DNA of 38,481 nt from contig JAJXWN010000005.1 of the NCBI GenBank assembly GCA_021781595.1, positions 1 through 38,481 on the forward strand, given 5' to 3'. Below, piece by piece: positions 1-38,481 of this stretch. The notes under the pieces are model-generated. The model was not told the DNA's origin, ran no database searches, and was given only the letters and a program-made list of their open reading frames with translations. Origin of the DNA: a bacterium. Lineage in GTDB: Bacteria > Vulcanimicrobiota > Vulcanimicrobiia > Vulcanimicrobiales > Vulcanimicrobiaceae. The position numbers and the translations under genes were made by a program. Positions within the stretch are counted from its first letter, which is position 1. Each line of letters opens with the position of its first letter.

Positions 1-97
1 GTGCGGGCGCGGGTGCGGCGAGAACGCAGAGCAGTCCCCCGGCGCAGAGGGAGGCGGCGATCGCGAAAGCGGTACGCGACGAAAGGCGTAAGCTCAT
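1..97 (-). CDS. Exported protein, 5' end only (runs off left edge)
   Basis: Minus strand from ATG at 97 reads MSLRLSSRTAFAIAASLCAGGLLCVLAAPAPA..., a typical Sec signal peptide with an AxA-type cleavage site. The overlapping + ORF 1..228 looks spurious. Confidence 0.6.
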   Translation of the reverse strand, partial: MSLRLSSRTAFAIAASLCAGGLLCVLAAPAPA

Positions 98-168
98 GTG
101 GCAGCTTTTTTAGCCTCAGCGAGGGGGGGGGGTGCCTCCGTTTCGTGGACTTCCCCGCATTAGCGGAC

Positions 169-186
169 CCGCCATTTTCATGGCGG
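169..186. repeat. Perfect 7-bp stem-loop CCGCCAT-TTTC-ATGGCGG
   Basis: Read directly in the divergent intergenic region. Confidence 0.6.
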
Positions 187-221
187 CGGACGTTCGCGCC
201 CTGGAAGGAAGCTCGGCGACA

Positions 222-268
222 AATCTGAATATCACTCGCAAATCACAATTGCGAAACGTTATCAGATT
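222..268. promoter_or_regulatory. 47-bp symmetric dyad (AATCTGA...TCGCAA...TTGCGA...TCAGATT), candidate operator or 5'UTR hairpin
   Basis: Both arm pairs are symmetric about position 245. The dyad ends 14 bp before the GTG start at 283. Confidence 0.5.
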
Positions 269-282
269 GGGGTCCGGCAGCC

Positions 283-1170
283 GTGATCGACCTCTGGAAT
301 CCGCAGGTGCAGGAGCTCGGTGGCGCCGCCGCCGTTCTCGGGACGGCATTGCTCCTAGGGATTGTCCACGGCGTCACGCCAGACGAACATACGTGGCCGA
401 TCACGTTCAGCTATGCGGTCGGAAGTTACAGCACGCGCGGCGGCATGCGCGCGGGCCTTCTCTTTTCGCTAGCGTTTGCGTTGCAGCGCGCTATCGCGTC
501 CGAGCTCGCCTATTTCGCGCTCGTCCGGCTCTTAGCGTGGGATCGCTGGGAATACTTCGTCTACGTTGTGGTCGGGCTCACGATGGCCGGATCCGGTTTC
601 TACCTGCTCCGGCGGGGCCGAATCCCGCATCTTTTTCACACGCATTCGTTGGATTCGGACTCCCCACCAGATGTGCAGCCGGAAGAATCGTCTCGATTCG
701 TTCGTTTCATGCCCCTGATCCACGGTTTCATTGCCGGCTGGGGTACCGGCGCGTTTGCGCTGATCGTCTACGGAACGCTCGCACCGGCGATAGGAAGCCC
801 ATGGCTCGCGTTCTTGCCCGGATTGTTCTTCGGCCTTGGAACGATGATCGTTCAGATCGCCTTCGGAGGCTTCATCGGCGCCTGGGCGGCCCGCCGCCGG
901 TTCGGAGAGCAAGCGATGAAAATATTCGCACGCCGCGTGAGCGGGGAGACGCTCGCCTATGGCGGCATCGCCTTCGTGCTCGCCGGCGCTATCGGCTCGT
1001 TAGATCCCGTCCTGTTCTCGTGGTCCTTTGCGACGGGGATCCGCGTGCACAACGTGGCGCATCTCGGTATCGGGTTTGTCCTGGTCGTCGCGGTCCTCGT
1101 CGGCATAGCCGGCCGAGCCTTTTTCGGCGCTGTTCGGGATCTGGAGCGCACCGGCTCTAAAGCGTCCTGA
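283..1170 (+). CDS. Polytopic membrane protein, NiCoT/UreH-like (possible metal transporter)
   Basis: Multiple hydrophobic segments; N-terminal HGVTPDEH motif resembles the HX4DH signature of Ni/Co transporters. Substrate uncertain. Confidence 0.65.
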   Translation: MIDLWNPQVQELGGAAAVLGTALLLGIVHGVTPDEHTWPITFSYAVGSYSTRGGMRAGLLFSLAFALQRAIASELAYFALVRLLAWDRWEYFVYVVVGLTMAGSGFYLLRRGRIPHLFHTHSLDSDSPPDVQPEESSRFVRFMPLIHGFIAGWGTGAFALIVYGTLAPAIGSPWLAFLPGLFFGLGTMIVQIAFGGFIGAWAARRRFGEQAMKIFARRVSGETLAYGGIAFVLAGAIGSLDPVLFSWSFATGIRVHNVAHLGIGFVLVVAVLVGIAGRAFFGAVRDLERTGSKAS

Positions 1171-1249
1171 CTCGAGCCCGAACGCCTCGCCGAGGGTTGG
1201 CTCCTCGAGCGGTGAAATCAAGAGCTCGCGGGAACGTCAAGTGCCGTGC

Positions 1250-1326
1250 GCCGACGTAGCTTAGCTGGCTAAAGCACCACTCTTGTAAAGTGGATACCGC
1301 CGGTTCGAATCCGGCCGTCGGCTCCA
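1250..1326 (+). tRNA. tRNA-Thr (anticodon TGT), CCA encoded
   Basis: Cloverleaf: acceptor gccgacg/cgtcggc, anticodon stem ccact/agtgg with loop cttgtaa, T-loop ggttcgaatcc, terminal TCCA. Confidence 0.95.
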
Positions 1327-1359
1327 GCGCTCGATCCCAAGCTCCGCAGAAGGCGCCTC

Positions 1360-1698
1360 ATGCAATCCGTCAAGCCCAAGTGGACCGAATCCGGACTCGT
1401 GTTGGTGTGCGAGCGCTGTTACAAGGCGCGCATCCCCGAGGAAGACCCGGAGAAAGCGGTCGAGATCGGCGGCTTTCATCTACGCGATTGGCTCAAGAAA
1501 CGCTTGAAAGAAGACGGCCACTGGGGCAGGGTGCGCGCGATCGCCACGGGCTGCATGGACGTTTGCGAGCGCCGCCGTGTCACCGTTTGCATCGACCCGC
1601 AGCGCCGGGACGAGATCGCCGAAATCGTCGCCGTAGACCCCGTCACGGAGCGTGACGAACTCTACCGCACGATCGTCGCACGGCTCACCGGCCGTTAA
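1360..1698 (+). CDS. Thioredoxin-like [2Fe-2S] ferredoxin family protein
   Basis: CERC near the N-terminus and GCMDVC later; size and layout fit (2Fe-2S) ferredoxin-domain proteins. Confidence 0.55.
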   Translation: MQSVKPKWTESGLVLVCERCYKARIPEEDPEKAVEIGGFHLRDWLKKRLKEDGHWGRVRAIATGCMDVCERRRVTVCIDPQRRDEIAEIVAVDPVTERDELYRTIVARLTGR

Positions 1699-1709
1699 CC
1701 GCGAGTGTC

Positions 1710-2360
1710 TTACGGGAGCTCGATCTCGGAGAGGTTCTTCTCGATCTTGCGCTTGACGCGCTGCAACGCGTTGTCGATCGACTTTACGTGGCGGCCGAGG
1801 TCGCGGGCCATCTCCTGATAACTCTTGCCTTCGAGATACGATAGGAGTACTTGCGACTCGAGCTCCGAGAGGTTCTCCTGAATGCGCTCTTTGATGTCCT
1901 GAGAGACTTCCTGGTTGATTACGAGCTCTTCGGGATCGGAGGTCTTCTGCGAAGCCATCACGTCGAGCAGCGTCCGCTCGCTATCCTCATCGTAGATGGG
2001 CTTGTTCAGCGAAATGTACTGGTTGAGCGGGATGTGCTTCTGGCGCGTAGCCGTCTTGATGGCCGTGATGATCTGCCGCGTGATACAGAGCTCGGCGAAC
2101 GCACGAAAACTCGACAGTTTGTCGGCTTTGAAATCACGCACGGCCTTGTAGAGCCCGATCATCCCTTCTTGGATGATATCCTCGCGGTCCGCTCCGATCA
2201 GGAAGTAGCTCTTGGCCTTGATGCGAACGAAGTTCTTGTACTTATTGAGCAGGAACTCCATCGCCAGGTCGTCGCCCGACTTCGCGATGGCGACCAGGTC
2301 CTCGTCGACCCGCTCGTGATATTCGACGCCATCCGCCGCGACGGGATGGGTTATTGCCAT
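1710..2360 (-). CDS. sigH: RNA polymerase sigma factor, SigH-like
   Basis: KSYFLIGADREDIIQEGMIGLYKAVRDF...ITRQIITAIKTATRQKHIPLN...GRHVKSIDNALQRVKRK closely matches Bacillus sigma-H. Start trimmed to ATG at 2360 (MAITHPVAADG). Confidence 0.93.
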   Translation of the reverse strand: MAITHPVAADGVEYHERVDEDLVAIAKSGDDLAMEFLLNKYKNFVRIKAKSYFLIGADREDIIQEGMIGLYKAVRDFKADKLSSFRAFAELCITRQIITAIKTATRQKHIPLNQYISLNKPIYDEDSERTLLDVMASQKTSDPEELVINQEVSQDIKERIQENLSELESQVLLSYLEGKSYQEMARDLGRHVKSIDNALQRVKRKIEKNLSEIELP

Positions 2361-2435
2361 AATTGCCTTGCCCTCAGGGGTCCGACGCGTCGCCAGTCGC
2401 GGGCCGGGGCCCGTCGAGCGCAACGCATCCTGACC

Positions 2436-2464
2436 AGTATAGGAGGGAGCTCCTTGCGCGTCAA
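2436..2464 (-). promoter_or_regulatory. Predicted sigma70-type promoter of sigH
   Basis: Minus strand TTGACG-17 nt-TATACT; the -35 overlaps the rlmB TGA stop. Confidence 0.65.
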
Positions 2465-3252
2465 GGCGCGGAAGCCCGGGCGACCTCGCGCTGGCGGAGG
2501 GCCTCGAAAAGCAGCACGCCCGCAGCCACCGAGGCGTTAAGCGAGGCGACCCTCCCAAGCACCGGAATCCGAACCAAGTAATCGCACTCCTTCTCGACCA
2601 CCTGCGAGAGACCGTAACCCTCCGCGCCGATCACGATCGCCAGGTCACGGGCCAGATCGGCCTGCGTGAAGTCCTGGGCGGCCTCTCCGAGCGCCGCCCC
2701 CGCCACCCAAATGCCCGCCTTCTTGAGTCTCCGAAGGGCGTCGGCCACGTTCGCGACCCTTGCTACGGGGGTATGGGCGGTCGCGCCGGCCGCTGCCTTG
2801 CGTACCGTCGCGTTCACGCCGGCCGCGCGGCGTTCGGGTAGAATAACGGCGTCGACCCCCGCACACTCGGCGCTGCGGATGATCGCACCCGCGTTATGCG
2901 GGTCGGTGATGTGGTCGAGCACCACGTAAAGGGCCGCGCCGCGCCCTCGACGCAACCCGATCGCTTCATCCAGCGTGATGTACGGGAACGGCGAGCCGAC
3001 AGCGACGACGCTCTGATGCGCCTTATACGGGAACTGCGTGAAAAAGCCACGCTCTTCGAAGCGCACCAGAATGCCGAGCGCTCTCGCCTGCTCCAAGAGT
3101 CTGCGGAGGGCTGGGTCGCGCTTGCGTTCGTCGCCGACGTGGATGCGCCGCAGCTGTTCGCCGGCGGCAAGAGACTCCTCCACGGCATGCACGCCGTAGA
3201 TGACGTCGTCGAGATCTAGTGTGCTGCGGTGCGCTAGACGGCGATGGTCCAC
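2461..3252 (-). CDS. rlmB: 23S rRNA (guanosine-2'-O-)-methyltransferase RlmB / TrmH-SpoU family
   Basis: YGVHAVEE..., VVLDHITDPHNAGAIIRSAECAG, IVIGAEGYGLS, RIPVLGRVASLNASVAAGVLLFEA. Start uncertain; GTG at 3252 is a candidate. Confidence 0.88.
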   Translation of the reverse strand: MDHRRLAHRSTLDLDDVIYGVHAVEESLAAGEQLRRIHVGDERKRDPALRRLLEQARALGILVRFEERGFFTQFPYKAHQSVVAVGSPFPYITLDEAIGLRRGRGAALYVVLDHITDPHNAGAIIRSAECAGVDAVILPERRAAGVNATVRKAAAGATAHTPVARVANVADALRRLKKAGIWVAGAALGEAAQDFTQADLARDLAIVIGAEGYGLSQVVEKECDYLVRIPVLGRVASLNASVAAGVLLFEALRQREVARASAP

Positions 3253-4730
3253 GTCGTGCCTTCCTTCGAATCCTCGAGCACGACGCCGCACCGCGCGAGC
3301 GCATCGCGCAGCCGGTCGGATTCCGCCCAATTTTTGGTCGCTCGGGCCCGCATGCGCACGGCGATCACCCGCGCGATCGCCTCCTCCGCATCCGCCCCGT
3401 CGAGATCGACGCGTGCGGCGGCGTCACCCTGAGCCGATCGAAGCGCGACGCGCAGACGATCGAAGAAATCCGCAGGCAGCTCGGCCTTGGGCTCCTCGAG
3501 CCACGATGGATTCGGCGTCAGCCCCAGCAGATCGAGCGCGTATGAAAACTCGCCGAGCGCTGCCTGCAAAGCCGCACGATCGAGCCCGAGCCCCATCGAA
3601 TCGACCGGCCACGCGTAGAGCTCGCTGAGCGCCAGCGACGTGTTCATGTTATCGTCAAGCGCCCGCTCGACGCGTTCGAGCAGAGCTGCCGGCGCCGGCG
3701 GTTTGCCGATCGTGAGGGCCGGCCGGCCGGCAGCGGAATGCAACTTCCTCCAGGACGCCTGCAAGCGGCGTAGAGCCGTATTCGCGGCGGCGGCCGACTC
3801 TTCGGTAAAGTTCATGACCTTACTATAACCGGTCTGCAAGAAAAGCAGACGGAGCGCCTGCGGATCGTAGCGGTCGAGGAGATCGGTGAGCGGCTCGAAG
3901 TTCCCGAGCGACTTGCTCATCTTCCGGCTGTCGAAAAGCAGCAGCCCACCGTGCACCCACACGTTGGCCATCGGCGGATGCGCCATGAGCGGCTCGCTCT
4001 GTGCGATCTCGTTCTCATGGTGCGGAAAGATCAAATCTGCGCCGCCGCCGTGGATGTCGAAGCCTCGGCCCTCCGGGTCGAGGATCTCGTGCGACATCGA
4101 CGAGCACTCGATGTGCCAGCCCGGGCGGCCGTCGCCCCACGGCGACGGCCAGCTCGGTTCGCCCGGCTTGGCGAATTTCCAGAGTGCGAAATCGAGCGGA
4201 TCGCGTTTGAACTCGCCCACCTCGACGCGTGCACCGGCCTCCAGTTCGTCGAGCTTGCGGTTGCTGAGTCTCCCGTATCCGTCGAATCGCCTGACATCGT
4301 AGTAGACGCCGTCTCGCGCGACGTAGGCATACCCGCCCTCGATCAGGCGCGCGATCGTCGCACAGATCTGCGGCACGAACTGCGTGGCAAACGGCTCGCG
4401 ATCGGGCTCGCGGACGCCGAGCCTCTTCATCGAGGTCTTGAACGACGCGTAATACGATTGCACGATCGCGCGCCAATCCGTACCCGTCGCGATGGCGGCC
4501 TCGATGCTGCGGTCGTCGATGTCGGTGACGTTTTGCACGTACGTCACCGCGAATCCGAGGTGGATCAAGTAACGGCGCAGGACGTCGAAAAACAAAAACG
4601 ACCGGGCGTGTCCCAGGTGCGCTTGTGCCGACGGTGTGAGCCCGCAGACGTAGATCCCAACGCGCGGCGGATCCAACGGCGCGAACGCTTCGACGCTGCG
4701 CGTTCGCGTGTTATACAGCTGCAGAGACAT
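3234..4730 (-). CDS. cysS: Cysteinyl-tRNA synthetase
   Basis: YVCGLTPSAQAHLGHARS (HIGH variant HLGH), WHIECSSMS, GGGADLIFPHHENEIAQSE, KMSKSLGN; start MSLQLYNTRT at 4730. Confidence 0.95.
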   Translation of the reverse strand: MSLQLYNTRTRSVEAFAPLDPPRVGIYVCGLTPSAQAHLGHARSFLFFDVLRRYLIHLGFAVTYVQNVTDIDDRSIEAAIATGTDWRAIVQSYYASFKTSMKRLGVREPDREPFATQFVPQICATIARLIEGGYAYVARDGVYYDVRRFDGYGRLSNRKLDELEAGARVEVGEFKRDPLDFALWKFAKPGEPSWPSPWGDGRPGWHIECSSMSHEILDPEGRGFDIHGGGADLIFPHHENEIAQSEPLMAHPPMANVWVHGGLLLFDSRKMSKSLGNFEPLTDLLDRYDPQALRLLFLQTGYSKVMNFTEESAAAANTALRRLQASWRKLHSAAGRPALTIGKPPAPAALLERVERALDDNMNTSLALSELYAWPVDSMGLGLDRAALQAALGEFSYALDLLGLTPNPSWLEEPKAELPADFFDRLRVALRSAQGDAAARVDLDGADAEEAIARVIAVRMRARATKNWAESDRLRDALARCGVVLEDSKEGTTWTIAV

Positions 4731-5433
4731 CGTCGCTTCCGAGGTCTTTCGACCGGCCGCCATCCTTCGAGAGGCTCGCGATGACATCGCGCATGCCGGC
4801 GATCTCACCTTCGAGCTCCTCGATGCGCACCTGCAGTGCGGCGACGGCCTGCGCGTTCGGATCGGGCATGTCGACCTGGGGACGCCCGGGTACGGCGCGA
4901 ATCGCCAGGCCGTCCTGCATCACGATGCGCCCGGGCACGCCGACGACGGTTACATTCGCAGGCACGTCTTTCACGACGACCGAACCGCCGCCTATCCGCG
5001 AGTTGTCGCCCACCACGATCGCACCTAGCACTGCGGCGTTCACGCCGATGACGACGTTACGCCCGAGCGTCGGATGGCGCTTGCCGTGCGAAAGGCTCGT
5101 GCCCCCAATCGTAGCGCCCTGATAGATCGTACAATTCTCGCCGATCTCAGCCGTCTCGCCGATCACGACACCCATGCCGTGGTCGATGAAGAGGCCGGGG
5201 CCGATCTCGGCGCCCGGATGGATCTCGATCCCGGTGAAAAAGCGGCTGATGTGGGCGAGAAAGCGCGGCAGTACCGGAATGCCGGCGCGATGGAGCGCGT
5301 GAATGAGCCGGTGCGCCGTTATCGCATGGAAACCGGGATACGAGAGGACGACGTCCCATGGCCCGGTCGCGGCAGGATCGCGCTGCAGCGGGGCGTTGAG
5401 GTCCGCGAGGAACGTAGCCAGCGGTTTTACCAT
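4711..5433 (-). CDS. cysE: Serine O-acetyltransferase
   Basis: Left-handed beta-helix hexapeptides: IHPGAEIGPGLFIDHGMGVVIGETAEIGENCTIYQGATIGGTS...KRHPTLG. Overlaps cysS; start ATG 5433 or GTG 5436. Confidence 0.93.
   Translation of the reverse strand: MVKPLATFLADLNAPLQRDPAATGPWDVVLSYPGFHAITAHRLIHALHRAGIPVLPRFLAHISRFFTGIEIHPGAEIGPGLFIDHGMGVVIGETAEIGENCTIYQGATIGGTSLSHGKRHPTLGRNVVIGVNAAVLGAIVVGDNSRIGGGSVVVKDVPANVTVVGVPGRIVMQDGLAIRAVPGRPQVDMPDPNAQAVAALQVRIEELEGEIAGMRDVIASLSKDGGRSKDLGSDDVSAAV
4764..4785 (-). repeat. Diverged copy of the CCTTCGACAAGCTCAGGATGAC-type repeat in the cysE 3' end
   Basis: ccttcgagaggctcgcgatgac matches 18/22 of the consensus; encodes VIASLSKDG in CysE. Confidence 0.5.
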
Positions 5434-5474
5434 CACTTCTTACGAGTGTAACCGGGGTCGTCAAGCGCCGGTTG

Positions 5475-6056
5475 CTACTTTCCGTCGGGCGGCCGGTGGC
5501 CGTGGATCGGTTCGAAAGGCTCGCCGCCGGGTCCGAAGGCGATCGGCTCCAGCCCGCGACCGTGCAGCAACCGCGAGTTGACGGCGCCGATCCGGATCAG
5601 GATCCGGTCGTGCCCCAAGAGCGCAAAGAGCGCTTCCAGCGGCGGACCCTCGGTCTGGCCGGTCAGAGCGACGCGAACGGCGTGAAACGCATCGCCCGGT
5701 GCGATGCCGAACTCCCGGGCGATCTCGGAAAGGTCGTGCTGCAGGGGCAAACCGCGCAGCTCGGGCTGCGCGTCGACGTACTGACCGACGGAATCCAAGA
5801 AAAACAATACTTCGCGCGCGCGCAGCCGTTCCAATTCCAGCGCCGGAACCATACACGATTCCGCGCGCAGCTCGGCGACGGTCGCGAGCGCCTGCTCGAT
5901 CGTTTGGACCCGCTCACCGTACGCCTCGAGGAACGTGTCGATCCAGCGGAGCGCGGCCGCGGGTGCGGGCTTCTCGAGGAGGCCGTGAGCCGTCATCGCT
6001 TCGGCGAGACGCCGCGCGCGCTCGTAGCGGGACTCACCGCTATCGAAAGCGCCCAC
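5475..6056 (-). CDS. Stand-alone GluRS C-terminal (anticodon-binding) domain-like protein
   Basis: FFLDSVGQYVD...AREFGIAPGDAFHAVRVALTGQTEGPPLEALFALLGHDRILIRI resembles the GltX C-terminal cage domain. No HIGH or KMSKS region. GTG start at 6056 preceded by GGAGG (6063-6067). Confidence 0.7.
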   Translation of the reverse strand: MGAFDSGESRYERARRLAEAMTAHGLLEKPAPAAALRWIDTFLEAYGERVQTIEQALATVAELRAESCMVPALELERLRAREVLFFLDSVGQYVDAQPELRGLPLQHDLSEIAREFGIAPGDAFHAVRVALTGQTEGPPLEALFALLGHDRILIRIGAVNSRLLHGRGLEPIAFGPGGEPFEPIHGHRPPDGK

Positions 6057-6058
6057 GC

Positions 6059-6535
6059 CTATCCTCCGAGTTCGACGCCGGCAACGGCGTACGCGGCGAT
6101 GCCGGTACCGTCGCCCGTGTAGCCCATGCCTTCGCTCGTCTTCGCTTTAACGCTCACGCGATCGAGCGCCAGCCCCAAGACCCGCGCGATATTGGCGCGC
6201 ATGGCCGGAACGTGCGAAGCCAAGCGTGGCTGCTGCAACACGATCGTCGCGTCGACGTTTACCACGCGGTAGCCGGCCGCGCGCAGTTCTGCCGCGCACG
6301 ACGCAAGCAACACCATGGAGTCGGCACCCTCGAAGCGCGGGTCTGCATCGGAAAACCGGCCGCCGAGGTCGCCCAGCGCTGCCGCACCGAGCAGCGCATC
6401 GCTCACGGCGTGCGCCAGAACGTCGGCATCCGAATGGCCGAGCGCTCCCAGTTCACCGGGAATTTCGACCCCACCCAAGATCAACTTGCGCCCGGCGACC
6501 AGGCGATGCGCGTCGAAGCCGTGGCCGGCGCGCAT
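6059..6535 (-). CDS. ispF: 2-C-methyl-D-erythritol 2,4-cyclodiphosphate synthase
   Basis: [69 protein letters not shown]; start ATG 6535. Confidence 0.95.
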
Positions 6536-7479
6536 CAGTTCGCCGCCCTCGCGGCATAGTGCGAGAAGCGCGCGGTAACGGCCGACGTTCCGCCGGCCAC
6601 CGATTCGAAACGGTCGACGAAGCCGGGATACTGCCGGCTCGTCATGTACGCCCGTATCGCGGCGCCGCCTGGGAGATCGCGCTCGATGCCGTCGATCGTT
6701 CCGCCGCGCGCGGCGATCTCGCCGCATGCAGCATCGACGAGTGCCGCGTCCACGAACATCTCTACGATCAAGACTTCTTCCTCACCGGGAGCGTGCTGGA
6801 GACGATCGCGCAACGCGTATTCAGCGCGCCCCACGTCCTCGAACACCGTGACCTTGAAATTATCCGGAGAGCCCGGAACGATCTCCACGTCGACGCCGAT
6901 CCGTTCGAGGAGCGTCGCGTCGTCGGTGGCGTGCAGCGGCGAGCGCGCCGCTTCGAGGTGCGCGCGCCGCAGATCGCGCACCGTCGCCAGCTGCGGCGTC
7001 TGCGCCGCCCACAGATTCTCTCGGTCCAGCGTCCGGATGACGGTCCGTTTGCTTCGATCGACGACCTTGATGGTATCCACTACGGGCACGCCCAGGAGCG
7101 CGGCCCGTCCCTCGCGCACGACCGCCATCGCGTCGCGCACGTCTGCCGCGCGCACGAGCGGCCGCGCGCCGTCGTGCACGAGTACGGCTTCGCATTCTGG
7201 CGATAGCGCGTGCAAACCCTTGCGGACGCTCGCCTGCCGCGTCTCTCCGCCGTCGACCACCGCATGCGGCTTCCCCGCAGCCGCTGTGCGGGCCAAGGAT
7301 TCGATGGTTTCGATCCACTCCGTCTCCGTGACGACGACGAGCTCGGCGACCTCCGGCATCTGCGCCAGCGTGCGCATCGACCACAGCAGCATCGGCGCGC
7401 CGGCCAGCTCGATCAACTGCTTGGGGCCGCCGAAGCGCGTCCCGCGGCCGGCCGCAACCACCAGTGCAGCCCAGCGCAT
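6535..7479 (-). CDS. ispD: 2-C-methyl-D-erythritol 4-phosphate cytidylyltransferase with C-terminal EF-G domain V-like extension
   Basis: [32 protein letters not shown] and ATDDATLLE motifs, then ~80 aa ([10 protein letters not shown]...[17 protein letters not shown]...[25 protein letters not shown]) resembling EFG_C. Confidence 0.9.
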
Positions 7480-8564
7480 CAGCGTACGATCTCCCGCTTC
7501 GATCTGGCAAATATCATGCGCCCGGCGGCGGTCTGCAGGACGCTCGTCACGACGACCTCGGCCGTCTCACCTATCGAGCGGCGCCCGTTCTCAACTACAA
7601 TCATGGTCCCGTCCTCGAGATAACCGACGCCTTGATGCGGTTCTTTACCGTCGCGAACGATCTGCACGGACATCTCTTCGCCGGGCAAGACCACGGGTTT
7701 GACGGCGTTCGCCAACTCGTTAAGGTTGAGCACCTGCACCCCTTCCACCGTTGCCACTCGATTGAGATTGTAGTCGGTGGTCAGCAACTTGCCCTCGATC
7801 TCGCGAGCGAGCCGCACGAGCTTCGCATCCACGGCGCCGCCGCGAACGTCGGCGTAGTCGCGCTCGCTGATCTCCAGTATGCGCAGCTCCTGCAGACGGT
7901 TGAGCACCTCCAGCCCGCGCCTCCCGCGCGCGCGCCGGATCGGGTCGAGCGAATCGGCGATCGCCTGCAACTCCTCGAGTACGAAACGCGGCAGCACGAA
8001 CGGACCCTCCAAGAAGCCGCTCTCGAGTATCTCCACGATCCGCCCGTCCACGACCACCGAGGTGTCGACGACCTTTGGAATGCCGGTGCCGCGTGCAGCG
8101 GAACCTCCAGGCACCGGTACGATCCGCGACTTCGCGCCGACACGCGCACCGAGGTATCCGGCGAAGATGCTGATGATGATATAGAGCAAGATCGCCACGT
8201 AGCTGCCCGTCTTACCGGCGATCGTGATGAATTCGAAGAGGATGCTCTTGATGAGAAAGGCCACGACCAAGCCGGCGATGAGCCCTACCGCACCGCCAGC
8301 GAGTTCCGCAGGAGAGAGCCGTTCGATAGAACGCTCGACAACGTTGAGTTCGTCCTCGAAGAGCGCCTGCGCGGCCGGCGCGACGAGCACTCCGATCAGC
8401 GCACCCACAACGGGCGCGAGGAGCGTAAGGACGAGTTGCAACTGTTCGCTCGCAAAGTGCAGCGAGAACAGGTGTACGTACGCTTCTCTTCCCAACAGGA
8501 AGCCGGTGACGCCGAAGACCACCGCAAAGATCGCTCGCAGCATCGTACCCGCTCTGTTCGTCAC
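7479..8564 (-). CDS. Membrane-anchored PIN/TRAM domain protein, YacL-like
   Basis: N-terminal TM segments, PIN domain (VVDTSVVVDGRIVEI...LLTTDYNLNRVA) and C-terminal TRAM-like domain (GYLEDGTMIVVENGR). GTG start in GTGA overlap with hemW. Confidence 0.9.
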   Translation of the reverse strand: MTNRAGTMLRAIFAVVFGVTGFLLGREAYVHLFSLHFASEQLQLVLTLLAPVVGALIGVLVAPAAQALFEDELNVVERSIERLSPAELAGGAVGLIAGLVVAFLIKSILFEFITIAGKTGSYVAILLYIIISIFAGYLGARVGAKSRIVPVPGGSAARGTGIPKVVDTSVVVDGRIVEILESGFLEGPFVLPRFVLEELQAIADSLDPIRRARGRRGLEVLNRLQELRILEISERDYADVRGGAVDAKLVRLAREIEGKLLTTDYNLNRVATVEGVQVLNLNELANAVKPVVLPGEEMSVQIVRDGKEPHQGVGYLEDGTMIVVENGRRSIGETAEVVVTSVLQTAAGRMIFARSKREIVR

Positions 8565-9688
8565 GGAGCGAACATCACGAAGGCGCCGCAGACGTCGTTA
8601 GCGACGAAGCGTCCGCGTTTGGTGAGGCGAGCACCCGCCGCACCGATATCGAGGAGGCCATCTTCGACCAGTCGGCCCAGAATGGGACGGTAAAACGATA
8701 TGAAATCAAGGCCGTAACGGTCTTTGAAGGCCGCGAACGATACCCCTTGCGCGGTTCGCAAGGCGAGCATCACGGCCTCGCCGGCCCGCGCGGCACCCTC
8801 CAGCCGTTCGCTCGTGCCGGGAATCGCCTCGCCTGCGGATGCGGCACGCAGGTACGCCTCCAGATCGCGCGTGTGGACCGAACGCTCGCCGTCGCGATAG
8901 GACGCAGCACCGACGCCGAAGCCGAAGTATTCGCCATTTTCCCAATAGTTTGCGTTGTGGCTGCTGCGATGGCCGGGCTTGGCGAAATTGCTGATCTCGT
9001 ACTGCTCGAACCCGGCCGCTTCGAGCACCTCGAGCGCCGTTTCGTAGAGATCCGCCTCGCGATCGTCGTTGAAGAACGCCGTCGGCTCTCGCTCCCGCCA
9101 CCGCGCGTACCGCGTCCCCTCTTCCACCGTGAGGCCGTAGGCCGAAACGTGATCCACCCCCAGTTCGCAGGCCGCGATCAGGGAGGCCCGCCACGAGGCC
9201 GGGCTCTGCCCGGGTACGGCAAAGATGAGATCGAGGGAGACCGAGCGGATGCCCGCGCGGCGCGCGGCGGCGACGACTCCCGCAACCTGCGCGGGCGTGT
9301 GGCGCCGCCCAAGCGTGCGAATCTCGGCGAGGTCGAACGACTGCACGCCGATCGAGAGCCGGTTCACGCCCGCGCCGGCGTAGATCCGGAGATCGCCGGC
9401 GCCTACGAGTTCGGGGTTGATCTCCACCGAAATCTCCGCGCTTTCTCTGGCCCCAAACCGAGCGCGCAAGCGCTCGACGAGGGCGCCTATCTGCGAAGCC
9501 TCGTAGGTATTCGGCGTCCCGCCGCCCAGGAAGATACTGCTCGCCTGCGCCGCCGGCGCCGCTTCGATCTCGCTGCAGAGCGCGTCGAGATATCGCTTGG
9601 CCGCACTGCGCCGGTGAGGCCACTTGGCAAAGTCGCAGTACGGGCAGATATAGGGGCAGAACGGAAGGTGAACGTAGATACCGAGCAT
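8561..9688 (-). CDS. hemW: Radical SAM heme chaperone / coproporphyrinogen III oxidase-like HemW
   Basis: GIYVHLPFCPYICPYCDF (CxxxCxxC), FLGGGTPN, GVNRLSIGVQSF, YEISNFAKPG. Confidence 0.9.
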   Translation of the reverse strand: MLGIYVHLPFCPYICPYCDFAKWPHRRSAAKRYLDALCSEIEAAPAAQASSIFLGGGTPNTYEASQIGALVERLRARFGARESAEISVEINPELVGAGDLRIYAGAGVNRLSIGVQSFDLAEIRTLGRRHTPAQVAGVVAAARRAGIRSVSLDLIFAVPGQSPASWRASLIAACELGVDHVSAYGLTVEEGTRYARWREREPTAFFNDDREADLYETALEVLEAAGFEQYEISNFAKPGHRSSHNANYWENGEYFGFGVGAASYRDGERSVHTRDLEAYLRAASAGEAIPGTSERLEGAARAGEAVMLALRTAQGVSFAAFKDRYGLDFISFYRPILGRLVEDGLLDIGAAGARLTKRGRFVANDVCGAFVMFAP

Positions 9689-9725
9689 TGTGTGCTTGGA
9701 ACGCGCGGCGCGCGTCCGCGCCGGC

Positions 9726-10577
9726 TCAGCCCGCAGCCGAGAAGATGCCGACCGCGCCTTGGCCGCCGTGCGTCGCGATGACCGGGCCTGCCTCCAGAAC
9801 TTCGAGCATCTCTGGTTCTACCCCGGCCAACCGCTCGCGTAACCGAGCCGCCACGCTCGCCGCCAACTGCGGCGCGTTCGTGTGCATGACCAGAAAGCGC
9901 GTGCCGGCCGGGTCGGCGATCTCCCCCGTCGTGAGGTCGATCATCATCTCTTGGGCCCGCGCAAGCGTGCGTACCTGCGCCCGGGCGGCGATCATTCCAT
10001 CGGCAAGCGTCAGCACCGGCACGATCTTCATGAGCGTGCCGATCACGGCTTTCGCCTTCCCGATCCGGCCGGTACGCACGAGGTGCGAAAGGTCGGCGAG
10101 ACACGCGAACAGGTGCTGCGTCTGCCGGTCGGCTTGCAGCGCCTGCAGAATCTCGTCGGTCGAAGCTCCGGCGCGCGCTAGCGTAGCGGCGCTCGTCACC
10201 TGCAGATACAGACCTCCGGCAACGGTTAGCGAATCGACCACCTCGATACGCGCCCCCGGAAAACGAGCGGCGGCGGTGCGAGCGGAGTTGATCGTGCCCG
10301 AGAGTTTCGAGCTGACCGAGATACAGACGATCTCGTCTCCCGCCGCGACGCGCGGGGCGAAAGCTTCCTCGAACATCTGCGCGGTCGGCTGCGAGGTGGT
10401 CGGCAGGATCGGTTCGCCGGCGAGCCGCTCGTAAAACGCTTCGCGCGAGAGGTCGACGTAGTCGCGATAACTACGATCGCCCCAGATCACGAAGAGCGGC
10501 ACGACCGCGATGCCGAGTTCGCGCGCGCGCGCGGGCTCGATATCCGAGGTGCTATCGGTGACGACGACGGTGGCCAA
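9726..10577 (-). CDS. DegV family (FakB-like fatty-acid binding) protein
   Basis: VVVTDSTSDI, TTSQPT, ISVSSKLSGTINSA, LVRTGRIGK, KIVPVL. TTG start at 10577. Confidence 0.9.
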   Translation of the reverse strand: MATVVVTDSTSDIEPARARELGIAVVPLFVIWGDRSYRDYVDLSREAFYERLAGEPILPTTSQPTAQMFEEAFAPRVAAGDEIVCISVSSKLSGTINSARTAAARFPGARIEVVDSLTVAGGLYLQVTSAATLARAGASTDEILQALQADRQTQHLFACLADLSHLVRTGRIGKAKAVIGTLMKIVPVLTLADGMIAARAQVRTLARAQEMMIDLTTGEIADPAGTRFLVMHTNAPQLAASVAARLRERLAGVEPEMLEVLEAGPVIATHGGQGAVGIFSAAG

Positions 10578-10591
10578 CGGCGATTCCTTTC

Positions 10592-11614
10592 CTACGCCTC
10601 TTTGGCGAGGTGCGGTTCCACGAGCTCGGTGATCTTCCCAACGACGTCATTTTCGAATTCACCGGCGGCCGCGCGAATCGCGTGCTTGATGGCGTTGCGC
10701 GTCGAACGGCCGTGCGTTACGATACAGTTTCCGCGCAGCCCGAGCAGAGGCGCACCTCCGTAGGTTTCGTAATCGAACTTCGTGCGCAGACGCCGCAGCG
10801 CCGGTGCGACGAGGGCGGCTCCCGCTTTGGTCAAGAGGCTGCCTTCGAGTATCGCCTCCCTGACGACCTTGCCGAACGCCGAGATCATCCCTTCGCCGGT
10901 CTTGAGCACGACGTTTCCGACGAACCCGTCCGCCACGACCACGTCGGCATGATTGTAAAAGAGATCCTTGCCTTCGATGTTGCCGATGAAGTCGATCGGC
11001 GCCCGAGCCAGTAGCGCGGCCGCCTCGAGGGTCTGCTGGTTGCCCTTGGTGCGCTCCTCGCCGACGGAGAGGATGGCCACGCGCGGTCGCTCGATCTTCA
11101 GCACGGCCTTAGCGTACGCCGATCCCATCATGCCGAACTGCTCGAGCCATTCGGGGCGGCAATCGACGTTGGCGCCGGAGTCGAGCAGAACCATCGGCCC
11201 GCCCAGTGCGGGCCACACCGTCGCGATGGCTGGCCGAGCGATGCCGCTGATCGTTCGCAATTTGATGAGCGCGATCGCCAAAAACGCGCCGCTGTTGCCG
11301 GCGGAGACGACTGCGTCGGCCAGACCGGCTTTCACGAGGCCCACCGCCATGCCGAGCGACGTCGTGTCGGCCTGGCGCAACGCTTGGCTTGCGTGCTGAT
11401 CCATCGGCACGGCATCGGGAGCGTGAACGACCGCGATCTCTTCCGCCCCGGGCCCCTTCAGCAGAGGGCGCACGCGCCCTTCGTCCCCGACCAGCGTCAG
11501 ATCGGCATAGCCAAGCAGCGCGGCCGCTAGAGAGCCCGCGACGATCTCTTCGGGAGCAAAGTCGCCTCCCATGGCGTCGACCGCGATGCGCGGCCGCCGC
11601 TTACGTTGGTCCAT
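10592..11614 (-). CDS. plsX: Phosphate acyltransferase PlsX
   Basis: RIAVDAMGGDFAPEEIV, VVSAGNSGAFLA, LLDSGANVDC, VVADGFVGNVVLKTGEG, YGGAPLLGLRG. Confidence 0.95.
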   Translation of the reverse strand: MDQRKRRPRIAVDAMGGDFAPEEIVAGSLAAALLGYADLTLVGDEGRVRPLLKGPGAEEIAVVHAPDAVPMDQHASQALRQADTTSLGMAVGLVKAGLADAVVSAGNSGAFLAIALIKLRTISGIARPAIATVWPALGGPMVLLDSGANVDCRPEWLEQFGMMGSAYAKAVLKIERPRVAILSVGEERTKGNQQTLEAAALLARAPIDFIGNIEGKDLFYNHADVVVADGFVGNVVLKTGEGMISAFGKVVREAILEGSLLTKAGAALVAPALRRLRTKFDYETYGGAPLLGLRGNCIVTHGRSTRNAIKHAIRAAAGEFENDVVGKITELVEPHLAKEA

Positions 11615-13199
11615 CGAGCGATACCCAGTACTCGCAGCTTTTTTGACCGCCGTAGTAATACTCGACCTCGACGCCCGCGAACGCGGCTTGGAGATCGGCG
11701 CTCATGCGCTGCGCGTCACGCTCCTTCTGCACGCTACCGTAATACAACGTGATCAGTCCTCCGTCTCGCGCACCCATGGCGTCGAGCGCGCGGTGTGCGG
11801 CCTCAGTGAGCGAATCGCCGGTATACAGGTGCCCGCCGTGCGTCGCCGCGGGACTTCCTCGAGCTACGCTGGTTCCACCAACCGCAGCCTCCTTCCCGGC
11901 AAAAAAGACCTGCGCGCTGCGCGGCCGCCGGGCGGCGCTCATAATCGCGTCTTCACTCGGGAGTGGACCGTCCGCCGCCGGCCGAAAAGCGAAGAGGCCG
12001 GCGACGCCCGAGACGATATCGCAAGTCGGAAGCACGCGTACCGCCTTCTCGCTCAGACCGGCGGCCTCCGCGGCCGCGAGACTCACGTTGGCGTCGTTGG
12101 TAAAGAAGTAGACGGTCTCCGTGAGGCATTTGTTGATCGCCAAGAGGATCTCGCGAACGCTCGGATTGTTTGCGGCGACGATGACGACTTCGGCGCCGAG
12201 TTCTTTGACGATCTGCTCGAACCCCAGACCCGGCACCACGGCGACGATGGAGTACGCCTTCGCCGGCTTGTCGACAACCAGTACCTTGTGCTGCTGCTCC
12301 ATGTTGTCGACCTTGACGCGCGTCAATTCGCCGTGTTTGGAGGCGATTGCCTGCGCTACGTCGGGCGTGTCCGTATGAACGTGCACCTTGATGGTCGGCG
12401 GTCCGCCCGCTACGATGAGGGAGTCCCCCGCAGATTCCAAGAGATCGCGCAGTTCGGCGGCCGTGCAGGCGGCGCGCTCGAGGATGAACTCGGTGCAGTA
12501 CTTGTTTTCACCGACGACCTGGTGCGAGCCGAAGACCTTGTGGCGAAGCGGGCGGCGCGGGAAGGCGGTGCTGCGTACTTTGACGTCGGGTAGAAAACGC
12601 AGAATGCCCTCGAGGAAGTAGACGAACCCGGCACCGCCCGAATCGACGACGCCGGCTTCCTTGAGTACCGGGAGTTGCTCGGGCGTGCGCTCGAGCGCAT
12701 CGTTGGCCGCACGAAGGATCCCGTTGCAAAACCGGTAGAAGTCGGCCTCGTGGAGGGCCAGGCGATATGCCGCTTCGGCAGCCGCTTCGGCCACCGTGAT
12801 GATCGTCCCCTCGACCGGCTTTACGAGCGCCTGCTTAGCCGCCACGACGGCCTCCCGCATCGCGGTCGCCATGACGAACGTGTCGATCTCGGCCCTGTGC
12901 CTCACGTGATGCGCGAATCCGCGCAGCATCTGGGAGACGATGACCCCGGAGTTACCGCGGGCGCCCATGAGACTGCCCTGCGCGGCAGCTGCAGCGACCT
13001 CCGCGAGCGAGGCGCCATGGATCTTGGCGGCCTCCAATGCGGCCGACCTGGCGGTGAGATACATGTTCGTACCGGTGTCCCCGTCGGGGACCGGAAACAC
13101 GTTGAGGTCGTTGAGGACTTGACGGTATTTCCGAAGAAAATAGGTCCCGGCCGTAACGAACTTGGCGTACGCTCGGCCGTCCAGGGCGACGACATCCAT
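11601..13199 (-). CDS. fakA: Fatty acid kinase FakA-like (DAK2/YloV) protein
   Basis: [54 protein letters not shown]. Start MDVVALDG at 13199. Confidence 0.88.
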
Positions 13200-13234
13200 C
13201 GGCCCCCGGTCTTTGGGGACCGCCGCGGGAATCC

Positions 13235-13264
13235 TTGTCAAGCCGGCGTTCCGCGTGGTAATAT
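13235..13264 (+). promoter_or_regulatory. Predicted sigma70-type promoter upstream of rpmB
   Basis: TTGTCA-18 nt-TAATAT, 75 bp before the rpmB ATG. Confidence 0.6.
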
Positions 13265-13338
13265 CCCTTGGTTGTCCGCCGGGTGGTCCGCCGCCCGCGC
13301 GGCGATTACTCTGCCTACCGGAGAGGGTCTGCTACACG

Positions 13339-13530
13339 ATGGCGAAGCGCTGCGAAGTCTGCGGCAAGGGGCCGATGGCCGGCAATAACGTGAGCCACGC
13401 CATGAACAAGACCAGGCGCCGCTGGCTGCCTAACCTGCAGGCGGTCAAGATCGACGATCGCGGGACGCACCGCACGGCACGCGTCTGCACCTCTTGCCTA
13501 CGCGCCAAGAAGGTCACGCGCGCGGTCTGA
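13339..13530 (+). CDS. rpmB: 50S ribosomal protein L28
   Basis: [34 protein letters not shown]...CTSCLRA. Confidence 0.95.
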
Positions 13531-13549
13531 TAACCCGGGCGCGCCGGCA

Positions 13550-14503
13550 TCAGCCGTAGATGATTTTGTGTTTCGGCGGCGCGAACTTCAACCTTGGCCC
13601 GTGCTCTGCGGTCGGTGCGATCGCTTCACACTCCACCCCGCTACGTTTGCAGAAGCGCGTAGCGCGATCGTCGTCGACCTGATAGCCGAGCGGCCGCCAC
13701 GCCTCCAGAGCGGCGACGGGGTCGACCGTCGCACCGCCGTAGGGCGTGGTACTCAAGACGGCACGCGCCGAGAGCGACGCCGCGAGCAGCGCCGCGGCAA
13801 ACGGTGAGGCGCCCAACAACGTAAAGACGCCGACTGCGGCGGCAAAGACGTCGCCGATCCCATGCGCTTGGTAGCTCGGATAGAACGGCGCGCCGATCCG
13901 GTCGTAGCGATACCCGTTGGTGAAGAGGAGCGTGCACCGGTGCCTCTCTGCATCGCGTTCGAACGACGTGACGATCGCCGCCTCGGGGCCGAGATCGAAG
14001 AGCCCGTTCAAGAACCGGTGCTCGCCGGCTTCTCCGTCGCCGGCCAGCCCCAGCAAGATCTCAGCTTCGAAACGGTTGGGCGTAACGATCTGCGCGAGTG
14101 GAAGCAGCGCTTCTTTGATCGCGCGCGCCGTCTCGACGCCGACGTAGAGGCCTTTCTTGTAATCGCCGATCACAGGGTCCAACAATACGATGCCTTTGTA
14201 ATCGCGTAACTGGGTTGCGAGAATCTCGACCAAATTCGGTTTCGGAATGAAACCGACGATCAAGAGCGCCGGGCGCTGCGCGATCAAGAAGGCGACGTCG
14301 CGGCGAAACTGCTGCGGGTCGACGTGCCAGCTCGCCCGGGCTTGATAGCCGCCGTGCGCGCTCGAAAATATCGTCGGCACCGCGATGGCGCGCGCCCCCA
14401 GAGCGTTTGCCACCGCATAGACCGCTTGATTTCCGACGAACCCCATGCCGACCGTATTCTGAACGCTCCCGATCAGCGGGTAGACGCGGACGTCGTCGTT
14501 CAC
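13550..14503 (-). CDS. Pyridoxal/pyridoxine kinase family (PdxK/PdxY-like)
   Basis: VGMGFVGNQAVYAV, VPTIFSSAHGGY, LLDPVIGDYKKGLYV, VTPNRFEAEILLG, GIGDVFAA. GTG start, GTGA overlap with thiL. Confidence 0.82.
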   Translation of the reverse strand: MNDDVRVYPLIGSVQNTVGMGFVGNQAVYAVANALGARAIAVPTIFSSAHGGYQARASWHVDPQQFRRDVAFLIAQRPALLIVGFIPKPNLVEILATQLRDYKGIVLLDPVIGDYKKGLYVGVETARAIKEALLPLAQIVTPNRFEAEILLGLAGDGEAGEHRFLNGLFDLGPEAAIVTSFERDAERHRCTLLFTNGYRYDRIGAPFYPSYQAHGIGDVFAAAVGVFTLLGASPFAAALLAASLSARAVLSTTPYGGATVDPVAALEAWRPLGYQVDDDRATRFCKRSGVECEAIAPTAEHGPRLKFAPPKHKIIYG

Positions 14504-15495
14504 GCGAAATGATCCCAGCCGGTCCGCTCCAGCCGGCTCTCGCGCCCGTCAAGCGAGAGCGTGATCCCGTCTCCCTCGCACGCGACGCCGACGCGGTGGA
14601 GCGGGCGCCGGAAGCGCGCGTGAAAGCGGTTGCACAGATGTTCGAACGCGCGCCCTTCGATCGCGACCAGGAGCTCGTAATCCTCGCCGCCGGCCAGCGC
14701 GTATGCATGCGGATCCTCGCCGCGCGAACGCGCCATCGCTGCGGCGGCCGGGTCCACCGGCACGGCCTCAACGCGCGCGGCCGTACCCGAGGCTTCTGCC
14801 ATGCGAGCGAGGTCGGTCGATAATCCGTCGGAGATATCCATCAGCGCATGCACGGAGGTACTCGCACCGAGCCACAAGCCTTCGCGCCAGCGCGCCGCCG
14901 GCCGGCGGTGCGCTGCAAGCGCGCGCTCGCGCAGGGCGCCCGAGAGGGCGGAGGGCGACTCGCCCAAATGCAGGCCGGCTCGGCTCGCCCCGAGTTCGCC
15001 GGTCACAGCGAACACATCGCCGCGCCGCGCGCCCCCGCGGCGTTTGAGGTTGCTCGCACGCACCTCACCCACCACGGTTACCGCAAGCAAGAGCGCGGGG
15101 GAACGCGTGAGGTCGCCGCCGACGATCCGGGTTCGCGCCGAGTCGGCTGCGGCCAGCAGGCCGCGGTATAACGCAAGGATCTCGTCGACGGAGAAGCCGG
15201 CCGGCATGCCGAGCGCGACCGTCGCGAGCACGGGGCGCGCTGCCATCGCGGCGAGGTCGCTGAGGTTGCTCGCCATCGCACGATACCCGATGTCGAACGG
15301 CTCCATCGTGGCTGCCGAGAAATGCACGCCTTCGACCAGCGCGTCGGTCGATATCACGCTGCGGTGAGAACGCGAAGGCTGCCAAACCGCGGCATCGTCA
15401 CCGATCCCGAGCACGATCTTTCGCGTCGCGGGGCGCTCCGCGAGCGCGCGCAGCGCTTCGACGAGCGCGTCTTCCGAAAATACGAGGTGCTTCAG
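14500..15495 (-). CDS. thiL: Thiamine-monophosphate kinase; probable CTG start
   Basis: GIGDDAAVW, STDALVEGVHF, RAMASNLSDLAAM, MDISDGLSTDL, GGEDYELL. No ATG/GTG/TTG at the expected N-terminus; CTG overlaps the rpe TGA. Confidence 0.9.
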   Translation of the reverse strand: MKHLVFSEDALVEALRALAERPATRKIVLGIGDDAAVWQPSRSHRSVISTDALVEGVHFSAATMEPFDIGYRAMASNLSDLAAMAARPVLATVALGMPAGFSVDEILALYRGLLAAADSARTRIVGGDLTRSPALLLAVTVVGEVRASNLKRRGGARRGDVFAVTGELGASRAGLHLGESPSALSGALRERALAAHRRPAARWREGLWLGASTSVHALMDISDGLSTDLARMAEASGTAARVEAVPVDPAAAAMARSRGEDPHAYALAGGEDYELLVAIEGRAFEHLCNRFHARFRRPLHRVGVACEGDGITLSLDGRESRLERTGWDHFA

Positions 15496-16166
15496 CTGGC
15501 GCCGCTCTCGGAAAGCACGGAGCGAAGATGCCTCACCATCGCCCCCGGATCGCCGTTGCCGAAGATGCTCGAACCCATAACCGCAACGTCCGCGCCCGCA
15601 GCCGCCAGCAAGCGCAGATTCTCCCGGCCGATGCCGCCGTCGACCTCCAGCTCGCACCTCGCACCGGCGCGGTCGATCAGCGCTCGCGCTTGCCGCACTT
15701 TCTCGATAGCGCGCGGGATAAACGATTGGCCTCCGAAACCGGGGTTCACGCTCATCACCAAGATGAGATCGAGATCGTCCATCAAGTCCTCCAGCATCGC
15801 CACCGGAGTTTGCGGGCAGATCGCGATGCCGGCCTTCGCGCCGAGCGAACGAACATGGGCGAGCAGTCGCTGCGCGTGCGGCGTTGCTTCCAAATGAAAC
15901 GTGATGATATCGGCACCGGCGGTGCGGAACTCATCGACGTATCGCTCCGGTTCGACCACCATGAGGTGACAATCGAACGGCAGTCCCGAGCAGCCTCGCA
16001 GATCTTCGACGATCTTCGGGCCCCACGTGAGGTTCGGCACGAAGCGTCCGTCCATCACGTCGAGATGAAGGTAGTCGGCGCCGGCAGCCTGCACGGCGGC
16101 CACCTGCGCGGCGATGCGTGCAAAGTCGGCCGACAAGAGCGATGGTGCGATCTTCATTTGCGTCAC
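15492..16166 (-). CDS. rpe: Ribulose-phosphate 3-epimerase
   Basis: IAPSLLSADFARI, HLDVMDGRFVPNLTWGP, FDCHLMV, MSVNPGFGGQSF, VDGGI. Confidence 0.95.
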   Translation of the reverse strand: MTQMKIAPSLLSADFARIAAQVAAVQAAGADYLHLDVMDGRFVPNLTWGPKIVEDLRGCSGLPFDCHLMVVEPERYVDEFRTAGADIITFHLEATPHAQRLLAHVRSLGAKAGIAICPQTPVAMLEDLMDDLDLILVMSVNPGFGGQSFIPRAIEKVRQARALIDRAGARCELEVDGGIGRENLRLLAAAGADVAVMGSSIFGNGDPGAMVRHLRSVLSESGAS

Positions 16167-17245
16167 GTTGCCTTCTTGACGCGGACCGCACCCTGGTAGA
16201 CGTGCGCCGGTTCGCGTCCGAGCCGGGTTTCGCCGACGAGCGTGTGGTTCACGTACATGTCCAGGACCGACGTTCCGACCGTCGTGAGGGTGAACTCGAG
16301 CTTCTGCCCCGGCTGGGCGAAGGCGTCATAGAGATCGTAGCGGCCGGTCGCGTCCGAGACCCGCAGAACTACGCGCAGTGCCTTGCCGGGCCGAACGTTT
16401 TCGATCACGGGTACCGATGCCAGCACCTGTACTTGGCGGATGATGTATCCCGACTCGTTCGGTCCCGCGCTCACCTGCAGCGACACGTCGTCGTACGGAG
16501 CGATCCGTGCGCCGCCGGCGGGCTTCTGCCGGACGACGGCGCCGTGCGGCGGGCCGGCGGTTCCAAATGGCGTCCATACGATCTGCCCGAGCTTGATGTG
16601 ATCTCGTGCCGCCAGCGCACGCGCCTCGTCGACGTCGAGCCCCACGAACGCCGGAACGCGCAGCTGCGCGGCTCCGCCGCTGCTTACCGTCAGCGTAACG
16701 GGGGCGCCGTCGGCGACTCGGCTGAGCGGAACCGGATGCTGCGCGATCACATGGTTTGCGGGCACGTCGTCGCTCCTGGCAAAGACCGTCTGGACGAGTT
16801 GCAGATGCGCATCCGACAGATCCAGACGGGCCTGACGCAGCCCTTGGAAGCGAAGGTCGGGCATCAACTCCGCCTGCATGCCCGTCGAGATCACGAGCGA
16901 TACCTGCCGCCCGGGACGAACCTCCACGCCCGCATCGGGCTGCTGGTCGACGACAACCCCTTTCTGATAGTGCTTGTTGGCAGAGGCGGCGGTTACCGCC
17001 GGCTTCAGGCCGAGCCGGACGACCTCGGCCTCGGCGTCCGGCAGCGTTTGACCGACGAACGACGGGAGCCTCACGAGCGTCCCAGTCGGGATGACGAAGG
17101 AGACGATCGCGTGGCTAAACCAGACGACGACTCCTACGAAAACCGCAAGCACGATCGGAAAGACCCAATCCTGCGGGATATACCGTTCGATGAGGTTCGG
17201 CCGCGATTGCCGGCCGTGCTTCTCCGTAACGGGATCGGCAGGCAC
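16163..17245 (-). CDS. Single-pass membrane protein with about three PASTA repeats, no kinase domain
   Basis: One TM (VFPIVLAVFVGVVVWFSHAIV), then PASTA-like repeats (LPSFVGQTLPDAEAEVVRLGLKP...VVVDQQPDAGVEVRPGRQVSLVIS etc.). Confidence 0.85.
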   Translation of the reverse strand: MPADPVTEKHGRQSRPNLIERYIPQDWVFPIVLAVFVGVVVWFSHAIVSFVIPTGTLVRLPSFVGQTLPDAEAEVVRLGLKPAVTAASANKHYQKGVVVDQQPDAGVEVRPGRQVSLVISTGMQAELMPDLRFQGLRQARLDLSDAHLQLVQTVFARSDDVPANHVIAQHPVPLSRVADGAPVTLTVSSGGAAQLRVPAFVGLDVDEARALAARDHIKLGQIVWTPFGTAGPPHGAVVRQKPAGGARIAPYDDVSLQVSAGPNESGYIIRQVQVLASVPVIENVRPGKALRVVLRVSDATGRYDLYDAFAQPGQKLEFTLTTVGTSVLDMYVNHTLVGETRLGREPAHVYQGAVRVKKAT

Positions 17246-17263
17246 GTTAACGCGCGCTCTCGA

Positions 17264-18004
17264 TCATGCGAGCGCCTCGAGCGCGGCATCGGTAAGCTCG
17301 ATGTTGGAGAATACGCGCTGGGCGTCTTCGTGATCTTCGAGTGCCTCGAGGAAACCCAGCGCCTGCCCCAGCTCGGCGCCCTCGAGAGCGACCTTGGTCT
17401 TCGGGCGCATTCCCAGATACGCATCGGAGATCTTCATTCCTCGTCCGCCGAGCGCATCGCGCACGTCGCGCAGCGCGGTGGGTATCGTGTAAATCTCCGC
17501 CGGCTCGCCGTATTCCAGATCGATCACTCCATCGACCAGGAGCTCTTCCGTAAACGCGTCTTCCGCCTTGCCCCTCGGATCGACGACGAGTATGCCGACC
17601 GGGTCGAACATCCACGCCACGCTTCCGGTCTCGCCAAGCGTCCCGCCGTGCTTGCCGAACAGGAAGCGCAGCTCGCCCGCAGTCCGGTTCCGGTTGTCGG
17701 TCGCCGCGTCGATGACGGCGGCAACGCCATGCGGGCCGTAACCTTCGTAGCGGATCTCTTCGATCTCCCGCCCGCCGGCACCGGTCGCGCGCGCTACCGC
17801 TCGCTTGACGTTGTCGGCCGGCATGTTGTTCTCGCGCGCCTTTTCGACTGCCATCTTCAAGCGGTAGTTGGCGTCCGGATCCGGCGAACCCGATTTGGCC
17901 GCCAGGATAATCTCTTTGCTCAGTTTGGTGAAGAGCGCGCCGCGCTGGGCGTCGACCTTGCCCTTGCGCAAACGAATGTTATGCCACTTGGAATGCCCAG
18001 ACAT
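17264..18004 (-). CDS. YebC/PmpR family protein
   Basis: MSGHSKWHNIRLRKGKVDAQRGALFTKLSKEI...YEGYGPHGVAAVIDAATDNRNRT. Confidence 0.95.
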   Translation of the reverse strand: MSGHSKWHNIRLRKGKVDAQRGALFTKLSKEIILAAKSGSPDPDANYRLKMAVEKARENNMPADNVKRAVARATGAGGREIEEIRYEGYGPHGVAAVIDAATDNRNRTAGELRFLFGKHGGTLGETGSVAWMFDPVGILVVDPRGKAEDAFTEELLVDGVIDLEYGEPAEIYTIPTALRDVRDALGGRGMKISDAYLGMRPKTKVALEGAELGQALGFLEALEDHEDAQRVFSNIELTDAALEALA

Positions 18005-18044
18005 AGGCTATGACGCTTCGCCCTCGATGCCCCGGCCTCCGGCT

Positions 18045-21000
18045 TCAAATCCAGTCGTTCCCCATCAACCCGTGCCACATGCGCGCGTTCCACTGATCCC
18101 AGTGCAAGGGCACCCCGGCCAATATCGGATAGAACCAGACGAAGGCGACGCCCACGGCGACGACGTAGGCGGCGACGCCGATCCGCGAAAAGAGCTGGGC
18201 ATCCTTGTTGAAGTCGCCCCAATGCCATAGGCGCTGCAGCACGATCGCGTTGCACAGGCATATCAACGGGATATCGACGTAGAAGTGATAGGCGAACGTG
18301 ATGCGCGGAGAGCGCGACCACGGCAGCCATTGCAGGAGGTACGCGAGCACTAAGAGCGCGTAGCCTTTGTCGCGCTCGCGCCAACCCAGATAGCCGACGA
18401 CCGGCACGGTGAACAAGCCGAACCACAGCAGGATCGGGTTTGGCAGCGAGATGATCTCCGCAACGCAGCACGCATTCGGCAAACTCGCATTCAACCCGGA
18501 TCGCAGATCGTTCCAATAGTAGGCGATCGGCCGCAGGTCGAGCGGCCACTGCCACCAAACCGATTGGTAGGGATGGGTCGCCTTGAGCGTGTCGTGGTAC
18601 TCGAACATGGTGTATTGCCGGTAGACCAAATCCGTGATGTTCTTGATCTCGATCTGGCGTATGAAATCGGGTATCCAGATCAGCACGTAGACCGTCATGC
18701 TGATGAAGACGATCGCCGTCAGCGCTACGTCCAAACGAAAACCGAACGGATTACCCCACACTTTCGCGCGCTTGGGGTTCAGATAGCGCTGCAGCCACAC
18801 GCCGATGATGACGACGAAGGAGACGCCGTAGGCCATCACGCCGTACCACTTGCTTCCGACCAGCAGCCCCAAGAGGACGGTGAAGGCGACCAGCCACGCC
18901 GTCGCATGTCTCCCCTGCTCGCGCTCCCCGGACTCGTTTTCGAGCAGGCCAGGCGAGAAAACGGCCGTTCCCACCGGCGTCCGGTAGGCGGCCGTACCCG
19001 CACGGTCGTAGGCGATCTCGAGATCTTCGTCGCGCAGCACCAGCCCTCGCCTATCGGCCTGCGTGAGCGTTCCGGCCGCCGGCGTCTTGCGCGCCGAATC
19101 GATCGATCCGCCATCTGCCGTATGCAGCCTCGAGGCCTGGCCGTCGCGTAGCAGAAACGATCCATCCGGATAGCTCGCGAAATCACCGCTCGCGCCAAGG
19201 ATCTTCGGAACGAGCCAGAGCCTAACCAGCAGATAGATACCCAGCGCAAAGTAGAGACCGGTGACGACGAACGCCGCACGTGACTGGTGCGTCGGCACGC
19301 AGACCAGCGCCGATAACGCAAACCCGCCGACCGCGGCCGCGAGCCCCGAGTAGAAGATGCGGTCGCCCCGGCGCAAGCCTTCGTAGCGCCGCACGGTCGA
19401 CTGCGATGCGATCCAATACCGGTAGAATGCGTAAAGCGTACCGAGCGAAAAGACGATGACGATGCCTTCGGGCGTCGCGATACGAGACTGCACGAAGTGC
19501 ATCCCGTCGAAGGTCAGCAGCAGCGCGGCGCAGGAGGCAAAGAGCGTGGAGCGTGTGATGCGCTTGGCGAACGCATAGAGAATGACGACGACGATCGCGC
19601 CGAACAGCACGTCGAGAAACCGCCATCCATGGGGGTTGTCGCCGCCGTGCATCCCGCCGAAGAGCATCGTCGAGAGGGTGATGATGAGCTTCGTGAGCGG
19701 CGGGTGCGTGTTCTCGTAGATGTATTTGTGCGTCAGATACTCTTCGGCCGCCCGAGCGAAGTATATCTCGTCGAAATATTTCTTGTTCGGCAGCCAGTAG
19801 TTGACGAACGAGAGCACGAACGAAAAGGCGCCGATCGCACCGGCCGCCAGATAGTCGAGTGGCCAACGCATGCTCGCCAGACCCTCGCGCGGATCGAACC
19901 ACGTTCGCGGTTTTGGCAGATCGGCGGCGTAGGGGCGCGCCATCGCATCGGCGCCGGCGTCGCTCCCGAGAAAGACGTATCCCAGGAAAAAGAAGACGAG
20001 CACGTTGAGCAGCGAGAGCGGGTGCGTCACGATCGGGATCAAGTCGAACGGGTTGACGTTCGGTACGTGCTTGGTCACGACCGTAAGGTAGTAGTAGGAG
20101 TACCCTAGATTGACGAAAAGCGTCGTCGAAAGAATCAGCGCGCTCCACAGATAGCGCCGTGCGAACGGTATTGCGGCGATGACGAAGGTCAGGCCGTCGA
20201 AGACGTAGCGCTCGTGCATGCGCGTGGAGAGCATGTAGAAGGCCAGCTCGAGCAGCGCCGCCGATTCCAGCAGCGCGCGGTCCGTGCGGATCTGCGCGTA
20301 CCGGACGAGCGTGAGGATGCTGGCCGCGCCCAGCAAGAGAAGACCCCAGGCCCACTGCGGCAGAAACCAGACGGTCTGGCTATCGGGCTGCCAGAACGGC
20401 CACTTGATCGTCCACAGATTGAACGCGTTGACGGAGTTGAACGGGTAGACGTTCTTGCCGAACTCGTATTTTTCGTACAGCCACCGGAAGACGGCGACCG
20501 GGTCGGCCGCGGGGTGGAATGGCACGGCAACGATATAGGCCAGCAGGAGCGCACCGGCGATGCCCGCCGCGGTCGCCGTCAAGCGCCTGCGTAACTGCTG
20601 GGGCGAAACGAACGCAAAGACGAGAAAGAGCGGGACCAGGAGCGCGGCCTGGGGCTTGACGAGCATCGAAGACGCGATGGCGATCCAGGCGCCGAAGATC
20701 GGCCACGAAAAGCCCTCCTGCTCGTCGCCGGAGCGCAGCACGAGGTAGACGGCCAGCAGCGCGAGCCCGGCAGCGATGGAGTCGACCTGCCCCCACACAG
20801 CCGAGATGAAGATCATCGCGGGGTTGAAGACGAAGAGCGCCGCGGCGGCCAGTGCCCAGCGATCGCTCGCGAAGCGCCGCACCAAGGCGAAGAGGAGCGC
20901 TCCGTCGACCAGATCCATCAGGATCGCGGGCATCTTCACCAGCCACTTGAGCAGTGGAAGGTCGCCCGCCTGTGCGAACGGCGCATAGATATGCCCCACC

Positions 21001-21275
21001 GCCCAGAGCACGTAGAAATAACCCGGCGGGTAGTCGGCGAAGCCAGCCTTCGAGTAAAACTGCGAGAGCGGGTGTGAGGCGAGGGTGAGCGCCCACGACT
21101 CGAACGAGCTGATGTCGTTCTTGAAGCCCTCGCTGCTTATGAATACCAGCCTCAGGATGAAGCCGACGGCCAAGATCAGATAGAGGCGCACGCGCGTAAC
21201 GGCCATTTGATCCTCGCTCCGGCCGGGCGGTCGGGCGCTTGCATTCGCAGTGCTCAAAGTCGGCGTTCTCCTCAC
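18045..21275 (-). CDS. Tandem GT-C glycosyltransferase: N-terminal mannosyltransferase-like half and C-terminal PMT-like half
   Basis: N-half: FKNDISSFESWALTLA...YPPGYFYVLW...FNPAMIFISAVWGQVDS. C-half: KKYFDEIYFARAAEEYL...THPPLTKLIITLSTMLFG...NPHGWRFLDVLFG. GTG start in GTGA overlap. Confidence 0.82.
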   Translation of the reverse strand: MRRTPTLSTANASARPPGRSEDQMAVTRVRLYLILAVGFILRLVFISSEGFKNDISSFESWALTLASHPLSQFYSKAGFADYPPGYFYVLWAVGHIYAPFAQAGDLPLLKWLVKMPAILMDLVDGALLFALVRRFASDRWALAAAALFVFNPAMIFISAVWGQVDSIAAGLALLAVYLVLRSGDEQEGFSWPIFGAWIAIASSMLVKPQAALLVPLFLVFAFVSPQQLRRRLTATAAGIAGALLLAYIVAVPFHPAADPVAVFRWLYEKYEFGKNVYPFNSVNAFNLWTIKWPFWQPDSQTVWFLPQWAWGLLLLGAASILTLVRYAQIRTDRALLESAALLELAFYMLSTRMHERYVFDGLTFVIAAIPFARRYLWSALILSTTLFVNLGYSYYYLTVVTKHVPNVNPFDLIPIVTHPLSLLNVLVFFFLGYVFLGSDAGADAMARPYAADLPKPRTWFDPREGLASMRWPLDYLAAGAIGAFSFVLSFVNYWLPNKKYFDEIYFARAAEEYLTHKYIYENTHPPLTKLIITLSTMLFGGMHGGDNPHGWRFLDVLFGAIVVVILYAFAKRITRSTLFASCAALLLTFDGMHFVQSRIATPEGIVIVFSLGTLYAFYRYWIASQSTVRRYEGLRRGDRIFYSGLAAAVGGFALSALVCVPTHQSRAAFVVTGLYFALGIYLLVRLWLVPKILGASGDFASYPDGSFLLRDGQASRLHTADGGSIDSARKTPAAGTLTQADRRGLVLRDEDLEIAYDRAGTAAYRTPVGTAVFSPGLLENESGEREQGRHATAWLVAFTVLLGLLVGSKWYGVMAYGVSFVVIIGVWLQRYLNPKRAKVWGNPFGFRLDVALTAIVFISMTVYVLIWIPDFIRQIEIKNITDLVYRQYTMFEYHDTLKATHPYQSVWWQWPLDLRPIAYYWNDLRSGLNASLPNACCVAEIISLPNPILLWFGLFTVPVVGYLGWRERDKGYALLVLAYLLQWLPWSRSPRITFAYHFYVDIPLICLCNAIVLQRLWHWGDFNKDAQLFSRIGVAAYVVAVGVAFVWFYPILAGVPLHWDQWNARMWHGLMGNDWI

Positions 21276-22243
21276 GATGACGGCAGGGCGTTCAGCGTTC
21301 CCAACAAAAAGTCGCGAACGCCGGCGACGGGGTGATGCCGTACGACGGCGAGATGTTCTGCAAGAGCACGCTCCGCGGCCTCTCGCGCCCCAACGGCATC
21401 GAGCGCCGCGATAACCGCGGTCACCGCCGGCTCATCCAACGTCTCCAAGCTCGCGTAGGCCGCGGCTATGCGCTCGCGCTCCGGAGAAGACGCCGTCTGC
21501 AGCGCCCATGCCACCGGAAACGTCCATTTCCGGCGGGCGATGTCGTTACCGACGACTTTCCCCGTCGCATCGCTGGAAGCCCAGATGCCCAGGACGTCGT
21601 CGCGAATCTGGAAGGCCATGCCGTAAGCGCGGCCGAGTTTTCGGTAACGCTCGGCCGCAGCGTCGTCACACGAAGCGCAGAGCGCTCCGAGCTCGCACGC
21701 CGCGCCGAAGAGCGCCGCCGTCTTGGCCGCAATCATGCGGTCGTATTGCTCGAGCGTCACGTGCGGCGATCGTTCGAAGGAGAGATCGAGCGACTGGCCA
21801 TCGCACATGACCAAGTGCGCTCCGTGCAACACCCCAATCATTCGCAAGACGCGGCCGGACGGGTGCTGCGCCGCGGCCTCCGTCAGCGCGAGGACGCTGA
21901 GCGCGCAGAGCGCGTCGCCGGCGTTGACTGCAGAGGCGACGCCGTTGCGCGACCAAAGCGTCTGGCGCCCGTGGCGCAATGGATCGCAATCCTCCACGTC
22001 GTCATGCACGAGCGAGTAATTGTGCAGGATCTCGATGGCGGCGGCCGGACCGAGCGCGCCGTCGAGATCGCCGCCTTCGGCCAACGCAACGCGCATCACC
22101 AGACTTGGGCGCAGCCTCTTCCCTCTGCGAGCCGGACCATATCCCCCATAGCCGAAATGGTAGAGCAGCATATCGGCGATCTCTCGAGATCCCCGATAGC
22201 GCCTGATGCACGCTTGCAGATGCGCCTCGAAGCGATCAAGCAT
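21272..22243 (-). CDS. Polyprenyl (isoprenyl) diphosphate synthase
   Basis: GKRLRPSLV, LVHDDVEDCDPLRHGR (DDxxD), FQIRDDVLGIWASSDATGKVVGNDIARRKWTFP (DDxxG second motif). Confidence 0.92.
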   Translation of the reverse strand: MLDRFEAHLQACIRRYRGSREIADMLLYHFGYGGYGPARRGKRLRPSLVMRVALAEGGDLDGALGPAAAIEILHNYSLVHDDVEDCDPLRHGRQTLWSRNGVASAVNAGDALCALSVLALTEAAAQHPSGRVLRMIGVLHGAHLVMCDGQSLDLSFERSPHVTLEQYDRMIAAKTAALFGAACELGALCASCDDAAAERYRKLGRAYGMAFQIRDDVLGIWASSDATGKVVGNDIARRKWTFPVAWALQTASSPERERIAAAYASLETLDEPAVTAVIAALDAVGAREAAERALAEHLAVVRHHPVAGVRDFLLGTLNALPSS

Positions 22244-22826
22244 CGGCGGTCTCCGCAAGCACGTGGATCTCGCTCATGATGCGCTCCGTGAACGTTCGCA
22301 GGTCTTCGCGCGTGGCTTTGCGATCGTGCGGTAGGTAGAGCGGCTTGCCGAAGATGACGGAGATGCGGTGGAGGCGGCCCGCGCGGTCGCTCCCCGAAAC
22401 GCACGCCGGAACGACCGGCGCGCGAGCGAGCGAGGCGAGCAACGCCACCCCTTCGCGCACCTGCGCCGCTCCGGTGAGGTTGCGCGTGCCTTCCGGAAAG
22501 ATCCCGACGGCTCCGCCCGCGCGGAGCAGGGCGACCGATCGCTTGATCGCGCCTGAGGCACTCCCCACTCGATCGACCGGATAGGCTCCGACGGAACGGA
22601 TAACCGCACCCAACACGGGGATCCGGAAGAGTTCCGCCTTCGCCATGTAGGAGAGACGCCGCGGGCACATCACTCCCAGCGCCGGCGGATCCAGGTAGGA
22701 GAGGTGATTGCACGCGACGATCAAGGGACCGCTGCGCGGCACGTTCTCGATGCCGCGCCCTCGTATGCGCCAGAGAGCGCGAAAGATGGGTATCAGCAGG
22801 CCCTTTGCGACGTCGTACGTCTTCAT
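22236..22826 (-). CDS. plsC: 1-acyl-sn-glycerol-3-phosphate acyltransferase
   Basis: NHLSYLDPP (NHX4D), FPEGTRN, VPACVSGSDRA. Confidence 0.9.
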   Translation of the reverse strand: MKTYDVAKGLLIPIFRALWRIRGRGIENVPRSGPLIVACNHLSYLDPPALGVMCPRRLSYMAKAELFRIPVLGAVIRSVGAYPVDRVGSASGAIKRSVALLRAGGAVGIFPEGTRNLTGAAQVREGVALLASLARAPVVPACVSGSDRAGRLHRISVIFGKPLYLPHDRKATREDLRTFTERIMSEIHVLAETADA

Positions 22827-23500
22827 GCGGCCGGATCGACAATCGCGCAGATCCGGTCGACGACGGCGGCGGCGCTCATCGCGCTTGAATCGATGACGAC
22901 CGCGTCGCGTGCCGGCCGCAGCGGAGACGCGGCACGGCTCTCGTCCAGCCGGTCGCGCTCTTCGATCTCCGCCGCCAGCTCGTGCGCGTTTACGTCGACC
23001 CCCATCGTCTCCATCTGCCGGCGGCGGCGCTGCACTCGCGCCTGCACCGATGCGGTCAAGAAGATCTTGTGCGGCGCGTCGGGCAGGACGACGGTGCCGA
23101 TGTCGCGACCGGCCATCACCACCGGCCCCGCTTGGGCGATACGGCGCTGCTCGCGCACCATCGCCTCTCGGACAACGGGCTGCGCCGCGATCGTCGATAC
23201 GACCGAAGTCACGGCGTTGGACTGCAGCGCCTCCGGTGTGAGTTCCTCGCCGTCGGCGCGGATCCGAAAGCCGAGCGGTGCCGCGCGGTCGAGTTCCACG
23301 CCGATGGCGTGCTGGTCGATCAGGCGAACCAGCGCGCTCTGGTTGTCGAGGTCGGTTCGCGTGTTCAAAGCGACGTAGGCGAGCGCGCGATACATCGCGC
23401 CCGTGTCGAGGTACAGAAGGTTCAGCCGGTCGGCAAGGCAGCGCGCGACCGTCGTCTTACCCGAGGCCGCAGGCCCGTCTATGGCGATCTGCAAACGCAT
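22823..23500 (-). CDS. cmk: Cytidylate kinase
   Basis: IAIDGPAASGKTTVARCLADRLNLLYLDTGAMYRALA, MAGRDIGTVVLPDAPHKIFLTAS; start ATG 23500. Confidence 0.95.
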   Translation of the reverse strand: MRLQIAIDGPAASGKTTVARCLADRLNLLYLDTGAMYRALAYVALNTRTDLDNQSALVRLIDQHAIGVELDRAAPLGFRIRADGEELTPEALQSNAVTSVVSTIAAQPVVREAMVREQRRIAQAGPVVMAGRDIGTVVLPDAPHKIFLTASVQARVQRRRRQMETMGVDVNAHELAAEIEERDRLDESRAASPLRPARDAVVIDSSAMSAAAVVDRICAIVDPAA

Positions 23501-23578
23501 GGTTGGCACCGAACCCGCATTTCTACCCCGAAAAGCCAAAGCATTTAGAAGCCCGGCGCGCGGGGCCCGAGGAAGCGG

Positions 23579-25000
23579 ATGGCTAAGACTCGGGCGGTGG
23601 CCAAGGCTCGCTCCGTTTTCTTCTGCTCGGCATGCGGCTTCGAATCGCCGCGCTGGCTCGGGCGCTGCCCCCAGTGCGACGCGTGGAACTCGTTCGACCA
23701 AACGCCCATGCGCGTTGCTTCCGGGCGTCCTTCGAGTACGGCGGCAGCGCTTGGGAGCGCCGCCGAACCGGTGCGCCTGCGCGATATCGACGGCTCGCGC
23801 GTAACGCGCGAGCGCACCGGAATGACGGAGTTCGACGCGCTCCTCGGCGGCGGCATCGTTCCGGGGAGCCTGATCCTCATCGGCGGCCCGCCGGGCGCCG
23901 GCAAATCGACGCTCGTGCTGCAGATGGCGGCCCGCCTCTGCGGCCGAGGCGCCGGCGTCGTATACGTCTGCGGCGAAGAGTCGGCCGCGCAACTCAAGAT
24001 GCGTGCCTCGCGCCTCTCCCTGCGAGAATCCTTCGACGAGCTCAGGATGACAGGGGCCCTTGGAGCAGATCCAGCCCTTCGACAAGCTCCGGATGACGAC
24101 GGGTTTGGGGACGTCTTGGTCTTTGCCGAGACGAATCTACGCGCGGTGCTCGAGCGGCTCGAGCGACTGGCGCCGAGGGCTTTGATCGTCGACTCGATCC
24201 AGACGGTCTGGCTGCCGGAGGCCGAGGCCTATGCAGGCAGCGTCACGCAGATTCGCGACTGCACCCAAGCGCTCGTGGAGTATTCGAAGCGCACGGGCTG
24301 CGCCACGTTCGTCATCGGCCACATAACGAAGGACGGTACGATCGCCGGCCCCCGGCTCCTGGAGCATCTCGTCGATACCGTGCTGTACTTCGAAGGCGAG
24401 AACACTTCAGACTACCGCATTCTGCGGGCGTATAAGAACCGCTTCGGAAGCATCGACGAGATCTGCGTCTTCAGCATGCACGGCGACGGCCTGCACGAGA
24501 TCGCAAATCCATCGGAGCTCTTCCTCTCCGGACGCGCGGCGCGTTCCAGCGGCTCTTGCGTCGTCGCCAGCATAGTGGGTTCGCGACCGTTGCTCGTCGA
24601 GGTGCAAGCCCTGGTCGGCGAGACCGGCTACGGCTCACCTCGGCGGCTGGCGAACAACCTCGACCAAGGCCGCCTCGCGATGATCCTCGCCGTGCTGGAA
24701 CGCCGCGCCGGGATGCAGCTCGGAACGCACGACGTCTACGTGTCGGTTGCCGGAGGGTTGCGCGTGAACGAGCCCGCGGCCGATCTCGGGATCGCGCTTG
24801 CGATCGCGTCGTCTTTCCGCAACCGGGCCATGCCTGTCGATGCCGCTGCATTCGGAGAGGTCGGGCTCTCGGGCGAGATCCGAGCGGTCGGCGCAAGTTC
24901 GCGCCGCTCCGCCGAAGCGCGCAAGCTCGGCTACGGAACGATCTATTCGCCGGAGAACTGCACCGAGATCGCTACGGCGGTCGAGCTGGCGCTCGGATGA
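23579..25000 (+). CDS. radA: DNA repair protein RadA (with in-frame insertion)
   Basis: CSACGFESPRWLGRCPQC zinc motif, GGPPGAGKSTL Walker A, KNRFGS motif, Lon-protease-like C-terminus (VNEPAADLGIALAIASSFR...FGEVGLSGEIRAV). Confidence 0.95.
   Translation: MAKTRAVAKARSVFFCSACGFESPRWLGRCPQCDAWNSFDQTPMRVASGRPSSTAAALGSAAEPVRLRDIDGSRVTRERTGMTEFDALLGGGIVPGSLILIGGPPGAGKSTLVLQMAARLCGRGAGVVYVCGEESAAQLKMRASRLSLRESFDELRMTGALGADPALRQAPDDDGFGDVLVFAETNLRAVLERLERLAPRALIVDSIQTVWLPEAEAYAGSVTQIRDCTQALVEYSKRTGCATFVIGHITKDGTIAGPRLLEHLVDTVLYFEGENTSDYRILRAYKNRFGSIDEICVFSMHGDGLHEIANPSELFLSGRAARSSGSCVVASIVGSRPLLVEVQALVGETGYGSPRRLANNLDQGRLAMILAVLERRAGMQLGTHDVYVSVAGGLRVNEPAADLGIALAIASSFRNRAMPVDAAAFGEVGLSGEIRAVGASSRRSAEARKLGYGTIYSPENCTEIATAVELALG
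24030..24051 (+). repeat. 22-bp repeat copy 1 inside radA
   Basis: ccttcgacgagctcaggatgac. Confidence 0.75.
24076..24097 (+). repeat. 22-bp repeat copy 2 inside radA
   Basis: ccttcgacaagctccggatgac; 20/22 identical to copy 1, direct orientation, starts 46 bp apart. Confidence 0.75.
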
Positions 25001-25018
25001 CGGCCGCCTGCGGGTGAC

Positions 25019-25867
25019 GTGACGTTGTTCGAGTGCGTTCCGAACCTCTCGGAGGGCCGCGATGCGTCCATCATCCGGGCATGCGCCGACGCGGCGGCCG
25101 CCGCCGGCGCGCGCGTGCTGCACCGCACGAGCGACCCGGTCCATAACCGCAGCGTGCTTACGATGGCCGGGAGCGCCTCGGAGCTGCTCGCCGCAAGCGT
25201 AGCGCTGGCCGGCATCGCCGTCGAACGCATCGATCTGCGCGCGCACGCCGGCGTCCATCCGCGCATCGGTGCGCTCGACGTGTTGCCCTTCGTTCCTCTC
25301 GGCAGCGCTTCGATGGCGCAGGCCGTGCGACTCGCGCGCGATAGCGCTCGCGCGATCTGGGAGCGCTATCGAGTTCCGTCTTTCTTCTACGGAGAGGCGG
25401 CTGCCGTGCCGGAACGGCGCGATCTCGCTGTCGTGCGCCGAGGAGGGTTTGAAGGCCTGGAGAGACGCTTCGCTCGCCCGGGATGGCACCCGGATGTCGG
25501 CGACGTTCCGCGCCATCCAAGCGCCGGAGCCGTCGCCGTCGGTGCGCGCAGCCTACTGGTCGCCTTCAACGTCGACCTTTCGACCGGAGACCTGGCCCTT
25601 GCCAAAGGGATCGCAGCGGCGGTACGAGAGCGCGGCGGCGGACTTCGCACCCTCAAGGCGCTGGGTTTCCGCCTGAGCGCCGGCGTCGTGCAGGTCTCGC
25701 TCAACGTCACCGACTACCACGCTACGCCGCTCTACCGCGTCGCGGAACTCATTCGCGCCCTGGCGGCGGAACGCGGCGTCGCCGTGCTGCGTTGCGAACT
25801 CATCGGCGCACTGCCGTACGATGCCGTCGAGGCGACAGCTCGTTACTACTTGGGAGTACTACCTTGA
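25019..25867 (+). CDS. Glutamate formimidoyltransferase (FtcD N-terminal type)
   Basis: FECVPNLSEGRD, LHRTSDPVHNRSVLTMAG, DLRAHAGVHPRIGALDVLPFVPL, NVTDYHATPLYRV. GTG start. Confidence 0.9.
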   Translation: MTLFECVPNLSEGRDASIIRACADAAAAAGARVLHRTSDPVHNRSVLTMAGSASELLAASVALAGIAVERIDLRAHAGVHPRIGALDVLPFVPLGSASMAQAVRLARDSARAIWERYRVPSFFYGEAAAVPERRDLAVVRRGGFEGLERRFARPGWHPDVGDVPRHPSAGAVAVGARSLLVAFNVDLSTGDLALAKGIAAAVRERGGGLRTLKALGFRLSAGVVQVSLNVTDYHATPLYRVAELIRALAAERGVAVLRCELIGALPYDAVEATARYYLGVLP

Positions 25868-28569
25868 AACGTCCGGTTCTTCTGCTTCTGCTCTTCGCCG
25901 CCGCGCTTTGGTGTGCGCCGGTGCCCATCGGCGCCGAAAACGCTCGCGACGCAGGCGTCGGTGACAAGAACGTCTACACGACCCGGCTGCATAACGGCCT
26001 CCAAGTCGTGGTGGTGGAAGATCACGCGGCCCCGGTAGTCCAAACGGCGATCTACTATCGCTTCGGCTCCCTCTACGAGACGCCCGGAAAGACCGGGCTC
26101 GCACACGCGCTCGAGCACATGATGTTCCGCGGAACCAGCGAGATCTCCGCGGGCGGCCTCGACGACATCGTCGCGCGGCTCGGAGCCCAGATGAACGGGC
26201 AGACGGATTACGATTACACGGAGTTTTACTTCCTCATGCCGGCGGACAAGTACCAGATCGCGCTCGCAATCGAGGCGGATCGCATGCAACACGCCTTGCT
26301 CCGGCAATCCGATTGGAACGTCGAACGGCTCGCAGTCCTCAACGAAATCGAGGGCGACCAGAGTTCGCCGTTCTTCAACTTGCTTTCGCGCGTGCGCGCG
26401 GCGGCCTATCCGGGTTTGCCTGCAGGGCGCACTCCGGTCGGCCACCGGCGGGACGTCGAGCGGGCTACCGTCAAGGACATCGCGAGATACTATCACGAGT
26501 GGTACGCGCCCAATAACGCAACGCTCGTCGTGGCGGGGGATGTCACGCCTCGAGCGGTCTTCGCAGTCGCGCGCAAAGATTTCGGGCCGATTCCGGCCCG
26601 CAAACTCCCGAACTTCAGACCCGCTCATCCGGTCGCCGCTACGGGCAAGGTCGTCGAAGCGCAGTTCCCCTTCCCATTTGAGGTGCTCGATCTCGCGTAC
26701 GCCGTTCCCGGCGACAAGGAGCCCGGCGAGCCGGCGATCAGTACGCTCGCGACGCTGATCGCCAACCAACGCGGACCGTTCTATCAAGCCCTGGTCGAGA
26801 CGAATATCGCGCTGGCCGTCGAAGCCAACGCCGACACGCAGCTGCGCGGCGGGTTGATGAACGTCTTCATCGTTCTGAATCCGGGGCACACGAGCGACGA
26901 AGCGCAAGCGGTCTTTCAACACACCATGGACGCCGTGCTGAAGAGCGGCTTCGCGCCCGGCATCGTCACCGCCGCGAAACGCCAGACGATTGCCGAGCGC
27001 GTCTTCAGCGCCGATTCGATCGGCGGGTACGGAGATTTAGTCGGCTACACCTACGGCGTCGTCGGCGAAAAAGTCCACGCGGAGGACGCCCGGCTCGCCG
27101 CGCTTACGCCGGCCGACCTGCTGGCCGCGGCTCGCAAGTACTTGGCAACGCCCAATGTCGTCGGTCATCTTCGCCCAAGCGACTCGCCGCCTAAAGGCGA
27201 ATCCCAGAAGAGCAGCACGGCCGCGTCCGACAATTTTTCCTCGCGCGTTCCCAGCGGCCCGATCGTCGAGCCGAAGTGGATCCGCGAAGCCGTTCGCAAA
27301 CCGACGACCGCTCGCAGCAAGCTCCATCCCACGATGTTCGTGCTGCCCAACGGCTTAAAGGTCATCGTCCAAGAGAAGACCGACCGGCCGACGGTGTACA
27401 TCAGCGGTTCGATCGCCTCGTCGCCGGCCTTCGTGCCGCCGGGCCACGAAGGAACCCTACGCCTGGCTTCAACGGTGGCGAACTTCGGAAGCGAGCATTA
27501 CGGCTTCAACACGTTACGCAAGGTGACCGACGACATCGGCGCAGCCGTCGAGCTCGGGCAGACGTTCTCCGCGCACGGTTTCGCGCAAGACTTCGGAACG
27601 CTGTTGAACGTGCTGGCGGATGGCGAGGAACATCCGACCTTCCCGGAGCACTGGCTGCGCCTGCAGCGCGAACAGCTTGCGAACAGCATCAACACGGAGA
27701 ACGACATCTCCGGCGTCATGATCGATCGTGCGTTTCTGGAGCGGCTGTTGGCGCCGAACGACCCCGGGCTGCGTTATGCGACGCCGCTATCGGTCGCGTC
27801 GATCACGCGCGACGATCTCCTCACCTATACGAAAGAGTACTGGCGCCCGGACCTGACCACGATCGCGATCGTCGGCGACATCACGCCGGAGCAGGCGCGT
27901 GCGGAAGTGGAACGTGCGTTCGGCTCGTGGAAGAACGCCGGGCCTAAGCCCGACATCTCACAGATGCCGTTGCCGGCGGCTCACCGCGGGTACGCCTACA
28001 TCGGAACCGCCGCTAACCAAGTCTTCCTGAAACTCGGCCAGCCCGCAATCCCACGAACGAGCCCGGATTACTACGCGTTTTCCGTGCTCAACCAGATCCT
28101 AGGCGGCGGCGGGTTCTTCGAATCACGCCTTTGGCAGGACCTGCGGCAACGGCGCGGCCTGGTCTACAGCGTTCAGAGCACGTTCGAGGCCGATCGCGAC
28201 CGCGGCGACTTTCAGATCGAACTGAGCGCGCGGCCCGGCAAGGTGCTGCCCGCTATCGCAATCATCCGGCAACAGCTCGAACGGCTTAGGGATCACCCCG
28301 TGACGCCAACGGAGCTCGCCGAAGCGAAGACGCGCCTGGTTTCAAGCGCGCTCCTAGCTCAACAATCGGCCGACGCGCAGGTCGGCGAACTGCTCACCAT
28401 CGCAACCAACGGTTTGCCGCTGGATTATTACGCAACGCTGAACGATCGCTACGCCGGTATTACCGCCGCCGACGTGCAGCGCGTCGCGCGCAAGTATCTG
28501 CGGCCGAACCGGCTGATCGAGATCTTTTCCGGACCGACGGGACCATGGGCGCAGCACGGGATATACTAA
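25864..28569 (+). CDS. Secreted M16 (insulinase/pitrilysin) family zinc peptidase, two fused M16 units
   Basis: Signal peptide (TTG start, TTGA overlap with the preceding gene), HALEHMMFRGT (HxxEH), second M16-like half without HxxEH but with GGGFFESRLWQDLRQRRGLVYSV. Confidence 0.9.
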   Translation: MKRPVLLLLLFAAALWCAPVPIGAENARDAGVGDKNVYTTRLHNGLQVVVVEDHAAPVVQTAIYYRFGSLYETPGKTGLAHALEHMMFRGTSEISAGGLDDIVARLGAQMNGQTDYDYTEFYFLMPADKYQIALAIEADRMQHALLRQSDWNVERLAVLNEIEGDQSSPFFNLLSRVRAAAYPGLPAGRTPVGHRRDVERATVKDIARYYHEWYAPNNATLVVAGDVTPRAVFAVARKDFGPIPARKLPNFRPAHPVAATGKVVEAQFPFPFEVLDLAYAVPGDKEPGEPAISTLATLIANQRGPFYQALVETNIALAVEANADTQLRGGLMNVFIVLNPGHTSDEAQAVFQHTMDAVLKSGFAPGIVTAAKRQTIAERVFSADSIGGYGDLVGYTYGVVGEKVHAEDARLAALTPADLLAAARKYLATPNVVGHLRPSDSPPKGESQKSSTAASDNFSSRVPSGPIVEPKWIREAVRKPTTARSKLHPTMFVLPNGLKVIVQEKTDRPTVYISGSIASSPAFVPPGHEGTLRLASTVANFGSEHYGFNTLRKVTDDIGAAVELGQTFSAHGFAQDFGTLLNVLADGEEHPTFPEHWLRLQREQLANSINTENDISGVMIDRAFLERLLAPNDPGLRYATPLSVASITRDDLLTYTKEYWRPDLTTIAIVGDITPEQARAEVERAFGSWKNAGPKPDISQMPLPAAHRGYAYIGTAANQVFLKLGQPAIPRTSPDYYAFSVLNQILGGGGFFESRLWQDLRQRRGLVYSVQSTFEADRDRGDFQIELSARPGKVLPAIAIIRQQLERLRDHPVTPTELAEAKTRLVSSALLAQQSADAQVGELLTIATNGLPLDYYATLNDRYAGITAADVQRVARKYLRPNRLIEIFSGPTGPWAQHGIY

Positions 28570-29927
28570 CCGTCGATCCGACGACCGGCGCCGAACTCGA
28601 ACGGTTCGCCTATGCGAGCGCCCGCGAGATCGACGAGCGCTTGACCGCGGCACGCGAAGCTTTCGGGCGTTGGGGCCGCGCTCCGATCGCTCACCGCGCT
28701 ACGCTTATGCACGCCGTCGCGGCGGCGTTGCGCGCCCAGCGCGAGCCGCTCGCGCAGACCGCCGTCCGGGAGATGGGCAAGCCGATCGCGCAAGCACGCG
28801 CGGAGGTCGAGAAATGCGCCTCGTGCTGCGACTACTTCGCACGGCACGCCCAAGCGTTCTTAGCCGACGAGGAGATAGCCGGGACCGCCGCGCGCAGCCT
28901 GGTCGCATTTCGTCCCCTAGGCGTTATCTTCGCGATCATGCCTTGGAACTTCCCATATTGGCAGGTCGTGCGGGCTGCCGCTCCCGCGCTGATGGCTGGG
29001 AACGCCGTCGTTTTGAAGCACGCCGAAAATACCACGCGGTGCGGTCTCGAGATCGAACGGCTCTTTGCCGAAGCGGGTGCACCCGAAGGACTGTTCGCTA
29101 CGCTGCTGCTGAGCAACGACGACGCCGACGCCTTGATCGCCGACGACCGCATCACCGCGGTCACGCTCACGGGCAGCGAACGCGCAGGCATCGCCGTAGC
29201 CTCCGCAGCCGGTCGATCCTTGAAAAAATGCGTGCTGGAACTTGGCGGATCCGATCCTTTCGTCGTCTTGCCCGACGCCGATCTGGACCTTGCCGTGACG
29301 ACCGCCGTCAAGGCGCGCTTTCAAAATAACGGGCAGAGCTGCATCGCCGCCAAGCGTTTTATCGTCCATCGCGATCTCTACGAACGCTTCGTCGAACGCT
29401 TCGCGCGCGCGGCCGCCGGCCAGAGCGTCGGCAACCCGATGGACGAACTCAACGACCTCGGCCCGTGCGCGCGTGCCGACCTGCGCGATGCGCTGCACCG
29501 GCAGATCACCGCGTCGGTCGTGGACGGAGCCCGCATCGTCACCGGCGGCCGGCCGTACGACCGCGCCGGCTTCTTCTACGAACCGACGGTGCTCGCCGAC
29601 GCCGGTCCCGGCATGCCGGCGTTCGACGAAGAGACGTTCGGACCGGCCGCAGCGGTTATCTGCGCCGACGACGAAGATGCGGCAATCGCGCTCGCCAACC
29701 GATCGAGCTTCGGTTTGGGCGCATCGATCTGGACGCGCGATACGGCGCACGCGTTGCGCTTGGCGCAGCGCATCGAAGCGGGAGCGGTCTTCGTCAACGG
29801 CATGGTCGCGAGCGACCCGCGCCTTCCCTTCGGCGGCATCAAGCGCAGCGGCTACGGACGCGAACTGGGCTCTTTCGGCATCCGTGAGTTCGTCAACGTG
29901 CAGACGGTGTGGGCCAACCCATCATAG
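28545..29927 (+). CDS. Aldehyde dehydrogenase family protein (succinate-semialdehyde dehydrogenase-like)
   Basis: MPWNFPYWQVVR, LELGGSDPFVVL, FQNNGQSCIAAKRF (catalytic Cys), FGGIKRSGYGRELG. Confidence 0.93.
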   Translation: MGAARDILTVDPTTGAELERFAYASAREIDERLTAAREAFGRWGRAPIAHRATLMHAVAAALRAQREPLAQTAVREMGKPIAQARAEVEKCASCCDYFARHAQAFLADEEIAGTAARSLVAFRPLGVIFAIMPWNFPYWQVVRAAAPALMAGNAVVLKHAENTTRCGLEIERLFAEAGAPEGLFATLLLSNDDADALIADDRITAVTLTGSERAGIAVASAAGRSLKKCVLELGGSDPFVVLPDADLDLAVTTAVKARFQNNGQSCIAAKRFIVHRDLYERFVERFARAAAGQSVGNPMDELNDLGPCARADLRDALHRQITASVVDGARIVTGGRPYDRAGFFYEPTVLADAGPGMPAFDEETFGPAAAVICADDEDAAIALANRSSFGLGASIWTRDTAHALRLAQRIEAGAVFVNGMVASDPRLPFGGIKRSGYGRELGSFGIREFVNVQTVWANPS

Positions 29928-32900
29928 CGGCGCGAAGAGCATCTCCAGGTCGGCGGCGTCGAAAGGCTTGCCAGGCTCGCGCCGCGCCTCGAACAGCGCG
30001 TCGGCCAACGCGGCTTTGCGCGATTGCATCTCGAGGATCCGCTCTTCGACGGTACCGACCGTCACGAGCTTGTAAACGAAGACGTGTCGCTCTTGGCCGA
30101 TGCGATGCGCGCGATCGGTAGCCTGGCGTTCGACCGCCGGGTTCCACCAGGGATCGTAGTGGATGACGGTATCGGCGGCCGTTAGGTTCAAGCCCGTCCC
30201 CCCGGCTTTGAGACTGATGAGAAAGAGCGGAACCTCCCGCTCCTGGAAGCGCCGCACCGGCGTCGCGCGATCGGTCGTGTCGCCGCGCAGCTCGACGAAG
30301 GGAATCGCCAGCGCGCGGACTTCGGGGACGATCAAGTCGAGCATGCTCGTGAACTGCGAGAAGAGCAGCACGCGCCGCCCTTCTTCGATAAGCTCGGGGA
30401 GCATCTCGAGCAAGAGTTCCAACTTGGCCGAGCCGCGGACGCCGCGCGCCGATGCGAGCTTCACCAAACGCGGATCGCAGCAGACCTGGCGTAACTTCAA
30501 CAGCGCATCGAGCACGACGATCCGGCTGCGCGAAAGGCCGCGCTGGCCGACTTCCCGAGCCACGCGCTCGTGCATTGCGAGGCGCACGGCTTCGTAGAGG
30601 TCGCGCTGTTCGCCCCCTAGTTCGACCCGCTGCACGATCTCGGTCTTTTCGGGGAGCTGCTCCTCGACTTGCGACTTCGTGCGGCGAAGCACGAACGGCC
30701 GCACGCGCGCGGCCAGCACCGCCGAGCGCTCGCGATCGGCATGCTTCTCGATCGGCGTTCGGAAGACGCGCGTGAAGCGCTTGCGATCGCCAAGCAGACC
30801 CGGCATCGCAAACGTGAGGATCGACCAGAGCTCGTCGAGGTGGTTCTCGATCGGAGTTCCCGTCAGCGCGAGGCGCTGCGCCGCATCGAGCCTCCATGCG
30901 ATCTTGGTCGCCTTGGCCTGCGGATTCTTGATGGCCTGCGCCTCGTCGAGCACCACGATCTCCCAGCGGCGCCCGAGCAACATTTCGGCATCGCGTACCA
31001 GCAGCGGATAGCTCGTGAGCACGATGTCGGCACGCTCGATCTCGGGCACGTTCTCCGCACGATGAGGTCCGTGCAGCGTCAAGACGCGCAAGCCGCGCGC
31101 GAAGCGCCGGCACTCGCTCGCCCAGTTGGGAAGAACGCTGGTCGGCGCGACGATCAGCGACGGGTGCCCCAAACGGCCCGCGCGCTTCTCGACGAGGATA
31201 TGCGCGAGCGCCTGCACCGTCTTTCCGAGCCCCATATCGTCGGCCAGGATGCCGCCGAGGTCGTGCGCTCGCAGGAACTGCAGCCAGTTGAGACCGGTCT
31301 GCTGATAGGGGCGCAGCGTCGTCGCGAAACCGCGCGGAACGCGGACTTCGGCTAGACCGGAGAACTCGCGCAGCGACCGCGCCAGCGCTCGCAATCGTTC
31401 GCCGCCCTGCCACTGCAGATGAAGCGACTCCTCGAGATCGTCCAGATGCGCGGCTTGCGCGAGCGTGACGGGCAAAGCCCCGTTAGCAGAAAGCGAGCCG
31501 GCATCGTAGAGTTCTACCAGCGTCGCAAGCACGATCTTTAGGCGGTCGGCGGGCAGTACGACGAACGTGCCGTCGGGCAGCGGCGCGTACAGCGGTTCCC
31601 CGCTTTCGAGCGCGGCGAGCGGCGACTCCGGCCGGTCGCGCGGCAGGCGCCGTAACGCTTCGACGACGATCGGCAAGAGCGAGACGCGGTGTCCGCCGAT
31701 CTCGGTGCCGAGATCGAGCTCGAACCAGTGATTCTCGTTTTCGACGAGGTCGGCGCTCCACGGCGAATCGGCGCGTACTACGCGGTGGCGGAATCTCGGA
31801 TCCACCTCGACGCGCCAGCCCTCCTCGCGCAATTGCGGAACGACGCGATCGAGGAACCGCGCCCAACGCACCTCGCCGCCCTTCGGCGGGAGCGTGAACT
31901 CGGTAAGCGTCATCTCGTCGTCGAGGAGGAACGCCTCGAGCCCCAAACTCTTCAAGCGGTCTTCGGCCGTACGTTCGAAGGCGAAGCGGCGCGGCCAGCG
32001 CTTCACGTGATTGTCGGCTACGCTCCGAAATTCTTCGCGAGAGTCGAGCGGATCGACGACCGTGCCACCGTAATCGAAGGCCAGCACCGCGACATCGTAC
32101 TCGTCAGCGCGGCGCCAAACGGCCTGCACGGTACGCGTTCGTATCAAGAGACACGGGACCGGATCGTCGGCTAGAACGTCTTCACCCACCTCGACGCTCG
32201 GAGGCTCGAGCGCGAACGGCGCCAGTTCGCGCTCCCAAACGCGCCGCAGGCGCGAGGCGTGAACCGGTGCGAGTGCCGGCGCGTGCAGGAGCGCTGAAGC
32301 GATCTGCGCGGGAACGCCGAGATCGATCGGTCCAGCTTCCCACGTCGTCGTATCGAGGTACCAGACCGGAACCGCGGGGAGCAGCGCGATCTTGCCGTCG
32401 CCGCCGGCGAGCACCGGCCGTTGTCGCCCATCGCTTCCAAGCTGCCAGGCGATCTCTCCGGTGCGTGCGGCACCATGCACGATCGCCGGGTTCTTCGCCT
32501 CGCGCCAGTGGCACCGTCCGGTGGAGATCGCGGCTCGCAGCAGGGCCTCGAGCAGTTCGGCTCGGCGCAGCTCGTTTCCGTAGGCCCGTTCGGCGGCTGT
32601 CGCCAGCCGCCCGATTACGACGTCGACCGCTTGTACGAATCCGGCGGTCGATTCCGCGAGCGTGTACATCGTATAAGAGCGCGGCTTTCCGAACTCCCCC
32701 GATACCCGGCGCCGGACGGCGTACGGTTCGACGACCACCCGCGGCGTAAAGCCGTACTCACGCACGTCCACGACGTAGATGACGAACTCGTCGTTGCCGC
32801 GCCCAGGCGGAGCTCCGACGCGCCGCGCGGTCTCCGAAAGTTTCTCAAGCCACAGATCGACCGCGCCGTCCGCTTTATCGCGCGGCAGAGGTTCTACGGC

Positions 32901-33215
32901 CGCGCCTTGCGCGTATGCATACGGATCGAGCGTCCGGAAGAGAGCCGCAGCGACGTGCTTGCAATTATAGCCGACCGGGCACGTGCAGGTACCCTCGATC
33001 GCCCAGCGGCCGTTCCGGGCGCGCGCGACGACGCCGATTCGGTACGGCGCGCCGTCGCTGCCCGCAACGAACGCGTGGATTTGCGTACCGCCTGCGTCTA
33101 CGCGAACTTCGAGCACGTGGCCTCGATCGTAGTAGGCTTGCCCCCTCGCCCAGTACGCCGGCGCGAAAGAGTTTCGAACCTCGTCGAGGCGAAATGGCGG
33201 GCGTACCGTAGGCAT
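29922..33215 (-). CDS. SNF2-family helicase with N-terminal SWIM zinc finger
   Basis: CTCPVGYNCKHVAA (SWIM CxCxnCxH), GGILADDMGLGKTVQALAHI, VLDEAQAIKN, LTGTPIENHLDELWSI, LKAGGTGLNLTAADTVIHYDPWWNPAVERQATDRAHRIGQ. Confidence 0.95.
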   Translation of the reverse strand: MPTVRPPFRLDEVRNSFAPAYWARGQAYYDRGHVLEVRVDAGGTQIHAFVAGSDGAPYRIGVVARARNGRWAIEGTCTCPVGYNCKHVAAALFRTLDPYAYAQGAAVEPLPRDKADGAVDLWLEKLSETARRVGAPPGRGNDEFVIYVVDVREYGFTPRVVVEPYAVRRRVSGEFGKPRSYTMYTLAESTAGFVQAVDVVIGRLATAAERAYGNELRRAELLEALLRAAISTGRCHWREAKNPAIVHGAARTGEIAWQLGSDGRQRPVLAGGDGKIALLPAVPVWYLDTTTWEAGPIDLGVPAQIASALLHAPALAPVHASRLRRVWERELAPFALEPPSVEVGEDVLADDPVPCLLIRTRTVQAVWRRADEYDVAVLAFDYGGTVVDPLDSREEFRSVADNHVKRWPRRFAFERTAEDRLKSLGLEAFLLDDEMTLTEFTLPPKGGEVRWARFLDRVVPQLREEGWRVEVDPRFRHRVVRADSPWSADLVENENHWFELDLGTEIGGHRVSLLPIVVEALRRLPRDRPESPLAALESGEPLYAPLPDGTFVVLPADRLKIVLATLVELYDAGSLSANGALPVTLAQAAHLDDLEESLHLQWQGGERLRALARSLREFSGLAEVRVPRGFATTLRPYQQTGLNWLQFLRAHDLGGILADDMGLGKTVQALAHILVEKRAGRLGHPSLIVAPTSVLPNWASECRRFARGLRVLTLHGPHRAENVPEIERADIVLTSYPLLVRDAEMLLGRRWEIVVLDEAQAIKNPQAKATKIAWRLDAAQRLALTGTPIENHLDELWSILTFAMPGLLGDRKRFTRVFRTPIEKHADRERSAVLAARVRPFVLRRTKSQVEEQLPEKTEIVQRVELGGEQRDLYEAVRLAMHERVAREVGQRGLSRSRIVVLDALLKLRQVCCDPRLVKLASARGVRGSAKLELLLEMLPELIEEGRRVLLFSQFTSMLDLIVPEVRALAIPFVELRGDTTDRATPVRRFQEREVPLFLISLKAGGTGLNLTAADTVIHYDPWWNPAVERQATDRAHRIGQERHVFVYKLVTVGTVEERILEMQSRKAALADALFEARREPGKPFDAADLEMLFAPL

Positions 33216-33335
33216 GAACTTCGGTGATTCGTCGCCGCGGCGGCAGGTACATGGTTGCCCGAGGCTTGCACATTCGGCGGAGGCGCAAGCGCCGGGCGTT
33301 CGCCTCGCGCCCGGAGCACCTGAGCGAAAAGCGGG

Positions 33336-33933
33336 TCAGACCGCCTGCGTGAGATAACGCGCGAACCAGGCGGCCGCGAGGTCCGCGACGCGCTCGAGCG
33401 CGCCCGGCTCTTCGAAGAGATGCGTCGCCCGCGGAATAGTCGCCAGTTCTGCGTGTGCGCGCATCATCGCTCGTGCCTTGCGGTTTAGCGCGATAACCTC
33501 CGTGCGAAACGACGGCGGAGGCCCACCGCGGGCGTTGCGCTGCGGCGATCAGCGCGGCCGCCGCACCCGTGCTCGCGCCGAAGTAGCCGATCGGGAGCGG
33601 CGCGGAGGCGAGATGCTCGCGCATGTGTTCCGTTGCAACGATTAAACGCTGCGCGAGCAGCGGGATGTCGAAGCGGAACTCGGCCGTGATTGCGTCGGCG
33701 CTCTCTTCGCGCTGTGTGAGGAGGCCGGTGAGCAGGGTCGCGCATCCGGCCTCGCCTAAACGGTTCGCCACGAGACGGTTACGCGGGCTGAAACGGCTGC
33801 TCCCACTGCCGTGCGCGAAGATCACTAGCCCCGCAGGATCCGTGGGCATGGAGAGCGTTGCGCCCAGAGTTTCGCCTTGCCCGGGAAGCCCGATACGCTC
33901 TTGCCTGACAAGCGGCCGGCTTTGCGCCGTCAT
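33336..33933 (-). pseudogene. Dienelactone hydrolase-like alpha/beta hydrolase, internally deleted and frameshifted
   Basis: N-part MTAQSRPLVRQERIGLPGQGETLGATLSMPTDPAGLVIFAHGSGSSRFSPRNRLVA...GYFGASTGAAAALIAAA...VVS. Continues in another frame as EVIALNRKARAMMRAHAELATIPRATHLFEEPGALERVADLAAAWFARYL. Junction ~33500-33510. Confidence 0.75.
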
Positions 33934-34001
33934 ACGCCGCTCGGGTAGGACTCCGGCGGCTCGCCCCGGAGCCAGCGGGCGCTGCGCTCGAGCGACTCGA
34001 C
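33930..34001 (-). pseudogene. C-terminal remnant of an upstream gene, possibly erythromycin esterase-like
   Basis: VESLERSARWLRGEPPESYPSGV*, with its TGA overlapping the DLH ATG (ATGA). Begins exactly at the inverted-repeat element. Confidence 0.5.
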
Positions 34002-34211
34002 GGCTGTCGGAGTTGGGCCGCTTTCGGATTTGGCGCCGAATTTTGTTCGGAGACGAGGCGCGAAGAAGCACGCTCCTGCACATCCTGTGCCCGCGTGCAT
34101 TACGGCCATCCTTGGCCGGAAGGAGCGAAGCCGTAGCTTCGTGACTGATGAGCAACGAAGTATTCGGGCAAAAGGCGGCCCAAAGACGGAAACGGCTCAA
34201 CTCCGACAGCC
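34002..34211. mobile_element. 210-bp MITE-like element with ~50-bp imperfect terminal inverted repeats
   Basis: Left arm GGCTGTCGGAGTTGGGCCGCTTTCGGATTTGGCGCC... matches reverse complement of right arm GGCTGTCGGAGTTGAGCCGTTTCCGTCTTTGGGCCGCC...; no plausible coding content. Confidence 0.55.
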
Positions 34212-34859
34212 TCCTAGGGCGGCCTCGCGTAGCAGGCGGCGCACACCGTCGTCGCTGGTCTGTGCGAAGTTTTCGTAGTGCATTCCAACCGCTCCAAAGT
34301 GCTCGGGCTCGTACGGGCAGACGACGCGGTCGGCTATGGCGCGCAGCCCGGAGCATGCCTCGGGAGAGCCGACCGGCACCGCGACGACGATCGCGGCGGG
34401 CTCGTGCGTTCGCAAGGCCTGCACGGCCGCGTGCATCGTCGCTCCGGTCGCGAGGCCATCGTCGACGAGAATGACGGTCTTGTGCGCGATGGATAGCTCG
34501 GAGCGCCCGTCTCTATAGGCGGTCTCGCGCCGGCGAAGTTCGGCCAGTTCGCGCTCAACGGCAGCATCCACGGCCTCCGGGGGGATGCGCAGGGCGGCGA
34601 TCAGGCCGCGATCTAGCACGCAGCTTCCATCGGCGGCGAGCGCCCCCATCGCCAACTCCTCCTGCCCGGGAACGCCGAGCTTGCGGACGGCGTAGGCGTC
34701 GAGCGGCAGGTGCAGCTGCGTTGCGACTTCATATGCAACCGGAACCCCGCCGCGCGGCAGGGCAAGCACGAGGGCATCGGAGCGATCCGCGTATGCGGCA
34801 AGCTCGTGGGCGAGCATTCGGCCGGCCTCGCGCCGGTTCCGATAGCGAAACCCCGGCAT
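34197..34859 (-). CDS. Phosphoribosyltransferase domain protein (COG1926-like)
   Basis: FRYRNRREAGRMLAHELAAYA, VLALPRGGVPVAYEVA, VILVDDGLATGATMHAAV (PRPP loop), HYENFAQTSDDGVRRLL. Last codons and TGA lie in the repeat element. Confidence 0.88.
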   Translation of the reverse strand: MPGFRYRNRREAGRMLAHELAAYADRSDALVLALPRGGVPVAYEVATQLHLPLDAYAVRKLGVPGQEELAMGALAADGSCVLDRGLIAALRIPPEAVDAAVERELAELRRRETAYRDGRSELSIAHKTVILVDDGLATGATMHAAVQALRTHEPAAIVVAVPVGSPEACSGLRAIADRVVCPYEPEHFGAVGMHYENFAQTSDDGVRRLLREAALGGCRS

Positions 34860-34915
34860 CTCACCACAGAGTCTATCTCCACGACGAGAAACCGGAATGA
34901 AGATGCAGGGAAGGG

Positions 34916-36046
34916 CTACGGCGAGCAGGCGCAGTAGTCGGCGATGCGCGCGATGCCCTCGCGCACGCGTTCGACCGGCGCGACCCAACTCAAGCGCAGC
35001 CAAGCATCGAACGATGCGCCGAACGCGATGCCCGGTATCGCGATCACCTCTCGCTCGTCGGCTAGCGCGTGCGCCGCGTGCAGCGAGCCCACGCCTTCGG
35101 GAAGGCGAACGCAAGCGTAGAAACTACCCTCGGGTACGATGAAATGCAGACCGCTTTCGCGCAAGGCATCGACGACCGCGCTCCGCTGCAGCCCGTACCA
35201 CTCTGCATGCTCGCGCAGATAACCCGGCTCTTCGAAGATGTGCAGCGCAACTTGCTGTGCGAACGTGTCGGCGCAGGACGTCACCCACGCGTGCACCTTG
35301 ACGATCGACGGCGCGAGTTCCGCGGGCGTCATCGCCCACCCAAGGCGCAGGCCGGTGAGTGCGTTGCTCTTGCTCACCGAGTTGGTAACGATCGTATGCG
35401 GATAGACCTCTGCGAAGTAACCGGCTTCGTCGAGGTACGTCTGCTCCCGGTAGACCTCGTCGTGAATCACCCACACGGGCTCCCCGCCTCGCCGCAAGAG
35501 CCCGTCCGCGAGACGCGCGACGGCCCCGCGCGAGATGACGCGTGCGGTGGGATTGCATGGCGAACAAACGACAACGGCGCGCGTTCGCTCGCCGACGGCG
35601 GCGAGAATGCGTTCCGGATCGTACGCGAAACCGTCAGATTCACGCATCGCCACGCTTTGCACCACAACTCCCTCGAGCGCCGCCATCTTCGCATACGACG
35701 GGAACGCCGGCTCGACGACGAGCAGCTCGTCCTTCTCGGGATCGAGCAGCGTCTTGATGACGACGTACGTCGCTTCTTGCGAACCCGTCGTGACGCAAAC
35801 GTTCTCGGCCGCGCCGAGCCACGGATACCCGTAGTGCCCCGCGATGCGCTTGCGCAGTTGCGGATCGCCCGCGTTGACCGTATAACGGATCCCGTGATCA
35901 ACGACGTAACGCATGGCCGCTTCGAGATGCGCCGGATTGGGCCGCAGCGACGGCTCCCCTAGGCCCAAGTCGATGGAGCCAGCTCTTCGCTTGGCTGCGA
36001 TCTCGCGGATCAACGAGCCCTCTATCCGTGCGACGCGGGGATTCAT
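34916..36046 (-). CDS. PLP-dependent class I/II aminotransferase
   Basis: LGLGEPSLRPNPAHLEAAMRYVVDHG, CNPTARVISRGAV, IHDEVYREQTY, TNSVSKSNALTGLRLGWAM; start MNPRVARIEG at 36046. Confidence 0.92.
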   Translation of the reverse strand: MNPRVARIEGSLIREIAAKRRAGSIDLGLGEPSLRPNPAHLEAAMRYVVDHGIRYTVNAGDPQLRKRIAGHYGYPWLGAAENVCVTTGSQEATYVVIKTLLDPEKDELLVVEPAFPSYAKMAALEGVVVQSVAMRESDGFAYDPERILAAVGERTRAVVVCSPCNPTARVISRGAVARLADGLLRRGGEPVWVIHDEVYREQTYLDEAGYFAEVYPHTIVTNSVSKSNALTGLRLGWAMTPAELAPSIVKVHAWVTSCADTFAQQVALHIFEEPGYLREHAEWYGLQRSAVVDALRESGLHFIVPEGSFYACVRLPEGVGSLHAAHALADEREVIAIPGIAFGASFDAWLRLSWVAPVERVREGIARIADYCACSP

Positions 36047-36048
36047 CG

Positions 36049-36855
36049 TCAAACCGCCACCTCGTACTCGCGCAAGGCCGCGTTGAGTGACGTCTTCGTA
36101 TCGGTCGACTCGCTTCGCGTACCGATGACGAGTGCACACGGTACGTCGTAGGTTCCGGCTGGAAACGCTTTCGGGAGACTGCCTGGAATGACGACCGCCC
36201 GAGCGGGAATGCGGCCCCTCGTGGTAACCGGTTCGCTTGCGCGAACGTCGACGATCGGCGTGCTCGCCGTCAGCACGACGCCGGCGCCGAGTACCGCTTC
36301 TCTTTCGACGCGTACGCCTTCGACCACGATGCAGCGCGAACCGACGAACGCGCCGTCTTCGACGATGACCGGCTGCGCCTGGGGCGGTTCGAGCACGCCG
36401 CCGATACCGGCGCCGCCCGAAAGATGCACGTTCTTGCCGATCTGCGCGCACGAGCCCACCGTAGCCCAGGTATCGATCATCGTGCCCTCGCCGACGTAGG
36501 CACCGATATTGACGTATCCCGGCATGAGGATCGCGCCTCGCCCCAGGAAACTCCCATAGCGTGCGGCGCCCGGCGGCACGCAGCGCGCGCCGAGCGCATC
36601 GTAATTCGTCTTGACCGGAATCTTGTCGTACGCATTGCCCATCCACACGACATCGCGCCGCCGGAAGTACAGCAGGATCGCCTGTTTGATCCACGCGTGA
36701 GTGACCCAGCCGCCGTCGTATGGTTCGCAGACGCGCAGTCTCCCGTCGTCCAGCGCCGCCACCACCTCGTCGACCGCGCGGCCGGCCGAGCCCTTCAAAT
36801 CGCTCGCATCCGCCGCAAGCGCCTCGATTTCAAGCCGTAGCCTTCGAACGTCCAT
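36049..36855 (-). CDS. dapD: 2,3,4,5-tetrahydropyridine-2,6-dicarboxylate N-succinyltransferase
   Basis: PGAARYGSFLGRGAILMPGYVNIGAYVGEGTMIDTWATVGSCAQIGKNVHLSGGAGIGGVLEPPQAQPVIVEDGAFVGSRCIVVEG. Start ATG 36855; the longer antisense ORF extension is spurious. Confidence 0.94.
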   Translation of the reverse strand: MDVRRLRLEIEALAADASDLKGSAGRAVDEVVAALDDGRLRVCEPYDGGWVTHAWIKQAILLYFRRRDVVWMGNAYDKIPVKTNYDALGARCVPPGAARYGSFLGRGAILMPGYVNIGAYVGEGTMIDTWATVGSCAQIGKNVHLSGGAGIGGVLEPPQAQPVIVEDGAFVGSRCIVVEGVRVEREAVLGAGVVLTASTPIVDVRASEPVTTRGRIPARAVVIPGSLPKAFPAGTYDVPCALVIGTRSESTDTKTSLNAALREYEVAV

Positions 36856-36944
36856 GCAGCGCACGCTTACGTGAGGAGAACCTGCGCCCCTCCGCAGCGG
36901 CGCGGCGGCGGACTGGAAGCATCCGTAACCCGCGGTGCATTGCT

Positions 36945-36972
36945 GGGTAAGAGAACGTGGGTAAGAGATCGT
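36945..36972. repeat. Tandem 14-bp direct repeat gggtaagagaacgt / gggtaagagatcgt
   Basis: Two adjacent copies, one mismatch, in the dapD-tkt intergenic region. Confidence 0.6.
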
Positions 36973-37044
36973 AGGGTCGTGGAGAACTATCCCCTCCCTC
37001 ACCCCCCGAGCAAGAACCGACTCGTTCCTTCTTAAGGAGAACCC

Positions 37045-38481
37045 GTGCCCAACACACGCGAAGACGAACGTCGAATCGACGCGATCCGCTTCTTGTCCGT
37101 CGATGCGGTGCAGCGGGCAAACTCCGGACATCCGGGGATGCCGCTCGGAGCCGCGGCGGCCGCCTATACGCTCTGGACGCGCCATCTGCGTTTCAATCCG
37201 AAGGATCCCGGATGGTTCGACCGGGACCGCTTCGTCCTGAGCGCCGGGCACGGATCGATGCTGCTCTACTCCTTGCTCTATCTCACCGGCTACGCGTTGA
37301 CGCTGCAGGATCTCGAGCGTTTCCGGCAGTTCGAAAGCAAGACGCCGGGCCACCCTGAAGCGCGCCATACGCCCGGAGTGGAGGTCACCACCGGACCGCT
37401 CGGGCAAGGCTTCGCGAGCGCCGTCGGCTTGGCGATGGCGCAGGCGCATCTCGCCGCAACCTACAATCGCGCGGGCCTCGCGATCGTAGACCATTACACC
37501 TACTGCTTGTGCGGCGACGGCGATCTGATGGAAGGCCTCTCGGCCGAAGCCGCATCGCTTGCCGGCCACCTCGGCTTGGGAAAACTCATCGTGCTCTACG
37601 ACGACAACAAGGTCTCGCTTGCGGCGCCCACCGGCGTGACCTTTACCGAAAGCGTCCTCGAACGCTTCGCCGCACAGCGCTGGCATACGGTCTACGTCGA
37701 CGCCGATCAGGGGAACGGCGTCGACGCGATCGACGCCGCGATCCGGGAGGCCAAGAACGTCACCGATCGGCCGTCGCTCGTTGCGATTCGCACGCACATC
37801 GGGTACGGATCGCCCGAACAGGACTCGTTCAAAGCGCATGGCGAGCCACTCGGCCCCGAAGGCGTTAGAGCCACGAAAGAAAAACTCGGCTGGCCGCTCG
37901 AGCCCGACTTCTACGTTCCCGATGACGTGCTGGCGTTCTACCGTAGCGTGGGCCAGCGGGGAGCCGAATTGCAGAGCCGCTGGCAGCAGGCCTACGCCGC
38001 TTGGAAGGACGCGAACGCCGAGCCGGCCTCGCAGTTGGAGCGAATCCTCGCCAAGCGTCTTCCCGACGCTGTGCCGTGGCCCGCATTCACCAAAGAGAAC
38101 GGCGACAACATCGCCACGCGCGAAGCCGGCGGCATCGTCATGAACGCGATCGCCGCCGCACTGCCCGAACTCGTCGGCGGATCCGCGGATCTCGATCCTT
38201 CGACGAAGACCTACCTCAAGAATATGGGCGACTTCCAGCCCAAACACTACGCCGGGCGCAACGTGCATTACGGCGTTCGCGAGCACGCCATGGGCGCGAT
38301 CACGACTGGACTCGCGATGCACGAGGGCCTGCTGCCCTTCGCCGCAACATTTTTCAACTTTAGCGATTACATGAAGCCCGCCATGCGCCTGGCGTCGCTG
38401 ACGGGCGTTCACGCGATCTACGTCTTCACGCATGATAGCGTCTTCCTCGGCGAAGACGGACCGACGCATCAACCGATTGAA
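37045..38481 (+). CDS. tkt: Transketolase, 3' truncated by window end
   Basis: GTG at 37045 with AAGGAGA upstream; [82 protein letters not shown]. Absent from the ORF track because no stop falls in the window. Confidence 0.93.

Follow-up and report, generated by a model that had tools for sequence, protein, structure and literature searches.

The window, meaning the whole stretch of 38,481 nucleotides that was analysed, carried a gene for a free-standing anticodon-binding domain of glutamyl-tRNA synthetase (GluRS) at 5475..6056 on the minus strand. This gene, hereafter the orphan, encoded 193 amino acids and was assigned to the GluRS-B anticodon-binding domain from profile matches, a structural model and its conservation in 57 of the 99 genomes of the family, which consists of uncultured soil bacteria. 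Upstream lay ispF (6059..6535, minus strand; Pfam) and ispD (6535..7479, minus strand; sequence reading and synteny), and downstream lay cysE (4711..5436, minus strand; Pfam) and cysS (3234..4733, minus strand; Pfam, with the start picked by homology). The order yacL-ispD-ispF-X-cysE-cysS-rlmB-sigH, where X is the orphan, could be read from the translations of the open reading frames (ORFs); Pfam profiles at this locus covered X, ispF, cysE and cysS only. The GTG start (6056-6054) was positioned two bases past the TAG stop of ispF (6061-6059), and a Shine-Dalgarno-like GGAGG was located at 6063..6067 (minus strand) within the ispF 3' end. Re-reading of the sequence returned the same ORF, start codon and GGAGG as the original prediction, and the independent translation proposed there was supported. 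In many relatives, the orphan start overlapped the ispF stop by 4 nt. The orphan persisted 3.4 kb from ispF in genome G010 and was likewise away from ispF in G030. The G010 spacing corresponded to an insert of ~3.4 kb with long frames (L111, 4060-7538).

The domain assignment was evaluated with profiles and a structural model. In the comparison with GluRS anticodon families that had been suggested earlier, the Pfam profile Anticodon_2 (PF19269) matched at 5586..5957 (minus strand) with 47.5 bits, twice its cut-off of 23.6 (E value 3.2e-12), which placed the product in this family. The NCBIfam profile gltX_bact (TIGR00464) gave 29.6 bits over profile positions 346-464 of 470 only, below the GluRS equivalog cut-off of 289.95 bits. 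The AlphaFold2 model (pLDDT 91.4, pTM 0.88) had the C-terminal helical fold of GluRS, and all 41 of its best 41 fold matches in the PDB were GluRS (top E value 3.7e-5). No catalytic domain, HIGH motif or KMSKS motif was found within the ORF, either in the translation or by Pfam and NCBIfam profiles. The product is a GluRS anticodon-binding domain without the catalytic half, and the reading of the 193 residues as the C-terminal domain only was borne out by Anticodon_2, by the C-terminal quarter of the NCBIfam profile, by the model and by the fold matches.

The window genome was a Ca. Eremiobacterota/Vulcanimicrobiota MAG of 276 contigs and 91% completeness. A survey of it for gltX, an orphan catalytic domain, glnS and gatCAB, as recommended with the original prediction, returned GatB and a single tRNA-synt_1c protein. 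The latter, encoded on contig C166 with methylmalonyl-CoA mutase on one side and glmU on the other, was a complete GluRS of 499 aa that included an anticodon domain of its own. No GluRS catalytic half lacking an anticodon domain was found by profile search at this completeness, and no GlnRS was present among the tRNA-synt_1c matches. Both tRNAGln isoacceptors were present, each with U1-A72, which is the GatCAB signature in tRNAGln (PMC4381286). The three tRNAGlu genes that were read (L243, L233 and L207; CUC in G000, CUC and UUC in G010) all had a G1-U72 terminal pair.

Descent and spread of the orphan domain

Two GluRS loci were conserved across the class, namely A (MCM-gltX-glmU) and B (ispD-ispF-gltX-cysE-cysS). 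Full GluRS genes occupied both loci in the related families used as outgroups and in five genomes of the same family (G006, G007, G023, G027 and G033). In the other sampled family members, the locus-A enzyme was a different protein, A', which was 57-97% identical to the G000 copy and had P. aeruginosa GltX as its closest solved relative (637 bits). A, B and A' were separated in the catalytic-domain tree and again in the anticodon-domain tree; therefore, A' looks like a foreign in-place replacement, and judging from these sequences A looks to have been swapped for a Pseudomonas-like GluRS in most of the family. A chimeric A', with the catalytic half of B and the anticodon half of A, had been considered because A' seemed nearer to B in BLAST, and it was rejected because the separate trees put both halves in one distinct clade, apart from A and B. 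The marker-gene species tree disagreed in part with a single gain of A', as genomes that retained the ancestral A together with a full B sat among the A' genomes. At the family's locus A (e.g., L001 and L054-L087), this tree points to two or more replacements or to recombination, which is possible at both loci. A catalytic GluRS fragment at a contig edge (L093; G004:C13:1-867) had a degraded KMSKS (RLSNG) and a long branch and may stem from a contaminating contig or from a gene in decay.

The full-length GluRS of relatives occupied exactly the place of the window ORF, and the anticodon-domain trees grouped the orphans with B, beside the full-length B of G006, G027 and G033. Synteny and these trees thus trace the orphan to the second GluRS at ispDF-gltX-cysE. 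It is the C-terminal domain of the family's GluRS-B, cut at the boundary between the catalytic and anticodon domains and kept as a separate gene of the operon after A gave way to A'. Locus B of the A' genomes carried the anticodon domain alone.

The domain was present in 70 of the 99 family genomes, and subtraction of five full-length B and eight pseudo-B proteins left 57 orphans, of which 34 were inspected as sequences and 23 were called from an open frame of at most 329 aa, too short for a full GluRS. The 57 genomes spanned more than 30 genera. In most carriers, the orphan was flanked directly by ispF and cysE, many of the contigs were long, and the G010 carrier was a single-contig genome of 3.5 Mb. 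The sampled carriers mostly had one tRNA-synt_1c protein, and the few extra matches were contig-edge fragments. The original prediction was to fall if relatives had an intact gltX here and the missing half had been lost through assembly error; an intact gltX does occur in some relatives, but the 57 genomes and single-contig G010 exclude the error. Two records titled Rhodospirillales (L135 and L142) had a locus of the Eremiobacterota type, and their titles look misnamed.

None of the 18 genomes of genus g51 or the 8 genomes of genus g19 had the gene, and it was also missing from G016, G022 and G121. No B-derived gene was found between ispF and cysE in G016, G020 and G022. Loss of the whole gene in g51 and g19 indicates that the orphan is dispensable.

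Selection on the orphan and the pseudo-B proteins of genus g9

Conservation and dN/dS in relatives, which had been proposed as a check, indicated purifying selection. The dN/dS values of the orphan among close relatives were 0.10-0.25, in the same range as those of the neighbour genes. In functional B proteins, the catalytic part was constrained (0.08-0.17) and the anticodon part was loose (0.27-0.38), whereas in the pseudo-B proteins of genus g9 this pattern was reversed (catalytic 0.23-0.63, anticodon 0.19-0.40). At 60-65% marker-protein identity, the anticodon domains were 62.7% identical among orphans, 42.4% among full B, 51.6% among A' and 51.7% among A, although this comparison between clades mixes lineages and gives the gap only approximately. 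The orphan is therefore under strongly supported purifying selection with a tighter constraint than its parent enzyme. Because the constraint exceeds that of the working enzyme, a domain without function is ruled against, and the strong conservation of the domain after loss of the catalytic half indicates that the orphan has its own job. Of the "maintained remnant" proposed earlier, "maintained" was upheld by these values and "remnant" was not.

Eight genomes of genus g9 had a full-length frame at locus B, in which the catalytic part scored 60-117 bits per piece, compared with ~320. The EDTD and KLSKRH (KMSKS) motifs were damaged in 8/8 pseudo-B proteins and invariant in 20/20 full B proteins. 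Moreover, residues of the HIGH region were altered, and the putative zinc-binding insert was deleted. On sequence grounds, the g9 protein is a dead-looking pseudoenzyme with a conserved C-terminal domain. Loss of the insert by itself need not inactivate GluRS (PMC4381286). It was also missing from the full-length GluRS-B of G007 (L039; G007:C1:829000-835000, frame 2042-3280), in which HIGH and KLSKRH were intact, and its deletion in the two groups may reflect either common ancestry or convergence. The C-terminal domains of the pseudo-B proteins were 64-68% identical to the window protein and were placed inside the orphan clade (support 98/88), beside the orphans of genus g9, and the catalytic relics clustered with the family's own B (100/99). 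If a catalytic domain, once lost, cannot return, the supported forks make four or more separate losses of the catalytic half probable, with recombination as a caveat.

Anticodon face and possible roles of the orphan

The anticodon-loop-binding segment RVALTGQTEGPPLE (residues 128-141; 5634..5675, minus strand) was aligned with R435-F448 of T. thermophilus GluRS, and the residues taken to touch the anticodon were assumed from the T. thermophilus complex. In T. thermophilus numbering, the window segment kept the equivalents of R435, P445 and L447 and the B-type Gly at 444. The B-type residues at 435, 444, 446 and 447 were kept in 27-29 of 29 orphans, and position 358 was variable among orphans. 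The equivalent of Arg358 was Arg in all A and A' proteins and in 0/20 full B proteins. Arg358 of T. thermophilus has been implicated in discriminating against tRNAGln, although it is unreliable as a discriminator in some lineages (PMC3927822). Its presence in A and A' and absence from full B hint that GluRS-B was a GluRS2-type enzyme for tRNAGln. Compensation by A' for absence of the orphan through loss of Arg358 was rejected, since the Arg was kept in 15/15 A' proteins without an orphan and in 34/34 with one.

The mean net charge was -9.7 for the orphans, -5.6 for the f1/f2 B proteins, -1.8 for A, +1.0 for A' and 0 for T. thermophilus, and the g9 pseudo-B proteins were acidic like the orphans. 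A conserved C-terminal tail, LLHGRGLEPIxFGPxGxPFEPI (5490..5567, minus strand), was near-invariant. It was common to the orphans, the full-length B proteins of G006, G027 and G033 and the g9 pseudo-B proteins, and was absent from the f2/f3 B proteins. One orphan, L034 of G005, was without the tail, its frame ending after ...VGAIGNK; this was the sole such case inspected.

These observations led us to favour, weakly, an orphan that serves the Glu-tRNA/Gln-tRNA pathway as an accessory protein without catalysis and still uses its anticodon face. The parent GluRS-B appears to have had GluRS2-like features, and the host genomes would make Gln-tRNA indirectly, without GlnRS. The orphan may engage the anticodon arms of tRNAGln and tRNAGlu in trans through the retained B-type loop, and may help, chaperone or regulate charging by A' or the hand-over to GatCAB. 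This role is consistent with the retained B-type residues, the persistence of the gene in G010 and G030 despite its separation from ispF, the combination of GatB and U1-A72 in both tRNAGln without GlnRS, and the independent loss of the catalytic half in g9 with retention of the same domain. However, the unusual acidity disfavours RNA binding, and the support from residue 358 is reduced by its variability among orphans and its unreliability elsewhere. In g51, g19 and the three further genomes without the gene, A' had the same Arg358; hence, the orphan is not essential for charging tRNAGln. It is doubtful that the foreign A' charges tRNAGln or hands it over to GatCAB efficiently only with the native B anticodon domain in trans.

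The retained B-type residues, weighed with the acidity, leave the accessory role weakly favoured, with a protein-binding adaptor close behind. The tRNA-binding regulator listed in the original prediction may likewise apply, the retained residues speaking for it and a net charge near -10 against it. The fold may have been repurposed, by a logic like that of HisZ, as an adaptor or regulator in which tRNA binding is gone and the acidic surface and the tail form the interface. The orphans are far more acidic than parent B and than the A' proteins encoded alongside them, a shift that the g9 pseudo-B proteins share. This would fit the adaptor explanation, as would the near-invariant tail and a constraint spread across the whole domain. 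Nevertheless, retention of the R435, G444, P446 and L447 equivalents argues against it, and the tail peptide, considered as a shared docking motif, had no other match in four genomes or in PDB sequences. Furthermore, the tail was already present in full-length B and was therefore not made for a new role.

An RNA-binding or tRNA-sensing regulator of its own operon (isoprenoid, cysteine and CysRS genes) or of another mRNA is unlikely. The orphan was mostly translationally coupled to ispF and adjoined cysE-cysS, but it was split from ispF in G010 and G030; its position was inherited from gltX, so that no functional link to the neighbours is needed. A non-functional remnant drifting to loss is highly improbable: the whole gene was gone from g51, g19, G016, G022 and G121, but the dN/dS of 0.10-0.25, the spread over more than 30 genera (57 genomes), the constraint above that of full-length GluRS and the many cases in which a start codon had been recreated at the ispF stop all oppose it. 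Half of a split GluRS, which the original prediction had listed as an option and for which the domain make-up of the ORF is the sole argument, is scarcely credible, because the 91% complete genome yielded no catalytic half that lacked an anticodon domain; the single tRNA-synt_1c protein was the complete GluRS on C166, and single-contig G010 contradicts a split as well. An assembly or sequencing artefact can practically be dismissed: the window makes up one of the 276 contigs of its MAG, but the identical truncation recurred in 57 genomes, including G010 and many long contigs.

Comparison with known systems

The clade holds the whole series from active GluRS-B through pseudo-GluRS-B and the orphan domain to loss. 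This series is a natural deletion experiment on an anticodon-binding domain without catalysis and is tied to the exchange of A for A', in bacteria lacking GlnRS. If the orphan does act in trans on tRNAGln charging, synthetase recognition and catalysis would be separable in nature; if A' needs the B domain, the pair would form a two-part synthetase from polypeptides of different origin.

The open-access literature searched yielded no description of a GluRS anticodon domain that stands alone, and YadB was the sole GluRS entry in a review of synthetase paralogs (PMC9437257). The orphan shares with bacterial GluRS (gltX; TIGR00464) the PF19269 domain, the fold, the anticodon-loop segment and the gltX locus. 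It differs in its acidity, in its extra conserved tail and in lacking the catalytic, acceptor-binding and stem-contact domains, and therefore cannot aminoacylate on its own.

GluRS2 is the second, tRNAGln-type GluRS of H. pylori and A. ferrooxidans, and the GluRS2 of T. maritima is inactive (PMC3927822). The parent GluRS-B was likewise a second GluRS, without the Arg358 equivalent, in GatB-containing genomes lacking GlnRS. However, GluRS2 retains its catalytic domain, whereas the orphan consists of the anticodon domain only and has no domain for the specific charging of tRNAGln with Glu that would mark a GluRS2. GluQ-RS (YadB) is, like the orphan, a single-domain GluRS paralog, but in YadB the catalytic half is kept and the anticodon domain is missing (PMC9437257). 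The profiles found the opposite half in the orphan, in line with its earlier description as the architectural reverse of GluQ-RS.

In HisZ and other dead synthetase paralogs, aminoacylation is lost and the protein is conserved. The orphan had similarly lost the aminoacylation residues under purifying selection, and the g9 pseudo-GluRS-B is a close match. HisZ still has the catalytic fold and acts as a regulator of HisG (PMC9437257), whereas in the present clade that fold is gone from most species. Truncated and dead synthetase paralogs were already known, and, judging from the literature searched, a conserved GluRS anticodon domain that stands alone seems to be a new addition to them.

Follow-up and report, generated by a model that had tools for sequence, protein, structure and literature searches.

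Why does the RadA protein of a Vulcanimicrobiota genome contain about 27 residues that its family relatives lack, and where did the DNA encoding them come from? Our analysis indicates that a short dispersed REP-like element very probably entered radA, was tolerated in frame within a loop, and is present there in two direct copies in the source genome. The gene, radA (sms), lies at positions 23579 to 25000 on the forward strand of the window, by which we mean the whole stretch of 38,481 nucleotides that was analysed. It encodes a 473-residue DNA repair protein, as judged from the match of the open reading frame to TIGR00416 (E = 2.9e-158) and from the RadA structures 5lkm and 8rxc in the PDB, the former of which can be aligned on either side of residues 148-177 while skipping them. 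These are roughly the residues encoded by the extra segment, 24020 to 24109 on the forward strand, and they fall between RLSL and DVLVFAET, where an alignment of relatives from outside the genus has a short loop, mostly of 4 residues. The named relatives are metagenome-assembled genomes of Candidatus Eremiobacterota (NCBI phylum Vulcanimicrobiota). The figure of about 26 additional in-frame residues, given in a preliminary description of this DNA, thus becomes about 27 when counted against relatives with the 4-residue loop, and the insertion, far from recurring in all orthologues, is missing outside the genus.

The preliminary description had raised the question of whether the insert sits in a loop, and an AlphaFold2 model of RadA, built on 28 sequences, places it in one. 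The mean pLDDT is 80.9 and the protein is predicted to be well folded except for residues 149-173, which score below 50 and lie between a helix (136-145) and a strand (179-182). The model supports a flexible, disordered loop on an intact fold.

What is the inserted DNA? It holds two cores, TTCGACGAGCTCAGGATGA at 24032-24050 and TTCGACAAGCTCCGGATGA at 24078-24096, in direct orientation and 46 bp apart, just as the preliminary description had them. Copy 1 as a whole (ATCCTTCGACGAGCTCAGGATGACA, 24028 to 24052, forward strand) ends in TGTC on its antisense strand and is translated as SFDELRMT, while copy 2 (the GCCCTTCGACAAGCTCCGGATGACG region, 24074 to 24097, forward strand) has an antisense CGTC tag and is translated as ALRQAPDD, so that two frames of the repeat are in use in radA. 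The antisense reading of copy 1 is CHPELVEGF, a peptide which the preliminary description had associated with a dispersed repeat, and the repeat is indeed dispersed: in the source genome (G000; 2.26 Mb, 91% complete) 26 sites match at no more than 2 mismatches and none matches the reversed pattern, and the window alone has 3 matches at no more than 3 mismatches against 0.16 expected. The forward consensus is about GTCCTTCGACAAGCTCAGGATGACA, and an extended alignment of the genomic copies gives a conserved core of ~24-25 bp, consisting of GTCC or ATCC, TTCGACARGCTCAGGATGA and CA, between unrelated flanks. A chance resemblance is refuted by the copy number of 26 and the empty control. Ordinary variation of the RadA loop that merely looks like a repeat could draw on the fact that loop lengths do vary elsewhere without clear repeats, by about +7 residues in one genome (G008) and about +17 in another (L124), but it does not account for the presence of two almost exact copies of a repeat found 26 times in the genome, nor for the independent dispersed repeat in a second lineage described below, and we give practically no credence to either version of this explanation.

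Among the assemblies compared, which are metagenome-assembled, the two congeners of the source genome carry 29 (G001) and 36 (G002) copies, and two other genomes carry 30 (G004) and 89 (G010, a single contig, 99% complete); many other family members from sister genera among the genomes counted have none. The 30-base consensus matches plasmids of Sinorhizobium, Sphingobium, Novosphingobium, Methylobacterium, Nitratireductor and others, the best outside match being to Rhizobium at 24/24 bases, and therefore repeats of this type are not confined to Vulcanimicrobiota. Exact TCCTTCGACARGCTCAGGATGACA matches also occur in eleven IMG/VR contigs (L149-L159), which are putatively viral DNA. A text search of open papers for the repeat or its peptide returned nothing relevant.

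The preliminary description had called the repeat palindromic, and this holds for the element consensus, which forms a weak stem-loop, but not for the insert as a whole, which has no palindrome because its two copies are direct. Two consensus forms fold better than shuffled sequences (z = -3.2 and -2.1), with a predicted stem of 5-7 bp around an 11-nt loop. Across 103 copies from three genomes the outer stem shows compensatory change, the pair at -2/14 being C-G in 83 and G-C in 13 (paired in 99/103 against 76 expected), and an inner G-C pair is kept in 100/103, so that a longer, mismatched stem is possible. The first stem pair is A-T in 20/103 and G-T in 73/103; the second is T-A in 31, C-G in 36 and C-A in 24. 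In contrast, the whole radA insert has a fold z of +1.5, folding revealed no strong hairpin formed by both radA copies, and neither copy individually folds better than shuffles. Nor did the insert match any known Rfam element or structured RNA, a tRNA being the sole such match in the window. The antisense end of the consensus is TGTC in G000 and G002 and CGTC in G010; the consensus contains no GTAG tag and no conserved CCA-like unpaired tail after the stem.

How might the loop have come to hold two copies? In both congeners RadA has 460 residues and carries GEDPALRQARGGDGFG, which is one degenerate copy, and the degenerate form of copy 2, TTCGACAAGCTCGGGG, is common to both. The source-genome gene is 39 bp longer, and these 39 bp (24020 to 24058, forward strand, with CCCT microhomology at the ends) contain copy 1 and occur in neither congener. 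With one degenerate copy in each congener and just these 39 bp peculiar to the source genome, stepwise growth of the insert is probable. G001 is more like G002 (97.0%) than either is like the source genome (95.4-95.8%), and because of this a gain in the source genome and a loss in the congeners' ancestor are equally parsimonious. Copy 1 may therefore not be a fresh insertion: 39 bp could have been lost in that ancestor through the CCCT microhomology, or copy 2 could have been duplicated locally and then diverged. Either course is compatible with the entry of a REP-like element into radA. To its left, copy 1 has a flank similar to that of the single-copy form (as good a similarity arose in 28 of 5000 shuffles), which together with the CCCT repeats at both ends leaves room for local duplication or deletion, and at other loci the element often grows in tandem. 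However, copy 1 is closer than copy 2 to the genome consensus, flanking ATCC and CAGGGG included, and the divergence between the two copies exceeds the third-position divergence between congeners (8-10%), which argues against a recent duplication. We thus consider a non-fresh origin of copy 1 a serious possibility, somewhat short of an even bet. Comparison of filled and empty sites yielded no clean empty site with a target duplication; target-site duplications are not recoverable because the flanks also slip.

Several observations on the surroundings of the repeat at other loci may be recorded here. Copies at L016, L024, L019 and L025, and at their orthologues, have seeded local tandem growth in 21-bp CCCTTCGACAAGCTCAGGATG units and in GGGATGAC units; this growth differs between congeners, and slippage therefore seems to drive the evolution of these sites. 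Next to several copies (L005, L011; L169 and L179 in G002) there is a longer dispersed repeat, about GCACGAGCGGCTGTGACCGACGAGCGAAGCCAGGATGGCGGAGCGACGAACGGCGCTCG, and at some orthologous intergenic sites a palindrome-like dispersed repeat of roughly 100 bp, containing CCGAATACATCGTTGCTCATCAGTCACGAAGCTACGGCTTCGCTCCTTCTTCGCGCC, stands in place of the short one (L185, L092 and L094 in G002). The gap between rpsL and rpsG holds a copy in all three congeners, immediately after what is apparently the stop codon of rpsL (L010 on contig C132 of the source genome, L078 and L075); in G002 part of this copy is duplicated in tandem.

RadA is one of several hosts. Codon scores, taken together with reading frames and family models, put the repeat in frame inside MutS (..FVKRTG-VLRQAQDD..), IleRS (..FAPD-CRPELLEG..) and MetX (..VRL-CHPEPVEG..), and in dapB and argG it lies at the C-terminal end; a further copy in G002 lies inside a thymidine-phosphorylase-like frame (DeoA, assigned from sequence by eye). 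The repeat is translated in both sense and antisense frames. The ileS gene (L022; orthologues L104 and L111) has two adjacent repeat-derived in-frame segments, one common to the three congeners (of GTCATGCTGAGC type, in opposite orientation) and one of 39 bp found in the source genome only. Another copy overlaps the 5' end of recG (L017 on contig C220 of the source genome; orthologues L083 and L107), where ATGTCGAAGGAT is read as MSKD; the ATGTCGAAGGAT of the element apparently supplies the ATG start codon in 2/3 congeners, and G002 has ACG there.

If these inserts are translated, selection for frame should be visible in how their lengths change. Between congeners the differences at radA, mutS, ileS and deoA are 39, 39, 42, 30, 39, 57, 18 and 18 bp. 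Non-zero changes are divisible by three in 8/8 coding cases against 6/26 non-coding ones (Fisher p = 0.0002), or, counted by site, in 4/4 against 2/15 (p = 0.004), the counts being small, read by hand off alignments, and taken from congeners that are not independent. Length changes in multiples of three point to translated, frame-selected inserts.

Moreover, the same RadA loop was entered twice. The RadA of L123 (Bin.005_Pasture) has RILEVSSFDNPSTPALRASAQGDKLFV at the position of the source insert, and its radA DNA carries TCCTTCGACAACCCTTCGACTCCGGCGCTTCGCGCCTCCGCTCAGGGTGACA as part of a 41-bp element whose outer arms, CCTTCGAC and GCTCAGGGTGACA, are as in the source repeat, with an enlarged middle. 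Its own genome holds 7 matches to this element, counting the one in radA, against none for the control. When the loop is left out, the RadA tree places L123 beside the short-loop L121 with support of 100/99, and 0% of bootstrap trees have a single origin of the loop insertion; given these well-supported branches there are at least two origins. As judged by tree and repeat together, a separate Vulcanimicrobiota (Eremiobacterota) lineage independently acquired a dispersed repeat of its own at this loop. The long loop of L124 was considered as a third REP insertion and set aside, as this is not clear from its DNA.

We picture the events as follows. A REP-like element would have entered the radA reading frame in the ancestor of the genus, at the loop between the helix after GEESAAQ and the next strand, and this loop came to hold two direct copies in the source genome. 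The DNA may have been gained by transposition or by repair-associated copying, followed by local duplication and slippage. The inserted residues, as a disordered surface loop, would leave the ATPase and hexamer functions intact, so that frame-preserving insertions could persist by neutrality while others were purged. What the comparisons establish, at the level of sequence, is a dispersed element, short orthologues, a retained frame and a similar, independent event in another lineage.

Could the insert instead have been retained for what it does? On this account the repeat peptide modifies the activity of RadA (and MutS), for example by tuning the rate of mutation or recombination. The hosts in the genus do include radA, mutS and the start of recG, the radA insertion occurred twice independently, and many repair genes with REPs are reported by Di Nocera, De Gregorio and Rocco (2013, PMC3733652), who speculate that REPs in repair genes tune mutation or recombination rate. 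However, the repeat is also hosted by ileS, metX and deoA, and by dapB and argG at their C-termini; the sequence of the insert is poorly kept (different frames are used, and copy 2 differs at ~5 positions in 45 bp between the source genome and G002), the insert is predicted to be disordered, and no enrichment could be demonstrated from so small a set of host genes. We regard such an adaptation as unlikely. Also speculative, and quite improbable in our estimation, is the broader idea that REP-like elements of Vulcanimicrobiota prefer recombination and repair genes (radA twice, mutS, the recG start) and that the loops so gained change repair or the rate of mutation; if true, such a preference would offer a testable case of REP-driven modulation of genome stability.

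Neutral insertion of a REP-like element raises the question of what mobilises it. The element itself has no transposase, and neither of the two families tested, Y1 and IS110, consistently accompanies it. Mobilisation by a Y1 (IS200/IS605-like) transposase, as for RAYT-type REPs, is suggested by the small dispersed stem-loops and their inverted dimers, but Y1_Tnp has no match in the source genome, G004 (30 copies) or G010 (89 copies), is found among repeat-rich genomes in G002 only, and occurs in sister-family genomes with almost no repeat; moreover, the repeat lacks the GTAG tag. We reject this mechanism as highly improbable, given the absence of Y1_Tnp from most repeat-rich genomes. IS110 transposase is present in G010 and absent in G000, G002 and G004, and was rejected as a mobiliser for want of consistent co-occurrence with copy number, although G010 has both. 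For CGTC-type REPs, too, we know of no mobilising enzyme.

More generally, we have here a repeated insertion at one protein loop and, in three close genomes, coding-site inserts whose lengths change only by multiples of three. The inserts serve as a natural map that shows which loops of conserved enzymes are permissive, and they point to specific loci at which a gain or loss of REPs may be caught by comparing close relatives.

How does this element compare with known systems? Like Rickettsia palindromic elements, it lies in frame in unrelated conserved reading frames (radA, mutS, ileS and metX in the source genome), and its GAGC..GAAG motifs are ones we take to resemble theirs. It is presumably much shorter than elements of the RPE-1 type, at about 8 residues per copy, and comes from a different phylum. 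With the GTAG-tagged REPs mobilised by RAYTs it shares short dispersed stem-loops and inverted pairs; unlike them, it lacks the GTAG tag, and most of the genomes that carry it are without a Y1 transposase. The reading of the preliminary description, a tolerated in-frame insertion like those in Rickettsia, remains the best one, with the refinement that by its described features the element resembles the CGTC-tagged REPs more than the long RPE-1.

As characterised by Di Nocera et al. (PMC3733652), CGTC-tagged REPs, which include RPE-4 and RPE-6 of Rickettsia conorii and dRS3 of Neisseria, have no dedicated transposase. They are defined by an unpaired terminal CGTC (or TGTC/CCTC), a stem of 8-9 bp with complementary AT at its first two positions, a loop of 4-5 nt and a CCA-like unpaired tail; inverted dimers predominate, and in-frame insertions of 20-30 residues, often of two copies, occur in repair genes and tRNA synthetases (PMC3733652). 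Set against that description, the present repeat is likewise a short stem-loop with an unpaired CGTC/TGTC end, has no associated transposase of the two families examined, forms pairs in G010 that are mostly inverted (16 opposite-orientation against 2 direct pairs within 100 bp), and makes in-frame insertions, including in repair genes, with two-copy inserts of 20-30 residues. It differs in its paired stem of 5-7 bp and loop of 11 nt, in a first stem pair that is often G-T rather than A-T, in having no CCA tail, and in the direct neighbouring copies and slippage arrays common in the source genus, where opposite-orientation pairs are few. Because of its stem length, loop length and tail we do not claim formal membership of that class. 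In-frame REP insertion, repair genes included, is already a known kind of event. CGTC-type intragenic insertions have so far come mainly from Proteobacteria, and the present case extends them to a distant phylum and to RadA as the host protein. Thus the mechanism is an ordinary one in a new place, with an unusually clear comparative record.
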